Below are positions 1 to 64,000 of a stretch of DNA of 64,000 nt, piece after piece. The position numbers were made by a program, and so were the translations under genes. The stretch is from Cyanobium sp. Aljojuca 7A6 (GTDB lineage Bacteria > Cyanobacteriota > Cyanobacteriia > PCC-6307 > Cyanobiaceae), in assembly GCF_024346455.1 (NCBI RefSeq), contig NZ_JAGQCY010000012.1, positions 1 through 64,000 on the forward strand, read 5' to 3'. Numbering within the stretch: the first letter of the stretch is position 1; every line of letters begins with the position of its first letter. Under the pieces are notes generated by a model. That model had not been told where the DNA came from, did not search any database, and saw only the letters and a list, made by a program, of their open reading frames with translations.

Positions 1-124
1 AGGCCGTTGGGAACAGCAGCAGACCGGACCACCCCACGAAAACGAAGCGGTCGCGCTTGAGCCAGTCGTCGAGGACGTCGAACCATCCACGGGTGGCCGG
101 TGCACGCCCTAGGGCGATCGTCAT
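1..124 (-). CDS. psbD: Photosystem II D2 protein, 5' end only
   Basis: The first 41 codons of D2, running off the left edge. The reverse-strand translation starts [20 protein letters not shown] and continues through [14 protein letters not shown], the strongly conserved N-terminus of cyanobacterial D2. D2 forms the photosystem II reaction-centre core with D1 in the thylakoid membrane and binds P680 chlorophylls, pheophytin and QA. The ligands lie outside the window. The gene is divergent from ycf4, with a 153-nt spacer that must hold both promoters. Identification is from direct recognition of the N-terminal sequence. Confidence 0.96.
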
Positions 125-160
125 GGGTGAAAGCGGTGCGGATGACCCGCAGGGCTGTGG

Positions 161-179
161 GTTACCGGGGGATGGTAAC
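161..179. promoter_or_regulatory. Inverted repeat in the psbD/ycf4 divergent spacer
   Basis: GTTACC and GGTAAC are perfect 6-bp arms separated by 7 nt, lying 37-55 nt upstream of the psbD start codon. The spacer carries the promoters for two photosystem genes, so an operator or a leader hairpin is plausible. It does not match the HLR1 direct-repeat pattern for RpaB that I know, and no regulator can be named. Confidence 0.3.
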
Positions 180-277
180 AACGTTGATCCGCCCCCCGCG
201 CCAGGCGACACGGGCTGAAACTGACGCCTCCGGCACGCTTCACGGCAGGATGGCCACCCACTGCCCTTTCGTCCCGC

Positions 278-844
278 ATGGCTTCGCCTGGCGTCGCTTC
301 CCCTTCCGCCGACGAGCAGGTGCTGGAGCAACCGGTGCTCGGCTCCCGGCGTCTCTCCAACCTCCTGGTGGCGGCCGCCGTCAGCATCGGAGGCCTTGGT
401 TTCGTGCTCACGAGCGCCTCCAGCCGCTTCGGCCGCGATCTGCTGCCCATTGGCCACCCCGCCGCCCTGGTCTGGGTGCCCCAGGGACTCGTGATGGGGC
501 TCTACGGGGTGGCGGCGCTGTTGCTGGCCATCTACCTCTGGCTTGTGATCGGCATCAATGTGGGCTCGGGCAGCAACCGCTTCGACCGGGGGGCTGGCGA
601 AGCCCGTATCAGCCGCCGCGGTTTCCGCCAGCTGATTGAGGTGGTGATTCCGCTGCGGGAGATCCAGGCGGTGAAGGTGGAGGTGCGGGACGGCCTCAGT
701 CCGCAGCGGCGCCTGGCCCTGCGCGTCCAGGGTCGTCGGGACATGCCCCTGACCCGGGTGGGGGAACCGATGCCCCTGGCCGACCTTGAGCTGGCGGGTG
801 CCCGCCTGGCCCGCTTTCTGGGTGTTCCCCTGGAGGGCCTCTGA
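278..844 (+). CDS. ycf4: Photosystem I assembly protein Ycf4
   Basis: A 188-residue protein, the usual length for Ycf4, which is a thylakoid protein needed for efficient photosystem I assembly. Two hydrophobic segments lie near residues 28-48 and 63-90, followed by a basic cytoplasmic part. The motif GSGSNRFDR after the second segment and [19 protein letters not shown] further on are family hallmarks. ATG 278 is chosen because the family has a short polar N-terminus before the first membrane segment. The next gene starts 1 nt after this stop, suggesting cotranscription with the cyclophilin-like lipoprotein. Confidence 0.93.
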
Positions 845-845
845 C

Positions 846-1589
846 ATGCGACAGCGCGATGGACGACACCGCACGAACCCCGCGTCCCTGGGCTGGCGGC
901 TGCTGCTGCTGCTGGTTCTCGGCCTGACACCCCTCGGACTGGCGGCCTGCGCCGCCGACACCGGCAACCGACCGCTGGGATGCGAAGCGGCCAACACCCC
1001 TTGCCTGGAGGGCACGGCGGTGGTGGCGATGGAGACCAGCAAGGGTCCTGTGGAGCTCCGGCTCGACGGCGCGGCGGCCCCCCTCACCGCGGGCAACTTC
1101 GTCGATCTGGTGCGGCGAGGTGCCTACAACGGCACCGTGTTTCACCGGGTTGTGAAGGAGCCGGTGCCCTTCGTGGTGCAGGGCGGCGATCCCAGCAGTG
1201 CCGACCCGAAAGTGGCCCCCGGTGACTACGGCTCGGGCAGCTTCGTGGACCCTGCCAGTGGCGAGTCCCGACTCATTCCCCTGGAGCTCAAGCTCAGCGG
1301 CGCCCCGGAACCACGCTACGGCGAGGAGATCACCACCCCGACAGCCACGCGCCAGCTGGCCCTCACCCACGAGCGCGGCGCCATCGCCATGGCCCGCTCC
1401 GCCGACCCCAATTCGGCCAGCGCCCAGTTTTATGTGGCCCTGCAGGCGCTGCCTGAGCTGGATGGCCGCTACGCGGTGTTCGGCCGGGTGAGCAAGGGCA
1501 TGGAGGTGATCGACCGGATCCAGCAGGGGGACAAGTTGATCAGGGCCCGGGTGATCGAAGGGGGCACGCTGGTCAAGCAGAAGCCTTGA
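846..1589 (+). CDS. Cyclophilin-type peptidyl-prolyl isomerase, lipoprotein
   Basis: A 247-residue protein starting at ATG 846, just after ycf4. A signal sequence with a leucine-rich core ends in LAAC, a lipobox, so the mature protein is probably anchored through a lipidated Cys. The rest is a cyclophilin domain: [38 protein letters not shown] and a C-terminal block with [11 protein letters not shown]. It should catalyse proline cis-trans isomerisation in the periplasm or thylakoid lumen. The start is placed at 846 rather than further upstream because that gives a clean signal peptide. Confidence 0.9.
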
Positions 1590-1596
1590 GGCCCTT

Positions 1597-2127
1597 TCAG
1601 GCCGGGACCCGCTTGTCGGAGACGGTGGCCTTGAGCAGCTCGGTGTTCACCCCCGAGGCTCGCTCCAGGGCCACCTTGCCCGTGCGGGCGATCTCCAGGA
1701 TTCCGTAGGCCTCAAGCAGCCGCTCCAGGGCTACCAGCTTGCCCGGATCCCCCACCACTTCCAGGGTGAGGGCGTCATCGGCCACGTCCACCACCTTGGC
1801 CCGGAAGACCTGCACCAGATCGAAGATGGCGCCGCGATTCTCCGCGGGCGCCGACACCTTGAGGAGCATCAGCTCCCGCTCCACCGCCGGAATGGTGGAG
1901 AGGTCGATCACGCCGAGCACGTTGATCAGCTTGTTGAGCTGCTTCGTCATCTGCTCAAGGGTGCGGTCGTCCCCTTCCACCACCATGGTCAGGCGCGACA
2001 TGCCCCGGTGCTCCGCCGGCCCCACGGCCAGGCTCTCAATGTTGAAACCCCGCCGGGCGAACAGACCGGAAATGCGGCTCAGGGCGCCCGATTCGTCTTC
2101 CACCAGCACCGAGAGGGTGTGCTTCAT
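1597..2127 (-). CDS. ilvN: Acetolactate synthase small (regulatory) subunit
   Basis: A 176-residue protein beginning [20 protein letters not shown], the classic N-terminal ACT domain of the acetohydroxyacid synthase regulatory subunit, followed by the C-terminal small-subunit domain. It binds valine and controls the catalytic subunit in branched-chain amino-acid synthesis. ATG 2127 is chosen because homologues start exactly at MKHTLSV; the open frame further upstream is unlike the family. The gene converges on the cyclophilin gene with only 7 nt between the stops. The catalytic subunit is not in the window. Confidence 0.95.
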
Positions 2128-2215
2128 GTCGGGCTCGTGAGCGGGGTGCGGCGGGGGACCGGGGGGAAAGCCGGCACGGTCTAACCAACGGTACGCGCCA
2201 GGGGACGTCGTCCCT

Positions 2216-3190
2216 TCAGCCCGTCTCCAGACGCTCCAGCCAGCGGAGCACCGCGCCACCGAAGGCGTCAGGGGTTTCATCGTGGGGACAGTGGCCGCAG
2301 GAGGGGATCACGTGCAGGTCGAGGTCGCTGCGCAACCGCAGGCACTGCTGGGAGACCTCCAACGGCACCAGCCGATCCTGGCCGCCCCAGACCAGCAGGG
2401 TGGGCCGCCCCAGCCGTTGCAGCAGCGAGACGGCGGTGGCCCGGTAGGGCCGCAGGGCCATGCCGATGCTCATGGCCCGCAGGGCCCTGACCGCTCCGGG
2501 GCGTCGAGCGGGCCGGGCGATCAGCCGACGCAGCTCCTGGTCACCGATCACCGGGTGGTGGTAGGCCGACTGGATGCCCAGGTCGAGCAGGGGGGAATGG
2601 GCCAGCAGCGGAACCAGCAGCTCCAGGGGCAGGAGCCGCAGCAGGAGATGGATCACCCCCCGTTGCAGTCGCCGTCGCCAGGGGCGGCGGCGGGGCGGGC
2701 GCCGCCCGGCCATCAGCAGGCTGGGATCGGGGAGGGGAGCCGCCACCACGGCCCGCACCCACTGCGGGGCATAGACGCTGCAGGTCAGGGCCACCAGGCC
2801 ACCGAGGGAATGGCCCACCAGCACCGCCGGCGCCTGGACCACCTCCGCCAGGAACGCCTGCACCTGGCGGGCCCACAGGCGGTTGTCCAGGGCCTGATGG
2901 CGATCCAGCCCCGGCTGGCTGGAGGCACCGAAGCCGATCAGATCGAGGCTGTAGACGCACCACCCCGCCGCCGCCAGGGGGCCGGCGTTGCGGCGCCAGT
3001 GGCCGCTGGCGGCTCCGAAGCCGTGCAACAACAGCAGCGCCGGTCGGTCAGGGCTCCCCAGGCGGCGCCAATGGCAGCTCTGGCCGCGCCAGAGCCACTG
3101 GGCGTGATCGCCCCACTCAGCTCCCTCCTGCGGTGCGACCTCCCCGGGGGCAGGCTGGGGGTCGGCGGACGACACCGATGGTTGCGGCAA
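2216..3190 (-). CDS. Alpha/beta-fold hydrolase
   Basis: About 324 residues from a TTG at 3190; the start is uncertain because the first 40 residues are low-complexity. The alpha/beta hydrolase core is clear: [14 protein letters not shown] (oxyanion loop), nucleophile elbow VGHSLGG, a charge-relay acid in [10 protein letters not shown], and the catalytic His in SCGHCPHDE near the C-terminus. Cyanobacteria have many such enzymes of unknown substrate, some annotated as chlorophyll- or pheophytin-related hydrolases. It is divergent from the trm1-type gene with only 10 nt between start codons, so the promoters must lie inside the coding regions. Confidence 0.85.
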
Positions 3191-3200
3191 GGACCTGGAC

Positions 3201-4367
3201 TTGAGCGAACCCCCTCACTATTGCGAAGGTGCGGCCCTGGTGGAGACCGGTGACGGCTTCTTCCGAGCCGCCTCGCGGCCGGCCAGGGATTTCGGCGTGC
3301 TGCTGGCACGGACGCTGGCCGCCCGAGGGCTGGACGGTCCCTTGCGGGTCCTCGATGGCATGGCGGGCTGCGGCATCCGGGCTCTCCGTTATGGCCTGGA
3401 GGGTGGTGCCGGGGCGGTGTGGGCCAACGACGCCGACCCGGATCGCCTGCCCCTGCTGGAGCGGAATCTGTCCCGGTTGCCGGTGGGGGTGGAACGGCAG
3501 CTGAGCACCGCCACCGCCGAGCAGCTGCTGGCCGGTTGCCTGGTGGAGGGGCGTCGCTTCGAGCTGGTGGATCTGGATGCCTTCGGCTGTCCGGCCGCCC
3601 TGGTTCCCCTGGCCCTGGAGGCGGTGGCCTTCGGCGGCGTGCTCTACCTGGCCAGCACCGACGGACGTTCGGCCACGGGCCATGACCGCCGGGCTGCCGT
3701 GCGCCGTTTCGGTGCCGCCGCCAGGGCTCACCCCGCCAGCTGGGAGATCGCCCTGCGCCTCCAGCTGGGGTTGCTGGCCCGGACCGCCTGGGCGATGGGG
3801 CGGGGGATCCTCCCCATACTGAGCTTCAGCGAAGGGCGGGCGTTCCGCACCGCCGTGCGCCTGGAGCGGCATCCCGCCGGCGGAGAGGAGGCCCAGCTGG
3901 GCCTGGTGGCCCATTGCCACGGCTGCGGCGATCAGCAGGTGCAGAGCCTGCTGCGGCTCGGACGCTGGCGGCCTTGCGATTGCCCTGGAGCTGCATCGGG
4001 CGAGGCGCCGTCCCTGGCGGTGAGTGGCCCGCTCTGGATCGGCCCCCTCCAGGATCCCGCCACGCTCACGGCGATGCTGCAGGAGGCCGAGGCGGGCAAA
4101 GCCCACCTGGACCGGCCTGGACGGCGGCGGCTGGAGCGGCTCCGGGACGATCCGGCCACGACACCCCGCTGCTGGCCGGTGGACGCGATTGCCCGCCGCC
4201 TGGGTCAGGGTCCGCCGCCGCTGGCGGCGCTGGTGGCGGCGCTGACGGCGGAGGGTTTCGCCACGGCGGCCAGCGGGGTGATGGCCGGCCAGCTGCGCAC
4301 GGAGGCCCCCTGGCCCCTGGTCGTGGCGACGGCCAGGAGGTTGGCGGCCGCAACGGCTGCTAGATAG
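3201..4367 (+). CDS. tRNA (guanine-N2)-dimethyltransferase, Trm1 family
   Basis: A 388-residue protein with an SAM-binding Rossmann core, [20 protein letters not shown], then [17 protein letters not shown] and [11 protein letters not shown], matching the Trm1 family that dimethylates G26 (and in Aquifex also G27) of tRNA. A Cys-rich patch near residue 240 (CHGCGDQQ and WRPCDCPG) fits the family's zinc-like region. Trm1 is common in archaea and eukaryotes and rare in bacteria outside cyanobacteria and Aquificales. The start is a TTG at 3201; no ATG is available upstream of the first conserved residues ([10 protein letters not shown]). Confidence 0.86.
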
Positions 4368-4393
4368 GTAGCCCGTTCCCCTTTGTCCGGGCC

Positions 4394-4492
4394 ATGGCCT
4401 CTGAAATCTTCGGCACCGCCGCCATCTTCTGGGTGCTGATCCCCGTCGGGCTGGCGGGCGGCGCCCTGCTGCTCAAGCTCCTCAACGACTGA
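4394..4492 (+). CDS. petM: Cytochrome b6f complex subunit PetM
   Basis: A 32-residue single-helix membrane peptide, starting [20 protein letters not shown] and ending LLLKLLND. This matches PetM (subunit VII) of the cytochrome b6f complex almost residue for residue. PetM is a peripheral one-helix subunit in the thylakoid membrane. It lies 26 nt after the trm1-type gene and 58 nt before ycf39, all on the same strand. Confidence 0.95.
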
Positions 4493-4550
4493 GCAGCGCG
4501 CCGGGGACTGACGCACCCCTAGGCTCAATCTCCTTCCCTTGCAGGGGTCC

Positions 4551-5513
4551 ATGAAGGTTCTGGTCATCGGTGGAACAGGAACCCTCGGTCGCCAGATCGC
4601 CCGTCGTGCCCTCGACGCCGGCCATGTTGTCCGCTGTGTGGTGCGCTCCCCTCGCAAGGCCGCCTTCCTTCAGGAATGGGGCTGTGATCTCACCCGCGGC
4701 GACCTGCTGGAGCCCGCCAGTCTGGATTACGCCCTGGAGGGCCAGGAGGCGGTGATCGATGCTGCCACGGCCCGGGCCACCGACGGTGGCAGTGCCTATG
4801 AGATCGATTGGGATGGCAAACAGAACCTCTTCGCGGCCTGTCGCCGCGCCGGCTTGAGCCGACTGGTTTTCATGTCGTTGCTGGGTGCCTCCAAGCACCG
4901 TGGCGTGCCGCTCATGGACATCAAGGCGTGCACCGAAGAGTGGCTTGAGGCCTCCGACCTCGACTACACGATCCTGCGCGGTGTCGCCTTCATGCAGGGC
5001 CTGATCAGCCAGTTTGCGATTCCGGTGCTGGAGAGCCAGACCGTCTGGGTGAGCGGGGCGCCGACGCCGATCGCCTACATGAACACCCAGGACGTGGCCC
5101 GTTTCGCCGTGGCGGCCCTGGAGCGACCCGACACGATCCGGCAGGCGTTCCCGGTCGTGGGTCCGAGGGCCTGGATCACCGGGGAGATCACCCAGCTTTG
5201 TGAGCGCTACAGCGGCCGCGAAGCCCGGGTGTTTCGGGTGCCGCCGGTGCTCCTGGGGCTGATGCAGTCGGTCACAGGCTTCTTCGAAGCCAGCCTCAAC
5301 GTGGCCGAACGTCTCGCCTTCGCCGAAGTGGTGGGCGGAGGCGAGCCCCTGACGGCGCCGATGGAGGCCAGCTACGCCGCCTTCGGCCTCGATCCGGCCG
5401 AAACCACTCGGCTGGAGGATTACCTCAAGGAGTACTACGACACGATCCTGCGGCGCCTGCGGGAGATGGAGTCCGACCTCGACAAGGAAGCCAAGAAGAA
5501 GCTTCCCTTCTGA
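4551..5513 (+). CDS. ycf39: Ycf39-type NAD(P)-binding protein (photosystem II assembly)
   Basis: A 320-residue atypical short-chain dehydrogenase/NmrA-like protein. The N-terminus MKVLVIGGTGTLGRQIARRA contains the NAD(P)-binding GGTGTLG loop, and MSLLGASKH and YTILRGVAFMQGL follow as in Ycf39. Known Ycf39 works with high-light-inducible proteins to deliver chlorophyll to newly made D1 during photosystem II assembly. ATG 4551 is chosen because the Rossmann fold begins immediately. The position next to petM and near psbD and ycf4 fits a photosynthesis role. The C-terminal KKKLPF tail is charged. Confidence 0.92.
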   Translation: MKVLVIGGTGTLGRQIARRALDAGHVVRCVVRSPRKAAFLQEWGCDLTRGDLLEPASLDYALEGQEAVIDAATARATDGGSAYEIDWDGKQNLFAACRRAGLSRLVFMSLLGASKHRGVPLMDIKACTEEWLEASDLDYTILRGVAFMQGLISQFAIPVLESQTVWVSGAPTPIAYMNTQDVARFAVAALERPDTIRQAFPVVGPRAWITGEITQLCERYSGREARVFRVPPVLLGLMQSVTGFFEASLNVAERLAFAEVVGGGEPLTAPMEASYAAFGLDPAETTRLEDYLKEYYDTILRRLREMESDLDKEAKKKLPF

Positions 5514-5566
5514 AGCGGTGCCACGCGCCAGTTCGTGTGTACTATTGCAGGGGTTTGCCGGCTGTC

Positions 5567-5782
5567 ATGGCGATTTCCCAGATCAAGAACCTCCAGCGGC
5601 GTCTGGCCAACCTGGAGGAGGAGGCCATCGGAGAGCTCACACGGGCCTGTGGCCACGAGCTCTGGGCGTCGTTGGGCTTCGATGCCTTCGACACCCTTGA
5701 GGATCCCGATCGTCGTGCCCGGGCGAACTATTACTACGGTCAGCTTCAGACGGTCAGGGAGCTCAAGGACGCCCTGATCTGA
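5567..5782 (+). CDS. Small conserved-type hypothetical protein
   Basis: A 71-residue protein, MAISQIKNLQRRLANLEEE at the start, with a short coiled-coil-like N-terminus, then an acidic C-terminal half rich in Tyr (NYYYGQLQTVRELKDALI). No domain recognised. ATG 5567 is preferred over an upstream start that would add Cys-rich residues. It overlaps the end of the convergent rluE-type gene by 20 nt. Codon use matches the neighbouring core genes. Confidence 0.65.
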   Translation: MAISQIKNLQRRLANLEEEAIGELTRACGHELWASLGFDAFDTLEDPDRRARANYYYGQLQTVRELKDALI

Positions 5783-6371
5783 GCAGGGCCGCCAGGCGTT
5801 CTTGCTCCAGGGGGCTCACGGCGCGCCAGGCGCCGGGGGCCAGGCCGACCAGATCCAGGGGCGGGCCTCCGTCCATCAGGTCGATCGCCGTCCGCAACAG
5901 GCGCAGCGTGGGGAGACCCACAGCGGCGGTCATGCGCCGTACCTGCCGGTTGCGCCCCTCGCGCAACTCCAGTTCCAACCAGTCGGTCGGCACCCGCAGG
6001 CGGTGGCGGATCGGCGGATCTCTCTCGGGAAGGGCGGGGTCCGCCACGGCCCGGGCACGGGCCGGCAGGGTGCGTCGCCCCTGCACCATCACCCCCTGGC
6101 AGAGGCTGTCGAGGGCCGCTGCGGTGATGACACCCTCCACCTGCACCAGATACCGGCGCCAGTGACCCCTGGCCGGATCGGTGAGCCTGGCCTGCAGTTG
6201 CCCATCGTCGGTGAGCACGAGCAGTCCTTCGCTGTCTGCGTCCAGGCGACCGGCGGCATAGACGCCCGGCTGATCAATCAGCTCGGCCAGGGTGCCCCAG
6301 GGGCTGCCCGGTTCCGGACGGAACTGGCTGAGCACCCCGTAGGGCTTGTGGAGCAGCAGGGTGGTGGTCAC
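5763..6371 (-). CDS. rRNA pseudouridine synthase, RsuA/RluE family
   Basis: A 202-residue protein starting MTTTLLLHKPYGVLSQF. The catalytic motif GRLDADSEGLLVLTDDG (Asp44) and the C-terminal LREGRNRQVRRMTAAVGLPT are those of the RsuA/RluB/E/F family. It lacks an N-terminal S4 domain, which fits RluE, the enzyme that makes pseudouridine 2457 in E. coli 23S rRNA. The specific target site here is inferred. It converges on and overlaps the small gene before it. Confidence 0.9.
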   Translation of the reverse strand: MTTTLLLHKPYGVLSQFRPEPGSPWGTLAELIDQPGVYAAGRLDADSEGLLVLTDDGQLQARLTDPARGHWRRYLVQVEGVITAAALDSLCQGVMVQGRRTLPARARAVADPALPERDPPIRHRLRVPTDWLELELREGRNRQVRRMTAAVGLPTLRLLRTAIDLMDGGPPLDLVGLAPGAWRAVSPLEQERLAALLRSGRP

Positions 6372-6383
6372 GGCCCCGCGGGA

Positions 6384-6473
6384 TCAGGAGCTTTCCCGGG
6401 CCCGCCAGAGGTTGACCACGCCGATCGAGATGAGCAGCAGGCCCAGATCCATCGCGATGGGAGGAAGGATCAT
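6384..6473 (-). CDS. Possible 29-residue single-helix membrane peptide
   Basis: An ATG-initiated frame of 29 codons, 12 nt upstream of the rluE-type gene. The peptide contains MDLGLLLISIGVVNLWRARE, a hydrophobic stretch followed by basic residues, as in small photosynthetic membrane subunits. It does not match PetG, PetL, PetN, PsaM, PsbY or Ycf12 sequences that I know. No Shine-Dalgarno sequence is visible. It could be a real small thylakoid subunit or chance. Confidence 0.35.
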   Translation of the reverse strand: MILPPIAMDLGLLLISIGVVNLWRARESS

Positions 6474-6604
6474 GGGGTGGGGCCTGGGCGCTTGGTCGGC
6501 TGACCCTATCGCTCCGGTCTTCTCACCGTGTGACGGGCTTTGGAGCAGGCACGGCCGACGCTTAAGCTGAACCTCTGTTGTTTTCCTCAGGCCACCCTTC
6601 CCGC

Positions 6605-6874
6605 ATGATCGAAACGTCCGGTGTGATCGAAAAGGAGCAGGGCAACGGGTTCTACCTGGTCACCCTTGAGCAGCCTGCCGGTCACCAGTGTCTCTGCCGG
6701 GCGGCGGGCAAGCTCACCAAGTTCCGGATCAAGCTGCTGGCCGGCGACAAGGTGTTGGTGGAGATCAGCCCCTACGACCTGACCCGGGGCCGCATCACCT
6801 ACCGGGAGCGCAACGCCGGAGCCACCGGCCCCCGGCCAGGGGGGAACCGTCCCGGCGGTCCCAGGCGTCGCTGA
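6605..6874 (+). CDS. IF-1-like S1-domain protein (divergent second IF-1)
   Basis: An 89-residue protein that is an IF-1 fold almost from end to end. LLAGDKVLVEISPYDLTRGRITYRER aligns with the C-terminal half of translation initiation factor 1 (canonical GDxVxVExSPYDLTKGRITYR, quoted as pattern). The N-terminal half is divergent: the canonical LPNAMFRV and HISGKMRKN segments are replaced by GNGFYLVTLEQPAGHQC and AAGKLTKF, and a Gly/Arg/Pro tail of about 20 residues is added. Cyanobacteria carry the canonical infA in the ribosomal protein cluster, so this is probably a paralogue. ATG 6605 gives the expected MIETSGVIEKE start. Confidence 0.85.
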   Translation: MIETSGVIEKEQGNGFYLVTLEQPAGHQCLCRAAGKLTKFRIKLLAGDKVLVEISPYDLTRGRITYRERNAGATGPRPGGNRPGGPRRR

Positions 6875-6880
6875 GCCGGC

Positions 6881-7171
6881 TCAGATCTCCAGCAGGCCGT
6901 CCGTTTCGGGACGGCGGCCGAGGTGCAAGTCTCTGGGCACCATCAGAACATTGGCCTGAAGCAGTTCGGGGTGGTCTTCCAATGTGAGGAGCCACTCACG
7001 GAATTCCTCGTTGATGGCATAGCTGTCTTCGAACAGCTCGCGGCCATCGAGGGCAGCCCGGCGGGCCAGGGCCCAGCAGACCGCCACGGTCACGCGGCGA
7101 TGGACGGCAGCATCAAGGGGGGCATCAAAACATTCGTCCTGTTCGCTGGAATCGCCTCTTGGCCTGTCCAT
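6881..7171 (-). CDS. Hypothetical protein
   Basis: A 96-residue acidic protein from ATG 7171 (MDRPRGDSSEQDECFDAPLD). It has a hydrophobic central helix (VTVAVCWALARRAALDGREL) and ends NVLMVPRDLHLGRRPETDG. No known domain recognised. The longer frame upstream has a low-complexity Ser/Thr/Arg composition, so the internal ATG is preferred. It converges with the IF-1-like gene, 6 nt apart. Confidence 0.6.
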   Translation of the reverse strand: MDRPRGDSSEQDECFDAPLDAAVHRRVTVAVCWALARRAALDGRELFEDSYAINEEFREWLLTLEDHPELLQANVLMVPRDLHLGRRPETDGLLEI

Positions 7172-7291
7172 CGGAATGATCTCGGTGGATGTCCTGTGGT
7201 GCCCACGTTGGCGGCTGGTGGACGCGTCGACGGTGTTGGTTGTCACATCGTTGCAGGAAAAGCGCCTGCAACAAGTCAAATGAAGCCAATT

Positions 7292-8773
7292 TTAAGCCAA
7301 TTGGCGACGAAACACCGGCAGTTCGGGGCCGCTGACGCTGAGCATTCGTCCGGCATCGTCCGCCAGGGCCTGCAGGGGCAGGCGCTGGTCGCCACCCAAC
7401 GGGCCGGCCGTGCCAGAAGCCGCGTCCGTTGGGCGCGTCCGGATCACATAGGGCTCACTGACGGTCCAGCCCCGGGCATAGCCGATCAGCAGGGGATCGG
7501 CCGGTGCAAAGACATAGGACGGCCGTCGCGGGATGGTTTCCTGACTGGAGCGATCCCCATCCATGCGCACGGCCCTGGTGATCGCCTGAACGAAGCGGCT
7601 GCGGGTGACCACGGTGGTCAGGTAGGCCACCACCCGTAGTCGGGGGGCATCGAAGCCTTCGGCGCACATGTCGATGCTCACCAGCCAGTCGGCCTCCCCG
7701 GCCTGGAACGCTGCCAGGCGCTGGGCCGCCTCCGGGTCCTGGGAGTGCACCAGATGCACCCGGTCCCCTTCCTTGGCCAGCAGGTCGGCGATGGCGCCCG
7801 CATGGCCGATGTCGCGGGCGACCACCAGGCCGCCGGCCCCCGGATGCTCCAGCCGGACCCGCTCCAGGCGGCGGCGGGCCTGGAGAAGCAGCCGCAGGGC
7901 GATCCCGCCCCGATCCCCCGGCCGGATGGCCCGACGCAGGTTGCGGGCCCGCCAGCTCTCCCGCAGCTCCGCCGACAGGGGGGAGGTCTCGGTGTCCCGT
8001 CCGTCTTCCGGGCGCCCGTGTTCCACCCAGCCGTCCTGGAACCGGAATTCCAGGGGCCGCACATCGCCGGCAGCGATCAGGGCACGGGGCTCGACGCAGA
8101 GGTCCGGAATGATGCGCTCGGCCGGGCCGTCCTGGTCGTGCATCCGGATCCGGCGGGCGGAACAGAAGCCGAGGTTGTCGGCGCGGAAGGGGGTGCCGGT
8201 GAGCCCCAGGCGCAGCTGGGCGCCGCCGCTGAGGCTGCTGAAGGCATGCCCCCACGCCGTGGCCTCCGGTTCGAGGGGATCGAGGCCCAGGTGGTGCACT
8301 TCGTCGGCGATCGCCAGCCAGCGCCTGCCCTGATGTTGGCGGCCCAGCTCCCGCTCCAGGCGCAGCCGGTGCAGGGCGGCTGCCTGGTAGCTGAGCAGCA
8401 GGCCCTGGCCGGGCGGCGAGGTGGCGGCTCCGCCTGGGGTTTCCCACTCCTGCAAAACCAGGCCGAGGCGGGCGGCGGCGCTGATCCATTGGCGCGCGAT
8501 GGCGCTGCGGTGGCAAAAAACCATGAACCGATCCAGCCGTCCTTCCCGTTGCAGCTGCTGGAAGGCAAGCAGGGCCCCCAGGGTCTTGCCGGCGCCGGGA
8601 CCGGCGTGCAGCAGCACGTCCTGCCCCCCGGGACTCGCCGCGACCAGCCGGGCCCGCAGCAGCTGAATCAGGCGCCGTTGCCAGGCCCGGGGCTCGGGGC
8701 CGCGGGGGGCGCCGGGGCTCCCCGACACAGCGGCCTCGCGGCGCAGACCCAGATCGAAGGACGGTGGCGCCAT
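7292..8773 (-). CDS. Superfamily II DNA/RNA helicase (SSL2/RAD25-like)
   Basis: A 493-residue helicase with Walker A HAGPGAGKTLGAL, motif II ADEVHHLG (DEVH box), motif III LTGTPFRAD, and motifs V-VI VSIDMCAEGFDAPRLRVV and RFVQAITRAVR. The order and the DEVH box fit the SSL2/XPB-like superfamily II group. The substrate is unknown; such cyanobacterial proteins are usually annotated as DEAD/DEAH box helicases. ATG 8773 (MAPPSFDLGL) is chosen over further upstream because the earlier residues are low-complexity. Confidence 0.9.
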   Translation of the reverse strand: MAPPSFDLGLRREAAVSGSPGAPRGPEPRAWQRRLIQLLRARLVAASPGGQDVLLHAGPGAGKTLGALLAFQQLQREGRLDRFMVFCHRSAIARQWISAAARLGLVLQEWETPGGAATSPPGQGLLLSYQAAALHRLRLERELGRQHQGRRWLAIADEVHHLGLDPLEPEATAWGHAFSSLSGGAQLRLGLTGTPFRADNLGFCSARRIRMHDQDGPAERIIPDLCVEPRALIAAGDVRPLEFRFQDGWVEHGRPEDGRDTETSPLSAELRESWRARNLRRAIRPGDRGGIALRLLLQARRRLERVRLEHPGAGGLVVARDIGHAGAIADLLAKEGDRVHLVHSQDPEAAQRLAAFQAGEADWLVSIDMCAEGFDAPRLRVVAYLTTVVTRSRFVQAITRAVRMDGDRSSQETIPRRPSYVFAPADPLLIGYARGWTVSEPYVIRTRPTDAASGTAGPLGGDQRLPLQALADDAGRMLSVSGPELPVFRRQLA

Positions 8774-8912
8774 GGGCTGATTCTGCTGGGCTGGCGAGGG
8801 GGCTGCCGCCAACGGCGGTCGCGTCCGGTGGGCGTGTCCGCACATTGGCGTCTGGGTGCTTGCCGTCCACGGCGGGGCTGTCTATCGCGGAAGAACTGTG
8901 TGTGGCCCCGCG

Positions 8913-10070
8913 TTGGTCAAATTGCTGATTCCCAGGGAGACGGCTCCCGGTGAGCGGAGGGTCGCCGCGACCCCCGAAACGGTCAGGCGGCTGGTGGCCA
9001 AGGGGGCGACCCTGCAGGTGCAGCGGGGGGCGGGCCAGTCGGCCGGCTTCCTTGATGACGACTACGCCGCCGTGGGTGCCGAGCTATGGGACGGGGAGGC
9101 TGGGGCCTGGGGGACGGTCGACGGGGTGCTCTGCGTGCAACCCCCCCCGAGCGAGGAACTGGGCCGCCTGCGCGATGGATCCCTGCTGGTGGGCCTGCTG
9201 GCCCCCTACGGCGCCACCGCCCTGGTCCAGGCCCTCAACGAACGGCGGGCCTCCGCCATCGCCCTCGAGCTGCTGCCCCGGATCACCCGGGCCCAGTCGA
9301 TGGATGTGCTGTCGTCGCAGGCCAACATCGCCGGCTACAAGGCGGTGCTGCTGGCGGCGGCGGCCCTCGATCGCTACGTGCCGATGCTGATGACCGCGGC
9401 GGGCACGATCCAGCCCTCCCGGGTGCTGATCCTGGGGGCGGGCGTCGCTGGTCTGCAGGCCCTGGCCACTGCCCGTCGTCTGGGCGGTGTGGTGTACGTC
9501 TCGGATGTGCGGCCGGCGGTGAAGGAACAGGTGGAATCCCTTGGGGGCCGTTTCATCGACCCGCCCCAGCTGGAGGAGGCCCCGGCCGAGGTGGGGGGCT
9601 ACGCCCGCCAGGCCAGTGAGGCCTTCCTGGCGGCCCAACGCCAGCAGCTGGCCGACCAGCTGGCCCTGGCCGACATGGTGATCTGCACCGCCCTGGTGCC
9701 CGGCCGGCCGGCTCCCCGCCTGATCAGTGAGGCGATGCTTGACGGCATGCGGCCCGGTGCGGTGGTGGTGGATCTGGCCGTGGCCCAGGGGGGCAACTGC
9801 TTCGGCACGATCCCCGGGGCCACGGTGGAGCGCCGGGGCGTGCTGCTGATCGGGGCCGACACCCTGCCCAGCACCGTGCCCAACCACGCCAGCGCCCTCT
9901 ACGCCCGCAACATCGCCACCCTGGTGGAGCACGTGCTGGGCGAAGACGGCTTCCGGCTGGATCCGGAGGATCCGATCCTGGATGGCTGTCTGCTCACCCA
10001 CGCCGGCGCCTGCCGCCGCGACGACATCGTCGTGACCGCCGGCCTGACCCCCATCGGAGCCCGTTCATGA
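8913..10070 (+). CDS. pntA: NAD(P) transhydrogenase subunit alpha, part 1
   Basis: About 385 residues from a TTG at 8913, reading LLIPRETAPGERRVAATPET. This is the soluble NAD-binding domain I of proton-translocating transhydrogenase, with VLILGAGVAGLQALATARRLGG (dinucleotide fold) and the conserved loop SEAMLDGMRPGAVVVDLA. In cyanobacteria the alpha subunit is split, and the membrane part is the next gene, overlapping by 4 nt. The enzyme transfers hydride between NADH and NADP+ using the proton gradient. An in-frame GTG at 8898 is the alternative start. Confidence 0.95.
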   Translation: MVKLLIPRETAPGERRVAATPETVRRLVAKGATLQVQRGAGQSAGFLDDDYAAVGAELWDGEAGAWGTVDGVLCVQPPPSEELGRLRDGSLLVGLLAPYGATALVQALNERRASAIALELLPRITRAQSMDVLSSQANIAGYKAVLLAAAALDRYVPMLMTAAGTIQPSRVLILGAGVAGLQALATARRLGGVVYVSDVRPAVKEQVESLGGRFIDPPQLEEAPAEVGGYARQASEAFLAAQRQQLADQLALADMVICTALVPGRPAPRLISEAMLDGMRPGAVVVDLAVAQGGNCFGTIPGATVERRGVLLIGADTLPSTVPNHASALYARNIATLVEHVLGEDGFRLDPEDPILDGCLLTHAGACRRDDIVVTAGLTPIGARS

Positions 10071-10360
10071 GCGTTCTGACGCAGTCCCTCTGGGTGCTCC
10101 TGCTGGGCAGCCTGCTGGGTCTGGAATTGATCGGCAAGGTGCCCCCCACCCTGCACACCCCGCTGATGTCGGGGGCCAACGCCATCAGCGGCATCACCGT
10201 GCTGGCGTCCCTCACCCTCATCCAGCAGGCCGGAGACAACACGGCCCTGCTGGTGATCGGAGCCCTTTCCCTGGGCTTCGCCCTCTACAACGTGATCGGT
10301 GGCTTCCTCGTCACCGATCGCATGCTCGCCATGTTCCGCCGCAAGGGCGATAGCCGATGA
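10067..10360 (+). CDS. pntA2: NAD(P) transhydrogenase subunit alpha, part 2
   Basis: A 97-residue membrane protein with three to four hydrophobic helices, containing VPPTLHTPLMSGANAISGI, the signature of the alpha-subunit membrane domain, and ending FLVTDRMLAMFRRK. It forms part of the proton channel with PntB. It overlaps pntA by 4 nt (ATGA) and pntB by 4 nt, so the three proteins are probably translationally coupled. Confidence 0.95.
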   Translation: MSVLTQSLWVLLLGSLLGLELIGKVPPTLHTPLMSGANAISGITVLASLTLIQQAGDNTALLVIGALSLGFALYNVIGGFLVTDRMLAMFRRKGDSR

Positions 10361-11787
10361 CCTTTTCCATGGATGCTTTCGCTGCCGGCATTGATCTGGC
10401 GGCCGTGCTCCTGCTGGCCCTTGGCATCAAGGGCCTCTCCAAGGTGAGTTCCGCCCGCGGGGCCAACGCCCTGGCTGCCCTGGCCATGGGACTGGCCGTG
10501 GTGGGGCTGCTGATCCAGATCCGGCCCGATCCGATCGCCTGGCTCTTGATCGCCGCCGGCAGTGCCGCCGGCGGCCTCGCCGGTCTGGTCACCGCCCGCC
10601 GGGTGCCGATGACCGCCATGCCGGAAACGGTGGCCCTCTTCAACGGCTGCGGCGGCATGGCCTCCCTGCTGGTGGCCATGGGTGTGGCCCTGTTCGATGG
10701 CGGCAAGTCCGACATCGTCGCCCTGGTGTCGATCGCCGTGTCGGTGTTCGTCGGCGCCATCACCTTCAGTGGCTCGATCGTGGCCATGGCCAAGCTTCAG
10801 GGCTGGCTGGACACCCCCGGCTGGACCCAGAGTCGCCTGCGCCACGGCGTCAACATCTCCCTGGCGGTGCTCTGCCTGGTATCGGCCCTGCTGCTGCCCG
10901 GAGATCCGTCCGGCCTGCCCCTGTGGCTGCTGATGGGGGGCTCCACCCTGCTGGGCATCGGCGTCACCCTGCCCATCGGCGGGGCCGACATGCCGGTGGT
11001 CATCTCCCTGCTCAACTCCTATTCCGGCGTGGCGGCCGCGGCGGCGGGCTTCGTGGTGGGCAGCCAGCTGCTGATCGTGGCTGGCGCCATGGTGGGCGCG
11101 GCGGGCCTGATCCTCACCCAGGTGATGTGCACGGCCATGAACCGCTCCCTGGTGTCGGTGCTCTTCGGTGGGGCCCTCGGGGCCAGCGCCGCAGCCGTGG
11201 GCGGTGGCGGCAGCGAGGCCGGCTACACCCGCATCACCAGCTGCAGTGCCGAGGAATGCGCCATGGCCCTGGAGCAGGCCGAGCGCGTCGTGTTCGTGCC
11301 TGGCTATGGCCTGGCGGTGGCCCAGGCCCAGCATTCCCTGCGGGAGCTGTCCAAGTTGCTGGAAAGCCATGGGGTGGAAGTGAGCTACGCCATCCATCCC
11401 GTGGCGGGACGCATGCCCGGTCACATGAACGTGCTGCTGGCCGAGGCCGACGTTCCCTACGAGCAGATGCTGGAGATGGATCTGGTCAATCCCGAGTTCC
11501 CCCGCACCGATGTGGTGATCGTGCTGGGGGCCAACGATGTGGTGAACCCCCAGGCCAAGAACGATCCCACCAGCCCCCTGTACGGCATGCCCGTGCTGGA
11601 GGTGGATCAGGCCCGCCAGGTGTTCGTCGTCAAGCGCAGCCTGGGGGCCGGTTATGCCGGCATCAACAACGCCCTGTTCGAAATGCCCCAGACCGCCATG
11701 GTCTTTGGTGACGCCAAGGCGGTGCTCAACGGCCTGCTGAGCGAGCTCCGTTCCATGGGCGTGGGCAAGACGAAGGTGGCGGCCTGA
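10357..11787 (+). CDS. pntB: NAD(P) transhydrogenase subunit beta
   Basis: A 476-residue protein with about nine membrane helices in the first 270 residues, then the NADP(H)-binding domain III, with GYGLAVAQAQHSL, HPVAGRMPGHMNVLLAEA and VIVLGANDVVNPQAK, all hallmarks of PntB. It completes the pntA-pntA2-pntB operon, which balances NADH and NADPH pools in the membrane. It is full length for the family. Confidence 0.96.
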   Translation: MTFSMDAFAAGIDLAAVLLLALGIKGLSKVSSARGANALAALAMGLAVVGLLIQIRPDPIAWLLIAAGSAAGGLAGLVTARRVPMTAMPETVALFNGCGGMASLLVAMGVALFDGGKSDIVALVSIAVSVFVGAITFSGSIVAMAKLQGWLDTPGWTQSRLRHGVNISLAVLCLVSALLLPGDPSGLPLWLLMGGSTLLGIGVTLPIGGADMPVVISLLNSYSGVAAAAAGFVVGSQLLIVAGAMVGAAGLILTQVMCTAMNRSLVSVLFGGALGASAAAVGGGGSEAGYTRITSCSAEECAMALEQAERVVFVPGYGLAVAQAQHSLRELSKLLESHGVEVSYAIHPVAGRMPGHMNVLLAEADVPYEQMLEMDLVNPEFPRTDVVIVLGANDVVNPQAKNDPTSPLYGMPVLEVDQARQVFVVKRSLGAGYAGINNALFEMPQTAMVFGDAKAVLNGLLSELRSMGVGKTKVAA

Positions 11788-11800
11788 GGCTGGGGCCGGG

Positions 11801-12814
11801 GTGGTGAGCCAACTTCCCCACCATCTCGGCCTGCCGGCCTTCCGGCAGCGCACCCCCTGGATCGGGGGGGATCTGCAGACCCTGCGGGACACCCTGCGGC
11901 CCCTGCGCTTCCCCCCCGAGCGCGCCGAGGCGTTGTCCATCCCCCTGGCGGACGGCGGCCAGCTGTTCGGCCTGCTGGACCGCCCAGACGCCAAAGAGCC
12001 GCTAGGTCTGGTGGTGGTGCTGCATGGTCTGGGGGGCTCCAGCGATGGCCAGGGCCCGCGGCGCCTGGCCCTGGCCCTGGTCGCCGAAGGCTTCGCCGTG
12101 CTGCGCCTCAACCTGCGGGGCGCCGGGCGTGGCCGGCCCCTGGCCCGAGGCACCTACTGCGCCCTCTGCAACGAGGATCTCCGTCCGGCCGTGGCTTGGG
12201 CCCGGAAGCTGGCGGCCGAGCTGCCGCTGTTTGGCGCCGGCATTTCCCTGGGGGGCACGGTGCTGCTCAACGCCGGCCTGGGCGGCCTGGGCTTTGATGG
12301 CCTGGTCAGTGTCAGCGGTCCCCTTGATCTGGGGGTCTGCGCCGTGCAGTTTGAGCGCCGCCGCAACCGGGTGTACCAGCGCTGGCTGATGCAGCGCCTG
12401 CGGGAGCAGACCCTGGCCGATCCGGGGGGGCTCCAGGAGGCGGAACGTCAGGCGCTGGTGGGCCCGAAGCGTGCCCGCACGATCCGGGCCTTTGATGCGG
12501 CCATCACGGCGCCGCGTTGGGGGTTCGCCACGGTGGAGGCTTACTACGCCGCCGCCAGCCCCCTGGTCTCCCTGCTCGAAGGCCAGCCCCTGCCCCCCAG
12601 CCTTCTGCTCCATGCCGGCGACGATCCCTGGGTGCCGGTGGGCCCGCTGCGGCAGCTGACTGCTGCCGGCACGGGATCGGCCCTGGAGGTGCTGATCACG
12701 CCCCAGGGGGGCCACAACGGCTTCCATGCCCCCGGCGACGGGCCGGCCTGTTGGGCCGATCGGCTGGTGGTGGCCTGGCTGAAGCGCCTCAGCCGGGGGG
12801 AAGGGGGTGGTTGA
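11801..12814 (+). CDS. Alpha/beta hydrolase, YheT family
   Basis: A 337-residue hydrolase of the YheT/EMB8 type. Visible motifs are VVLHGLGGSSDG, LNLRGAGRGRPL, nucleophile elbow AGISLGGTVLLN, the acid in AGDDPWVPVG and the catalytic His in GGHNGFHAPG. Homologues are annotated as predicted hydrolases with no firm substrate. The start is a GTG at 11801, 13 nt after pntB. The 3' end overlaps the convergent ferredoxin gene by 26 nt. Confidence 0.88.
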   Translation: MVSQLPHHLGLPAFRQRTPWIGGDLQTLRDTLRPLRFPPERAEALSIPLADGGQLFGLLDRPDAKEPLGLVVVLHGLGGSSDGQGPRRLALALVAEGFAVLRLNLRGAGRGRPLARGTYCALCNEDLRPAVAWARKLAAELPLFGAGISLGGTVLLNAGLGGLGFDGLVSVSGPLDLGVCAVQFERRRNRVYQRWLMQRLREQTLADPGGLQEAERQALVGPKRARTIRAFDAAITAPRWGFATVEAYYAAASPLVSLLEGQPLPPSLLLHAGDDPWVPVGPLRQLTAAGTGSALEVLITPQGGHNGFHAPGDGPACWADRLVVAWLKRLSRGEGGG

Positions 12815-13139
12815 AGGGGGTGCGGCGGACGATCCACTCCTCGATCGGCACCCCGCCGACCACATGCTCGCGGACGATCCGCTCGATCCGCTCGGGGGTG
12901 ACGCCGCCGTAGGTGACTCCCTCCGGCCAGATCAGCAGCACTGGCCCATCGCAACAGAGGCGCAGGCAATCGGCCTTGGTGCGCAGCACCACGCCTTGGG
13001 GCCGCCCTGGCTCCTCCAGCCCCAGCTCGCGCACCAGCTGCTTGAGCCGGTCCCAGCTGGCCGCTCCGATGGCCGGGTCGCCACAGAGCGCCTTGGTGGG
13101 CGTGGCGCAGAGCAGCAGGTGGTGCTGAACGCCGCTCAC
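12789..13139 (-). CDS. Thioredoxin-like [2Fe-2S] ferredoxin
   Basis: A 116-residue protein with four Cys in the spacing of thioredoxin-like ferredoxins: Cys11 and Cys19 ([11 protein letters not shown]), then Cys58 and Cys62 ([10 protein letters not shown]). The segment [17 protein letters not shown] is typical of the family, which is related to the HoxE/NuoE subunits. It is probably a soluble electron carrier. Its start overlaps the dxr stop by 4 nt, so it is cotranscribed with dxr; MEP-pathway enzymes in cyanobacteria use ferredoxin, but a specific link is not shown. Confidence 0.85.
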
Positions 13140-14368
13140 GCCGGCAGCGCCTGCAGGGCGGCCGCCTCGACGGTGGCCTGGCGGGCCCAGGCGTCCACGG
13201 CCAGCACGTCGTCAAGGGACGGCTCGCCGTGGTGGTCGGCCCGGTGCCGGTCACAGACCCGCTCGATCAGTTCGGGGATGGCGAGGAAGGGAATCGCCTC
13301 CTCCAGGAACAGGGCCACGGCCTGTTCGTTGGCGGCATTGAGCACCGCCGGCATGGTGCCGCCGGCGCGTCCGGCGGCGTAGGCGAGCGCCATGCACGGG
13401 TATTTCTCCCGGTCGGGGGCACGGAAGGTGAGCTGGCCCACGGCGGTGAGATCGAGGCGGCGCCAGGGGGTGTCCAGCCGCTCCGGCCAGCTGAGGCAGT
13501 AGAGCAGGGGCAGCTTCATGTCGGGCCAGCCCAGCTGGGCCAGCACCGAGGAATCGGCCAGTTCCACCATCGAGTGGATGATGCTCTGGGGGTGGATGAC
13601 GATCTCGATGTGGTCGTAGTCGAGCCCGAACAGGTAGTGGGCTTCGATCACCTCCAGACCCTTGTTCATCAAGGTGGCGGAATCCACCGTGATCTTGCGC
13701 CCCATGCTCCAGTTGGGGTGGCTGGTGGCATCGGCCACGGTGGCCTTGGCCAGGTCGGCGGCGGGCCAGTCGCGGAAGGCCCCGCCGGAGGCGGTGAGCT
13801 GGATCCGCCGCAGCCCTGGTGTCGGTACGCCGGTGGAGAGACGGGCGGTGTCGGCCCAGGGGGTGCCCTGCAGGCACTGGAACAGGGCCGAATGCTCCGA
13901 ATCGGCGGGCAGCAGGCGGCTGCCGCTGCGCTTCAGCTCCGGCAGCACCACCGGGCCGGCGGCGATCAGGGTTTCCTTGTTGGCCAGGGCCAGGTCCTTG
14001 CCGGCCCGGATCGCCGCCAGGGTGGGCAGCAGACCGGCGCAGCCGACGATGCCGGTGACCACCAGATCGGCGCTGGGCCAGGCGGCCGCGGCCTCCAGCC
14101 CCTCCGGGCCGCCCAGCAGTTCCGGCAGACGGGCCGGGCGGGTGACGCTGTCAAGGCTGGTGAGACGGTCGCGCAGCTCGGGGAGGCGCTCGGCATCGGC
14201 CAGGGCCACCGCTTCGGGGGCGTGGCGCTGGATCTGCTCGATCAGCAGGTCGAGGTTGTTGCCGGCGGTCAGGGCCACCACCCGAAAGCGGTCGGGGAAC
14301 TCCTCGACCAGTTCGAGCGTTTGGGTGCCGATCGAGCCGGTGGAGCCGAGCACGGAGAGGGCTTTCAT
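13136..14368 (-). CDS. dxr: 1-deoxy-D-xylulose 5-phosphate reductoisomerase
   Basis: A 410-residue enzyme of the MEP isoprenoid pathway, converting DXP to MEP with NADPH and a divalent metal. The N-terminus [20 protein letters not shown] holds the NADPH loop, and [26 protein letters not shown] and [20 protein letters not shown] supply metal- and substrate-binding residues. It is the first gene of an apparent dxr-ferredoxin operon on the minus strand. It is divergent from the small gene at 14416, 47 nt apart. Confidence 0.97.
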
Positions 14369-14415
14369 CGGAACGGCCCGGAGCTGCAGGGCGCCAGTCT
14401 CCCATTGCCGGCTGC

Positions 14416-14691
14416 ATGGCGACCTCGCCGGGTCTGCAGCGCGTCACACTGAAGCGACTTGCGGCGTGTTGCGTGCTCTGGCTGAAGCGCTGGAACTTCA
14501 TCGAGCGGGCCCGTATGGAAAGGGAGCTGTGGGAGGCCTTCGAGCGCCGGGAGGACATCGAGGCGATGGTGGCCAGCTGTCCGGCAGACGACGCCTTTCG
14601 CCTTGAGGTGTGGCAGACAACCCTGGGCCGGATCCGCAAGATCGAACAACTGATGGCGGGCAAGGCGCCCACACCACCCACCGATTCCTGA
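14416..14691 (+). CDS. Hypothetical protein
   Basis: A 91-residue basic, helical protein with [20 protein letters not shown] at the start, two internal Cys, and a charged central part ([20 protein letters not shown]). No domain recognised. It is divergent from dxr and lies 99 nt before the DUF368 gene. Its composition matches the surrounding core genes. Confidence 0.6.
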
Positions 14692-14790
14692 GCCTCAGAC
14701 GGCTGCCTTGGCGGGGGTTGCGCTGTTGCCCTTTTTGGAGCACCGGCCGCCCCTGCCCCGGCAAGATGCCCACACCTCAAGGCCCCTTCC

Positions 14791-15732
14791 ATGGCTGACG
14801 CCCCTGCCGCCACACCCTCGCCCGGCTGGCCCTACGTGCTTGGCTGCGGCCTCGCCATGGGTGCGGCCGATGTTGTGCCGGGGGTGAGCGGCGGTTCGAT
14901 GGCCTTCATCCTTGGCATCTACGGCCGGTTGCTGGAGGCGGTGGCGGGCTTCGATCTCAAGCTGTTGCGGCTGCTGGGCCAGGGGCGCTGGGCCGACGCG
15001 GCGGCGCAGGTGCACCTGGGTTTCCTGGTGCCCCTGCTGGCCGGAATCGCCAGCTCGGTGCTGTTGCTGGTGCGGCCGATCACCTGGCTGTACGTCGCCC
15101 ATCCTGTGTGGCTGTTCGCCTTCTTCTTCGGCCTGATCGTGGGCTCGATCGTGTTGATCGCCCGCCATGCCCACTGGGGCGCCAGCGGTCTGGTGGCGAT
15201 GGCGGTGGGCGCGGCGGGCGCCCTGGTGTTCGTCACCCTGGTGCCGGTGACGATGCCCCACGACCCCTTCACCCTGTTCTGGAGTGGCGCCGTGGCGATC
15301 ATGGCGATGATCCTGCCGGGCATCTCCGGCTCGTTTCTGCTGCTGGTGCTGGGCCAGTACCAGCACGTGATGGAGGCGGTGAAGGGCCTTGATCTCGCCA
15401 CCTTGGTGCCCTTTGCGGCCGGCTGCGCCATCGGTCTGGCGGTGTTTGTGCGGCTGCTGCGCTGGCTGCTGGCCCGCTGGCATGGCCAGACCGTGGCCCT
15501 GCTGGTGGGGGTGATGGCCGGTTCGCTCTGGAAGATCTGGCCGTTCCGCACCGTTCTGGAGAGTGCCACCAACGCCAGGGGAAAAGTGATCGTGCTGCGC
15601 GATGCCCTGGCGGCTCCCCCCGATGGCGGCGCCCTGGTGGCGGCACTGCTGCTCGCGGCGTTCGGCATCGTGCTGGTGATGGGCCTGGAGTGGCTGCAGC
15701 AGCGGGCGGGGGTGGCTGAGATGGGGGGCTGA
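14791..15732 (+). CDS. DUF368 family membrane protein
   Basis: A 313-residue integral membrane protein of about eight helices. The conserved opening GCGLAMGAADVVPGVSGGSMAFILGIYG and the repeat-like ILPGISGSFLLLVLGQY later in the chain are the DUF368 hallmarks, a family implicated in undecaprenyl-phosphate translocation (PopT) in some bacteria. If that role holds here, it recycles the lipid carrier used for peptidoglycan and surface glycans, which would fit the glycosyltransferase genes that follow. Confidence 0.88.
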   Translation: MADAPAATPSPGWPYVLGCGLAMGAADVVPGVSGGSMAFILGIYGRLLEAVAGFDLKLLRLLGQGRWADAAAQVHLGFLVPLLAGIASSVLLLVRPITWLYVAHPVWLFAFFFGLIVGSIVLIARHAHWGASGLVAMAVGAAGALVFVTLVPVTMPHDPFTLFWSGAVAIMAMILPGISGSFLLLVLGQYQHVMEAVKGLDLATLVPFAAGCAIGLAVFVRLLRWLLARWHGQTVALLVGVMAGSLWKIWPFRTVLESATNARGKVIVLRDALAAPPDGGALVAALLLAAFGIVLVMGLEWLQQRAGVAEMGG

Positions 15733-15748
15733 GGCCGCCGTCGCTCAG

Positions 15749-16897
15749 TTAAGCGGGCCCGTTCTGTTGCCAGGCCCGCTGCACCAGGGGCCACACCGCC
15801 TCGGGGGGCAGACCCTCCATGCAGGCGTGCTGCTCCAGCGGGCAGGCGGGGTTCTCGAAGCGCAGCTGCTGGCAGCCGTTGCAGCGGTGCTGGCTGCGGC
15901 TGATCCAGACATGGTCGGCCCGGGGGGCCCAGAGATCCCGGGGGCTGGATCCGAGGCCGCCCGCGTCGGTGCCGAACAGGGCCACGGTGGGGCAGCCGGC
16001 GGCCGCCGCCAGATGCAGCGGCCCGGAATCGACGGCGATGCAGAGCCGGCTGTGGGCGAGGGCCCCCACCAGCGCAGGCAGGCTGAGGCGCCCGCGCAGA
16101 TCACGCAGGCCGGCGGCGCGGGCGAGCAGGGCCCGTTCAAGCCGATCGCCGGGCTGGCGCGGTTCGGCGGGGGGAGGGCCGCCGATGAGGCCGATGCCTC
16201 TGGCGGCCAGGCCCAGTTCCAGCTGCAGCTTTTCGAGCAGGGCCAGCCAGTTCTCCAGCGGCCAGAGCTTGGCGGCTCGCTCGCCGTTGACGGCGATCAA
16301 CACCGGTGGCAGCCCCGGGGGTGGGGTCTCGGCAGGGAGCTCCACCCGCTCGAAGTCGGTGTCCACCCAGGCGACGCGGCAGTGCAGTTCGCGGATGCTG
16401 TTGCTGCCGATCCAGCCGCCGTAGCGCTCCATCAGGGTGGGACTGGCCCAGTGGGGATCGAGGGCCAGGGCCTGGAGAGGGTGGTCGCCGGGGGGAATCG
16501 GTGCCGCTCCGACCACGAAGCGGGGCGCCAGGGCCCGGGTCCAGGCGGCGGTGTGGGGGGCGTGGCCGTCGGCGTTGATCACCAGAGCTACCCCGTCGCC
16601 GTTGGCCCGATCTGGCACAGACCGGCGCCACTGGGCCAGGGCCGCCAGGGCCGCGGGGCCCTGCTCCGCCAAGGGCAGGCTGGCATCGATCCAGGGGTTG
16701 AGCCGCTCCAGCTCCCGGGTGCGCTGGCTGCCCACGTAGGTGAGTTGGGCGCTGGGATACTTGTGGCGCAGCCCCCGCAGCAGCGGTTGCAGCACCACGT
16801 AGTTGCCCAGCTTGGCGGCCCCGAGCACCACGATCTGCGGCCGGGGGCCGAGGTCCTGGTTCTGGAAGCGGCGCATCAGGCCCGGCAGGGTGGTCAT
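15749..16897 (-). CDS. Glycosyltransferase family 9 (heptosyltransferase-like)
   Basis: A 382-residue GT-B enzyme of the ADP-heptose:LPS heptosyltransferase family. The N-terminal fold is QIVVLGAAKLGNYVVLQPLL, and the donor-binding half has LCIAVDSGPLHLAAAAGCPT and VALFGTDAGG. A Cys-rich stretch near the end (CNGCQQLRFENPACPL) resembles the C-terminal motifs of some GT9 proteins. ATG 16897 overlaps the stop of the GT2 gene by 4 nt, so the two are coupled. Sugar and acceptor are unknown. Confidence 0.85.
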   Translation of the reverse strand: MTTLPGLMRRFQNQDLGPRPQIVVLGAAKLGNYVVLQPLLRGLRHKYPSAQLTYVGSQRTRELERLNPWIDASLPLAEQGPAALAALAQWRRSVPDRANGDGVALVINADGHAPHTAAWTRALAPRFVVGAAPIPPGDHPLQALALDPHWASPTLMERYGGWIGSNSIRELHCRVAWVDTDFERVELPAETPPPGLPPVLIAVNGERAAKLWPLENWLALLEKLQLELGLAARGIGLIGGPPPAEPRQPGDRLERALLARAAGLRDLRGRLSLPALVGALAHSRLCIAVDSGPLHLAAAAGCPTVALFGTDAGGLGSSPRDLWAPRADHVWISRSQHRCNGCQQLRFENPACPLEQHACMEGLPPEAVWPLVQRAWQQNGPA

Positions 16898-17931
16898 GGC
16901 AGCACCGCCTCGACGGGGGCTTCGGCGGCCTGGGGAGGGGCTGAATCCAGGTCCCACTGGCTCAACCACCGCCGTATCCAGCTGCCGCGGTGGGGCTGCT
17001 CCAGGCGCCTCTGGCTGTGCAGCCAGAGGCTGTTGAGCAGGAAGGTGGTGCGGTTGCAGGCTTCCAGCCGTGGATCACTGGCGATGGTGGCGCTGGCCGT
17101 GGGGTTGGCCCTCAGCTGCACGCTCTGGAGGTCGTCCGGGGTGATCCACGCGATGGCCTCGCAGGCGCGCAGGCGCTCGGCGTAGTCGAGGTCTTCGCAG
17201 TAGGCCGGGTGGAAGTTGGCATCAAAGAGCCCCACCCGGTTCCAGGCGGCCGGTGTGATGGCAAAGGCGGAGAACTCCTGCGGGGCCGGCAGCAGCGGCA
17301 GGAACTGGGGACGGGACGGCTCGATCCGCTCGATCACCTGGGCCAGGACCCCTGGGGCGAAGGCCACGTCGTTGTTGACCAGCAGGGCGAAGGGCGCCTC
17401 GGGAAAGGACGTGAGGATCGCGTTCCAGCTGGAGGCCACCCCCTGGTTGGCGAAGGGCCGCGCCACCCGCACCCGCCCGATGCCGGCGGGCGGCTCCCGC
17501 TCGAGTTGGGCCAGCAGCCGGCTGAGGGCGTCCGTGTCGGGGAGGCCTGAGGCGATGCTGTTGTCGACGATGGCGAGGGTCTCGACGGGGTGATCGAGGC
17601 TCTCGAGCAGCCGCAGAAGCAGATCGGGCCGGTTGAGAATCGGAATCCCCAGCAGGGGAATGGCCGTGGGCCTGCGGCTGTGGGGGCTGACGCCATCCAG
17701 CCGCTGCCAGAAGTCCTCGACCGGCGAAAGGTCGCCGCTGAGGGAGGCGTACTGGGCCAGGCAGCCCCAGAGATCGGGGTTGGTGAGGTCGCAGCGGCTC
17801 GGGGCCGCCGGCAGGGTGGAGAAGTAGGTCTTGATCCAGAGAAAAAGGAGGGACCTTGCAGCTGCAAGGTCCCTCCGCTCCAGACATGTGAGGTAGTTAC
17901 GGGCGAAGCGGGTCTGTTCCAAGCGGGACAC
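16894..17931 (-). CDS. Glycosyltransferase family 2
   Basis: A 345-residue protein with a GT-A domain from about residue 87: IPLLGIPILNRPDLLLRLLE, VRVARPFANQGVASSWN and LLVNNDVAFAPG (the metal-binding region, where NND takes the DXD position), then FHPAYCEDLDYAERLRA. The first 86 residues are a helical extension. A 30-bp perfect palindrome with a downstream T-tract lies inside codons 19-28, so the annotated N-terminus or its expression is questionable; the catalytic domain is unaffected. It is downstream of the RTX-like gene on the same strand. Confidence 0.82.
   Translation of the reverse strand: MSRLEQTRFARNYLTCLERRDLAAARSLLFLWIKTYFSTLPAAPSRCDLTNPDLWGCLAQYASLSGDLSPVEDFWQRLDGVSPHSRRPTAIPLLGIPILNRPDLLLRLLESLDHPVETLAIVDNSIASGLPDTDALSRLLAQLEREPPAGIGRVRVARPFANQGVASSWNAILTSFPEAPFALLVNNDVAFAPGVLAQVIERIEPSRPQFLPLLPAPQEFSAFAITPAAWNRVGLFDANFHPAYCEDLDYAERLRACEAIAWITPDDLQSVQLRANPTASATIASDPRLEACNRTTFLLNSLWLHSQRRLEQPHRGSWIRRWLSQWDLDSAPPQAAEAPVEAVLP
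17841..17876 (-). terminator. Perfect 30-bp palindrome plus T-tract, intrinsic-terminator shaped
   Basis: GGAGGGACCTTGCAG is followed directly by its exact reverse complement (17847-17876). Reading the minus strand, the hairpin is followed by TTTTTCTC, an intrinsic-terminator layout. It lies 71 nt downstream of the RTX-like gene's stop codon, inside codons 19-28 of the GT2 gene. It would end most transcripts of the upstream gene, with read-through feeding the glycosyltransferases. Only the sequence is visible; function is inferred. Confidence 0.75.
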
Positions 17932-17946
17932 CGGTGGCTGGGGTCA

Positions 17947-18711
17947 TCAGCCGAAGGTGATCGAGTCGCCCTGGGCGGAGATGAAGGCCGTCTGGCTGTA
18001 ATCGAAGGCGTATTCCTCGCCGCCGATGATGAGCAGATCGCCGTCGCCGGCGCCGAAGATCTGGGTGCCGTTGCCGATGTCGCCCCTGGCGTTGAAGAAC
18101 ACCATGTCGATGGCGGAGTCGTTGCCGAGGTCGATCCAGGTGTTCTGAACCTTGGCGGAGAAGTCGAGAACGTCGGCCCCCAGGCCCAGCAGGAAGGTGG
18201 AACGCCTGACCTTGCCGCCGAAGATCAGGGTGTCATCACCGGCGCCGGCGCTGATCCTGACGGAATCGGCCTTGTCGGTGATGGTGAAACTGTCGGCACC
18301 ATTGCCGGCCGAGAAGGTGGTGTCCTTGAGGGCACCTGTGATGGCGGTGTTATCACCTGTGCCGAGAGAAATGGTGCCCTTGGTGATGTCGGTGGCGATC
18401 AGGGTGTCATCGCCAGCGCCTGTGCTGATGGTGGTGTTTCTAGCATTGCCGGTGAAGGTGACAGTGTTGTCATCCCCGTTGCCGATATAGGAAGTGTCCT
18501 TGGAGGCTCGCGAGAACGTGGTACGCGTGTCACCGGCTGAGGGCTCCTTGATGCCCACATCATCGATTTTGCGGCCCTGGTTGGGGAAGACGCGGGAATT
18601 GACGGTGCCACCGTTGAGGCTGGTGAGGACCCTGGCCCCGGAATCGGTTGTTTGGGAGATCGTCTCGCCGGGGTTCGGCACGAAGATCGAAAGGGTATCG
18701 GAGGAAGCCAT
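17947..18711 (-). CDS. RTX-like beta-roll repeat protein, probable type I secretion substrate
   Basis: A 254-residue protein with about seven imperfect repeats of roughly 20 residues between residues 70 and 210, each with a Gly-x-Gly-Asp-Asp-like core (IGNGDDNTV, STGAGDDTLIA, SLGTGDNTA, SAGNGADSFT, SAGAGDDTLIF, LLGLGADVLDF). Such Asp/Gly cores resemble the calcium-binding turns of RTX proteins, although the spacing is longer than the classical nonapeptide. There is no N-terminal signal peptide, which fits type I secretion; the C-terminus ends SAQGDSITFG. A type I exporter and adaptor lie at 22.9-27.3 kb. Confidence 0.75.
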   Translation of the reverse strand: MASSDTLSIFVPNPGETISQTTDSGARVLTSLNGGTVNSRVFPNQGRKIDDVGIKEPSAGDTRTTFSRASKDTSYIGNGDDNTVTFTGNARNTTISTGAGDDTLIATDITKGTISLGTGDNTAITGALKDTTFSAGNGADSFTITDKADSVRISAGAGDDTLIFGGKVRRSTFLLGLGADVLDFSAKVQNTWIDLGNDSAIDMVFFNARGDIGNGTQIFGAGDGDLLIIGGEEYAFDYSQTAFISAQGDSITFG

Positions 18712-18936
18712 TCGACAAGAACTGCCGCTTATTTGGTTGAGAGCTTAGGGCATGGTTTTTGAGTTATGTGTATCCCAGACATCGTTTTCCTCGATAATTC
18801 TTGAACATCTCACCAGCAGTGGATGAAAACTTAACGTTGCCCTTGCTGGGCCTTTGGTGTCTTGTTAGCACCTACATGCAGGTATTCAGGAGATACATTG
18901 TTGTCGCTGGGTTCTTTCTGTTTCAGGATTGCTGTC

Positions 18937-20301
18937 ATGCCAGCGCTTTCCGGTGATTCCGACTTTGAGCAGGTTCTTCAGGAAGCCAAGGAGGCGGAGA
19001 GCCGGCAGGAATGGTGCGAAGCCGCCTGCATTTACCAGGAACTGATTCAGGCCCATGCAGCAAATGGGCCTCTGCTGCTGCGGACCGCCAATGCCCTCTG
19101 GCTCTCGGATCAGCCCGAGGAGGCCCTGGCGCTCTACCGGCGGGCGTCCCTGCTGCTGCCGTCCAGCCCCGCCCCCTTCATGGGCCTCGGCAACAGCCTG
19201 CGCGACCTCAACCGCTTTGAGGCGGCGGATCGCGCCTTCCGGGCCAGCCGCCAGCTGCGGGACGGCCCGGAAGTGGCCTGCAACCATGCCTCGGTGCTGA
19301 TCGGCCTGGAGGCTTACGACGAGGCCTATGCCCTGGCGGAGCGCCGTTTCGAGCTTGCCAGCCACGCCCCAGGACCGGAGGGGGGCGTGGGGGCGGTGGT
19401 GGCCAGGGCGCGGCGGCTGCAGGTGCGCACCGAGCAGGGCCTCGGGGATGGCCTGCAGTACCTGCGCTGGATTCCCCCCCTGATGGTGCAGGCGGCGGCC
19501 CGGGGCCAGCAGGTGGTGCTGGAGGTGGAGCCATCGCTGGTGGCGCTGCTGCAGGTGGGGCTGGCCTGGTTGCCCCAGCCACCGGAGGTGCGGGCCCGAC
19601 CCGAACCCAACGGAGACGGCCAGGGGGATCCCGTTGGTCCGGACGTGGTGAGCCTGCTGTCGCTGCCGGCGGCCCTGGGTGGTGCCCCCTGCCCCCAGCC
19701 GCCGGGGCCGGATGGGCGGGGCACCTACCTGCAGGGCCTGGACCCCGCCGCCTCTGCTGATGGCTACGGCCGGCCACCGCGGATCGGGCTCACCTGGGCC
19801 AGCGGCCGCAAACTCAGTGATGGCTTCACCCGCCGGGAATACCGCAAGCGCAGCCTGCCTGCCGCTGCTCTGGTGCGGCTGGTGGAGGGGCTGGTGGCCC
19901 TGGGGTGCGAGCCGGTGCTGCTGCAGCAGGGGGAGGACCGGCAACTGGCGGAGCCGGTTGGCCACCTGTTCGGCGCGGCCATCGATCCAACGGGTGATTT
20001 TCTCGCCACGGCCAGGGTGCTGGCCGGCACCGATCTGCTGATCACGGTGGACACGGCCATGGCCCACCTGGCCGGCGCGATGGGCCATCCGACCTGGGTG
20101 CTGCTGCCCTTCAGCGCCGATCCCCGCTGGCTGAGGCAGCGGCACGACAGCCCCTGGTACCCGAGCCTGTGCCTGTTCCGCCAGGGCGATGACCGCGACT
20201 GGCGGCCGGTGCTGGAGGCGGTGCTGCAGGCCCTTCAGCGCAGCAGGCGCAGGCTGCGGATCAGGGCTTCGAAGGCTTCGGCGGACCGGTTCACCTCGTA
20301 G
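18937..20301 (+). CDS. TPR protein with GT9-like C-terminal domain
   Basis: A 454-residue protein. Residues 1-150 hold TPR-type helices (ACIYQELIQAHAANGPLLLR, EALALYRRASLLLPSSPAPF, FEAADRAFRASRQL). The C-terminal half looks like a GT-B donor domain: PPRIGLTWASGRK, and DLLITVDTAMAHLAGAMGHP with TWVLLPFSADPRW, as in TPR-glycosyltransferase fusions related to O-GlcNAc transferase and GT9. ATG 18937 is chosen; the upstream in-frame residues are unlike a protein N-terminus. The 3' end overlaps the convergent GT4 gene by 67 nt. It may glycosylate a protein, but the acceptor is unknown. Confidence 0.78.
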   Translation: MPALSGDSDFEQVLQEAKEAESRQEWCEAACIYQELIQAHAANGPLLLRTANALWLSDQPEEALALYRRASLLLPSSPAPFMGLGNSLRDLNRFEAADRAFRASRQLRDGPEVACNHASVLIGLEAYDEAYALAERRFELASHAPGPEGGVGAVVARARRLQVRTEQGLGDGLQYLRWIPPLMVQAAARGQQVVLEVEPSLVALLQVGLAWLPQPPEVRARPEPNGDGQGDPVGPDVVSLLSLPAALGGAPCPQPPGPDGRGTYLQGLDPAASADGYGRPPRIGLTWASGRKLSDGFTRREYRKRSLPAAALVRLVEGLVALGCEPVLLQQGEDRQLAEPVGHLFGAAIDPTGDFLATARVLAGTDLLITVDTAMAHLAGAMGHPTWVLLPFSADPRWLRQRHDSPWYPSLCLFRQGDDRDWRPVLEAVLQALQRSRRRLRIRASKASADRFTS

Positions 20302-21434
20302 CGGGCCGCGACGGTGGCCCGGCCGGCTGCGGCCACGGTCGCGAAGGCGGGCGGGTCGGCCAGCACGGCCAGCAGGGTTTCGGCGAGGCGATCGGAGTCG
20401 TTGAAGGGCACCAGCAGCCCGTTGTGGCCGTGCTGGATCACCTCGTTCAGCGGTGGGTTGTCGGAGGCCACCACCAGGGCGCCGGAGGCCATCGCCTCCA
20501 GCAGGCTCCAGGAGAGGGCGTAGGGATAGGAGAGATGGACGTGGGCGGCACTGATGCGGAACAGGGCCAGCAGGTCGCGGTGCGCCAGGGGCGGCAGGAC
20601 ATGGACGCGATCCAGGGGCAGTCGGTGACCGAGCAGGGCCAGCAGTTCGCCCTTGTGGCCCTCAGGGTGGGACGAGGGGGCGCCGTAGCCGCTGCCGGTG
20701 CCCCCCACGATGACGGCCCGGGCGTCCGGGCGGGCGGCCAGCACGGCCGGCAGGGCCCGCAGCAGGCTGCGGAAACCGCGCAGGGGTTCGAGGGTGCGGC
20801 TGGCGAAGCTGATCACCGGATCGCCCTTGACCAGGGTGGGGCCGCCCTCCAGCCGCAGGCTTGTGCTGCCGCTGGCGGCGGGCGGCAGGGCGAGGCCTTC
20901 GTGCAGCACGTGGAAGCGGCGGCGCAGGTGGGCGGGAAAGGTGTCGCGGGCGAAGCGGGTGGGCACGACGCAGGCGTCGGCGTCGGCTACGGCCGCCAGG
21001 CCCATCAGGTTGCCGCGGCGCCACTGGGCCCGCAGGGCCAGGGAGGGTTCGCCCAGATCGGCATCGAAGCCGTAGCCAAGCAGCAGCGGGTTGGCAAAGA
21101 GCTCGGGGTAGGCGATCAGCACCGCCTCGGGCCAGATGTCGCGCAGGTAGAGACATTCCCCCCAGCCGCTGTGGGCGAGCACGGCCTGCGGGCGGTAGCC
21201 CTGGTCACGCAGCTGCAGGCAGCGCTCCTGGACCCGGGCGGCCCGGTGCAGGTTGGTCTCCAGCAGCGGATCCACCAGTCCCGCCGGCAGGGCGGGCGTC
21301 TGCCAGGCGTAATCGAGCCGCTGGCCGCGAGGCGTGGCACCCAGACCGAGGACGCGGTGGCCGCGGCGTTCAAGGGCGGGGGTCAGATCACGAAACTGGC
21401 CGGGATGGTTCTGATGGATCAGCAACAGTTCCAT
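20235..21434 (-). CDS. Glycosyltransferase family 4
   Basis: A 399-residue GT-B enzyme. The N-terminus reads MELLLIHQNHPGQFRDLTPA, and the donor domain contains SFASRTLEPLRGFRSLLRAL, VIVGGTGSGYG, LPPLAHRDLLALFRISAAHV and SWSLLEAMASGALVVASDNP, the E-x7-E-like region of GT4. Homologues with the NHPGQF start are common in cyanobacterial and proteobacterial capsule loci. It is convergent with the TPR gene and divergent from the duplicated-domain gene. Confidence 0.88.
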   Translation of the reverse strand: MELLLIHQNHPGQFRDLTPALERRGHRVLGLGATPRGQRLDYAWQTPALPAGLVDPLLETNLHRAARVQERCLQLRDQGYRPQAVLAHSGWGECLYLRDIWPEAVLIAYPELFANPLLLGYGFDADLGEPSLALRAQWRRGNLMGLAAVADADACVVPTRFARDTFPAHLRRRFHVLHEGLALPPAASGSTSLRLEGGPTLVKGDPVISFASRTLEPLRGFRSLLRALPAVLAARPDARAVIVGGTGSGYGAPSSHPEGHKGELLALLGHRLPLDRVHVLPPLAHRDLLALFRISAAHVHLSYPYALSWSLLEAMASGALVVASDNPPLNEVIQHGHNGLLVPFNDSDRLAETLLAVLADPPAFATVAAAGRATVAARYEVNRSAEAFEALIRSLRLLR

Positions 21435-21478
21435 CTGCTAACGCTATTACAATCCCGCTGCCTGAACTGACCTGCGTG

Positions 21479-22597
21479 ATGTCGCTCTGGAGCCGTCTGT
21501 TCGGACGCCGGGATACGGTGAGCTGGGGTGAAAAAAAGCTGCAAAAAGATAGCGGTCTCCTGGATACACTGGTGAGTGATCCAGGCACCATCCCGATGGA
21601 GATGGATCGCCGGCCCCAGATCACGCCCTGGTCGGCGGCGCGGCTGGGCACGATCTTCATGGATTTCGCCCACGAAGCCACCCCCACCCGGCTGGCGGAG
21701 GCGCGGCTGGCACGCCAGTGCCTGTCGAAGTTCTGGTTGAGTGCACCGATCGATGCGCTGGAGCTTCTCTATGGCTCGGCGGTGGGCCAGAGCTATCGCC
21801 AGATGATCGGGACTGAGCTGGCCTCCCAGCCCCTGCTGCGCGATGAAGAGAGTTGGAGAGACCATCTCTCCGAACGGCTCCAGAGCGGCTTCGATCGGCC
21901 GGAAATGGCCAATGTGTTGCTGGCGGTGATGCCCTATTTCCGCCGCGGCAAGATGAAAGTGCGCAACTGCGAACAGAATCTTCCCGACTGGCTGCTCGAG
22001 GACTACGCCAGCCTGTTCGAACCGGAACTGCTGCCGCGCCTGCGCCAACCCAGCCCCCTCGAGCGCCGGGCCCTGGCGCCGGCTGGAGCTGGGGCTGGGG
22101 GTGTGGCGTCGGTGGCCCCAGAGCCGGAGCTGCCACCGTTGCCGCAGCTCTCGGCCTTCACCGGTGCCCAGGCCCTGCAGCTCACCGGCAGCGAGGAGTT
22201 CCTCACCCGCCTCAACGGGCTGGTGAATCTGTTCGAGATCGACCCGGACGACGGGGCCATCCTCAAGGAGCTGGGCGGTTTCCGTCGCCAGCTTGGCCAG
22301 ATCTGGCTGGACACCCCCGACGACCAGCTGCAGCCCCTGTTCGAGAGCAGCTTCGGCGACCTTTACCGCAAGTTCCTGCGCAGCGGCTACGCCGGAACCC
22401 CCCTGGCGGAGGAAGACCGGCAGCTGCGGGGCCAGCTGGCCCACTACGTGCGCAACATGACCCGCCCCAAGGCCACCCAGGTGGTGCTGGCGGTGCTGCC
22501 CTTCTATCCCCCCGGCAAGATCGGCTTCGCCGGCGGCGAGCAGTTCATGCCCCAGTGGCTGCTGGGGGCCCTGCCCAGCCTCTACGCGAAAAGCTAG
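21479..22597 (+). CDS. Protein with a tandemly duplicated unknown domain
   Basis: A 372-residue soluble protein. Two copies of a domain of about 105 residues can be aligned: residues 74-180 and 266-370. Shared features are a WL-x-P start (FWLSAP / IWLDTP), YR in the middle, the core VLLAVMPYFRRGKM / VVLAVLPFYPPGKI, then LPDWLL / MPQWLL and a Leu/Phe or Leu/Tyr end. Between them is a Pro/Ala-rich linker and a helical segment (FLTRLNGLVNLFEIDP). The family is not recognised. It lies between a GT4 gene and the type I secretion operon, so a surface or secretion role is possible but unproven. Confidence 0.7.
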   Translation: MSLWSRLFGRRDTVSWGEKKLQKDSGLLDTLVSDPGTIPMEMDRRPQITPWSAARLGTIFMDFAHEATPTRLAEARLARQCLSKFWLSAPIDALELLYGSAVGQSYRQMIGTELASQPLLRDEESWRDHLSERLQSGFDRPEMANVLLAVMPYFRRGKMKVRNCEQNLPDWLLEDYASLFEPELLPRLRQPSPLERRALAPAGAGAGGVASVAPEPELPPLPQLSAFTGAQALQLTGSEEFLTRLNGLVNLFEIDPDDGAILKELGGFRRQLGQIWLDTPDDQLQPLFESSFGDLYRKFLRSGYAGTPLAEEDRQLRGQLAHYVRNMTRPKATQVVLAVLPFYPPGKIGFAGGEQFMPQWLLGALPSLYAKS

Positions 22598-22600
22598 TCC

Positions 22601-22876
22601 TCATTCGTGGAACTCCTTCCACAGCAGCCAGTAGGTGAGGTAGCCGAGCAGGGGCAGCAGGATCATCGGGGCCAGGGCGAACAGGGCCACCACCGGCGGC
22701 AGGTGCAGCACCAGCCAGAGCAGCACCAGGCCGTAGGCGAGGAAGGCCACGGTGATGCCCACCGACCGTCGGCGCAGGCGTTCCCTGAGGCGCAGGCGCC
22801 AGGCCTTGAAGCGCCGCCGGCGGCGTTGCTCGGGCGGCACGAAGCGCCACCAGTCGCCTTTGGGCCTGTCGCTCAC
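22601..22876 (-). CDS. Small membrane protein at the end of the secretion operon
   Basis: A 91-residue protein with a very basic N-terminal half (RRRRRFKAWRLRLRERLRRR) and two hydrophobic helices (VGITVAFLAYGLVLLWLVL and VALFALAPMILLPLLGYLT). It starts with a GTG that overlaps the HlyD stop by 4 nt, so it is part of the same translationally coupled operon. No family recognised. It may be an accessory subunit of the exporter. Confidence 0.65.
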   Translation of the reverse strand: MSDRPKGDWWRFVPPEQRRRRRFKAWRLRLRERLRRRSVGITVAFLAYGLVLLWLVLHLPPVVALFALAPMILLPLLGYLTYWLLWKEFHE

Positions 22877-24393
22877 TGGAAGCGCAGACGCTGGAGATTG
22901 CGGCGCTGATCTTCAAACAGGCCGGTGAGCAGGCTGATCACGCGCCGCTCGCGCAGCTTGATGTCGGCGGTGAGGGCCATGCCGGCCTGGAGCGGCACGC
23001 TGCCCGCGTCGGGCAGGGGGATGGTCTGGCGGCCGAGCTTGAGGATGACCGGAAAGTGGAGACCCTCCGCCTGGGTGCCGAGCACCTTGGTCTGCTCCTC
23101 GGGGGTGAGGGCATCGGAGCCGATGCGCTCCACCTTGGCCGGCAGATAGCCGAAGGTGCTGGCGGGGAAGGTCTCGATCGAGAGCTCGGCGCTCTGGCCC
23201 ACCTGCACGAAGCCGATGGCCTTGTTGGGCAGGTACACCTTGGCCCGCAGGGAATCCTGGGGAACCACCTTCAGCAGGGGCGTGGTGGCGGCGGCGCCGA
23301 CCACGCTGCCGGCGCTGGCGTCGACGTCGAAGACGAGCCCATCGGCGGGGGCGGTGAGCAGGCCGTACTGGATCTGGAGGCGGGCCTGGCGGATCTGGGC
23401 GTCGAGATCACTGATCTGGCGCAGGTTGGCTTCGATCGTGGTGCGCAGCTCCACATCGGTGCCGGAACCGGTGTTGACCAGCTGGGAGCGCAGGCGGGCG
23501 ATCTCGCTCTCCTCTTCGGCCAAGTTGGTGCGCAGGTCCTGCATCCTGTTGCGGGCCTCGAGCAGCTGCACCTCGCTGACGGCGCCATCACGCACCAGGG
23601 ACTGGTAACGGCGTTCGATGTCGGCGTAGATGCGCAGGGAATCGCGGTAGCCGGCCAGGCGGGTGGTGCTCTTGGCCAGTTCCTCGCGGGCGGCCTGCAG
23701 GCGGCTGCTGAGCTCGCGGGCGCGGTCGCTCAGCTGGCGCTGCTGGTTGGCGGTGAGGCCGGCGGTGGCGGCCTCTTCGCCCAGGGTCACCTTGGCGACG
23801 CGGTTCTCGTTGAGCAGCCGCTCGCGGATGCTCTCGGCGGCGGCCAGCTTGCTGCGGGGTTCGCGCAGGTCGAAGCGGATCAGGGGCTGGCCCTTGGTCA
23901 CCGCTTGGCCTTCCTTCACCAGCACCTCCTCCACCACACCAGGGACAGGGGAGGCGACGTCCTTGACGGTGCTGGTGGGCTCGAGCTTGCCCGGCACGGC
24001 CACGGTTTCGGAAATCGGCGCGGTGACACTCCAGAGGCCGAGGGCGGCCACCCCGCCCACCCCCGCCCAGACCAGCAGGCTGGAGCTGCGGCGGCTCTTG
24101 CGCAGCACCACCGTTTCCCGGAATGACCACTCCTGGACGTTCTCGGAGCCGGTGGTGGCCAGGCCACTGCCGAAGGGGTGGCTGACGGTCGAGGGATCGC
24201 TGGGGTCGCCGGGGGGTGGGGTCTCCACCGTGGGGGCTCCGGCGGGCAGGGAGCCCTGGCCCACCAGATCGACGCGCACCGGAATCACCGGGTGGCGGCG
24301 GCGGGCGCGGGGGGAGCGCAGCCAGTCGACGCAGCCGTCGAGCAGGGAGACCAGGCGGGAGGCGGGATCGGAGGAACGTGGTGGGGCGGCCAT
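22873..24393 (-). CDS. HlyD-family membrane fusion protein (type I secretion adaptor)
   Basis: A 506-residue adaptor. Residues 1-103 form a long cytoplasmic stretch, one membrane helix lies at about 104-124, then a lipoyl-like half (VPGVVEEVLVKEGQAVTKGQ), a coiled coil of about 120 residues (near 190-310), the second lipoyl half and a beta-barrel part (LTAPADGLVFDVDASAGSVV, LRAKVYLPNKAIGFVQVGQ). This is the standard HlyD layout linking the inner-membrane ABC exporter to an outer-membrane TolC-like channel, which is not in the window. It overlaps the ABC gene by 1 nt and the next gene by 4 nt. Confidence 0.92.
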   Translation of the reverse strand: MAAPPRSSDPASRLVSLLDGCVDWLRSPRARRRHPVIPVRVDLVGQGSLPAGAPTVETPPPGDPSDPSTVSHPFGSGLATTGSENVQEWSFRETVVLRKSRRSSSLLVWAGVGGVAALGLWSVTAPISETVAVPGKLEPTSTVKDVASPVPGVVEEVLVKEGQAVTKGQPLIRFDLREPRSKLAAAESIRERLLNENRVAKVTLGEEAATAGLTANQQRQLSDRARELSSRLQAAREELAKSTTRLAGYRDSLRIYADIERRYQSLVRDGAVSEVQLLEARNRMQDLRTNLAEEESEIARLRSQLVNTGSGTDVELRTTIEANLRQISDLDAQIRQARLQIQYGLLTAPADGLVFDVDASAGSVVGAAATTPLLKVVPQDSLRAKVYLPNKAIGFVQVGQSAELSIETFPASTFGYLPAKVERIGSDALTPEEQTKVLGTQAEGLHFPVILKLGRQTIPLPDAGSVPLQAGMALTADIKLRERRVISLLTGLFEDQRRNLQRLRFQ

Positions 24394-27344
24394 CAGCTGA
24401 GACCCTCCTGGTTCTGGCTGCGGAAGAGGGCGTAGTACCAGCCGCGTTGTTGCATCAGCTGGCGGTGGTTGCCCTGCTCCATCACGGCGCCTTTGTCCAT
24501 CAGCACGATCAGATCGGCGGGCTGGACGGTGGAGAGGCGGTGGGTGATGAAGAAGACCGTGCGGCCGCGGAAGGCCTCGAACAGGTTGATGCACACCTGG
24601 CGCTCGGTGCTGGCGTCGAGGGCGCTGGTGGCCTCGTCGAGGATCAGCATCCGGGGGTTCTGGAGCACGGCCCGGGCCAGGGCGAGGCGCTGGCGCTGGC
24701 CGCCGGAGAGGCCGGCACCCCGTTCGCCGACGCTGGAGTTGTAGCCCTGGGGCATCTGCATGATGAAGTCGTGGGCGCAGGCGATGCGGGCGGCGCGGAT
24801 CATCTCGGCGGCGGTGGCATCGGGCTTCACCATCAGCAGGTTTTCGCGGATGGTGCCGTCGAAGAGGAGCGAATCCTGGGGCACCACGCCGATCTGGCGG
24901 CGCAGGGAATAGAGCTCCACCTTGCCGATGTCGAGGCCATCGATCAGCACGCTGCCCCGCAGGGGGGCGTAGAAGCGGGAGAGCAGCTTGAGCAGGGTGG
25001 ATTTGCCGCTGCCGGAGCCCCCCACCAGTCCCACGAAAGAGCCGGCGGGGACCTCCAGATCCACGCCATCCAGCACCAGGGGGCCCTGGTCGCGGAAGCG
25101 GAAGCCCACATCCACGAACTGCACCCGGCCCTGCAGGGCGGGCAGGGGAATGTTGCTGGCCTGTTCGGCGGTCTGCTCGGTGTCGCGGTCGACAACGTCG
25201 GCCACCATGCGAAGGGCCTGGGTGTTGAACTGGAAGTCCTGCCAGGTGCCCACCAGCTGCACCAGGGGCTGGCGGATGTAACTGGCGAGGATGTTGAAGG
25301 CGAACAGGGCGCCAATGTTGAGTTGGCCCTGGATGATCAGCCAGATCGCCACGGCGATCACCACCAGCTGACCGAGGTTGCTGAGGAAGTTGGACAGGTT
25401 GGCGATCGCTTCGCGGGTCACCTTGAGCTTGAAGTCTTCGCCGATGTAGGCGGAATAGCGGTTCTGAAATTCCCAGCGGGTCTTGAGTTCGGCGTTCTGG
25501 GATTTGATCGTCTGGATGCCGGTGATCGCTTCGTTGAGGAAACTGGAGGCCCGCACGGCCTGGGCCATGGTGCGGTTGATCTGGCTGCGCACCAGGGGAT
25601 TGCTGACCAGGCCCACGGCGGCGATCAGGGGCAGGGTGGCCAGGGTCACCAGGGTCAGCAGGGGGCTGATGGCGAAGAGGATCGCCAGGTAGATCAGGCT
25701 GAAGGCGAAGTCCACCAGGGTGGGCAGGGTCTGGCCGAGCAGGAAATCGCGCAGGCGATCGAGCTGGGAGAAGTAGAAGGTGATCTGGCCCACGGGGCGG
25801 GCATCGAAGAAGCCCTGGGGCAGCCGCACCATCTGGTCGAGGATCGTGGCCTTGGCGTCCTGGTCGACGCGGTTGGCCAGATCGGTGAACAGGAAGCTGC
25901 GCAGCGTTTTGAAAATGCTCTCCAGCAAGGTGGCGAGCAGCATCACGCTGGCGATGCTGACCAGGGCGCCGATGTTGCGGCTGGCCACCACGCTCTGGAT
26001 CAGCACCATCAGGCCGAGGGGGAAGACAATCCGCAGGGCGTTGATCAGCACCGAGGCCGCCAGCACCTCGATCAGCTCGCGGCGGTGCTGGCGCAGAAAG
26101 GGGAAGTACCAGCTCCAGCTGAAGCGCTGCTGCTTGGCATCCGGTTTGCGATCGAAGAGCAGCAGCTCCACCAGGCCGCCGTCGTGGGTGATCAGCTCCT
26201 CGGCCGGCACCAGCAGGGCGCCGAGCTCGGCCTCCAGCAGGCGGGCACGGCCATCGGGCTCCACACCATCGAGCAGGCCGAAGTGGCCGTTCTGGTACAG
26301 CAGGGCCGGGGCGGGCACGCGAGCCAGGCGGCTGGCGGGCACGCGGGAGAGCACCACCCGCAGGCCGAGGGTGTCCATGATCTGACCGATGTTGACCAGG
26401 TTGAGCTGGTCCTGGCGCTGCAGGATGGCGTCCACTTGATCGGCGAGGGCGTCGCGGTTCAGGGGCAGACCGAAGTAGTCGGCCAGGGCCTGGCAGAGGG
26501 CGATCGGTACGGCGCGGTTGCCGCTGGCGCGGCCCAGGGCGAGCTGGCCGCTGCGGTCGCCGGCGCGGCGCGGCGGCGGTTCGAGGGCGGGGGCATAGGT
26601 GCCGCCGGACTCCTCGGCCAGCACGGTGGGAGCGAGGGGTTCGGGGCCGAGGCTGATCGGTGCTTCCGCCTCCCGGGGGATCGCCAGGCCCACCAGCCGC
26701 AGCCAGGGGGCCTCGGGGCCAGGGGGCACCAGCGGCCGATCCGACCAGGGCTCGGCCAGGGGGAGGCCGCTGCTGGCGTACCAGCGGAAGCCGGGGGGCA
26801 GGCCCAGCTCGCCCGGGGCGCCGGGGCGCAGGCTGCGCAGGCGCACCTGCTCGGCGGGCAGGGGCCAGTCGTCGAGGAGGGCTTCGCCGTAGGCCTCCCG
26901 CTGGGCCAGGGCCAGCAGCAGGGTGTGGAGCTCGGCGGCGCTGGGCTGGTTGGCGAACCAGGCGGCGAAATCGGGATGGCCGGCCAGCAGATCGCGGAAG
27001 GCGGCCGCCGGGAGCTGGAGGGCCTCCACTTCGGTGGTGGCGCGCAGGTGTTCGCAGGGGTCGCGGCGCAGCAGGCCGGCCCAGCCGGCCAGGGATCCGG
27101 GGCCGAGGCGCTCGATCGTGCGCAGGCCCCGGCCGCTGGGGCTGGGGCCGAGGCTGCGCAGCTGGCCGCTGCAGAGCAGCAGCAGGCCATCGGGCAGCAC
27201 ATCCGGGCGCAGGACCGTCTGGCCGAGGCGGAAGCGCAGGGGCTCCAGCAGGGAATCGATCGCGTCGCGGCGGGCGGGGGGGAGGCGGTCGAAGGGGGCG
27301 AAGTCGTTGAGCAGGCCGCTGATGGCTCCGGGGGAGGAGGTCAT
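24393..27344 (-). CDS. Type I secretion ABC exporter with cNMP-binding-like and C39-like domains
   Basis: A 983-residue protein. Residues about 15-150 resemble a Crp-type cyclic-nucleotide-binding fold (LRFRLGQTVLRP, DGLLLLCSGQLRSLG). Residues 275-390 look like a C39 peptidase-like domain (ALCQALADYFGLP, LLYQNGHFGLLDGV). The catalytic-position Cys is not where C39 proteases have it, so it is probably a substrate-recognition domain as in HlyB. Residues about 420-700 are the transmembrane part, and the rest an ABC ATPase with GGSGSGKST, LSGGQRQRLAL, ILDEATSALDA and the H-loop ITHRLST. It should drive export of unfolded RTX-like substrates. It overlaps both neighbours by 1-4 nt. Confidence 0.9.
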   Translation of the reverse strand: MTSSPGAISGLLNDFAPFDRLPPARRDAIDSLLEPLRFRLGQTVLRPDVLPDGLLLLCSGQLRSLGPSPSGRGLRTIERLGPGSLAGWAGLLRRDPCEHLRATTEVEALQLPAAAFRDLLAGHPDFAAWFANQPSAAELHTLLLALAQREAYGEALLDDWPLPAEQVRLRSLRPGAPGELGLPPGFRWYASSGLPLAEPWSDRPLVPPGPEAPWLRLVGLAIPREAEAPISLGPEPLAPTVLAEESGGTYAPALEPPPRRAGDRSGQLALGRASGNRAVPIALCQALADYFGLPLNRDALADQVDAILQRQDQLNLVNIGQIMDTLGLRVVLSRVPASRLARVPAPALLYQNGHFGLLDGVEPDGRARLLEAELGALLVPAEELITHDGGLVELLLFDRKPDAKQQRFSWSWYFPFLRQHRRELIEVLAASVLINALRIVFPLGLMVLIQSVVASRNIGALVSIASVMLLATLLESIFKTLRSFLFTDLANRVDQDAKATILDQMVRLPQGFFDARPVGQITFYFSQLDRLRDFLLGQTLPTLVDFAFSLIYLAILFAISPLLTLVTLATLPLIAAVGLVSNPLVRSQINRTMAQAVRASSFLNEAITGIQTIKSQNAELKTRWEFQNRYSAYIGEDFKLKVTREAIANLSNFLSNLGQLVVIAVAIWLIIQGQLNIGALFAFNILASYIRQPLVQLVGTWQDFQFNTQALRMVADVVDRDTEQTAEQASNIPLPALQGRVQFVDVGFRFRDQGPLVLDGVDLEVPAGSFVGLVGGSGSGKSTLLKLLSRFYAPLRGSVLIDGLDIGKVELYSLRRQIGVVPQDSLLFDGTIRENLLMVKPDATAAEMIRAARIACAHDFIMQMPQGYNSSVGERGAGLSGGQRQRLALARAVLQNPRMLILDEATSALDASTERQVCINLFEAFRGRTVFFITHRLSTVQPADLIVLMDKGAVMEQGNHRQLMQQRGWYYALFRSQNQEGLS

Positions 27345-28171
27345 GGGCTGTCGTCCTCCTGCAGCAGGGCGAGCATCGCGTCGAGGGGCGGCAGCGGCTG
27401 GCCTTCGAGGAGGAGCCGCGCCCGCTGCTCGAGCCATTCCTCGAAGAGTTCGCCCATCATGCGCTCCCTGGTGGGTTCGTTCAACTCGGCGGGCAGGAAC
27501 TGTTCGAGCCTGAGCACCACCCAGCTCTCGCCGGCCTGGAAGGGTTCGAACAGCTGGCCGGGGCGGCCGCGGCGCAGGCGGCTGACCAGGCTCTCGTGGC
27601 CGGCGGCCAGCGGCAGGGGGCCGATCTGGCCGCGGCAGTGGCGCTCGGGGCCTTCGGAATGGAGTGGCGCCAGGCCGTCGAAATCGGCTTCCCCCTCGGC
27701 GATCTGGTGGTGCAGTTCGGCGGCGAGGTCCTCGCTGTCGACGCGCAGCAGCGAATAGACCACCTGGTCGAGCTCGGGCTTGCGCTGCAGGAAGCGCACT
27801 TCCACCTCGTCCTCCCAGCGGCAGCGCACCAGGCGCTGCAGGCGCTGCTTCTGGGTGGCGAGGATGCGCAGGTCGTCGAAGACCAGGCCGCGCTCCTGGA
27901 GCCAGCCGGGCACGTGCTCGTCGTCGTGGATGCCGCGGCGCTCCAGGAAGGCGGCCATCAGGGTCTTTTCCTCCTCGATGGGCAGGGGGATGGCGTGGAC
28001 GAGCTGGTCGAGCACCCAGGCGCGGGCCAGGGGCCTGGCCTGGCCCTGCTGGCGGATGAGGCGGTTGAGCTCGGAGAGGGCCATCCAGGGGCGGCCGGGG
28101 GGCAGTTCCACCACCGCCGGCTCGGGCAGGCCGGAGAGGGGTTCGGGCAGGGTGTCGCGGGCGGTGCTCAT
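27341..28171 (-). CDS. Parvulin-like (PpiC/SurA-type) protein of the secretion operon
   Basis: A 276-residue, mostly helical protein. An N-terminal SurA/PpiC-like helical region contains LARAWVLDQLVHAIPLPIEE and MAAFLERRGIHDDEH. The C-terminal part has the order of a parvulin domain (LDQVVYSLLRVDS, LAAELHHQIAEGEADFDGLA, GQIGPLPLAAGH, LFEPFQAGESWVVLRLEQF). No signal peptide is visible, so it is probably cytoplasmic and may act as a substrate chaperone for export. Similar genes beside HlyD/ABC exporters are annotated as peptidyl-prolyl isomerases in cyanobacteria. Start ATG 28171 overlaps the glycosyltransferase stop by 4 nt. Confidence 0.78.
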   Translation of the reverse strand: MSTARDTLPEPLSGLPEPAVVELPPGRPWMALSELNRLIRQQGQARPLARAWVLDQLVHAIPLPIEEEKTLMAAFLERRGIHDDEHVPGWLQERGLVFDDLRILATQKQRLQRLVRCRWEDEVEVRFLQRKPELDQVVYSLLRVDSEDLAAELHHQIAEGEADFDGLAPLHSEGPERHCRGQIGPLPLAAGHESLVSRLRRGRPGQLFEPFQAGESWVVLRLEQFLPAELNEPTRERMMGELFEEWLEQRARLLLEGQPLPPLDAMLALLQEDDSP

Positions 28172-31080
28172 GGGGAGGGCGGCCGGTGGGGCAGCTGCAG
28201 GCGGGTCAGCGCGTCGGCCATCAGGGCCAGGCCGCGCTCCCGGCTCCAGGTGGCGCGGGCGTAGTGGAAGGCGGCGGCGGCCATGGTGCGCCAGGTGTCG
28301 TCGTCGTCGGTGAGCTGGAGCACGGCCTGGCACCAGTCGTCGGGGTTGCGGGCGATCAGCACCTCCTGGCCGTGGCGCAGGCCGGTGGCTTCGGCGGCCA
28401 GGGGGCTGAGCACCTGGGGCAGGCCGTGGGCGGCGGCGGCCACCACCTTGCCCTTGAGACCCGCACCGGAACGCAATGGCGCCACGAAGACGCGATGGCG
28501 GGCATACACCGTGGCCGGATCGGCCACCCAGCCCTCCACGACCACGCCGGCTTCGGCAGCCCAGCGGGCGGCAAGTTCAGCTTCGAGGCCGCTGCCATAG
28601 AGGTGCAGCCGCAGTTCGGGCCGCCTCTGCTGCAGCGCGGGCCACACCTGCAGCAGGAAGGCCTCGACGGCGTCGCGGTTGGGGGGATGGCCGTAGCTGC
28701 CCAGGAAGGCGAGGCCCGTGCGGCCCTCGAGGGGGGCGGGAGCCTCCGGGCCGTGCACCACCCAGGGGCAGGCGGCGGTGGCGGCCTCGCCGAGGGTTTC
28801 GGCCTCGATCACCGCCCGCTCCACCTCGGAATAGCTGAAGGTGAGATCCACCTGGCGCATCACCGCCAGCTCCTGGCGCTTCACCTCCTCCACCGCTTCG
28901 AGGGCGCGGCGGCCCGCCTCGCCCTCCAGAGCCTCGGCGCGGGCGGCCCGCAGCTGGCGTAGGTGGTGCAGATCGGCATTGCAGAAGAGCAGGCGGGCCT
29001 GGGGGGCGTGGCGCTGGATCAGGGGCCGGGCCGGGGCGGCCACCGTGTGGCGGGTGAGATAGATGAGGTCGAACTCGCCGCCCCGTTCGCTCAGGAACTG
29101 CTCCAGGGACAACACGAAGGGGGCGTGGAGGCACTCGATGCCGCGGCGCTGCAGCGCGTCGCTGTAGTTGGCCAGCCAGGCCAGGTTGAGGGGGAGGAGT
29201 GACACCTTCCAGCCCAGGGCCTGGAGCAGTTCGATCTCCACCAGGGCGGCGTGGCTGCCGGCATCGCGATCGGGCCGGGGGGTTTCCTGGTCGAGGAACA
29301 GGGCGCGGCCGAGGATGCCCCGGTCCTTGATGGTTTCGGCGCCGGCGTGGCTGGGCTCAAGGCTGCCCTCAAAGGCCGCGGCCCATTTCTGCTGGAAGAC
29401 GGGGCCGTTGACCGCCTGGAAACGCTTGAGGCCGGTGGCGGCACCCGTGTCGGTGCCGCAGCTCAGGCCCTCGTGGTGGATCACCCGGGCCAGGGGGGCA
29501 TAGCGCACGGTGTGGCCGGCCTGGCGCACCTTGAAGGCCAGGTCGGTGTCTTCGTAGTAGGCGGGGGAGAATTCGGGGCTGAAGCCGCCGAGCTGGTTCC
29601 AGAGCTCGCGGCGGATGGCGAGGGCGGCGGCGCTGACGTAATCCACCTGGCGGCCATAGGCCATGCGGGGGTCGTGGGGGTTGCCGCCGCGGCCGTAATT
29701 CCAAGGCTCGCCGTTGCCCCAGACGATGCCGCCGGCCTCCTGCAGGCGGCCGTCGGGATAGAGCAGCTGGGCCCCCACCAGGCCGATGTCGCCCCAACGG
29801 TCGAAGGGATCGAGCAACTCCTCCAGCCAGGCGGCGCAGGGTTCGGTGTCGTTGTTGAGCAGCACCAGAAAGGGGGCGCGGGCGGCGGCGGCGCCGCTGC
29901 AGCAGGCCTGGTTGAAGCCGCGGGAAAAGTCGTGGCGGATGACCTTCACCCCGGGGGCCTCGGCGGCCAGGGCGTCCGCCGTGCCGTCGCTGGAGCCGTC
30001 GTCGACCACCAGCACCTCGAAGGGAACACGGGTGGGGGCGTAGGCGATCGCCGCCAGGCAGCGGCGGGTGACGCCGTACTGGTTATGCACCGGGATCACG
30101 ATCGACACCAGGGGATCGGCCGCGATCGGCAGCTGCAGGGGCTGGCGCGGCACGGCGCCGCCGTCGGGGCCGGTTTCCTGGTTTGAGGCGCCGCGGGGCA
30201 GGGGGTGCTCGAGCAGGCGCTGCAGCAGGGGCAGGTCGGCGGGCAGGGGCGTGCCGTGGGCATCGGCCCAGCAGAGCCAGGTGCGCAGGCTGCGGTAGCG
30301 CTCGCGGGCCAGGGGCGAAAGCTCGTCGGGGAAGGGGGGACGGGCGTGCTGCTGCAGGGCCGCCCAGGGGGTGAGGTGGAAGGGCAGCAGCTCGAAGCGC
30401 TGATCCAGCACCTGGCCGGCACCGGTTTCCAGCTGCAGGTGGTGGATGGTGCCGTCGGCGAGGGCGGTGGGCAGCAGCAGCTGGAAGGGCCAGGGCCCCT
30501 GGGGCAGGGGCTCGGGGGGGGCGATCGGCAGGGTGGTGCTGCCGTCGAGGCGCAGCAGCAGGGGCTCGGGGCCGCGGCCCCAGCCGTGCAGCAGGGGGGT
30601 CTGCAGCTGGGTGAAGGCGCCTTCGCGGATGGGACCGTGCTGGCGCTGCTGGTCGATCTGGCTGTAGGTGTCGGCATCAAGGCGCATCGGACTGCCGGGC
30701 AGTTCGGTGCCGCTGGCCTCGACCAGCACCCGCAGCACCAGCCCCTGGGAATAGGCGGGCAGGGGGTGGGAGGGGCCCCACCAGAAGCGGAAGCCGCAGG
30801 GTTGCTCGATGCCCAGTTGCAGCAGATCAGGCCGGGCCTGGGCCGCCATCAGCTCGGCGATCAGCCGGCGCTGGCCTGGATCGAGCAGGTCGTCGAGCAC
30901 CAGCTGCAGGCGCAGGGGCGCGGCCTGGGGCTGCAGGGGCCAGGGGCAGGCCCAGCCGGCCAGGCCGCTCTGGGGGCTCCAACCCTCCAGCTGGCCCACC
31001 AGGCCGGGGCGACGCCATTCGGCGAGGGAGGCGGTGGTGGGTTCCAGGGTGCCGGGCGGCTCGGCGAGCATCGCAGCCAT
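28168..31080 (-). CDS. Large two-domain glycosyltransferase (GT2 plus GT-B)
   Basis: A 970-residue protein. After a non-catalytic N-terminal third, residues about 320-560 are a GT2 domain: SIVIPVHNQYGVTRRCLAAI, EVLVVDDGSSDGTADAL, LLNNDTEPCAAWLEELLDPF, and PAYYEDTDLAFKVRQAG. The C-terminal third looks like a GT-B/GT4 domain (LAFLGSYGHPPNRDAVEAF, LHLYGSGLEAELAARW, VFVAPLRSGAGLKGKVVAA). Such fusions transfer two sugars in surface-polysaccharide or glycoprotein synthesis. It heads the five-gene overlapping chain with the type I exporter and is divergent from the gene at 31136. Confidence 0.87.
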   Translation of the reverse strand: MAAMLAEPPGTLEPTTASLAEWRRPGLVGQLEGWSPQSGLAGWACPWPLQPQAAPLRLQLVLDDLLDPGQRRLIAELMAAQARPDLLQLGIEQPCGFRFWWGPSHPLPAYSQGLVLRVLVEASGTELPGSPMRLDADTYSQIDQQRQHGPIREGAFTQLQTPLLHGWGRGPEPLLLRLDGSTTLPIAPPEPLPQGPWPFQLLLPTALADGTIHHLQLETGAGQVLDQRFELLPFHLTPWAALQQHARPPFPDELSPLARERYRSLRTWLCWADAHGTPLPADLPLLQRLLEHPLPRGASNQETGPDGGAVPRQPLQLPIAADPLVSIVIPVHNQYGVTRRCLAAIAYAPTRVPFEVLVVDDGSSDGTADALAAEAPGVKVIRHDFSRGFNQACCSGAAAARAPFLVLLNNDTEPCAAWLEELLDPFDRWGDIGLVGAQLLYPDGRLQEAGGIVWGNGEPWNYGRGGNPHDPRMAYGRQVDYVSAAALAIRRELWNQLGGFSPEFSPAYYEDTDLAFKVRQAGHTVRYAPLARVIHHEGLSCGTDTGAATGLKRFQAVNGPVFQQKWAAAFEGSLEPSHAGAETIKDRGILGRALFLDQETPRPDRDAGSHAALVEIELLQALGWKVSLLPLNLAWLANYSDALQRRGIECLHAPFVLSLEQFLSERGGEFDLIYLTRHTVAAPARPLIQRHAPQARLLFCNADLHHLRQLRAARAEALEGEAGRRALEAVEEVKRQELAVMRQVDLTFSYSEVERAVIEAETLGEAATAACPWVVHGPEAPAPLEGRTGLAFLGSYGHPPNRDAVEAFLLQVWPALQQRRPELRLHLYGSGLEAELAARWAAEAGVVVEGWVADPATVYARHRVFVAPLRSGAGLKGKVVAAAAHGLPQVLSPLAAEATGLRHGQEVLIARNPDDWCQAVLQLTDDDDTWRTMAAAAFHYARATWSRERGLALMADALTRLQLPHRPPSP

Positions 31081-31135
31081 GCTGGAATCGTTGGCGGAAC
31101 CCTATTGCCCCTGTCCCGCTTTGTCTCGTTCCGCC

Positions 31136-32785
31136 ATGGACCCGGCAGGCGGTGAACCGATGCTGCGGGTGCCGTTGCGGTTGCTGCGGGAGCTGGCGCT
31201 GCCCTACCCGGCGTATCACCAGCTGATCGCCGCGCTGCGGGCCGAGGCGGGCGTCGCTGCCGACGATCCCCTGCTGGCGGAACTGACCGAAGCCAGTGCC
31301 ACGGCCCTGCGGCAGGCCCTGGAGCAGCGCCAGCTGGAGGCGGCCCTGGCCGCCCACGACGACCTGCTGGACCACCTGATCGAGCTGGCGGCGGTGCGGC
31401 CGCAGGTGGCGGCGGTGCTGTGGCAGCGCTACGGCGATCTGCTCGGCCAGCTGACGGGTCAGGTGCACGAGCGGTTGGTCCCCCGCGACGGGGCGCCGGT
31501 GGATTTCAGCCTTGCCGAGCGGGCCGGCGACGGGGCGCTCTGCCTGCGCATGGCGGCGATCCTGGAGCCGACGGCGGCCCAGCCCTGGGCGGTGCCCGAT
31601 TGGTTGCCGGTGCTGGAGCAGCAGCTGGTGCAGCATGGCGCCCTGGCCTGGCAGCAGAGGGTCCCGGTGGAGGCGGCCGCCGCCGGGCCCTGCCTGGATC
31701 TGTTCCTGCGCCTGGGCCAGCTGCTGGATCCCGTGCCTGCGTGGGTGGAGCTCGCCTGCCGCGCCGCGATGGGCCAGGTGATCGAAGCGGTGCCCCCCGC
31801 CGGCGCCCTGGAGGAGTCGGAGCTGGCCCTGCTGGTGGCGCGGGTGGGGCGGCTGCCGGTGGCGGCGGAGCAGCGCGCGGCCTTCGATGCCGCCCTGCTG
31901 CGGGCCCGCTTCAGCCTGGAGCTGCTGCAGCAGGGCCGCGGCACGGTGGGCCGACCTGCCGCCGAGGGCCTGGAGGTGCTCGAGGCCGAGTGGCTGGAGG
32001 AGGACGACGAGGCGCCGGCGCCCTCCCTGCCGGCGGTGGAGTGGCGCCCCGGCGCTCTGGTGGTGGAGCTGGATGCGCTGGAGCTGCAGCTGCTGCGCCA
32101 CGCCGAAGGCCCCCCCGAGAGCCTGGAGGAGGCCCTGGCCGAGCTGCGCCGCCGCCACCACGACAGCGACTTCTGGGGCGCGGCCGCTGGGGAGCCCGAC
32201 CCGCTGGAGCTGCTGCGCCGCTTCGAGCTGGAGGCCGGCTTCTACGCCACCACCCAGGCGCCGCTGGAGAGCCTGCGGCAGTGGGCCCGGCCGGCGCTGC
32301 AGGCCTTGCTGCAGGCCCAGGTGTGGAGCGGCGACGGGGCCACCCTGGAGCTGTGGGAACCGTGGGGGCAGGCGGGCCAGCGGCGCCAGCCGCCGCGCGG
32401 CTCCGAGCTGCTGGAGCGGCTGGGTGGTGGTGAGGTGCTGCTGGTGGGCGAGACCCCCGAAGCGTCCGAGGTGCTGCTGGCGGCCCATCGGGCCGGCCGG
32501 CTGTTTGCGGGGGGGGCGTTTGGCCTGCGCTGCCTGGCGGTGCCCGAGAGCCGGCATCCGCAGCGGCCCGCGGCTGGCTTCGAATACAGCCTGGAGGCCC
32601 TGGTGGCGGCGGTGGAGGCGCTGTACCAGGAGAGGCCGTTCACGGTGCTGCTGGCCGGGGGCGGGGCCTACCGGCTGCCCCTGGCCCAGACCATCGGCAG
32701 CCGCTACGGCGTGCTGGCGGTGGCGGGGGCCACGTCGCTGGCGGCGTGGCTGGGGGGCGAGGCGGTGCCGGAGCTGGGCCGATGA
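31136..32785 (+). CDS. Large hypothetical protein, possible GT-D-like C-terminal domain
   Basis: A 549-residue Ala/Leu/Glu-rich, helical protein from ATG 31136. The last 130 residues contain an alpha/beta pattern (GSELLERLGGGEVLLVGET, then RPFTVLLAGGGAYRLPLAQT and YGVLAVAGATSLAAWLGG) that resembles the end of DUF1792/GT-D glycosyltransferases by eye. I am not certain of that assignment. It is divergent from the large glycosyltransferase (55 nt apart), and the next gene overlaps its stop by 4 nt. Confidence 0.55.
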   Translation: MDPAGGEPMLRVPLRLLRELALPYPAYHQLIAALRAEAGVAADDPLLAELTEASATALRQALEQRQLEAALAAHDDLLDHLIELAAVRPQVAAVLWQRYGDLLGQLTGQVHERLVPRDGAPVDFSLAERAGDGALCLRMAAILEPTAAQPWAVPDWLPVLEQQLVQHGALAWQQRVPVEAAAAGPCLDLFLRLGQLLDPVPAWVELACRAAMGQVIEAVPPAGALEESELALLVARVGRLPVAAEQRAAFDAALLRARFSLELLQQGRGTVGRPAAEGLEVLEAEWLEEDDEAPAPSLPAVEWRPGALVVELDALELQLLRHAEGPPESLEEALAELRRRHHDSDFWGAAAGEPDPLELLRRFELEAGFYATTQAPLESLRQWARPALQALLQAQVWSGDGATLELWEPWGQAGQRRQPPRGSELLERLGGGEVLLVGETPEASEVLLAAHRAGRLFAGGAFGLRCLAVPESRHPQRPAAGFEYSLEALVAAVEALYQERPFTVLLAGGGAYRLPLAQTIGSRYGVLAVAGATSLAAWLGGEAVPELGR

Positions 32786-33096
32786 GCGACCCGAGCGGCA
32801 GGCAGACCGACTGGCGGGCGGTGATCGCGGCCCACCCGCTGGAGAGCCACGAGGCGGCTGAGTGGTTGCGGTACGGGGTGGCCCTGAGCCAGCTGATCGA
32901 GCCCTCGGCCGAGGAGCGGCAACAGCAGCAGCAGGTGGGGCTGGCCTTTGCCCACGCCGAGGCGCTGGGGGCGTCGAAGGAGGCGGTTGCGCTGAGCCAG
33001 CGGCAGGCGACGCTGCTGAGCCTGGCCCAGGCCCTGGAGCTGGCCGGCGCGGGAACCGCGGCGGCGGCGCTGGGGCGCCTGGTGGACTGGCCGTGA
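32782..33096 (+). CDS. Hypothetical helical protein
   Basis: A 104-residue all-helical protein, coupled to the gene before it by an ATGA overlap. Leu/Ala-rich with a poly-Gln stretch (RQQQQQVGLAFAHAEALGAS). No domain recognised. Its position suggests it belongs with the glycosyltransferase-like protein upstream rather than with the toxin-antitoxin genes that follow. Confidence 0.55.
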   Translation: MSDPSGRQTDWRAVIAAHPLESHEAAEWLRYGVALSQLIEPSAEERQQQQQVGLAFAHAEALGASKEAVALSQRQATLLSLAQALELAGAGTAAAALGRLVDWP

Positions 33097-33112
33097 ATGG
33101 CGGCGTACCTGG

Positions 33113-33126
33113 CTTACTCTGGTAAG
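33113..33126. promoter_or_regulatory. CTTAC/GTAAG inverted repeat upstream of vapB
   Basis: CTTAC and GTAAG, separated by TCTG, end 21 nt before the vapB start. The GTAAGGC half-site also occurs in the inverted repeats upstream of the other two AbrB-type modules (36641-36660 and 36886-36902), though there the arms face inward in the opposite order. Antitoxins of this type usually autorepress, so this is a candidate operator. Confidence 0.45.
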
Positions 33127-33147
33127 GCTCCGCGCCGGAGGCCGCCC

Positions 33148-33390
33148 ATGGATGCCCTGCTCACGTTGTCTTCCAAGGGGCAACTGGTGATCCCGGCCAG
33201 GTTGCGTCAGCTGCTGGGGCTGCGGACGGGGGATCGGCTGGCCCTGAGCCTGGAACCGGATGGGCTGCGCCTCACGCCACTGGGCACCAGCGCAGGAACA
33301 TCGGCCCATGCGCTCATCGGCTGCCTTGGCTACCGCGGACCAGCCGTGCCGCTGCAGCAGATGGATCCGGCCTTGTATGCCGCCCGATGA
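33148..33390 (+). CDS. vapB: AbrB/SpoVT-type antitoxin
   Basis: An 80-residue protein. Residues 1-45 form the swapped-hairpin AbrB DNA-binding domain (LTLSSKGQLVIPARLRQLLG, then LRTGDRLALSLEPDG). The C-terminal part should bind and neutralise the toxin encoded next, whose start overlaps this stop by 4 nt. ATG 33148 is chosen because the domain begins there. Confidence 0.88.
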   Translation: MDALLTLSSKGQLVIPARLRQLLGLRTGDRLALSLEPDGLRLTPLGTSAGTSAHALIGCLGYRGPAVPLQQMDPALYAAR

Positions 33391-33806
33391 GCCTGCCTGT
33401 CGCCCTCGACACGAATGTTCTGGTGAGGCTGCTCACCAATGACGATGCGGAGCAGGCCCGGCGTGCGGCAGACCTGATTGATGCGAGTGTCGGCTGTTTT
33501 GTGCCGATCACGGTGGTGCTGGAGCTGGAGTGGGTGCTTCGAGGCGCCTATCGGCTGCCACGGGAGGCCGTGATCCAGGCGGTCGAAGGCTTGATGGCCA
33601 TCCGCCAGGTGCATGTGGAGCAGGAGGAGCTGGTGCGACGCGCTCTGGGCTGGCATCGGCAAGGCATGGACTTTGCCGATGCCATGCACCTGGAGCGCAG
33701 CGAGGGCTGTGGAGCCATGGTCAGTTTCGATCGTTCCTTTGCCAGCCTGGTGGTGGATCTGGAGATCTCGCCCAGGGTGACGGAGCCTCCAGAGGCGCTG
33801 ACGTAA
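33387..33806 (+). CDS. vapC: PIN-domain toxin (VapC family)
   Basis: A 139-residue PIN-domain ribonuclease. The four acidic positions are visible: Asp in ALDTNVLVRLLTNDD, Glu in VVLELEWVLRGAY, Asp in GMDFADAMHLE and Asp in VSFDRSFASL. VapC toxins cleave tRNA or rRNA and are held inactive by VapB. The gene overlaps vapB by 4 nt. Because all four sites are intact the toxin is probably active when free. Confidence 0.9.
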   Translation: MSLPVALDTNVLVRLLTNDDAEQARRAADLIDASVGCFVPITVVLELEWVLRGAYRLPREAVIQAVEGLMAIRQVHVEQEELVRRALGWHRQGMDFADAMHLERSEGCGAMVSFDRSFASLVVDLEISPRVTEPPEALT

Positions 33807-33811
33807 GGCTT

Positions 33812-33883
33812 CCTCACAGCGACGCGGGCATCTTGGTATTGGAGAAGCGCACCAGCTGTTGGTGCCGGGCGTGAATGGCGGCG
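33812..33883 (-). pseudogene. Possible 3' remnant of a vapC gene
   Basis: The minus strand reads AAIHARHQQLVRFSNTKMPA and then a stop. This resembles the C-terminal strand of FitB/VapC-type PIN domains (IAAxAxxHxLxLVTRNTxxF as a pattern). No upstream part of the gene is present in frame. It lies next to the first copy of the dispersed palindromic repeat. Weak, because the match is short. Confidence 0.3.
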
Positions 33884-33890
33884 GGCGCGG

Positions 33891-33916
33891 CGTTGTGTAC
33901 AGCCTGTACAGGTCTG
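33891..33916. repeat. Dispersed palindromic repeat, copy A
   Basis: Contains TGTACAG-C-CTGTACA, a perfect 7-bp inverted repeat around one base, inside CGTTGTGTAC...AGGTCTG. It is the most diverged of four copies in the window; homology to copies B-D stops after AGGTCTG. It lies between a vapC remnant and the RHH/VapC module. Confidence 0.7.
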
Positions 33917-33987
33917 TCGTCGGCCCCCGCGAACCCGGCGTGTTCCCCTCGGGATCCTCCGGACGGTCTGGCGTCCACGGCGCTTAC

Positions 33988-33999
33988 GATGACGTCATC
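33988..33999. promoter_or_regulatory. 12-bp palindrome over the RHH antitoxin start codon
   Basis: GATGACGTCATC is a perfect palindrome covering the start codon of the RHH antitoxin. Ribbon-helix-helix antitoxins typically bind short palindromes in their own promoter or leader, so this could be an autorepression site. A second TGATGACG lies just downstream. Confidence 0.35.
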
Positions 34000-34237
34000 T
34001 GATGACGGGCATGTCGTGCGCACCATCGTGGATTTGCCCGAGGGCGAGCGCGATCAGCTGGATGCCCTCTGCTCCCAGCGGGGCATTTCCCGGGCCCAGG
34101 CGCTCCGGGAGGCCCTGACCCTCTGGCTGGAGCGGGAGCGGCCACGCCACGGGGAGGTGTTCGGGCTCTGGAGCGAGCGTGACCTCGATGGGGTGGCCCT
34201 GCAGCGGCGGATGCGGCAGGAGTGGGACGAGCGCTGA
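33989..34237 (+). CDS. Ribbon-helix-helix antitoxin
   Basis: An 82-residue protein whose core VVRTIVDLPEGERDQLDALC and RGISRAQALREALTLWLERE is a CopG/RHH fold: a beta strand then two helices. The C-terminal tail (FGLWSERDLDGVALQRRMRQ) is the usual toxin-binding segment, similar to tails of VapB-type antitoxins. It overlaps the downstream PIN toxin by 1 nt (TGATG). ATG 33989 is chosen because the fold begins shortly after. Confidence 0.87.
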   Translation: MTSSDDGHVVRTIVDLPEGERDQLDALCSQRGISRAQALREALTLWLERERPRHGEVFGLWSERDLDGVALQRRMRQEWDER

Positions 34238-34599
34238 TGGGGTTGCTGCTCGACTCCAACATCCTCATTGATGTGTTGCTGGGCAAGGATGTTGCCTTGC
34301 GGTGGATCCAGGCCCAGCCCCGCTGTTCCATCAGCGTGATCACCTGGATCGAGGTGCTGGTGGGTTGCGGCCCTGGCGAAAGCGAGGCGGTGGAGGTGTG
34401 GTTGCGAGGGTTCCACTGCCTGCCGCTCGATGGCGCCGTGGCCCGGGAAGCGGTCGACTGCCGTCGCGCCCTGGGGCTGAAGGTGCCGGACGCCATCATC
34501 CTGGCCACCGCCCGTTGCCATCAGCTGCGGCTGGCCACGCGCAACACCCGGGATTTTCCGGAGGAGCTGGTGGGTGTGGTTGTCCCCTACACCCTCTGA
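34237..34599 (+). CDS. vapC: PIN-domain toxin (VapC/FitB-like)
   Basis: A 120-residue PIN ribonuclease. The acidic sites are in LLLDSNILIDVLLG, SVITWIEVLVG, KVPDAIILATA and the C-terminal TRNTRDFPEE. The DSNILIDVL opening and ATARCHQLRLATRNTRDF end resemble FitB-type toxins that pair with RHH antitoxins, which is the partner here. A different family member from the PIN toxin at 33.4 kb. Confidence 0.89.
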   Translation: MGLLLDSNILIDVLLGKDVALRWIQAQPRCSISVITWIEVLVGCGPGESEAVEVWLRGFHCLPLDGAVAREAVDCRRALGLKVPDAIILATARCHQLRLATRNTRDFPEELVGVVVPYTL

Positions 34600-34607
34600 G
34601 GCATCCC

Positions 34608-35948
34608 GTGGCCAGCAAGCGCAGCCTCAATGCCCGCAACCTGGAGGCCCTGGGGGCGGCGGCGTTGGCGGAGCTGCTGATCGAGGTGTCCAGTGGCCAG
34701 GCGGTGATCCAGCGGCGGCTGCGCCTGGCGCTGGCGGCGGCGGAGGGGGCCAGTGGCGCGGCGCAGGAGGTGCGCAAGCGGCTGGCGGCGATCGATCGGG
34801 CCCGCACGTTTGTGAGCTCGGCCCGGCGCCCGGCGCTGCTCAGGGATCTGGAGGCCCAGCGGCAGGCGATCACCGGCCCGATCGCCGCCGAAGACCCGCG
34901 GGGGGCCTGCGAGCTGCTGCTGCGCTTTCTGGAGATCTCCGCCGGGGTGCTGGCGCGCTGCTCCGACAGCACCGGCGCGGTGAGCGGCGTGTTTGAACGG
35001 GCCGCTGAACAGCTAGGACCGCTGGCGCTGGACGCCCAGCTGGCGCCCGAGACCCTGGCCGAGCACGCCGCCGAGCTGCTGCTGGACAACGACCACGGCC
35101 CGTTCGATGGGCTGGTGCCGGCCCTGGCGGAGGCGCTCGGCGACGCTGGCCTGCAGCGGCTGGAGCGCTGCTGCCGTGAGGGCGGCGCCCGCGGCGGCAG
35201 CCGGCTGCTGATCCAGATCGCCGTGGCACGGGGGGATGTGGAGGGCTACCTGGGCCAGTTCAGCGCCGCGGATCTGCGCCGGCGCCCGATCGCCGCCGCG
35301 GTGGCCCAGGTGCTGCTGGCCAACGGTCGGGCGGTGCAGGCCCTGGAGATCCTGGATGGCGCCAGCGCAGACAACCCAGGCCGGCTCGATGGCGCCTGGC
35401 TGGACAGCCGCCTGGCCGTTCTCGAGGCCCTGGAGCGCCCCGCCGAAGCCCAGGAGCTGCGCTGGCAGTGGTTCAGCCGCTCCCTCTCGATCCCGCATCT
35501 GCGCGACTACCTGCGGCGCCTGGAGGCCTTCGAGGATGGCGAGGCGGAGGAGCGCGCCTTTGGGGTGGCCGAGCAGCATCCCAGCCGCCTGCTGGCGCTG
35601 GAGTTCCTGGTGGGCTGGGGGGCGCTGGCCCGGGCCGCCCGGCTGGTGCTGGCCCACACCACGGAGTGGGACGGGGAGGCTGTTGCGATCCACAGCGCCG
35701 CCGCCGAGCGACTCAGTGCCGACCACCCCTTGGCGGCCACGCTGCTGCTGCGGGCGATGGTGTGGGGGGCGCTGGAGCTGGGCCGCAGCCAGCGCTACCG
35801 CTACGCCGCCGAGCACCTGCGCAGCTGCGATCTGCTGGCCGACCGCCTCGACGACTGGCAGGGCCACCCCGACCATGCCGCCTTCGTGGCGCGGCTGCGG
35901 GAGCGCTTCGGGGGGCGCTGGGGCTTCTGGAGGTTGGTGGAGGCGTGA
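34608..35948 (+). CDS. DUF6880 family protein
   Basis: A 446-residue helical-repeat protein starting at GTG 34608 (ASKRSLNARNLEALGAAALA). The opening with LNARNLEALGAxxLAELL, then QEVRKRLAAIDRARTFV, is what I know as the DUF6880 family, whose function is unknown. The protein is TPR-like in its middle and end. It starts 8 nt after the vapC stop, so it is probably cotranscribed with the RHH/VapC pair. Its role there is not established. Confidence 0.75.
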   Translation: MASKRSLNARNLEALGAAALAELLIEVSSGQAVIQRRLRLALAAAEGASGAAQEVRKRLAAIDRARTFVSSARRPALLRDLEAQRQAITGPIAAEDPRGACELLLRFLEISAGVLARCSDSTGAVSGVFERAAEQLGPLALDAQLAPETLAEHAAELLLDNDHGPFDGLVPALAEALGDAGLQRLERCCREGGARGGSRLLIQIAVARGDVEGYLGQFSAADLRRRPIAAAVAQVLLANGRAVQALEILDGASADNPGRLDGAWLDSRLAVLEALERPAEAQELRWQWFSRSLSIPHLRDYLRRLEAFEDGEAEERAFGVAEQHPSRLLALEFLVGWGALARAARLVLAHTTEWDGEAVAIHSAAAERLSADHPLAATLLLRAMVWGALELGRSQRYRYAAEHLRSCDLLADRLDDWQGHPDHAAFVARLRERFGGRWGFWRLVEA

Positions 35949-35961
35949 GGAGTCGGATGGG

Positions 35962-36366
35962 CTAGGGGACGTGGAGCAGCTCAGCGGCGAGGCCCTGTTG
36001 CTGCAGAAGGGTCACGGCCTGCCGATCAAAGGACAGGAACGTGTCGCCACCGAGCCACTGACCCTGGTGGGCGATGACCGCATCGGCGAAATCACCGCCG
36101 GCCTCCAGTTGCCACAGACCCACCTCCACGGCAGCGCGATCGAGGCTGACGTTGCCGGCGGCCATCAGGGCCCGGATCGCGGCGGCGATCTCAGCCACCT
36201 GGAAGGCGTAAACGCGGCGCAGCACCCAGACGAACTCGCAGAGGGCCGGCAGGGCCACGGCGATCTGCTCGGCGCTGCGCAGTGCCGCGATCGCCGCTTT
36301 CGACTGGGAGGGGTCGTCGCCCACCACGGCGCGTACCAGCACGTTGGTGTCGGCGGTGATCCTCAT
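35962..36366 (-). CDS. vapC: PIN-domain toxin (VapC family), opposite strand
   Basis: A 134-residue PIN protein starting MRITADTNVLVRAVVGDDPS. Acidic sites are visible in ADTNVLVR, ALCEFVWVLRR, GGDFADAVIA and TFLSFDRQA. It resembles the toxin at 33.4 kb in length and in the order of its motifs, so the two are probably related. It overlaps its AbrB-type antitoxin by 4 nt and converges with the DUF6880 gene. Confidence 0.9.
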   Translation of the reverse strand: MRITADTNVLVRAVVGDDPSQSKAAIAALRSAEQIAVALPALCEFVWVLRRVYAFQVAEIAAAIRALMAAGNVSLDRAAVEVGLWQLEAGGDFADAVIAHQGQWLGGDTFLSFDRQAVTLLQQQGLAAELLHVP

Positions 36367-36614
36367 GGCTCCCCGGCCCAGCCGGCCGCGGCGGCCGCCT
36401 GGATCTCCTCGAGGCTGGCCACCTTCGGGCTGCGGCCCGCGAGGTGGCCGATGAAGGCCTCGATGCTGCCGGGGGGCTGGGCGGCGCGCACCTCGATCCG
36501 TCCGCCCGGAAGCGTCGTCACCTCGATCTGCTGGCCCGGCTGCACCCCGAGATGGCGCAGCAGCTCGCGGCGGAGAGTGACCTGGCCCTTGGCGGTGACG
36601 GTGAGATGGGCCAT
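36363..36614 (-). CDS. vapB: AbrB/SpoVT-type antitoxin, opposite strand
   Basis: An 83-residue protein with the AbrB DNA-binding hairpin: LTVTAKGQVTLRRELLRHLG and VQPGQQIEVTTLPGGRIEVR. The C-terminal half (EAFIGHLAGRSPKVASLEEI) is a toxin-binding tail. ATG 36614 is chosen because the domain begins at MAHLTVTAKG. It is divergent from the AbrB/MazF module; a 20-bp inverted repeat lies 27-46 nt upstream. Confidence 0.88.
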   Translation of the reverse strand: MAHLTVTAKGQVTLRRELLRHLGVQPGQQIEVTTLPGGRIEVRAAQPPGSIEAFIGHLAGRSPKVASLEEIQAAAAAGWAGEP

Positions 36615-36640
36615 GGGTACACACCACCAGCCATTCAATT

Positions 36641-36660
36641 GTAAGGCATTCTGCCCTTAC
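36641..36660. promoter_or_regulatory. GTAAGG/CCTTAC inverted repeat upstream of minus-strand vapB
   Basis: GTAAGG and CCTTAC, perfect 6-bp arms, spaced by 8 nt, lie 27 nt upstream of the minus-strand vapB start. The same arms, with a shorter spacer, lie upstream of the AbrB/MazF module at 36886. A candidate autoregulatory operator shared between modules. Confidence 0.5.
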
Positions 36661-36689
36661 TGCCGATGGCCGATGGCACCAAGCGCTCT

Positions 36690-36747
36690 AGGCAGGTCGC
36701 CTGTCGGCTGCAGGTGGGTGCCGGGGCTGCGGTTGGTGGGGCTGCGT
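36690..36747 (+). pseudogene. Decayed 3' remnant of a vapC gene
   Basis: The plus strand contains GTGCCGGGGCTGCGG, which translates as VPGLR and continues LVGLRSVGW. The same end VPGLRLLVVS followed by a stop is found in the better-preserved remnant at 37.8 kb, and both share the preceding GCAGG(C/T)CGCCTGT. PIN-domain toxins often finish with a VPGL(R/K)xL strand. Only the last part of the gene remains. It lies about 30 nt before repeat copy B. Confidence 0.4.
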
Positions 36748-36774
36748 TCGGTGGGGTGGGGTCGGCGGATGGAT

Positions 36775-36825
36775 GCGGCGATCTGTACAGGCTGTACAGG
36801 TCTGGGCCCGGCCGGGCGGACAGGA
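36775..36825. repeat. Dispersed palindromic repeat, copy B
   Basis: Contains TGTACAG-G-CTGTACA (36784-36798) followed by GGTCTGGG and CCGGGCGGACAGGA. It shares the core and the CCGGGCGGACAGG block with copies C and D. It lies between two toxin-antitoxin modules. Confidence 0.8.
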
Positions 36826-36885
36826 CCCTATGGCCTTGAAGCCCCGGAGATGGATCAGCGTCAGCCCGCAGCTTTGCCGCATGCT

Positions 36886-36902
36886 CGTAAGGACGCCTTA
36901 CG
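36886..36902. promoter_or_regulatory. CGTAAGG-ACG-CCTTACG inverted repeat upstream of abrB/mazF
   Basis: A perfect inverted repeat with 7-bp arms and a 3-nt spacer, followed 2 nt later by AAGGAGG. It matches the arms of the repeat in front of the minus-strand vapB. Candidate operator for autorepression of the AbrB/MazF-type module; the overlap with a strong Shine-Dalgarno-like sequence would allow blocking of translation as well as transcription. Confidence 0.55.
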
Positions 36903-36961
36903 ACAAGGAGGCTTCCGGCCTAGGGTGAAGTCCAGTGATTGGTTTGCCAGCGATGCCATCG

Positions 36962-37186
36962 ATGGAAGTCGCCACACTCACCGCCAAGGGGCAGGTCACG
37001 GTGCCGAAGGCGGTGCGTGAGGCCCTGGGATTGCGGCAAGGCGATCAGCTCAGTTGGGAGTTGGAGGACGGCTCGGTGCGTGTGCGGGCCGTGGCGCCGT
37101 TGGATCTTGTCTATCTGCAGGGGCTGGAGAGCAGCCTGGGCGAGTGGAGCAGCTCGGAGGATGAGGAGGCGTTCCGCGATCTATGA
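36962..37186 (+). CDS. AbrB/SpoVT-type antitoxin paired with a MazF-like toxin
   Basis: A 74-residue protein starting MEVATLTAKGQVTVPKAVRE, a typical AbrB hairpin start, with ALGLRQGDQLSWELEDGSVR completing the DNA-binding fold and an acidic tail (EWSSSEDEEAFRDL) for toxin binding. In-frame alternatives are GTG 36935 and ATG 36953; 36962 is chosen because family members begin at MEVATL. It overlaps the MazF-like gene by 4 nt. Confidence 0.85.
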   Translation: MEVATLTAKGQVTVPKAVREALGLRQGDQLSWELEDGSVRVRAVAPLDLVYLQGLESSLGEWSSSEDEEAFRDL

Positions 37187-37527
37187 GCACCTTCGACAGG
37201 TACGCGGTGGTACGGGTGCCGTTCCCTTTCACGGATCGGCAGGTCCAGAAGCTGCGGCCCGCGGTGGTGCTCTCCCAGAGCGACTTCCAGCGTGGTTGCG
37301 GCCATCTGCTGCTGGCGATGATCACCTCAGCGCGGCAATCCTCGTGGCCCCTCGATTGGCCCCTGGCAGATCTGCAGGCTGCAGGTCTGCCCCAGCCCTG
37401 CCTGGTGCGCTTCAAGTTGTTCACCCTTGATGAGCGGCTGGTGTCGGGGGGCTTGGGTTCTTTGGCCCCCGCCGATCGCGCCGGTGTGGAGGCCCAACTG
37501 GGCAAGCTGTTGCCCACCGCGACCTGA
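37183..37527 (+). CDS. mazF: MazF/PemK-family toxin
   Basis: A 114-residue protein with the PemK/MazF fold: RYAVVRVPFPFTDRQVQKLR at the start, the conserved RPAVVLSQ, then LLLAMITSARQSSWP and a final CLVRFKLFTLDERL. MazF-like toxins are sequence-specific endoribonucleases. Pairing with an AbrB-type rather than MazE-type antitoxin fits the mix-and-match seen in prokaryotes. It overlaps the antitoxin by 4 nt. Confidence 0.88.
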   Translation: MSTFDRYAVVRVPFPFTDRQVQKLRPAVVLSQSDFQRGCGHLLLAMITSARQSSWPLDWPLADLQAAGLPQPCLVRFKLFTLDERLVSGGLGSLAPADRAGVEAQLGKLLPTAT

Positions 37528-37566
37528 GCGCTGCCAAGGCCTCATGGTGGTGGTGGTCCTGCGGAA

Positions 37567-37633
37567 GGATCCGGCGTTCTGTACAGGCTGTACAGATCCG
37601 GGATCTGGCCGGGCGGACAGGAGCGGATCGCGC
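37567..37633. repeat. Dispersed palindromic repeat, copy C
   Basis: A 67-bp element starting GGATCCGGCGTT, with TGTACAG-G-CTGTACA at 37580-37594 and ending CGGATCGCGC. It differs from copy D at only 6 of 67 positions by direct comparison. The core also reads as two tandem CTGTACAGG-like 9-mers. It lies 40 nt after the mazF-like gene. Confidence 0.88.
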
Positions 37634-37643
37634 CCGCAGGCTT

Positions 37644-37834
37644 CAGCACCGTGCCCTGATTGATGTGCTGGAGGGCCGCGAGCCGTGGGTCCATGGCGTC
37701 AAGCAGGCGCTGGCCGAGCTGGTGGCCACCGACCTTCGCGGGCAACACAGCTTGCGCGCGCCGGATGCGCTGCAGGCCGCCTGTTGCTTGCCGCTCGGCA
37801 GGTGCCGGGGCTGCGGTTGCTGGTGGTGTCCTGA
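37644..37834 (+). pseudogene. Decayed PIN-domain (vapC) remnant
   Basis: One frame gives LIDVLEGREPWVHGVKQALA joined directly to ATDLRGQHSLRAPDALQAAC, that is, the start of a PIN domain fused to its C-terminal DAL-x-AA region with the middle missing. A frame change then gives VPGLRLLVVS followed by a stop at 37832. The order of motifs is that of a VapC toxin with an internal deletion and a frameshift. It follows repeat copy C by 10 nt. Confidence 0.5.
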
Positions 37835-37868
37835 GTCGATCCGCTGTGCACCCCTTCACAATGGCGTG

Positions 37869-38053
37869 ATGAACCGTTCCGCTGACTGGCTGCACCAGGC
37901 GTCCGCCGATCTGGACCAGGCCCTGGTCAGTGCCGGGGCGGGTCATCACGAATGGGCCTGCTGCACCTCAGCCTCGGACAGCAGGTGTGGGGTCATGGGC
38001 TGGCCCGATCAGGTGATGCGCCAGGTCAAAACCTGGGCGGTGCAGCAGGGTGA
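37869..38053 (+). pseudogene. HEPN-domain remnant with internal deletion and frameshift
   Basis: ATG 37869 opens NRSADWLHQASADLDQALVS, a typical HEPN-domain N-terminus, and continues to HHEWAC. After a frame change it reads LLHLSLGQQVWGHGLARS, which is the usual later segment of the domain. The intervening QQAxEKAxKA segment (pattern) is missing, so about 40-45 bp were lost. HEPN proteins usually pair with a small nucleotidyltransferase as a toxin-antitoxin system; no such partner is visible here. Confidence 0.55.
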
Positions 38054-38062
38054 GCAGGCTCC

Positions 38063-38185
38063 CTCGCGCTCACCCCCGAGGAGCACGCCGCCCTGATGGC
38101 GGCTGGATCACGCTTCGCGATGGCGCTGGGACGCGAGGCCCGCTGGGTGTGGTTCCGCCGGCCGGGCGAGGCCAACGGCGACTGA
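38063..38185 (+). pseudogene. C-terminal fragment of an unrecognised protein
   Basis: A 40-codon open stretch without its own start, reading LALTPEEHAALMAAGSRFAM, then LGREARWVWFRRPGEANG and a stop. It has protein-like composition, but the family is not recognised. It directly follows the HEPN remnant and may be the broken end of another toxin-antitoxin-type gene. Confidence 0.3.
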
Positions 38186-38207
38186 GGCCCAGCGGGGGTG
38201 ATGACCA

Positions 38208-38519
38208 CTACTGGGCCTGGACCTCAATTTCCTGTTTCGAAACGACGCCATCACCGTTCTCATCGGTCATGCTGAAGGCCCGGCTATACATGCCGAAGCG
38301 TCGGATCCTGGGCGCCCGGCCGAGGCCCTGGTCTGCGTTGAGATTGACGAAGGCCTTGAATTCAGCGAAATCGAGTTGCTTGTCCTGATTGGCGTCGGCC
38401 TTGAGGAAATTGGCCTGGGCCTGGGCGCGCTCGGATGTGGCGGTTGCCGGCAGTGCCAGCGCCATCCACAGGGCCGTTGCCGAGGCAAGACGGGTGGCGA
38501 AAGAGCGTTTGGTGTTCAT
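38208..38519 (-). CDS. Secreted EF-hand protein
   Basis: A 103-residue protein with a signal peptide (ATRLASATALWMALALPATA, cleavage probably near residue 28), then two EF-hand loops: DANQDKQLDFAEF and DENGDGVVSKQEI, each with acidic residues at the calcium positions. The mature protein is about 75 residues and probably binds calcium in the periplasm. It is on the same strand as the hydroxylase-family gene, 103 nt further downstream. Length is short compared with most cyanobacterial EF-hand proteins. Confidence 0.85.
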   Translation of the reverse strand: MNTKRSFATRLASATALWMALALPATATSERAQAQANFLKADANQDKQLDFAEFKAFVNLNADQGLGRAPRIRRFGMYSRAFSMTDENGDGVVSKQEIEVQAQ

Positions 38520-38622
38520 GGTGGTAACTCCGATGGGATTGACTGAGGTTGACTGTTGGGTGGCGGCAGCCGCTGATGACGACAGACCGATTAACGATGG
38601 CTTTGGATGCGAACGCAAACGA

Positions 38623-39486
38623 TTAGGCGGACTGGTGTCCAGCACCCGGGGGCCCGAACAGGATGGAAAGCCGTTGTTTCCAGCCGGACTTCGCTGCCCT
38701 GAATTCAGCGAACATGGCCAGCCACTCGCCAAACACGATCTTGAAAGGATTGAGCGTTCTGGCTTGGCCGGCCAGTCCGTAGCGGAGCGTTTCCTTGGCC
38801 GGATGCTCCGTGAAGGTGCCGAAGAGCCGGTCGAAGACAATCAGTGTGCCACCAAAATTCTTGTCGAGGCATGTTTCGTTGCAGGCATGGTGGAGCCGGT
38901 GATGGGACGGGCTGTTCAAGATCCATTCCAGGAACCCAAGGCGTGGCAGCCACTCGGAATGGATGAAGAACTGGTAGCCGAGGTTGAGGCTGAGAGCGAT
39001 CAGAATGGCGATCGGGTGGAACCCAATCAGAGCCAGCGGGACGTAAAAGAGATAGTGACCGGATAATCCCGCCGTCCATCCGAGCCGAATGCCAGCGGTC
39101 AGATTGATCCGGGTGGGGGAGTGGTGCACCGCGTGGGACGCCCACAACCAGCGCACCTGGTGGGAGGCACGGTGATGCCAATAGTAGACAAACTCCACGA
39201 TCACAAAGAACGCGATCCAGGCCAGTGGCGATGCCAGATCAATGTCGAAAAGTCGATGGTTGTAGGCCAGGAAAAGGGGCACCGAGACGATCGCGGCCTC
39301 CATCGTCCGGATGATCTGGTGGCCGAAGGCGATCACGAAGGACGCCGCGGTTTCATCGATGTCATGGGTGTCGACACGGGCGAGGCGGCTGGCGGTGTAT
39401 TCCAGTGCCATGAGCCCGACGACGATGGCGAGTAACAGGGGCCCCAATGCAGTGCGGGCGGCCGCAATCGGACTGGGATCAACCAT
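38623..39486 (-). CDS. Fatty acid hydroxylase / sterol desaturase family membrane protein
   Basis: A 287-residue membrane protein with the family's histidine clusters: HHRASH, HAVHHS, and HHRLHH, which bind a di-iron centre. About five hydrophobic segments surround them. Members hydroxylate or desaturate lipids, sterols or carotenoids (for example CrtZ-like enzymes); the substrate cannot be told here. ATG 39486 (MVDPSPIAAA) is the start; upstream in-frame sequence lies antisense to the response-regulator region and is not protein-like. It is divergent from the response regulator. Confidence 0.87.
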   Translation of the reverse strand: MVDPSPIAAARTALGPLLLAIVVGLMALEYTASRLARVDTHDIDETAASFVIAFGHQIIRTMEAAIVSVPLFLAYNHRLFDIDLASPLAWIAFFVIVEFVYYWHHRASHQVRWLWASHAVHHSPTRINLTAGIRLGWTAGLSGHYLFYVPLALIGFHPIAILIALSLNLGYQFFIHSEWLPRLGFLEWILNSPSHHRLHHACNETCLDKNFGGTLIVFDRLFGTFTEHPAKETLRYGLAGQARTLNPFKIVFGEWLAMFAEFRAAKSGWKQRLSILFGPPGAGHQSA

Positions 39487-39663
39487 GGGATTCAGCACGT
39501 GGTGCGAGGTGGCCAACCAAGAAGGTAAGGGGCCAACTTGACGGGGGTTTTTCCGTGTGGAGGCGTTTTGCGGAGATTTGTGGCCAGACCTTGTCAGTTT
39601 GTGCATGAGCCACACCAACGCCTGCCGAACGGCTACAGAGGGTGCACCTCGCCGAGCCTGGGA

Positions 39664-40386
39664 ATGGGCGCAGAGCCAGCCAAGATCCTTGTGGTCGATG
39701 ATGATGACGATATCCGAGGGCTCCTCATCGGCGCCCTGAGCGAGGAGGGGTTTGCTGCCAGGGGCGTTCCCGATGCGGGACGCATGGACGCCGCCATCGC
39801 GCTCGAGCGACCCGACCTCGTCATCCTCGATCTGATGCTCCCCGGTGAGGACGGCCTGTCGATCTGCCGGCGGCTGCGCGCGGCCTCGTCGATTCCCGTG
39901 ATCATGCTCACGGCCCGAAGTGCCGAAGTCGATCGCATCGTGGGACTCGAACTCGGTGCCGATGACTATGTGACGAAGCCGTTCTCCAAACGGGAACTGG
40001 TGGCCCGGATTCGATCCGTGTTGCGCCGTGGCGGACCGCCGGCAGGACGCAACCCGCCCCAGGAGGTGCTCCGGTTCCATCAATACACGGTGGATGTGAA
40101 TGCGCGACGTCTTTCCGATGCATCAGGACGGGACATTGCCCTGACCAGCGCTGAATTTGATTTGCTTGTCTGCTTCGTGCAGGCACCCCAGCGCGTGCTT
40201 TCGAGGGATCTGCTGCTGGAGAAGGTCCATCAGCGCCGAGGGGATCCCTTTGACCGCTCCATCGATACCTTGGTGTCGCGGCTGCGGAAGAAGATCGAAG
40301 CGGCCAGCGACAACGAACGGCTCATCGCCACGATCCGAAGTCATGGCTATCTGTTCACGCCAACGGTGCAGGTTGTGACGGGATGA
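39664..40386 (+). CDS. OmpR-family response regulator
   Basis: A 240-residue regulator. The receiver domain has VVDDDDDIRGLL and phospho-acceptor Asp56 in VILDLMLPGEDG, with TAR and YVTKPFSKREL later. The C-terminal winged helix is of the OmpR type (ALTSAEFDLLVCFVQAP, then FDRSIDTLVSRLRKKIEA, and IRSHGYLFTP). It is probably phosphorylated by the kinase that follows, whose start overlaps by 4 nt. ATG 39664 fits the receiver-domain start. Confidence 0.94.
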   Translation: MGAEPAKILVVDDDDDIRGLLIGALSEEGFAARGVPDAGRMDAAIALERPDLVILDLMLPGEDGLSICRRLRAASSIPVIMLTARSAEVDRIVGLELGADDYVTKPFSKRELVARIRSVLRRGGPPAGRNPPQEVLRFHQYTVDVNARRLSDASGRDIALTSAEFDLLVCFVQAPQRVLSRDLLLEKVHQRRGDPFDRSIDTLVSRLRKKIEAASDNERLIATIRSHGYLFTPTVQVVTG

Positions 40387-41753
40387 AAACGTCCCTTGTC
40401 GTTCGCCTCGGCCTGACCCTGGTGGTCACGCTGCTCACGATCTCCGTGATGGCCGCGGCCTATGTGTTGCGTCGGTCGCCCATCAACGGGCAGGCAACGC
40501 TCCCCTCGCCGGCCAAGGTGGCGGCGATGGCTGATCTGCTCGACGGGCTCTCCGACGAGGCGCGGGCGAAGATCCTGCCGGCGCTGTCGACTCCAACCCT
40601 CGAAGTCACGCTCGAACCCCATCCGGGGCCCGCGCTCAGTCCGGCGGCGCCGGACGAGCGGCCACGGAACGAGCTTGCCGCTGCCTACCGGGCGGCGATG
40701 CCGAACCGTTCCATCGGGCTGGATGTCTGGCGAACCGGGCGGCCGATGGACGGCCTGCCATCGCTGCTGCGCAGCGCCGATGAACGACGCGTTCTGAGCA
40801 CCAGCTTGGACCGCAACACGCTGCTCGTTCTGCGATCCCGGGAGCTGTTTCCTGTGACCAATCTCGGCTTACCCCTCGGCTTCGGCGCCGGGCTGCTGGG
40901 GACGATCTTCGCCACGCTCATGCTGGTGTTCCTGTTGCGTCAGATCCGTCCGCTGGAAGAGCTGGCGCGTGCCGTCGACAGCATTGATCTGAACGCTGAC
41001 CCCCAACCGATCCGGGACGTGGGGTCAGCGGCGCCGGAGATCCGCGCCCTCGTGGGAGCCTTCAACCGGCAACAGGAGCGGCTGTCGCGGCTGTTGCAGG
41101 CGCGCCTTGCCCTTGTCGGCGGTCTCCAGCACGATGTCAGGACATTGGCCACCAAGGTACGGCTGCGTTTGGAGAACGCACCCACCTCCCAGGGGCTGGA
41201 CCATGCCATCGCGGACCTCGACGACATGGTGCGCCTGCTGGATGATGCCCTGCTCGCCACCCAAGGGACCGAGACAGCGACGGAGGATGGGCTCGAACTG
41301 GTCGACATCCACGCCTTGCTGAGCCTGGAACTGGAGGCGCGACTGGACCAGGGCGTCAGCCTCGACGGGGTTGGGGATGGGCCGACGCCTCGGCTCTACG
41401 TGCTGGGGAACCGCCTCGCCCTGCGGCGGGTTTTTGCCAACCTGATCGACAACGCCCTGAAGCATGGTCACCAGGCGCGGATCGGGGTGGCCAGGATGCC
41501 GCCTGATCGGGTCGTGGTGACCATTGATGACCGCGGGCCCGGCATTCCAGCGGCGATGCGTGAGTGGGTGCGCGAGCCGTTCGTTCGGCTTGAGCGTTCG
41601 CGGGCGCGAACGACCGGTGGCTCCGGGCTTGGTCTCGCCATTGTCAGCAACCTGGTGGCCCGTCACCATGGCCTCTTCACGATTGCGGACGCACCTGGGG
41701 GCGGTGCCAGGGTCACCGTGGAACTGCCGCAGTTCCGGGCTGATCGGGCTTGA
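40383..41753 (+). CDS. Membrane sensor histidine kinase
   Basis: A 456-residue kinase with a membrane helix near residues 5-28, a periplasmic domain of about 130 residues, a second helix near 162-184, a HAMP-like segment, phospho-acceptor His250 in VGGLQHDVRTLATKVRLR, and the ATPase motifs NLIDNALKHG (N box), DDRGPGIPAAM (G1) and GGSGLGLAIVSNL (G2). It overlaps the response-regulator stop by 4 nt. The periplasmic domain is not recognised. The layout is like the EnvZ group. Confidence 0.94.
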   Translation: MKTSLVVRLGLTLVVTLLTISVMAAAYVLRRSPINGQATLPSPAKVAAMADLLDGLSDEARAKILPALSTPTLEVTLEPHPGPALSPAAPDERPRNELAAAYRAAMPNRSIGLDVWRTGRPMDGLPSLLRSADERRVLSTSLDRNTLLVLRSRELFPVTNLGLPLGFGAGLLGTIFATLMLVFLLRQIRPLEELARAVDSIDLNADPQPIRDVGSAAPEIRALVGAFNRQQERLSRLLQARLALVGGLQHDVRTLATKVRLRLENAPTSQGLDHAIADLDDMVRLLDDALLATQGTETATEDGLELVDIHALLSLELEARLDQGVSLDGVGDGPTPRLYVLGNRLALRRVFANLIDNALKHGHQARIGVARMPPDRVVVTIDDRGPGIPAAMREWVREPFVRLERSRARTTGGSGLGLAIVSNLVARHHGLFTIADAPGGGARVTVELPQFRADRA

Positions 41754-41779
41754 GGGCCACGGTGGCCGGGCGGCAGGGT

Positions 41780-41915
41780 GAGCCGCTTCTCGTTGTCGAG
41801 TGCTCTGATCGGCGCCTCGAACGTTGGATGCGAATGTTCCGTCGCCGAGATTGATGATGACGTGGTCTCCAAAGTCTTCGACATGGCCGTAGCGGCGCCA
41901 AGTCCGGACTGCTTG
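41780..41915 (-). pseudogene. Possible fragment of an RTX-type repeat protein
   Basis: The minus strand contains VEDFGDHVIINLGDGTFASN followed by VRGADQ. The DxVxIxxGDGTxxxxVxGxD pattern is like the last part of calcium-binding repeat proteins, but no other repeats are present. Too short to be sure; it is antisense to the end of the histidine kinase region. Confidence 0.25.
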
Positions 41916-41978
41916 ACTAGTACGCCAGTACCAGGGGAGGCGCATCCGTGGTTCCCCTTGGTGATGGGTTCTGTGGGC

Positions 41979-42045
41979 GGATCCGGCGTTGTGTACAGGC
42001 TGTACAGGTCTGGGATGTGGCCGGGCGGACAGGGTCGGATCGCGC
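41979..42045. repeat. Dispersed palindromic repeat, copy D
   Basis: 67 bp, GGATCCGGCGTT to CGGATCGCGC, with TGTACAG-G-CTGTACA at 41992-42006. Almost identical to copy C, 4.4 kb away. It lies in the gene-poor stretch between the two-component genes and the AT-rich island. Confidence 0.88.
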
Positions 42046-42354
42046 TCAGCTCTCCGCTTCGAGCCGAGCATGGTGTTGGCGGCCAGGTGCTGCGGGGGAG
42101 TCACCGCCCACAGGCCGGCAACCCAGGCATCAGGCGGCACAGGGATGGATGCAGCGGCGACCCCGGCGGCAGCCAGAGCGGGCTGGAGCCGCGAAGGACG
42201 GACAGGCCGATCAGCAGGGCCCAGAGCCAGGTGAAGCGGGAACCACCGGGGAGAATCATTGGCTGATGGTGGTGGCGCACGTGGCGACTCCTGCTTAGGC
42301 TTCCACCATCAATCATGAGTAGTATTGGTGCAAGCTGGAATCCGTCCGCAGCTT

Positions 42355-43209
42355 ATGCCCAACGAAGGGATCTTGGCGCTGCACGATTTGCGGCGCAGCT
42401 ACAGCAGCTTTGAGGAGTTTCAGCCTGATCTTCCGTCGCTTCTGCAACAGGGGAGCCTGCTGCCCGATTGCATCGAGGTAACCCGGGCTTTGGGGATGCT
42501 GGAGCCGCTCACTGGCGAGCACATCCCACCGGAGTTGATTGAGGTCCAGGGCACCAACTACCGCGAATCACTGATCGCCAATGGGCTGTTGAGTCGTAAC
42601 CGGGCGCTTCTGCTCGTACTAGAGCAGGCCTACGGAACCCTAGACAAACTGGCTAAGCAGGACATTTACTTGGTGGAGGCTCTCTCTGGCTTCGCTTTGT
42701 GGTTGCAGCATCACTTGGGAGAAGAGAGATTAATTTGCAGCGAGTATCTTGAGCAGGCAGAGCAGACATTCACTGACATTCTCCACCAAGATCTATGCGC
42801 CCTCACCTTCAGTGATGCCAGCTTCGACTTGGTGATCTGCAATGAGCTTTTCGAGCACGTGGCTGATTTGGAGCTAGCCTTTAGGGAAATTGCTCGGGTG
42901 CTGCGGCCCGGGGGGCGGCTGCTGGCTACCTGCCCGATGGCATTCGGGCAATGGGAGTCGATCGAGAAGGCTCAGTCTGATCCTCACGGAGGCCAACCGC
43001 TGCTGTTTTCTGAAGCTGAGTTGCATGGGGATCCGATTCGGCCTGAGCTGGGCTCGCTTGTGTTCCGGATCCCTGGGTGGGAGGTGCTTGAGAAGTTGAA
43101 TGCTGCAGCCTTCGGAGTGGTTACGATCGAGCACGTTGCTAGCTGGAAGCACGGGGTTTTGGGCTCTGATCTTCCAGGGGTGTTGGTGATTAATGCAGTG
43201 GCAGTATAG
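42355..43209 (+). CDS. SAM-dependent methyltransferase (class I, type 11-like)
   Basis: A 284-residue protein. The methyltransferase part begins around residue 120 with LICSEYLEQ, then DLCALTFSDASFDLVICNEL and FEHVADLELAFREIARVLRP, GGRLLATCPMA, the typical end of a class I methyltransferase. The N-terminal 110 residues are a helical extension of unknown function. A TTG at 42325 gives a longer form; ATG 42355 is preferred. It stands at the start of the polysaccharide island, so a sugar or glycan methyl group is a plausible product. Confidence 0.8.
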   Translation: MPNEGILALHDLRRSYSSFEEFQPDLPSLLQQGSLLPDCIEVTRALGMLEPLTGEHIPPELIEVQGTNYRESLIANGLLSRNRALLLVLEQAYGTLDKLAKQDIYLVEALSGFALWLQHHLGEERLICSEYLEQAEQTFTDILHQDLCALTFSDASFDLVICNELFEHVADLELAFREIARVLRPGGRLLATCPMAFGQWESIEKAQSDPHGGQPLLFSEAELHGDPIRPELGSLVFRIPGWEVLEKLNAAAFGVVTIEHVASWKHGVLGSDLPGVLVINAVAV

Positions 43210-43299
43210 AACTCTGAGCGCCTTCAATCCGCTCGCTTGCCAATCCATTTATGCTTTTCCATTCAATTCACCTGTAAGCGTCAACAACAATCTGAGCTA

Positions 43300-45408
43300 A
43301 TGAAAGTCCTAGAACAGGAAACACTGATGGATCTCCGGATCGATATATTGAGGGAGCCAATGATTCTTGATCACTGGCGGAAGCTTTACAGGAATTACTC
43401 AGACACTAGAGACGCAAGAGCAACAGATCTTGCGAATATCGTATCAAGACTTTCCAGGGCAGAGATTGACCTCAAGCCATTGGGAGCCAATCCGTATCTC
43501 ATCGACATTCTCACTTCAGGTGATTCCAAGCACATCCAAAATGAAGATATTTCTGGCGCTGCTGATGATCAATCTGACCTTGAACCTGAACTTGAAGAGG
43601 CTCATAGACTTTGCGATTCTGGCGACTTTATTAAGGCGAAGCGAATCTTGGTAAAGCTGGTCAAGTCGAAACAGATGCACATCAGCTCTTGGGCACAATA
43701 CTTTCTTGGAAAGTGCCTGTACGATCAATATCAACTGGTCGCTGCGTTGAGCACTTGTCAGAATCTTCTATCTGCTGAAGCGGCTCCATTTGATGTGGTT
43801 GCTCGCGCTCAGGAGCTTATGAGGTCAATTCAGGATGGCCTTAACTATCAAGTAGAAACATGTTCAAGTCATATAAAGCCTTCATTTTATCATAAGCAGC
43901 TGCTCAAAATGAGACCTCTTACTACGATCTTGCTCGAAACTAGCTATGAATGCTATCTCCACTATCAACGCGTTGGATTCAGACTTGGCATCAATCCAAC
44001 GCCGTGGTTCGAAACTAGAACGTATCTTAAGAATAACCAAGACATATCTCATGCAGGATGTTGCCCCTTCTTCCACTATCTTGCAGCTGGTCAAAAAGAG
44101 GGGCGTATCGCCGCTGATCATGGTTCAAGATTTTCTTCTCAAGTGCGCAATCAGGCATCTTTGACGAAGGATCTGTATGAAGAGGCTCGAGGATGGCTAA
44201 AGACTCTAGAGTGTGATAAGCAATTATCGGACGACGAGCTAGCGAAACTTCTTGAAACTCCTTATGTCTTATCTATTTCACACGATAGCTACTATTCGTC
44301 GCCAGGAGGTATTCAGCTTTGCATCCAAAGAGAACAATTATGCTTCGAAAAAAAGGGAATCCAGTACGTCCATATTTACCCAAGGCAGCCATCGCCGATG
44401 CCTCTGCATGAAAGAAATCCATACTCAGAGATAGTTGTCAGCCGAAACGGTGTTAAGCAGGGAATTTCAACAATGCATAGCTTTTGGCATGCAATCAGTT
44501 GCTATCCATCAGAAGCATTTGTGATTCACAGCTTGCTCGGCATTTCTCCAGAAGACATTGTATTGCTGATATCTCAATGCCCAGCAAATGTCCGACTCCT
44601 CTATTGGATGCATGATTACTCTGCTCTATGTAGCTCTTATCAGCTATTGAGAAATAAGGTCTCATTCTGTGGGGCACCATCTCTTGATTCAAAACAGTGC
44701 ACATACTGCTTTTTTGGTAATAGTAGAATTGGTAATGTGCGTGGTCTCAGCATGCTCCTAGGTCTTCCCCAGGCTGAGGTTATTTTCCCGTCCCATGCAG
44801 CGCTGACAGTATGGAGGAATGGCGCGGATGCTTCATCTTTGATGTTTCCAACAAAGTATAGTGTTATTAACCATATCTGCTTGAATAGATCAGAAAGTAT
44901 AAGCCGAGACTATGAAAAGCGACTTCCTCGGATTGGATATCTTGGGCATCCGACCTACGCGAAGGGCTGGGATACCTTTGAGAGCCTTATTAGAGATCCG
45001 GAACTTTTTAACCGATTTGACTGGTTCCATCTTGGTGCGACTACTGCAAGTCTTTCGGCTGACATTGAGTTTGTTGATGTGAATATATCGGACTCTTTAG
45101 ATGCCATGATTCGTGGGGTGAGGGATGCAGAAATAGACTTTGCTTTGATTTGGCCTCAATGGCCTGAAACCTTCTGCTTGACTGCCTATGAAGCGGTCAT
45201 TGGAGGTGCTAACATTATTACGAATGTAGACTCGGGCAATGTTGCCGCTTTTGCGGCGTCAATTCCCTATGGCCATGTTTTGAAAAATGATTACTCAACC
45301 CTAAAGTCATTTCTTTTGGACCTGACTTCTGAAATGCTGTTAGCACTTAGCTTCCCATATCAGGTAGAGTATGAATATAGTCAAATGACGGCAGAGATGT
45401 TCCAATGA
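43300..45408 (+). CDS. Large GT-B glycosyltransferase-like protein
   Basis: A 702-residue protein in visibly AT-rich DNA. The first 320 residues are mostly helical, with TPR-like character (LRLCDSGDFIKAKRILVKLV-like region near residue 110). The C-terminal half looks like a GT4-type enzyme: VLSISHDSYYSSPGGIQLCI, RLLYWMHDYSALC, RIGYLGHPTYAKGWDTFESL and FCLTAYEAVIGGANIITNVD (the acidic donor-binding region). ATG 43300 is chosen; a TTG at 43237 and an ATG at 43327 are alternatives. It overlaps the next gene by 4 nt. Confidence 0.75.
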   Translation: MKVLEQETLMDLRIDILREPMILDHWRKLYRNYSDTRDARATDLANIVSRLSRAEIDLKPLGANPYLIDILTSGDSKHIQNEDISGAADDQSDLEPELEEAHRLCDSGDFIKAKRILVKLVKSKQMHISSWAQYFLGKCLYDQYQLVAALSTCQNLLSAEAAPFDVVARAQELMRSIQDGLNYQVETCSSHIKPSFYHKQLLKMRPLTTILLETSYECYLHYQRVGFRLGINPTPWFETRTYLKNNQDISHAGCCPFFHYLAAGQKEGRIAADHGSRFSSQVRNQASLTKDLYEEARGWLKTLECDKQLSDDELAKLLETPYVLSISHDSYYSSPGGIQLCIQREQLCFEKKGIQYVHIYPRQPSPMPLHERNPYSEIVVSRNGVKQGISTMHSFWHAISCYPSEAFVIHSLLGISPEDIVLLISQCPANVRLLYWMHDYSALCSSYQLLRNKVSFCGAPSLDSKQCTYCFFGNSRIGNVRGLSMLLGLPQAEVIFPSHAALTVWRNGADASSLMFPTKYSVINHICLNRSESISRDYEKRLPRIGYLGHPTYAKGWDTFESLIRDPELFNRFDWFHLGATTASLSADIEFVDVNISDSLDAMIRGVRDAEIDFALIWPQWPETFCLTAYEAVIGGANIITNVDSGNVAAFAASIPYGHVLKNDYSTLKSFLLDLTSEMLLALSFPYQVEYEYSQMTAEMFQ

Positions 45409-46400
45409 ATATGAAAAAGTGCTGCTACACCTCTGTAAATCTCGCGTATTTGTCGCGAGCACGTGTCTTGGCGTCTACATTTAAGAGCTTCCATTCAGAC
45501 ATCGACTTTATTCTCGTACTTTCAGATATTTATCCGACTGGCATTTCTCTTGACATACAAGCAGAGCCATTTGATCAGATTGTTTTTAGCCATGAGTTGG
45601 GTATTCCCGATTTCTGGCAGTGGAGCTTTAAACACAACGTTGTTGAGCTGTGCACAGCTGTAAAGCCTGCCGCGGGCCTATTCTTTCTTTCTCTTGGCTA
45701 CGATCAGGTGATGTATATTGACCCTGACATAGCTGTGTTTGCATCGCTTGAGTCCCTCTTTGCTCTGCTTGGTACGCACTCCGGATTACTAACGCCTCAC
45801 CAACTCACCGTGGCACCAGGAGATCTGCTATCGATTAAGGATATTGAGTTGTGTACTTTAAAGCATGGTCTTTATAACTTAGGATTCTACGCTGCTCGAA
45901 ATGATCAACAAGGCCGAAGCTTTTTGGAGTGGTGGAACTCAAGAGTCCAAAGATTTTGCTACGAAGACGTTCCATCTGGAATCTTCACAGATCAGAAATG
46001 GTGTGACTTTGCTCCCATTTATTTCGACAACTTCTTTGTGGTAAGAGATCCTGGATGCAATGTCGCTAGCTGGAATATTCATGAACGAGCAATCTCAATC
46101 ACAGATACCGGCCCTGTAGTCAACACGAACTATCCGTTAAGATTTTATCACTTCACGAAGTTTGGCGGGGCTGGACTTGTAATGACGCAGCAATATGCAA
46201 AGACAGCCGAAACTATTGAGATCTGGTTCTGGTATGGGAGAATGCTACAAGAGATGTCACATAATCTTCCTCCTAGTGGTCATTACTACTATGGACATTA
46301 CCAGGACGGCCATAAGATTCCACAGGCAGAGAGAGATCTGTATCGTACATGCCCTGAAATATTCCCGTCAATTCCATATAAGGCCCGAAGATCTGCTTGA
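45405..46400 (+). CDS. GT-A glycosyltransferase-like protein
   Basis: A 331-residue protein. YTSVNLAYLSRARVLASTFK at the start and YDQVMYIDPDIAVFASLESL contain a GT-A type D-x-D-like motif (DPDI); then GLYNLGFYAARNDQQGRSFL and WNIHERAISI. The overall order resembles GT8/galactosyltransferase-like enzymes of bacterial surface loci. It is coupled by a 4-nt overlap to the glycosyltransferase upstream. AT-rich codon use like that gene. Confidence 0.75.
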   Translation: MNMKKCCYTSVNLAYLSRARVLASTFKSFHSDIDFILVLSDIYPTGISLDIQAEPFDQIVFSHELGIPDFWQWSFKHNVVELCTAVKPAAGLFFLSLGYDQVMYIDPDIAVFASLESLFALLGTHSGLLTPHQLTVAPGDLLSIKDIELCTLKHGLYNLGFYAARNDQQGRSFLEWWNSRVQRFCYEDVPSGIFTDQKWCDFAPIYFDNFFVVRDPGCNVASWNIHERAISITDTGPVVNTNYPLRFYHFTKFGGAGLVMTQQYAKTAETIEIWFWYGRMLQEMSHNLPPSGHYYYGHYQDGHKIPQAERDLYRTCPEIFPSIPYKARRSA

Positions 46401-47136
46401 GGTTAGATATCGTTATCATGACTTGAGGAGCTTGTAAGCCCTTAAACTACCACATGAGTCTTTTCAAACTTTCAAAGCCCGCTTTGGGTAAGCTAAGTTA
46501 CTTCCTAGCCCATTAATGTCTCCTATATGACTTAGATCACACATTTATACCACTTGCTCTCTACCAAAGTAACTAGATTCATCTATCTTGATTCCAACAT
46601 GCAGCATCTGATAATAGAGTGAGCATGTTCGATACAGTGTCACTTTGATTTGCGGCCGACTAGCAGTCTTTAAGCTAGTTAGTGGTGACATCTTCTTTTG
46701 GAGCTGCTAAACATCTGGGTTCTAAATCATTCAACGTGCTGCATTGGATCTCACGTCCTTCATTCTTGAGAAGCATCAATTACATATAGGCGTACATGGC
46801 CATATTGAATTGGATTGATGCGCTAGCCGCGTCAATGGATTCTAATTAGTGTTCTCCGCTAGACAGGAGACTTATGACTTGGCTAAGGCTGACTTATAAT
46901 CTTGTTAGACGTCTGCATTTCCGCTGTTGTCCCTTGGTTTTAAGACTTGCCGTTATACTTGCTTATGAAGCCTCACGGCTCGTAGAGATCTTCCTCAAGC
47001 CGTTGTGGCGTTCCGTTGCTGGTAAAGGCAGGTTCCTTAGATCTACACAAGTAATCTATTAACCTGTCTAATCATTATCCCAATCAAACGAGCATAGAAG
47101 CACACTATCATGAAAGACCTGTCAATCAACTGTGAG
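46401..47136. other. AT-rich non-coding stretch
   Basis: About 735 nt between convergent genes with no convincing gene, RNA gene or repeat. A small hairpin (CAAAGC-CC-GCTTTG, around 46474-46487) may be the terminator of the upstream glycosyltransferases, but it has no clean T-tract. Longest frames are short and lack protein-like composition. It is probably decayed island DNA. Confidence 0.5.
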
Positions 47137-48714
47137 CTATGTGCTTGCAAAGTTGCATACAAAGCGATCGGCTGTAATCACAATCACAAAATCTGGACAT
47201 ACTTGCCGAATAATTGCTGAACGCAGATCAAAGCCACGGTCCCAAATAGATATTACTTCATTAAAAATGAGAGATAGAGAGGGCAGGATATTTGTTGCAG
47301 TGTAATCTCGGAAGACTAGAACTCTCTTTTGTATGGGTGCTTGAGGATTTCTGAATACCAGCTTTGGCCGTGTTGGCGAAAGGAAGGAGAAGGCCGTTGT
47401 GTCAAAATCGCTTTGATGAACAAAATCTGGAAGATTTTGCGGGAAGTGAACAATGTATGATGTATTCTGAAGGCCTGTCTGGTCACGTGGGAGATTTTTG
47501 AAGTGACTGTAACAGATCCTTGTGTAGGATCGAAGATCTTCTTGCGTCTGTACTGCAAGATCTCCAAGCCAGCTTCCAAGGCAAGGAACTGAGAAATTGT
47601 CTGGGATATCATCTAGATATATTTTAAGATCTGAAAGCATAATTGTTACCATTAGCCTCAGGAGCTGCAGGGACCCTAATGCAGTTGTATGCGTATCTCC
47701 ATGATAGTATAAATCACCATATCCCTTTTTTGTTACTAAGAACGGAGCGGTATTAACAAAGTAAGGGCGATTACTGCCAATATGCATTGATGGATGATCT
47801 TTTATGGCCTGCTGAATATCGCTAATCCACGGGCCAGAGAGGCAATATGGAAGAAACTCGGGATATACTGTATATTTCTCGGGAATTGAGAATACTCCAT
47901 ATGGAATATTCATTGATAAGCATGAATCGCCAAGTTCATCAAAATGAATAGTATTTGCTTTGAGTTTAGCGTTGTTGGGGCCATTCAGCCCCAAGTACTG
48001 TCTTATTGAGTATGATGCGTCATTGATTAAGTAATAGTGTGAGCTCTCAGCGGGCATGCTCTTGGTTGGCGAACAGGCCTGTTCGAGATAGCAAGCAGTT
48101 TCGTAGAGGCTAGATCCACTTGGTGGTGTGTATAGCGAGTAAAACCCAATTCTCATCCTTGCGACGCCTGGAAGACTATCAATGTAGGAAACTCCATACT
48201 TGTGAGAAGACTGATTCTCCCTTCCAAGGATAATTGTTTTGCTTGAATCTAGGCATAGAAAACATCTCAACAACTCAGCTGCATTAGGCTCGGAACTAAG
48301 ATCGATGTTGAGGAAACTTAGATGTGAGTTCTCAGAGAAGAAGCACGTTATCTCTTCCTCCTGCTTTTTGTGATCTTCAAGCCACTTAAGGGCTGTGCTG
48401 TTGTCAAAGCCGAAGTAACTGGATACTGACTTTCTAAGTAAGTCTGTGCTCCGATATGTATTAATAAAGAAAGCATCAGGATGTGCCAGGCTAAGCGCCT
48501 TGTAGTGTCTTCTTGTCGGGTGGTCGGTAAATGCTTCATAACCAGAATTGGCAACATAGCTGAGAATGGCTTCAGTCTCATTTTTGTTAGACATCTCAAT
48601 CTGTTGTTTGACCGCCCATTCATAATGATGAATTGACTTGAATCCTGCAGCTTTCAAAAAATAGTGCATAGATGTTGTGCCCGTCCTGGAATTGCCAATG
48701 CAGAAGATCTTCAC
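47137..48714 (-). CDS. Sulfotransferase fused to an AlgJ/AlgX-like SGNH domain
   Basis: A 525-residue protein. Residues 1-170 resemble a P-loop sulfotransferase: FCIGNSRTGTTSMHYFLKAA is the PAPS phosphate loop, and INTYRSTDLLRKSVSSYF the 3'-phosphate region. Residues about 190-525 resemble AlgJ/AlgX-type alginate-acetylation domains: PEKYTVYPEFLP, the GDTHTT motif (Asp340 and His342, like the catalytic D-x-H pair) and VLVFRDYTATNILPSLSLIF, where the usual GDSF nucleophile motif is RDYT, without the Ser. The C-terminus CPDFVIVITADRFV is also family-like. It may sulfate a surface glycan; the SGNH domain may be inactive. Confidence 0.72.
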   Translation of the reverse strand: MKIFCIGNSRTGTTSMHYFLKAAGFKSIHHYEWAVKQQIEMSNKNETEAILSYVANSGYEAFTDHPTRRHYKALSLAHPDAFFINTYRSTDLLRKSVSSYFGFDNSTALKWLEDHKKQEEEITCFFSENSHLSFLNIDLSSEPNAAELLRCFLCLDSSKTIILGRENQSSHKYGVSYIDSLPGVARMRIGFYSLYTPPSGSSLYETACYLEQACSPTKSMPAESSHYYLINDASYSIRQYLGLNGPNNAKLKANTIHFDELGDSCLSMNIPYGVFSIPEKYTVYPEFLPYCLSGPWISDIQQAIKDHPSMHIGSNRPYFVNTAPFLVTKKGYGDLYYHGDTHTTALGSLQLLRLMVTIMLSDLKIYLDDIPDNFSVPCLGSWLGDLAVQTQEDLRSYTRICYSHFKNLPRDQTGLQNTSYIVHFPQNLPDFVHQSDFDTTAFSFLSPTRPKLVFRNPQAPIQKRVLVFRDYTATNILPSLSLIFNEVISIWDRGFDLRSAIIRQVCPDFVIVITADRFVCNFAST

Positions 48715-49084
48715 TGATGGACCCCTCTCATCAAGAGTATTGGCAGGACTTTAGCACTCTTGGGTGTCTCCGTCAAAGTATATGTTGCTTCAATGATTCT
48801 GTCGGTATTCCTTTAGTGAAGGCTGAGGTTTTGTGTGCTTCCTTCAGTGGCCTGCGGTGCCTATTGATGCATGCTTTACGTCCTGCCGACCCGCTGCGCA
48901 CCATCAGATGCCCCAGCGTGAAGAATGTAATAATTCAAGCCCGGGCATTGCGGAGTAGACATGGACCCAAATGCAGGCAAAGTTTATTTTAAGGGCAATA
49001 CTATAGGCCGGTAATGGTAGGGTCAAGCGCCAAGAATCACAAATGCTACAACCGAAAGTCGCCTATTCTCTTGGAAATCTGTGT
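48715..49084. other. Intergenic stretch without recognised genes
   Basis: About 370 nt between the divergently placed sulfotransferase start and the rmlA stop, moderately AT-rich. I see no gene, RNA or repeat in it. It presumably holds the promoter of the sulfotransferase gene and the end of rmlA transcription. Confidence 0.5.
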
Positions 49085-50041
49085 CTACCTATGTGCATCT
49101 GATAGGCATGCATTAATGGTGTCTGCTGTGTTTTGGGGCATTGCTTCAGTATTGCGTTTGTCCTCCAGAATCTGTATCAAGTGATGGCCGTACCCGGATT
49201 TCTTCAACGGCTGGGCAAGTCGCTCTAGTTGAGGGTCACTGATCCAGCCCTGGCGCCAAGCTACTTCTTCGGGGCATCCCACCTTGAGCGCTTGGCGGTG
49301 CTCAAGTGTGCGGATATAGCTGCTGGCCTCATGCAGTGAATCGCACGTGCCGGTATCCAGCCATGCCATTCCTCGTCCCATCAGCTCAACCCGCAGCAGT
49401 CCGTCATCGAGATACTGCTGGTTGAGGTCGGTGATCTCAAGCTCGCCCCGCGCCGAGGGCCGCACACGTTCAGCCCTCTCCACCACAGTATGGTCGTAGA
49501 AGTAAAGTCCTGTCACTGCATAGCGCGACTTGGCCCGAGTAGGCTTCTCCTCCAGACTCAGCACTCGGCCTTCAGCATCAAACTCCACCACCCCATAGCG
49601 CTCTGGATCACTCACTGGGTATGCGAACACCGTGGCCCCCTTCCCACTGCCATTACAGGTTTTCAGTTGCCTACTGAGGTCATGGCCGTGGAACAGATTG
49701 TCACCCAACACCAGCGCCGCCGGTGCGCCAGCCAGGAAATCAGCTCCGATCAAAAAGGCTTGGGCCAGCCCATCCGGGCTTGGTTGCGGTGCGTACCTGA
49801 TTGTCATCCCCCAGGCACTGCCATCGCCAAGCAGTCTTTCAAAGGCTGCTTGATCCACCGCCGTGGTGATCACCAGCACCTCCCGAATTCCCGCCAGCAT
49901 TAGGGTGCTCAGCGGGTAGTAGATCATCGGCTTGTCGTAAACGGGTAGCAACTGCTTGCTCACCGCCCTGGTGATCGGATGAAGCCGTGTTCCGCTCCCG
50001 CCCGCCAGGATGATGCCTTTACGATCGTCCGTATTGCTCAA
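49085..50041 (-). CDS. rmlA: Glucose-1-phosphate thymidylyltransferase
   Basis: A 318-residue enzyme: [20 protein letters not shown] (nucleotide loop), [33 protein letters not shown] and [14 protein letters not shown] are all RmlA/RfbA signatures. It makes dTDP-glucose, the first step of the dTDP-L-rhamnose pathway. RmlB and RmlD are encoded at 54.7-56.8 kb on the same strand; RmlC is not in the window. It is slightly longer than usual at the C-terminus. Confidence 0.95.
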
Positions 50042-50211
50042 ACTAGATCAGCTTCCTTTCGACACACTCTGACCCAGATTCGCCGCTGAGCCGTGTCGTA
50101 AAACACAGATGCTGACGATTGTGATCCAGCCCTGACCTTCCAATCATGTACGGCCATGGGCCAAGCGTTTGCCGTAGTGATCAAACCCCATCGCACCTGA
50201 TCGCCCTTCGC

Positions 50212-51687
50212 TCAGTTTCCGCCCTTGGCCAGCTCCAAAAGCTGGTCAGCTAATAGATACTTCTCCTGCTGGCGATTGCCGTCCACCAGCCAGCGATGCC
50301 GCCGGTAGAAGGCGATTGAGGCGCCCAGCTGCTCCTCCAGCGTCCAGCTGTTCTCCCAGTCGCGGCGCCCCTCGGCGGCCGCCCACCCCGGCAGGGCGAG
50401 CGCCTGGCGCGTCCAGGGCAGGATGGCGTGCCGCTGCCGGCCCAGTTGCTCCACCGGGCTGCCCAGGCCAGGCCGCTCCCCGCCGGGTTCCTGCCCCAGC
50501 CGGCCGATCAGATCCTCCAGCAGCGTCTCCAGCACCTGGTTGCTGGGGTGGTTGAACGTGTGGAACAGGGCCATCGGATGGCCTTCCCCGTTGTGGTTCG
50601 CCTCCAGCCACGGGGAGATCCGCAGGTCGCATTCCTGTTCCCGTCGCGCCAGCTCCTGCAGGGAGCGCCGGTGCCAGGCCTGCAGCAGCGCCTCCATCTC
50701 CAGGGTGCAGGCCAGCGCCAGGATCTCATCGGCCTCCAGGCCGCGCTCGGCGGCCGCCATCGCCAGGAAATCGTGATAGTCGCCCAGGGGAGATTCGCTC
50801 GCCAGGCCGGGCAGTTCGCCCCGGTCGTCGTGGGCGTAGCCGATCGTGGGGTGGTAACCCTCGTAGTGCAGATTCGGCAGCACCACAGCGCCAGCCCCCT
50901 TCGGCAGCAGGGCCTGCAGGGTGGCCCCATCCAGGCCGATGCCGTCGCGGTAGCCCGGTGTCACGCGGTGCATCACCAGCACCTGCGTGTCGCCCAGCAC
51001 CCGGTGCAGCTCCGCCACATCCTCCGCCGTGGCCATGTGCACCGGCGCGCAGTAATGGAAGCGATGGGAGGGCAGGGCCCGCTCCAGCCCCAGAAAGATC
51101 GGGTGGCTCTGGCAGTTCCCCACGATCGTGATCAGGCTGTCCGCCGCGGGCCAGGGGGGCGCTCCGGCGCCGGCACCGGGCATCGCCAGAAGCGCCTCCC
51201 GGTACACCGGCACCCAGTCCGGCAGGGGATCGTGATACGTCCCCAGCGTCTCGAGCATCTCCAGGGCCGTGGCGCCCAGCTCCTGCCGTTGCCGGGCGGG
51301 GGTGTCGTCGTCGCGGCTGGTCAGTTGCCGATGGATCCAGATGGATCCGTAGCGGCAGAACTGCTCATGGTGGATCGCCACCCACGCCGCCTGGGGGGAG
51401 CCCTGATCCAGCAGGTGGCCGAACAGCCGTGCGCCCCAGCAGGCCAGGGCAATCGCTTCATCGGGGTCGCTCTCGGCCACCGCCAGCATCTGCTGGTAGC
51501 AGGCCAGGCCCAGGTCCCTGAGCAGCTCCTGCTCGTCGGCCTCCAGCGGGGCCTCGGAGGCGGTCACCCCGTCCCACACCAGCTCCGCCACCCTGGCCAG
51601 CCCCTGGCGCCGCAGGCATTCCCTGGCCAGATCCAGACAGGCGGCCCGACCCCTGGGCGTTTCGGCTGGCAACGGGGTGTGTGCCAT
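50212..51687 (-). CDS. WcbI-type polysaccharide biosynthesis protein with shared N-terminal domain
   Basis: A 491-residue protein. The C-terminal part begins SLITIVGNCQSHPIFLGLER, the WcbI motif (GNCQ), in a family of putative acetyltransferases for capsular polysaccharide. The N-terminal about 170 residues are a separate helical domain (EAIALACWGARLFGHLLDQ, WVAIHHEQFCRYGSIWIHRQ) that also occurs at the start of the adjacent, divergently transcribed GT61 protein. Start ATG 51687. Confidence 0.78.
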   Translation of the reverse strand: MAHTPLPAETPRGRAACLDLARECLRRQGLARVAELVWDGVTASEAPLEADEQELLRDLGLACYQQMLAVAESDPDEAIALACWGARLFGHLLDQGSPQAAWVAIHHEQFCRYGSIWIHRQLTSRDDDTPARQRQELGATALEMLETLGTYHDPLPDWVPVYREALLAMPGAGAGAPPWPAADSLITIVGNCQSHPIFLGLERALPSHRFHYCAPVHMATAEDVAELHRVLGDTQVLVMHRVTPGYRDGIGLDGATLQALLPKGAGAVVLPNLHYEGYHPTIGYAHDDRGELPGLASESPLGDYHDFLAMAAAERGLEADEILALACTLEMEALLQAWHRRSLQELARREQECDLRISPWLEANHNGEGHPMALFHTFNHPSNQVLETLLEDLIGRLGQEPGGERPGLGSPVEQLGRQRHAILPWTRQALALPGWAAAEGRRDWENSWTLEEQLGASIAFYRRHRWLVDGNRQQEKYLLADQLLELAKGGN

Positions 51688-51781
51688 CCAGAGGCTTCGG
51701 CCCCCCTGCCGGATCGATCAGGATCGGCCCATGATGGCGGCGACGCACGGGTGCCAGAGTTGGCTGTGCTGCACCGAAGCC

Positions 51782-53251
51782 ATGGGTGACGCCCGCCAGC
51801 TCGCGGAGGCCTGCCGGCAGCTGTCACCCCTGGCCGTGCTGGAACCGGCCGAACGCGACCGGTTGCGCCAGCTTGGTGCCGCCGGCCATCAGCGCATGCT
51901 GGACCTGCCCGAGGAGCAGCGCTACGAGGCCATCGCCCTCGCCCTCGATGGCGCCCGGCTCTACCGCTGGCTGCAGGACACCAGCCCCGAGGAGCCCGGC
52001 TGGGTCGCCGTGTTCGAGGAACAGTTCTGCCGCTATGGCGCGCTCTGGATCAAGGACCAGGGCCGATCCGATCCCCATCTGGCCGCTCAGGCGCTGCCGC
52101 TGATCGACCGTCTGCTGCAGTTCCATCCGGCGCAGCACGACTGGATCCACGCCACCCGCCAGCAGCTGGAGCAGGCCGCTGCCCCCATCCCCCTGGGCTT
52201 CTTTGCACCGCCCCCGGCTCCAGCCCCCTTCCCCTGGCCGGAACCCCTCCACACCTACCGGCTCAGCCACCGCCTGGCCGGCAACGCCATCGTGCTGCCC
52301 ATCGGCGCCATCGCCGACGGGGAATGGTTCAGCGACTGCCTCCAGTACCTCCCCGCCGGCTGGCCCGAGGCCCCCTGGATGCAGCAGCTCGCCGGCTACC
52401 AGCTGCAGCGCGATGGCGACAGCCTCAGCCTCCGCCCCCTGCCCGATCCGGAGCCCGCACCCCTTCGCCTGGAGGGCACCTGGTGCGTTCTCAACGACAT
52501 CGTCGGCCACCGCAACCTGGGCCACTTCTTCCACGACACCCTCCCCCAGCTGGCGGCCATCCGCCGGCTTTCCAGCGAGCTGGGGGAGTTGAAGCTGCTG
52601 GCCAACCGTGAACGCTTCGCCAACCTCGCCCACCTGCGTCGCCTGCTCTGGCCCGGCGCGGTGCAGTTCAGGGACGAACTGCCGGCCTCCTTCAGCGTCG
52701 AGCGCCTCGTGCTCCAGCCGGTGGCCTGCAACGGCGGCAGTGGCTTCCATCCCCATCACCAGCGCACCTGGACCTTCGCCATCGAGGACTACCGCGACGG
52801 GGTGGACCTGCTGCGCCGGGAGCTGCATCAGCCCACGCCGCCTTTCGCGCTGCAGGATCACTGGATCTACTTCAGCCGCAATCTGGCGGCCCCCACCGAA
52901 GTTCCCCATGGTCGTGACTTCAGCAACCACGCCGAACTGCTCGAGCAGCTCAGCAACCACGGCGTGCTGCTCCTCGATCCGGGATTCCACGACATCCGGG
53001 CTCTCCATGGCCTGATCAGCCAGGCCCGGGGCTTCCTCGGCATCCATGGGGCCGGCCTGGCCAATGCCCTGCTCGCCCCGGAAGGCACCCCGGTGATCGA
53101 AATCCGCCCCCACGGCGGCGCCTGGCTGATGCTGGAACTGGCGGGCCGCTCCGCCGGCCTCGACTGGCAGGTGCTCAACTGCCCCGCCGATCCAACCGTG
53201 CCAGGACGCAGCGTGCTGCCCATCCAGGACCTGCTCGAGCGGCTCCGGTAG
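51782..53251 (+). CDS. GT61-family glycosyltransferase with shared N-terminal domain
   Basis: A 489-residue protein. The C-terminal about 300 residues have the GT61 (DUF563) pattern: NDIVGHRNLGHFFHDTLPQL, IYFSRNLAAPTEVPHGRDFS, and GIHGAGLANALLAPEGTPVI with EIRPHGG. The N-terminal 130 residues (YEAIALALDGARLYRWLQDT, WVAVFEEQFCRYGALWIKDQ) are homologous to those of the neighbouring WcbI protein. ATG 51782 is the start. Acceptor and sugar are unknown. It converges with cysS, 5 nt apart. Confidence 0.8.
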   Translation: MGDARQLAEACRQLSPLAVLEPAERDRLRQLGAAGHQRMLDLPEEQRYEAIALALDGARLYRWLQDTSPEEPGWVAVFEEQFCRYGALWIKDQGRSDPHLAAQALPLIDRLLQFHPAQHDWIHATRQQLEQAAAPIPLGFFAPPPAPAPFPWPEPLHTYRLSHRLAGNAIVLPIGAIADGEWFSDCLQYLPAGWPEAPWMQQLAGYQLQRDGDSLSLRPLPDPEPAPLRLEGTWCVLNDIVGHRNLGHFFHDTLPQLAAIRRLSSELGELKLLANRERFANLAHLRRLLWPGAVQFRDELPASFSVERLVLQPVACNGGSGFHPHHQRTWTFAIEDYRDGVDLLRRELHQPTPPFALQDHWIYFSRNLAAPTEVPHGRDFSNHAELLEQLSNHGVLLLDPGFHDIRALHGLISQARGFLGIHGAGLANALLAPEGTPVIEIRPHGGAWLMLELAGRSAGLDWQVLNCPADPTVPGRSVLPIQDLLERLR

Positions 53252-53256
53252 GCGCC

Positions 53257-54728
<1,472 letters not shown>

Positions 54729-54732
<4 letters not shown>

Positions 54733-55874
54733 TGCCTTGCCCCTGTTGTCGCCTGGCCCAGGCGGCCGCCGCCGTAGCCGGCCCGGCTGCGCACGTTGGT
54801 GCACCAGTCGCCGTGCTCCAGATACCACTGCACCGTTTCCCGCAGGCCCTGCTCGAAGTCGTGGCGGGGCTGCCAGCCCAGTTCGGTGCTGATCCGCGCC
54901 GGGTCGATGGCGTAGCGCCGGTCGTGGCCCGGCCGGTCGGCCACCGGCGTGATCAGGCCGGCGTGGGGAGAGCCGGCGGGCCGCAGCTCGTCCATCAGGG
55001 CGCAGATGGCGTGCACCACCTCCTTGTTGGTGCGTTCGCCGTGGCCACCGACGCAGTAGCTGCGCCCCACCTCGCCGCTGGTGGCCGCCAGCAGCAGGGC
55101 CTCCACGTGGTCCTTCACGTACAGCCAGTCGCGCACGTTGGCCCCGTCGCCATACAGGGGGATCGGCTCACCGGCGGCGGCCTTGAGGATCACCACCGGG
55201 ATCAGCTTCTCCGGAAACTGCCAGGGGCCGTAGTTGTTGCTGCAATTGGTCAGCACCACCGGCAGCCCGTAGGTGTGGTGCCAGGCCTGCACCAGGTGGT
55301 CGCTGCCCGCCTTGCTGGCCGAGTAGGGGCTGCGCGGGTCGTAGGGGGTGGTCTCCGAGAACCGCCCCGTGGCCCCCAGCGAGCCGAACACCTCGTCGGT
55401 GCTGATGTGGTGGAAGCGGAACTGCTCCCGCCGCTCCGTCTTCAGCCCCTCCCAGTGGGCCCGCACCGCCTGCAGCAGGTGGTAGGTGCCCATCACGTTG
55501 CTCACCAGGAAGGCGCCCGGATCGTCGATGGAACGGTCGACGTGGCTTTCCGCCGCCAGGTGAAGCACCAGATCCGGATCGGCCTGCCGCACCGCCGCCG
55601 CCACCGCCTCCCCGTCGGCCAGGTCCACCTGCAGCAGCCGGTGCCGCGGCCCATCGGAGCGTTCGGCCGCCTCGCCCAGTTCCGCCAGGGTGTTGTACAC
55701 GCCCAGCAGATCGCTGGCGTAGCCCATCTTGTCGAGGTTGAACACCGTCACGGTGCTGTCCCGCAGCAGCCGCCGCACCAGCGCCCCGCCGATGAAGCCC
55801 GCCCCCCCCGTCACCAGGATGCGGCGACGGCCGGCGAGCAGCACCGGCAGGTCGAGGCTGGAGTAGGGGTTCAT
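54729..55874 (-). CDS. rmlB: dTDP-glucose 4,6-dehydratase
   Basis: A 381-residue short-chain-type dehydratase with [19 protein letters not shown] (NAD loop), the active-site [20 protein letters not shown] (Y-x3-K), and [15 protein letters not shown] plus the C-terminal [20 protein letters not shown], all RmlB hallmarks. It removes water from dTDP-glucose to give the 4-keto-6-deoxy sugar. It lies 31 nt after rmlD and its stop overlaps the cysS start. Confidence 0.96.
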
Positions 55875-55905
55875 CGGGGTGGGGTGAGACGACGTCAGGA
55901 GGTGT

Positions 55906-56805
55906 TCAAGCCGGGGGCAGGGGGATCTGGGCCAGCACCTCGGCCAGGGCGGCCTGCCAGTGCTGGCCCTCCAGCTCCAGTGCATGGCGGGTGGTGCTGG
56001 TCTCCAGAAGCGAATAGGCGGGACGCCGGGCCGGGGTGGGGTAGTCGGCGGTGGTGATCGGTTTCACCCGGGCCGGGGCGTCGATCAGCCCCCGCGCCGC
56101 CGCCTGGGCGCCGATCGCCACGGCGAAGTCGTACCAGCTGGCGGCGCCGCAGTCGCTCCAGTGGTGCCGCCCGCTGAGGCCCCCCTCGATCACCCGCCAG
56201 CAGGCGGCCGCCAGCCCGGATGTGGCCGTGGGGCAGCCCACCTGGTCGGCCACCACCTTCAGGGGTTCGCCGGCGGCGGCCTTGGCCCGGTGCAGCCGCA
56301 GCATCGTCAGGCAGAAATTGGCCCCCACCGGCCCGTACACCCAGCTGGTGCGCAGCAGGCAGAGGCGCTCCGCTGGCAGGGCCGCCGCCGCCCGCCGTTC
56401 CCCCTCGGCCTTGCTGGCGCCGTACACCCCCAGGGGCGCCAGGGGCTGATCGGGCGCGTAGGGGTGGCCCTGCTCCCCGTCAAACACAAAATCGGTGCTC
56501 ACCTGCAGCAGCCGCCCGCCGCCGCTGGCCAGGGCTGCGGCGAAGGCCCCGGGGGCGCCGGCGTTCACCGCCTCGGCCAGCTCCGGTTCCGACTCGGCCC
56601 GGTCCACCGCCGTGTAGGCGCCGGCATTCAGCACCCAGTCAGGCCGGTGCTGCTCCACCGCCGAGCGGCAGGCGGCCGCATCGGCCAGATCCAGCGCGTC
56701 CCGGCCCGTGGCGATCAGCTCCACGCCGGCCGGCACCGAGGCCACCAGGGCCTGGCCCAGCTGGCCGTGGCGGCCGGTCAGCAGCACCCGCACCGGTTCA
56801 GGCAT
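55906..56805 (-). CDS. rmlD: dTDP-4-dehydrorhamnose reductase
   Basis: A 299-residue protein: VLLTGRHGQLGQALVASVPA (dinucleotide loop), WVLNAGAYTAVDRAESEPEL, STDFVFDGEQGHPYAPDQPL and GVYGASKAEGERRAAA (Y-x3-K) are RmlD features. It reduces dTDP-4-keto-rhamnose, the last step to dTDP-L-rhamnose. With rmlA and rmlB it supplies rhamnose to the surface loci of this window. It lies 43 nt after the polA stop. Confidence 0.94.
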   Translation of the reverse strand: MPEPVRVLLTGRHGQLGQALVASVPAGVELIATGRDALDLADAAACRSAVEQHRPDWVLNAGAYTAVDRAESEPELAEAVNAGAPGAFAAALASGGGRLLQVSTDFVFDGEQGHPYAPDQPLAPLGVYGASKAEGERRAAAALPAERLCLLRTSWVYGPVGANFCLTMLRLHRAKAAAGEPLKVVADQVGCPTATSGLAAACWRVIEGGLSGRHHWSDCGAASWYDFAVAIGAQAAARGLIDAPARVKPITTADYPTPARRPAYSLLETSTTRHALELEGQHWQAALAEVLAQIPLPPA

Positions 56806-56848
56806 CGATGGCGGGGGAAAAGCTCAGGCGCAGCCTACCTTCGCGTGG

Positions 56849-59791
56849 CTATTTCGCCTCCATCCAGTTGGGGCCGACCCCGGTGTCCACCGCCAGCGGC
56901 ACCGTTAATTGCACCGCCTGCTCCATCGTGCGCCGGGTGAGCTGTCGCACCTCCTCCAGTGCCTCCGGCGCCGCCTCCAGCACCAGTTCGTCGTGCACCT
57001 GCAGCAGCAGCCGCGCCGGCAGGCCCGCCGCCGTGAGCGCGTGCTGCAGGCTCACCATCGCCAGCTTGATGATGTCGGCACTCGACCCCTGGATCGGGGC
57101 ATTGGCGGCCGCCCGCAGCTGCTGGGCCTCCATCCCGCCGCGGCGCGCCACCTCCAGGTCGATCTCCAGCGGATCCTTGCCCCGCAGCCGCCCCAGGCCG
57201 CCGGGGTCGAAGTGGAACGGCCGCCGCCGCCCCAGGATCGTTTCGACGTAGCCGCGGCTGAGGGCCAGCCGCTCCTGCAGCTCCAGGTACAGGAACACCC
57301 GGGGGTAACGCTGCTTGTACAGGCTCAGGAACTCCTTGGCCCGTGCCTGGCCCATGCCGGTTTCCCGCGCCAGCCGCTGGGCCCCCATGCCGTAGATCAC
57401 GCCGAAGTTGATCGTCTTGCCCAGCCGCCGTTCCTCCGGCGTCACCGTGTCGGTTTCCAGCAGCAGCCGGGCCGTCAGGGCGTGGACGTCGTCGCCCTCG
57501 TTGTAGGCCTGCACCAGCACCGGTTCGCCCGAGAGGTGGGTGAGGATGCGCAGCTCGATCTGGGAGTAGTCGGCGCTGATCATCCGCCAGCCCTCCTGGG
57601 GCAGGAAGGCCTTGCGGATGCGGCGGCTGAACTCGGTGCGGATGGGGATGTTCTGCAGGTTGGGGTTGCTGCTCGACAGGCGCCCGGTGGCGGTCACCGC
57701 CTGGTTGAAATCCGTGTGCACCCGCCCGGTCTCCGGCTCCACCAGCGCCGGCAACGCCTCCACATAGGTGCTCAGCAGCTTGCTGAGCGTGCGGTGCTCC
57801 AGCACCAGCTTCACCACCGCATGGTCGTCCTCCAGCTTCTCCAGCACCGCCGCGTCGGTGCTCCAGCCGGTCTTGGTGCGCCGCGACTTCTTCCGGTCCA
57901 GCCCCAGGGTGTCGAACAGCAGTTCACCGAGCTGTTTGGGGGAGGCCAGGTTGAAGTCCACCCCCGCCGTTTCCTGGGCCTCCCGCTCCAGCCGCACCAG
58001 GGTGCTGCTCAGCTCCTCGGCCAGCTCCTTGAGGTAGGGCACATCGATGCGGATGCCGGTGGCCTCCATCTGGGCCAGCACCGGCTCCAGGGGCAGTTCC
58101 ACCTGTTGCAGCAGCACCGGCAGCTCCGGCCCCATCGCCGCCAGCTGCGCCGCCAGCAACGCCCCCAGGCGCCGGGTGAGGTGCACGTCCATCCCGCAGT
58201 AGAGGGCCGCCGCCTCGATCGGCACGTCGGCGAAGTTCTGCCCCTTGGCCACCAGATCGCCGTAGGCGGTGGGCTGGAAGCCGAATTCGCGGGCTGCCAT
58301 CGCCTCCAGGCCATGCTTGTCGTTGGCATCCCGCAGGTAGTCCGCCAGCAGGGTGTCCATCACCACACCGGCCAGGGGCAGCCCATGGCGCAGCAGGATC
58401 AGGCGGTCGTACTTGGCGTTCTGGAGCGCTTTGGGGTGGTCGGCGCTGGCCAGCCAGGGTCCCAGGGCCAGCAGCACCGCATCCAGGGGCAACTGCTCCG
58501 GCGCCGGCGGCGGCGTGCTGAGCAGATCGGCGGCCGGCGGGCTGTGGTGACCGATGGGCACGTAGGCCAGATCCGCCAGCCCCTCCCCCCAGCAGACGCC
58601 GATCCCCACCAGCTCGGCCTTGAAGGGATTCAGCGAGGTGGTCTCGGTGTCGAGGGCCACCGGCGCCGCCGGATCGGTGCAGGCCAGCAGCCGCCCCACC
58701 AGGGCGGCCAGGGCCTCGGGGGTGGTGACCAGCTCCGGCCGCAGGGCGGGCAGGCCGTCCGTGGTCGCGGGGCTCACGGGGCTCTCGGGGCTCTCGGGGG
58801 CCTCCGGTGCCGCCGGATCGTTGGCGGGGGCGTCCGTGGCTGCGGCGGTGGCGGCGGGCTCGGGGGGGTCCGCCGAGAACAGGCGGGCGAAGCCCTCGGT
58901 CTGCTTCACCAGGCTGAACAGCTCCAGCTCGGCCAGACGCGCCCCCAGCCCCTCGCTGTCCACCCGGCCCAGGGCCAGGCGCGGCTCTTCGGGCAGGGGG
59001 ATCTGCACCAGGATCTCCGCCAGCATGCGGGAGCGGAAGGCGTTCTCCCGGTCGGTTTCCAGCTTGGTTTTCAGCGCCCCCTTCTGCTGGTCGAGGGCGG
59101 CGTAGATGCCGTCGAGGTCGCCGTGGGCCTTGAGCAGGGTGAGGGCCGTTTTAGGGCCCACCCCCTTCACCCCGGGGATGTTGTCGGAGCTGTCGCCGGT
59201 GAGGGCCTTGAGGTCCACCACCCCCTCCGGCGGCACCCCCAGCTTCTCGATCACCTGGGCGCGGCGGATCTGGGTCGGGCCGCTGTTCTTGGCGTAGGGG
59301 CCGCCGCCCATGTACAGCACGGCGATGTCGCGCGCGTCGTCCACCAGCTGGAACAGGTCGCGGTCGCCGGAGAGGATCCGCACCCGCCAGCCCTCGCCCG
59401 CCGCCCGGTTGGCCAGGGTGCCGAGCACGTCGTCGGCCTCGTAGCCCGGCGCCATCGACAGGGGCAGGTCGAGGCAGTCCTTGAGGATGGCCTGCAGGTT
59501 GGTCAGGTCGGCGAAGAAGTGCTCCGGCGCCTCCTCGCGGTGGGCTTTGTAGGCGGCATCCGCCTCATGGCGGAAGGTGGGTTCGGCCGTGTCGAAGGCG
59601 ATCACCACCCCCTGGGGGGCCAGGCCCTTGCAGTTGTCGAGCAGGGCCTTGAGGAAGCCGTAGGTGACGCTGGTGGGCACCCCGTCCTTGGTGGCCAGTC
59701 CCCCCTCGCCGCCCTTGGCGAAGGCGTAGAAGCTGCGGAAGGCCAGGGAGTGGCCGTCCACCAGCAGCAACAGGGGCTTGTCCCGCTCCAT
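56849..59791 (-). CDS. polA: DNA polymerase I
   Basis: A 980-residue polymerase with all three domains. The N-terminal 5' nuclease has LLLVDGHSLAFRSFYAFA and DVLGTLANRAAGEGWRVRIL. The 3'-5' exonuclease domain keeps VALDTETTSLNPFKAELVGI, with Asp and Glu at the first exonuclease motif. The polymerase has SADYSQIELRILTHLSG (motif A), RRLGKTINFGVIYGMG (motif B) and QVHDELVLEA (motif C). An Ala/Pro-rich linker of about 50 residues lies before the exonuclease domain. Start ATG 59791; it serves repair and Okazaki-fragment processing. Confidence 0.96.
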   Translation of the reverse strand: MERDKPLLLLVDGHSLAFRSFYAFAKGGEGGLATKDGVPTSVTYGFLKALLDNCKGLAPQGVVIAFDTAEPTFRHEADAAYKAHREEAPEHFFADLTNLQAILKDCLDLPLSMAPGYEADDVLGTLANRAAGEGWRVRILSGDRDLFQLVDDARDIAVLYMGGGPYAKNSGPTQIRRAQVIEKLGVPPEGVVDLKALTGDSSDNIPGVKGVGPKTALTLLKAHGDLDGIYAALDQQKGALKTKLETDRENAFRSRMLAEILVQIPLPEEPRLALGRVDSEGLGARLAELELFSLVKQTEGFARLFSADPPEPAATAAATDAPANDPAAPEAPESPESPVSPATTDGLPALRPELVTTPEALAALVGRLLACTDPAAPVALDTETTSLNPFKAELVGIGVCWGEGLADLAYVPIGHHSPPAADLLSTPPPAPEQLPLDAVLLALGPWLASADHPKALQNAKYDRLILLRHGLPLAGVVMDTLLADYLRDANDKHGLEAMAAREFGFQPTAYGDLVAKGQNFADVPIEAAALYCGMDVHLTRRLGALLAAQLAAMGPELPVLLQQVELPLEPVLAQMEATGIRIDVPYLKELAEELSSTLVRLEREAQETAGVDFNLASPKQLGELLFDTLGLDRKKSRRTKTGWSTDAAVLEKLEDDHAVVKLVLEHRTLSKLLSTYVEALPALVEPETGRVHTDFNQAVTATGRLSSSNPNLQNIPIRTEFSRRIRKAFLPQEGWRMISADYSQIELRILTHLSGEPVLVQAYNEGDDVHALTARLLLETDTVTPEERRLGKTINFGVIYGMGAQRLARETGMGQARAKEFLSLYKQRYPRVFLYLELQERLALSRGYVETILGRRRPFHFDPGGLGRLRGKDPLEIDLEVARRGGMEAQQLRAAANAPIQGSSADIIKLAMVSLQHALTAAGLPARLLLQVHDELVLEAAPEALEEVRQLTRRTMEQAVQLTVPLAVDTGVGPNWMEAK

Positions 59792-59853
59792 GGCCGTTTC
59801 CGGGATCCGTCCGCCGTCCGCCACAGCCTGCCATCCGGCGGCCCGACAGCGCC

Positions 59854-60429
59854 GTGACCGCCACCGGCCGGGCCGCCTTCAGCCGCTGCCGCCAGTACCG
59901 CTGGTGGCTGGAGCGGGTGTGGCAGCCACAGGGCAGCCGCCTGCTGTTCATCGGCCTCAACCCCTCCCGCGCCGACCACCGCCACGACGACCCCACCCTG
60001 CGGCGGCTGATGGCCTTCGCCGCTGGCTGGGGTTACGGCGGCCTGGAGGTGCTCAACCTCTTCGCCCGCATCAGCCCCAGCCCGGCGGCCCTGGCCCACA
60101 GCGACGATCCGGTGGGCGCCGCCAACGGGGCCTGGCTGCGGCGGCGCCTGCGGGCCGCTGATCGGTGCGCCAGCCCCAGGCTGATCTGGCTGGGCTGGGG
60201 CAACGGCGGCCGCCGGCTGGGCCAGGACGCCCGGGTGCTGGCGCTGCTGGCCCCCCACCAGCCGCGGCTGGTCTGCCTCGGCCTCACCGCCTCTGGCGCC
60301 CCGCTCCATCCCCTCTACCAACCGGCGGCGAGCCTGTTGCGGCCGTATGGGCCATCCTGTGGGCGTTCAGCCGCAGCCGCTGCTCCATGGCCCGCACCCC
60401 CCGCCGCTATGCCATCCACCTGTTCCTGA
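59854..60429 (+). CDS. DUF1643 family protein
   Basis: A 191-residue protein with LLFIGLNPSRADHRHDDPTL and MAFAAGWGYGGLEVLNLFAR, then NGAWLRRRLRAAD and LIWLGWGNGGRRLGQDA, matching DUF1643, a family of unknown function found near mobile and stress genes and possibly related to nucleotide-processing enzymes. The start is a GTG at 59854; it is divergent from polA, 62 nt apart. The C-terminal end overlaps the next gene by 43 nt in another frame. Confidence 0.82.
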   Translation: MTATGRAAFSRCRQYRWWLERVWQPQGSRLLFIGLNPSRADHRHDDPTLRRLMAFAAGWGYGGLEVLNLFARISPSPAALAHSDDPVGAANGAWLRRRLRAADRCASPRLIWLGWGNGGRRLGQDARVLALLAPHQPRLVCLGLTASGAPLHPLYQPAASLLRPYGPSCGRSAAAAAPWPAPPAAMPSTCS

Positions 60430-60629
60430 TCGGCGGTCACCACCAGGAGGTGCACTTCAACACCCTCGAAGACTTCCAGGCCTGGTACGGCGGGGTGCTG
60501 AACGCGGCGGCCCTCGACGCCTTCGTCAACGTGCCGATCAACGACCTGACCAGCGAATTCCTCGTGCTGCGGGCCGGCAGCGTCCAGGCGATCCGGGTGG
60601 AGCCGATCTACGGCGCCCTCGACGACTAA
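60387..60629 (+). CDS. Small conserved-type hypothetical protein
   Basis: An 80-residue protein starting MARTPRRYAIHLFLIGGHHQ and containing EDFQAWYGGVLNAAALDAFV and LTSEFLVLRAGSVQAIRVEP. The compact alpha/beta order suggests a small folded protein, but no family is recognised. It overlaps the end of the DUF1643 gene in another frame, so it is probably translationally linked to it. It converges with gltX, 18 nt apart. Confidence 0.65.
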   Translation: MARTPRRYAIHLFLIGGHHQEVHFNTLEDFQAWYGGVLNAAALDAFVNVPINDLTSEFLVLRAGSVQAIRVEPIYGALDD

Positions 60630-60647
60630 GGCTCAGAGGGCTGGGGG

Positions 60648-62090
60648 TCAGAGGGCCGTGGCGATCCGCTCCCGGTCGCTGCCCAGCCGGTGCAGCAGCA
60701 GCCAGGTGGTGAGCAGGTCGGGCCCTTTGAGGCTGCCCAGCAGGGCGGCCCGCAGCCCCTTCATCAGCACCCCCTTTTTAACGCCGGCGGCCGTGGCGGC
60801 CTCCGCCAGCAGCCCCTGGGCGGTCGCGGCATCGAGCGGGCCCTCCGGCAGCCGCTCCAGCAGGGCGCCCAGGGCGCCGCGGCTGCCGGCATCGGCCCGC
60901 AGTGCCAGGGCCGCCTCATCCGGCTCCGGGGCGGCGAAGAAGGGGGCGGCCTGGTCGACCCCGTCCGCCAGCAGGCTGAGCGAGGGTCCCAGCAGGGCGC
61001 AGAGATCCTCCTGCCAGGCGGCGTCGGCGCCGGCCACCGCGTCCCAGCCCCGGGCCTGCCAGAGGGGCAGCAGCCGCTGGCGCAGCTCGCCGGCCGCCAG
61101 CCCGTGCAGCACCTGGGCGTTGAGCCAGTTGAGCTTGTCCCAGTCGAAGCGCGCCCCGGCCCGGTTCACCCGCTCAAACGAGAACACCGCCGCCGCCTGC
61201 TCCAGGCTGAAGCGCTCGCCGATCCCCTCCGGCGGCGACCAGCCCAGCAGGGTCATGTAGTTGACCAGGGCCTCGGCGGTGTAGCCCATGGCGCGGAAGT
61301 CGCCCACGGAGGTGACGCCATCGCGCTTGGAGAGCTTGCGGCCCTCCGGGTTGAGGATCAACGGGGTATGGGCGAACACCGGCGGCGTCAGCCCCAGGGC
61401 GGCGTAGAGCAGCAGCTGTTTGCCGGTGTTGGCGATGTGGTCCTCGCCCCGGATCACATGGCTGATGGCCATGGCGGCGTCGTCCACCACCACCACCAGG
61501 TTGTAGAGGGGGTCGCCGATGGCATCGGCGGGCGCCCGGCGGGCGATCACCATGTCGCCGCCCAGGTCGCTGCCCGCCCAGCGCATTTCGCCCCGCACCA
61601 GGTCGTTCCAGGTGATCGTGGCGCCGTCGTCGATGCGGAAGCGGATCACCGCCTCGCGGCCCTCGGCGATGTAGGCCTGCTGCTGCTCGGGGCTGAGGTC
61701 GCGGTGCAGGTTGTCGTAGCGGGGGGCGCGGCCCTCGGCCTGCTGGCGCTCCCGCATCGCTGAGAGCTCGGCGTCGCTGGCAAAGCAGCGATAGGCGTGG
61801 CCGCTTTCGAGCAGCTGGCCGATGGCCTGCCGGTGGGCCTCGATGCGCTCGCTCTGCACCACCGGTTCCTCGTCCCAGCTCAGGCCCAGCCAGCCCAGGC
61901 CATCGAGGATGTTGGCAGTGAATTCCGGCTTGGACCGTTCCCGGTCGGTGTCCTCGATGCGGAGCAGGAAGGCGCCCCCCAGGTGGCGGGCGAACAGCCA
62001 GTTGAACACCGCCGTACGGGCGGTGCCGATGTGCAGGGTGCCGGTGGGGCTGGGGGCCAGACGAACGCGTACAGGAACCGTTGCGGGCAC
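60648..62090 (-). CDS. gltX: Glutamyl-tRNA synthetase
   Basis: A 480-residue class I synthetase. [20 protein letters not shown] carries the HIGH motif, [20 protein letters not shown] the Glu-binding region, and [15 protein letters not shown] the KMSKS-like loop (KLSKR). It charges tRNA-Glu and supplies glutamyl-tRNA for tetrapyrrole synthesis in cyanobacteria. The start is placed at GTG 62090 because a longer frame would run into tRNA-Asp; the first conserved residues follow immediately. Confidence 0.95.
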
Positions 62091-62114
62091 GGAAGCGGCT
62101 CCAGATGGTGAGAA

Positions 62115-62188
62115 CGGGACTGACGGGGCTCGAACCCGCAACTTCCGCCGTGACAGGGCGGTGCTCTAACCGATTGAACTACAGTCCC
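62115..62188 (-). tRNA. tRNA-Asp (anticodon GUC)
   Basis: 74 nt. The 5' GGGACTG pairs with CAGTCCC at the 3' end, with a G discriminator; the D-arm contains GTTCAATCGGTTAGAGC and the T-arm GGGTTCGAGCCCC. The anticodon arm reads CCGCC CTGTCAC GGCGG, giving GTC, that is Asp. CCA is not encoded. It lies 24 nt before the gltX start on the same strand. Confidence 0.96.
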
Positions 62189-62354
62189 AGACCGTCTTTC
62201 GAGGCTCGAATCGCCCCGTGGGGTGGATCCGGCGCCGAGGGGCGATCGCGACGACGCGGACGCCGACTAGGGAAGTATCCATCGTCACCCGTCCTCCCGT
62301 CAACGCAGCCCGTGAACGCTGGCTGGCGCGAGAGCAGGGCGCCGCTGGCCACAC

Positions 62355-62380
62355 AAAAAGCCCCGTGCAGGGCACGGGGC
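62355..62380 (-). terminator. Intrinsic terminator
   Basis: On the minus strand GCCCCGTG, a 5-nt loop and CACGGGGC are followed by TTTTTGTGTG. It lies 70 nt downstream of the small gene ending at 62450 and probably ends its transcript (and that of tRNA-Trp upstream) before tRNA-Asp. Confidence 0.8.
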
Positions 62381-62449
62381 AAATTGAGCGATGCTGCCGG
62401 GAAGGCAGGCTTGGACGGCGGTGCCGGAACGCCAGAAAGCCCTGGGCCC

Positions 62450-62638
62450 TCAGGGGCGGAAGCCGGCAGGTTCAATCAGGCGCACCTGATTGCCCCGGGC
62501 GGTGAATTCCCGCCCCTGGTCGCTCTGAACCACGACCCGACCTCCGGACTTGACCCGGATCACCCGGGCCCGGACCCAGCCAAGGGCAGCTGATTCCAGC
62601 ACCTTGACCACATCACCGGGCTGTAGATCCAACTCCAT
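62450..62638 (-). CDS. Small conserved-type hypothetical protein
   Basis: A 62-residue protein, MELDLQPGDVVKVLESAALG at the start, then WVRARVIRVKSGGRVVVQSD and EFTARGNQVRLIEPAG. The alternating hydrophobic strands suggest an SH3-like or KOW-like small barrel. Not named. ATG 62638 is chosen; upstream the frame runs into tRNA-Trp. It lies between the two tRNAs and has its own terminator. Confidence 0.72.
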   Translation of the reverse strand: MELDLQPGDVVKVLESAALGWVRARVIRVKSGGRVVVQSDQGREFTARGNQVRLIEPAGFRP

Positions 62639-62674
62639 GTTCGGAACCACGAAACTGCAAATGGGACCATCGAA

Positions 62675-62747
62675 CGCGCCGTGGAGGACTTGAACCCCCG
62701 ACATCAGGTTTTGGAGACCTGCGTTCTACCAACTGAACTAACGGCGC
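62675..62747 (-). tRNA. tRNA-Trp (anticodon CCA)
   Basis: 73 nt. The 5' GCGCCGT pairs with ACGGCGC at the 3' end, followed by a G discriminator. The anticodon arm is CAGGT CTCCAAA ACCTG, giving CCA, that is Trp. D-arm GTTCAGTTGGTAGAAC and T-arm GGGGGTTCAAGTCCTCC are normal. It lies between rplS and the small 62-residue gene. Confidence 0.96.
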
Positions 62748-62812
62748 AAGGCGATGGTTCCTGGAAAGCGTGAGAGGGAGACGCGGGCAATGAAATCCCG
62801 TGCAACCAGGCT

Positions 62813-63283
62813 TCAGCGATCGAAGCGCTGTTTGACGCGAGTGGCTTTACCCACCCGGTCACGCAGATAGAAGAGCTTCGCCCGACGCACCTTACCGCGC
62901 CGCTCCACCTTGACGGAAGCGACCTGGGGGCTGTGCAGCATGAACACCCGCTCCACACCGATGCCCTGGAAAATGCGGCGCACGGTGATGGTCTGGTTGA
63001 GGCCGCCGTGGCGCTTGGCGATCACCACGCCCTCGTAGGGCTGCACCCGCTCCTTGTTGCCTTCCCGGATCCGCACGCCCACCTTGACGGTGTCGCCCAC
63101 GTAGATCTCGGGCAGGTCGCTCTTCAGCTGGGCCGCCTCGAACGCGTCGATCAGGGCCCGGGCGCTGAGCTTGCCGGTGGTGACCGTCACGCTCTCAGAG
63201 CTGGTTTCCGCTTGCACCGACTGGGGCTCCGCGTCTGGGGTTTGTGGGTCCACTTCTGTGGACGGATCGATCTCGGTTGCCAT
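62813..63283 (-). CDS. rplS: 50S ribosomal protein L19
   Basis: A 156-residue protein. After an acidic N-terminal extension of about 45 residues comes the L19 domain: [60 protein letters not shown], and the C-terminal [20 protein letters not shown]. The extension makes it longer than most L19 (about 115-120 residues), as in other picocyanobacteria. L19 lies at the 30S-50S interface. Start ATG 63283. Confidence 0.96.
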
Positions 63284-63325
63284 CCCTGTTCTCGGAGCGC
63301 CAGGCCAAACCAACACCCTACCGCC

Positions 63326-63688
63326 TCAGGTGACCCCCTTCCCCCCACGCCGCCGCCAGTCCCGCCGCAATCGCTCCCAGGCCATGAAGCCGCCGGTGAC
63401 GAGCATCCACAACAGCCCCAGGCCGTTGAGCAGCACGTAAAGCGTCTCGCCCACTTCGCCCACCCAGCCCTGGAGCCATTCGCCTTCGTGCAGCACCATC
63501 AGCGGATGGGCCTGGTCCCGGCTCAGTCCGCCCCAGTCGCGCAGCAGCCGGTAGCCCACCCCCGTGACGGCCGAGAGCAGCAGGGGGGCGAGCACCAGCG
63601 GCGCCAGCCAGGCATGGGCCTGCCGCAGACGGGCGCCCCAGGACGGTGAGGCGGGCCGTGGGGGTGCGCTGGGGGTGGGGCTCGACAC
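63326..63688 (-). CDS. Small PepSY-like membrane protein
   Basis: A 120-residue protein from GTG 63688. It has two hydrophobic helices, AWLAPLVLAPLLLSAVTGVG and ETLYVLLNGLGLLWMLVTGG, with a periplasmic loop containing YRLLRDWGGLSRDQAHPLMV and HEGEW. The order fits short PepSY-TM proteins of cyanobacteria. The upstream frame is antisense to map and is not used. It is divergent from map. Confidence 0.75.
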   Translation of the reverse strand: MSSPTPSAPPRPASPSWGARLRQAHAWLAPLVLAPLLLSAVTGVGYRLLRDWGGLSRDQAHPLMVLHEGEWLQGWVGEVGETLYVLLNGLGLLWMLVTGGFMAWERLRRDWRRRGGKGVT

Positions 63689-63751
63689 GGGGAACCGACG
63701 GCGGAAGGGACGCCATTGATAACTTGAATGTCCGGCTCCGACTCCCACCGC

Positions 63752-64000
63752 ATGAACCTGTTCGCCGATCTGCTGGCCAGCACCAACGGCGTCAAGGGCG
63801 GTGGCACCCCTCTCACCCAGGCCGGCCCCCGCATCCAGAAGGGCCGCCGCGGTGTCGAGGTGAAATCGGCCAGAGAGATCGCGATCATGCGCCAGGCCAG
63901 CCGCATCGTCGCCACGGTGCTGCGGGAGATCATCGACATGGCCGCCCCGGGCATGACCACCGGTGACCTCGACCGCCACGCCGAAACCCGTATCCGCGCC
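63752..64000 (+). CDS. map: Type I methionine aminopeptidase, 5' part
   Basis: Starts MNLFADLLASTNGVKGGGTP; EVKSAREIAIMRQASRIVAT and MAAPGMTTGDLDRHAETRIR are the MetAP type I opening before the metal-binding residues. The enzyme removes the initiator Met from nascent proteins. The gene runs off the right edge after about 83 codons. ATG 63728 gives an 8-residue longer form; 63752 is preferred by homology. Confidence 0.92.
   Translation, partial: MNLFADLLASTNGVKGGGTPLTQAGPRIQKGRRGVEVKSAREIAIMRQASRIVATVLREIIDMAAPGMTTGDLDRHAETRIRA

What the first reader, a model, noticed from the sequence alone, without database searches (positions are those of the whole stretch)
50212..53251. Divergent WcbI and GT61 genes share a homologous N-terminal domain
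Residues about 45-168 of the WcbI protein and 25-130 of the GT61 protein align (EAIALA..GARL, WVA..-EQFCRYG-.WI..Q). The two different catalytic domains thus carry the same unknown helical module, which might dock both enzymes to one scaffold or glycan. A module shared by neighbours of different fold points to a functional partnership.
Basis: seen in the sequence. Interest (0 to 1): 0.55.

Follow-up and report, generated by a model that had tools for sequence, protein, structure and literature searches.

The report
Shared helical module links sugar-coat enzymes
Two neighbouring cyanobacterial genes for very different sugar-coat enzymes carry the same undescribed helical domain, and in relatives the two enzymes are fused into one protein, which suggests that they work together and offers a testable partner for an enzyme (WcbI) whose partner has been missing.

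Summary
WcbI residues 46-166 (50212-51687, -) and the start of the divergent GT61 protein (51782-53251, +) are 40% identical, E=1e-19; Smith-Waterman 212 against at most 63 in 1000 shuffles. The stretch is a confident all-helical domain (pLDDT 89) without a match in Pfam, NCBIfam or PDB sequences, found almost only in the window's family group (32 of 400 genomes, a lower bound). It precedes WcbI, GT61, an FkbM methyltransferase, a GT2 enzyme and unknown domains. Most telling, two relatives encode module-WcbI-GT61 as one polypeptide; in all 6 of 300 genomes where close GT61 relatives were found (window included) they are fused to, or divergent neighbours of, module-WcbI; and the WcbI and GT61 trees agree where comparable. 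Two further domains also alternate between fused and neighbouring states. Partnership is well supported; that the module does the docking is inference. Published WcbI binds CoA, is inactive alone and was proposed to need a partner; GT61 is a concrete candidate. Likely history: one multidomain enzyme became a divergent pair, each half with a module. New domain family, known kind of arrangement.

The parts
50212..51687 (-). module-WcbI protein, 491 aa (putative CoA-dependent acyltransferase)
   Evidence: PF18588 E 5.2e-50; the paper's Cys14 and His201 align with invariant C and H of 9 module-WcbI proteins including the window's
51190..51552 (-). helical module core in the WcbI protein (aa 46-166)
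   Evidence: 40% identity to the GT61 protein, E=1e-19; AlphaFold2 of aa 1-182 pLDDT 89.2, pTM 0.81
50488..51132 (-). WcbI catalytic domain (aa 186-400)
   Evidence: PF18588; PDB 4bqn E 0.0016 by single sequence, 6.9e-13 by profile of 9
51688..51781 (.). 94-bp divergent intergenic region between the two ATG starts; no sigma-70-like promoter or terminator pattern found in 51500-51950
51782..53251 (+). module-GT61 protein, 489 aa from the ATG conserved in the nearest relative
   Evidence: PF04577 E 1.3e-12; start conservation; GT-domain fold matches POMGNT2, Foldseek E 3.8e-9
51833..52168 (+). helical module core in the GT61 protein
   Evidence: five helices between residues 22 and 133 of the 489-aa model, mostly pLDDT over 80, followed by a linker under pLDDT 50
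52520..53098 (+). GT61 catalytic domain (Pfam stretch)
30809..32785 (+). third, more distant module-bearing protein in the window; C-terminal part has no Pfam match
   Evidence: A2 HMM E 2.7e-4 among 5100 ORFs; not found by the own-genome search with the two-row profile; no Pfam match

Best explanation
The shared stretch is an undescribed, lineage-restricted helical accessory domain. WcbI and GT61 act as one functional unit on a surface glycan: GT61 adds a sugar to an acceptor, and the CoA-loaded WcbI acylates that sugar or acceptor. In the ancestor the unit was probably one polypeptide, module-WcbI-GT61, still seen in two relatives. In the window's lineage it exists as two divergently transcribed genes, each with a module. 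The module most likely holds the enzymes together, or to a common assembly, by helix-to-helix contacts. Shown: homology, predicted helical fold, fusions, neighbourhood, agreeing trees. Inferred: order of events, acyl transfer, docking.
For: Homology. Fusions module-WcbI-GT61 in L095 (G084) and L094 (G192) with both Pfam domains above cut-off; their GT61 parts are 51-52% identical to the window's. The GT61 subfamily was found in 6 of 300 family genomes (E<=1e-15, window included; at most 7 candidates a genome were scored), all 6 fused to or divergent neighbours of module-WcbI: 3 divergent with modules on both, 2 fused, 1 divergent without a module on GT61. Trees agree on the split between the G084/G286 side and the G192/window-trio side (GT61, 100/99; WcbI, branch to the G084 and G286 side 99/99, G192 unresolved on the other side). 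Other partners alternate between fused and neighbouring: a sulfotransferase-like domain (fused in G286, next gene in G192 and G102) and an unclassified ~390-aa domain (fused in 3 genomes, behind an in-frame TAG in G032, separate neighbour in G194). Of 12 genomes with two or more module matches, 10 have two within 10 kb; three of the ten are the divergent pair itself and G059 is doubtful. WcbI was reported to bind CoA, to be inactive alone, and a partner presenting the acceptor was proposed (PMC4104973, abstract, one section and passages). Outside cyanobacteria, one Sulfitobacter plasmid has GT61 directly upstream of WcbI, after a gene with a sub-threshold sulfotransferase match.
Against: No binding or activity data. 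G286 has the GT61 partner without a module, so the module is not strictly needed for the association. None of 26 scanned distant-set proteins has WcbI, and 23 of them show no Pfam domain. Foldseek gives no solved structure for the module at E<=0.001 and the Z scores (up to 12) are within the range common for helical proteins. The module tree does not place GT61 modules with those of their own WcbI neighbours (AU p 0.038, post hoc). The sulfotransferase-like label is weak (best Pfam E 0.039 and 0.01, below cut-off), and only 4 of 11 genomes with that enzyme have it within 2.5 kb of a module match. Of 4 plasmid WcbI loci only one has a recognised neighbouring GT61, and that GT61 does not align with the window's.
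Confidence: 0.6

Rival explanations
1. The module binds a common ligand (glycan, lipid carrier or membrane) rather than another protein; each enzyme finds the same substrate on its own.
For: The module occurs on different glycan enzymes and keeps invariant or nearly invariant W, C, R and G residues that could line a pocket; G286 GT61 does without it while its WcbI neighbour keeps it.
Against: Model resembles helical repeat and TPR-like folds used mostly for protein contacts (the use is recalled), though weakly; no carbohydrate-binding family matched 5 modules.
Confidence: 0.2
2. The module has no joint role: it is a structural part of the WcbI protein that stayed on GT61 as a leftover of duplication and splitting of a fused gene.
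For: Fused forms exist; a partial duplication with reciprocal loss explains two modules; G286 GT61 has none.
Against: GT61 modules keep the conserved motif although only 40-43% identical to the window's WcbI module, and form a supported clade of 3 genomes (100/99), which suggests constraint; relatives of the module also sit on other enzymes.
Confidence: 0.12
3. The module acts only inside its own chain, for stability or regulation of each catalytic domain.
For: 14 of 18 strong cases carry WcbI on the same chain.
Against: The domain is separated from GT61 by a low-confidence linker (residues 135-192, pLDDT under 50), and catalytic partners of several folds would need different contacts.
Confidence: 0.1
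4. Chance or compositional similarity of helices.
For: None beyond A- and L-rich helices.
Against: E 1e-19, z 31 against shuffles, profile E 2.9e-34.
Confidence: 0.01

Closest known systems
WcbI of Burkholderia pseudomallei (PDB 4bqn/4bqo; PMC4104973, Pfam PF18588)
   Same: Catalytic domain is a PF18588 member; the cysteine and histidine named in the paper align with invariant residues here.
   Different: The crystallised protein is 312 residues and begins with the WcbI domain, so has no such module; here the domain follows a helical module and, in relatives, is fused to other enzymes.
GT61 glycosyltransferases (Pfam PF04577; POMGNT2 structures)
   Same: Catalytic domain above the Pfam cut-off; predicted fold matches POMGNT2.
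   Different: Extra N-terminal helical module with a low-confidence linker; fused to WcbI in two relatives.
TPR-bearing glycan enzymes (for example O-GlcNAc transferase, recalled)
   Same: Helical domain in front of a glycan-active catalytic domain.
   Different: No TPR model matches the module; its motif in the close set is W-V-x(4)-EQ-x-C-R-Y-G.

Membership tests
WcbI (PF18588) | Pfam model above curated cut-off | tested here: met
   170.4 bits against 29.2
WcbI (PF18588) | Cys14 and His201 near the CoA thiol | tested here: met
   profile of 9 module-WcbI domains aligns G-x-C-Q and N-H-P with Cys14 and His201 of 4bqn, E 6.9e-13; both invariant in the 9; residues named
WcbI (PF18588) | CoA binding and acyl transfer | not testable with these tools
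   needs protein; acyl transfer is unproven even for the crystallised member
GT61 (PF04577) | Pfam model above curated cut-off | tested here: met
   48.6 bits against 27
GT61 (PF04577) | Fold of a solved GT61 enzyme | tested here: met
   POMGNT2 6xfi Foldseek E 3.8e-9 on a model of pLDDT 69.8; that POMGNT2 is a GT61 enzyme is recalled
GT61 (PF04577) | Glycosyl transfer activity | not testable with these tools
   needs assay
TPR | Match to a Pfam TPR model | tested here: not met
   No TPR family for 5 modules at E up to 10 (filters drop most weak matches)
TPR | Stacked helical hairpin fold | tested here: inconclusive
   Z 9-12 to designed helical repeats and FKBP TPR domains, within the usual range for helical models

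The most novel reading that the evidence does not exclude
The module is a new plug-in docking domain through which picocyanobacteria assemble interchangeable glycan enzymes (WcbI acyltransferase, GT61, sulfotransferase-like and FkbM enzymes, others) into one surface-polysaccharide decorating complex; and a glycosyltransferase that holds the acceptor is the missing partner of WcbI acyltransferases in general.
Probability: 0.33. Interest if true: 0.8.

Novelty: new variant of a known kind. Interest (0 to 1): 0.58.

Why it matters
WcbI is a CoA-binding capsule enzyme whose activity was not detected with the isolated protein and whose partner was left open in its structure paper. Natural fusions and a conserved divergent pair name a concrete partner class, a glycosyltransferase, in harmless cyanobacteria, so the question can be tested with purified proteins. 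The module is also a handle for finding other enzymes of the same pathways, many of which have no assigned family.

Tried and rejected
Considered and rejected: (1) chance or low complexity. (2) Recent duplication or gene conversion inside the window: 56% nucleotide identity and a module tree that keeps GT61 modules apart from the neighbouring WcbI modules (AU p 0.038). (3) GT61 modules derived from the G084-type fusion: AU p 0.002; from the G192-type: not rejected, p 0.10; GT61 and WcbI modules of the trio together with G194: not rejected, p 0.07. (4) A plain TPR family member: no Pfam TPR. (5) Phage or plasmid origin of the module: no relative in one viral-contig scan (8 pattern matches, none confirmed) and none in 72,556 plasmids. 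(6) Wider spread: the phylum search gave 5 of 386 genomes; the only one outside the window's family group (G562) is a 31-column match at E 3.4e-4 and is not counted as real. (7) WcbI in 59 genomes drawn from the phylum, own genome included: only the own genome. (8) The distant set was found with the A2 profile, so its profile match (probability 98.7, E 2.8e-16) is not independent; 20 column shuffles gave E 0.18 or worse. (9) The hypergeometric value 9.6e-10 for co-occurrence of GT61 and module-WcbI ignores relatedness and is not used as a probability. (10) No GT61 was recognised beside the WcbI of Ruegeria and Paracoccus (annotation only) or Rhizobium tropici (five ORFs scanned by Pfam).

Limits of the counts: the genome search scored only a capped number of candidates a genome (11, 9 and 7), and one search missed a G005 copy that one search listed and the third copy in the window, so module and GT61 counts are lower bounds.

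Led nowhere: PDB sequence search with the module (0 matches), NCBIfam (0 of 5 proteins), relaxed Pfam on the C-terminal parts of four module proteins without WcbI or GT61 (0 of 4) and on the unclassified ~390-aa domain (0), promoter scan, paper searches on Cyanobium glycosyltransferase domains (0), on WcbI-domain terms (0), on Rosetta-stone terms (0), on WcbI with glycosyltransferase as whole words (0), by word start (1, PMC5894113, where the passages show an unrelated label WCB_I) and with glycosyl transferase (0). The GT61/acetyltransferase search and the Cyanobium polysaccharide search were seen as listings only.
Full report
Observation. The minus-strand one, 50212-51687, has the WcbI domain PF18588 at aa 186-400; the plus-strand one has PF04577 GT61. 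BLASTP of the two whole proteins gives one significant alignment, 49 of 121 identical, E=1e-19, confined to the N-terminal parts. Smith-Waterman against 1000 shuffles: 212 against a maximum of 63. GT61 modules of 3 genomes against 14 WcbI modules by profile: E 2.9e-34. The GT61 start is better placed at ATG 51782 than at GTG 51677, as the nearest relative shares the residues from there; the two ATG starts are then 94 bp apart.

What the module is. It has no match in Pfam (five modules; no TPR; only chance-level matches at E 0.27 and worse), none in NCBIfam for the two whole proteins and none in PDB sequences for the WcbI module. AlphaFold2 on WcbI residues 1-182 with 33 window and locus sequences gives pLDDT 89.2 and pTM 0.81, all helix. 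In the GT61 model (pLDDT 69.8 overall) the corresponding five helices are mostly over 80, then comes a linker under pLDDT 50 (residues 135-192) and the GT domain. Foldseek finds no solved structure for the module at E<=0.001; VIA-align gives Z up to 12 with designed helical repeats, FKBP TPR domains and 14-3-3 proteins, which the tool itself calls ordinary for helical models. I call it TPR-like in shape only. Conserved among the 15 rows of the close set: invariant W102, E108, C111, R112 and W158 and nearly invariant Q109 and G114, in the numbering of the window WcbI protein. With the distant set added (33 rows) only W102 and W158 stay invariant, with P100, G114 and L148 at 90% or more.

Who carries it. 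With the profile A2 it is found in 32 of 400 genomes of the window's family group (with the two-row profile A1, 20 of 300) and in 5 of 386 of the phylum sample, of which the one outside the family is a 31-column match I do not trust. Only a capped number of candidates was scored in each genome, so these are lower bounds. Names come from record titles of eight contigs of equal length: Cyanobium sp. CACIAM 14, Synechococcus sp. WH 5701, Synechococcus sp. GreenBA-s and others. Eighteen proteins match strongly (over 100 bits): 14 have WcbI (L102 and L106 (-) by the family search), 3 have GT61 only, and 1 (G150) has a C-terminal part with a weak DXD-glycosyltransferase match, E 0.072. A second, distant set of 29 ORFs, including window 30809-32785, matches at 16-43 bits and aligns with the strong set over 129 columns (not independent, since the set was found with that profile). 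Of 26 of these scanned, 3 had a Pfam match at E<=0.01: GT2 (L074), FkbM methyltransferase (L077), and a sub-threshold sulfotransferase (L080); 23 had none (L086, L087 and L081:904-1719 were not scanned).

WcbI with and without module. PF18588 was found in 19 of 300 family genomes, 21 matches. By the module search and by inspection 13 of the 21 have the module and 8 do not. Of those 8, three put in the tree stand apart on a long branch (92/96), one has true TPRs in front (L123), one is followed by a long further region (L120) and one is a fragment (L126). C-terminal to module-WcbI (14 proteins including G344): nothing in 6 (window, G005, G268, G194, G059, G111 C8); GT61 in 2 (G084, G192); an unclassified ~390-aa domain in 3 (G257, G227, G344) and, behind an in-frame TAG, in G032; a sulfotransferase-like domain in G286 (best Pfam E 0.039, below cut-off); a weak GT-D-like match in G111 C210 (below cut-off).

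Partnership. The GT61 parts of the two fused proteins are 51-52% identical to the window's over about 340 residues. Searching 300 family genomes with that GT61 profile at E<=1e-15 gives 6: the window, G005 and G268 (divergent pair, modules on both), G084 and G192 (fused), and G286, where GT61 has no module and is the divergent neighbour of module-WcbI-sulfotransferase-like. So 6 of 6 are fused to or beside module-WcbI; at most 7 candidates a genome were scored. The GT61 tree joins G084 with G286 and G192 with the trio (100/99); the WcbI tree has the same split, with the branch to the G084 and G286 side at 99/99 and G192 unresolved on the other side. Fusion occurs on both sides, so an ancestral fusion with two separations, or two independent fusions, are both possible; I prefer the first. 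GT61 modules of the trio form one clade (100/99) outside the clade of WcbI modules of the trio, G194, G257 and G344 (91/89).

The same alternation with other partners. The sulfotransferase-like part of G286 has 52-55% identical separate relatives near module genes: immediately downstream of the fusion in G192, overlapping the open frame of a module gene in G102, and 1.6 kb from module-FkbM in G157. In 251 family genomes that enzyme occurs in 11; in 4 (G192, G102, G157, G059) it lies within 2.5 kb of a module match, in G032 about 11 kb away, in G072 over 600 kb away, and for the other 5 no module match is listed. The window's genome has none. The ~390-aa domain is a separate neighbour of module-WcbI in G194 (28% identity, E 3.6e-20, L104 10869-12230). 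In G194 the divergent neighbour of module-WcbI carries two modules in tandem (L104 7456-9402). Of 12 genomes with two or more module matches, 10 have two within 10 kb on one contig; three of these are the divergent pair itself, in G059 the stretch is partly masked and doubtful, and in G111 and G286 the matches are on different contigs.

Outside the family. tblastn of the WcbI domain against plasmids finds 4 of 72,556 records. In Sulfitobacter sp. W027 a GT61 gene (PF04577 E 1.5e-14) ends 28 bases before WcbI, and the gene before it has a sub-threshold Sulfotransfer_2 match (E 0.007). This GT61 is not alignable with the window's by BLASTP, so only the family is shared. Paracoccus has WcbI (unannotated there), a glycosyltransferase and a sulfotransferase (PF03567 E 2.2e-6); Ruegeria a glycosyltransferase and a pyruvyl transferase; in Rhizobium tropici no GT61 among five ORFs scanned. 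The module is absent from the plasmids.

Mechanism. The WcbI structure paper (PMC4104973; abstract, section 3.4 and search passages read) reports CoA binding, a disulfide of CoA to Cys14, contact of acetyl-CoA with Cys14 and His201, no activity in three assays, and proposes a partner that presents the acceptor. The window WcbI domain aligns with the solved chain at E 0.0016, and a profile of 9 module-WcbI domains at E 6.9e-13; Cys14 and His201 align with a cysteine and a histidine invariant in all 9. I therefore propose: GT61 builds or holds the acceptor, WcbI acylates it, and the modules keep the two (and elsewhere other decorating enzymes) together. Shown: homology, fusion, adjacency, agreeing trees, predicted helical fold. 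Inferred: docking, acyl transfer, direction of history. The setting, beside a nucleotidyltransferase gene (PF00483) and what look by eye like dTDP-rhamnose genes, fits surface polysaccharide.

Verdict. Confirmed observation, interpretation partly supported and widened. A new domain family in a known style of modular glycan enzyme. In the held library I found no paper that links WcbI with a glycosyltransferase by those words; subscription papers are not covered.

Noticed in passing
window 30809-32785 (+): Third module-bearing protein, of the distant set; no Pfam domain, and a C-terminal G-A-Y-x-L-P-L motif shared with several others.
   Followed up: partly
window 47137-48714 (-): Sulfotransfer_4 domain in the first 114 residues; the C-terminal half looks by eye like an AlgJ/AlgX-type SGNH acyltransferase, unverified.
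   Followed up: no
   Followed up: partly
L122 / L103 (G032): module-WcbI gene with an in-frame TAG before the end of the WcbI domain; the rest of the domain and the ~390-aa C-terminal domain follow in frame. Broken gene, sequencing error or programmed event not decided.
   Followed up: no
L147 1815-4900, Sulfitobacter sp. W027 plasmid: Sulfotransferase-like, GT61 and WcbI genes in a row on one strand.
   Followed up: partly
L120 (G186), L123 (G147): Other WcbI architectures without the module: WcbI followed by a long C-terminal region that looks by eye like a DXD glycosyltransferase, and true TPR repeats in front of WcbI.
   Followed up: partly
L073 / G286: Record titled Microcystis elabens, yet the genome with a contig of equal length carries the same genus code as the window's genome; likely a naming relic.
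   Followed up: no
G059 C82 (L027, L030): Two near-identical module stretches in overlapping, partly masked frames beside a sulfotransferase-like gene with two in-frame stops; possibly an assembly artefact.
   Followed up: no
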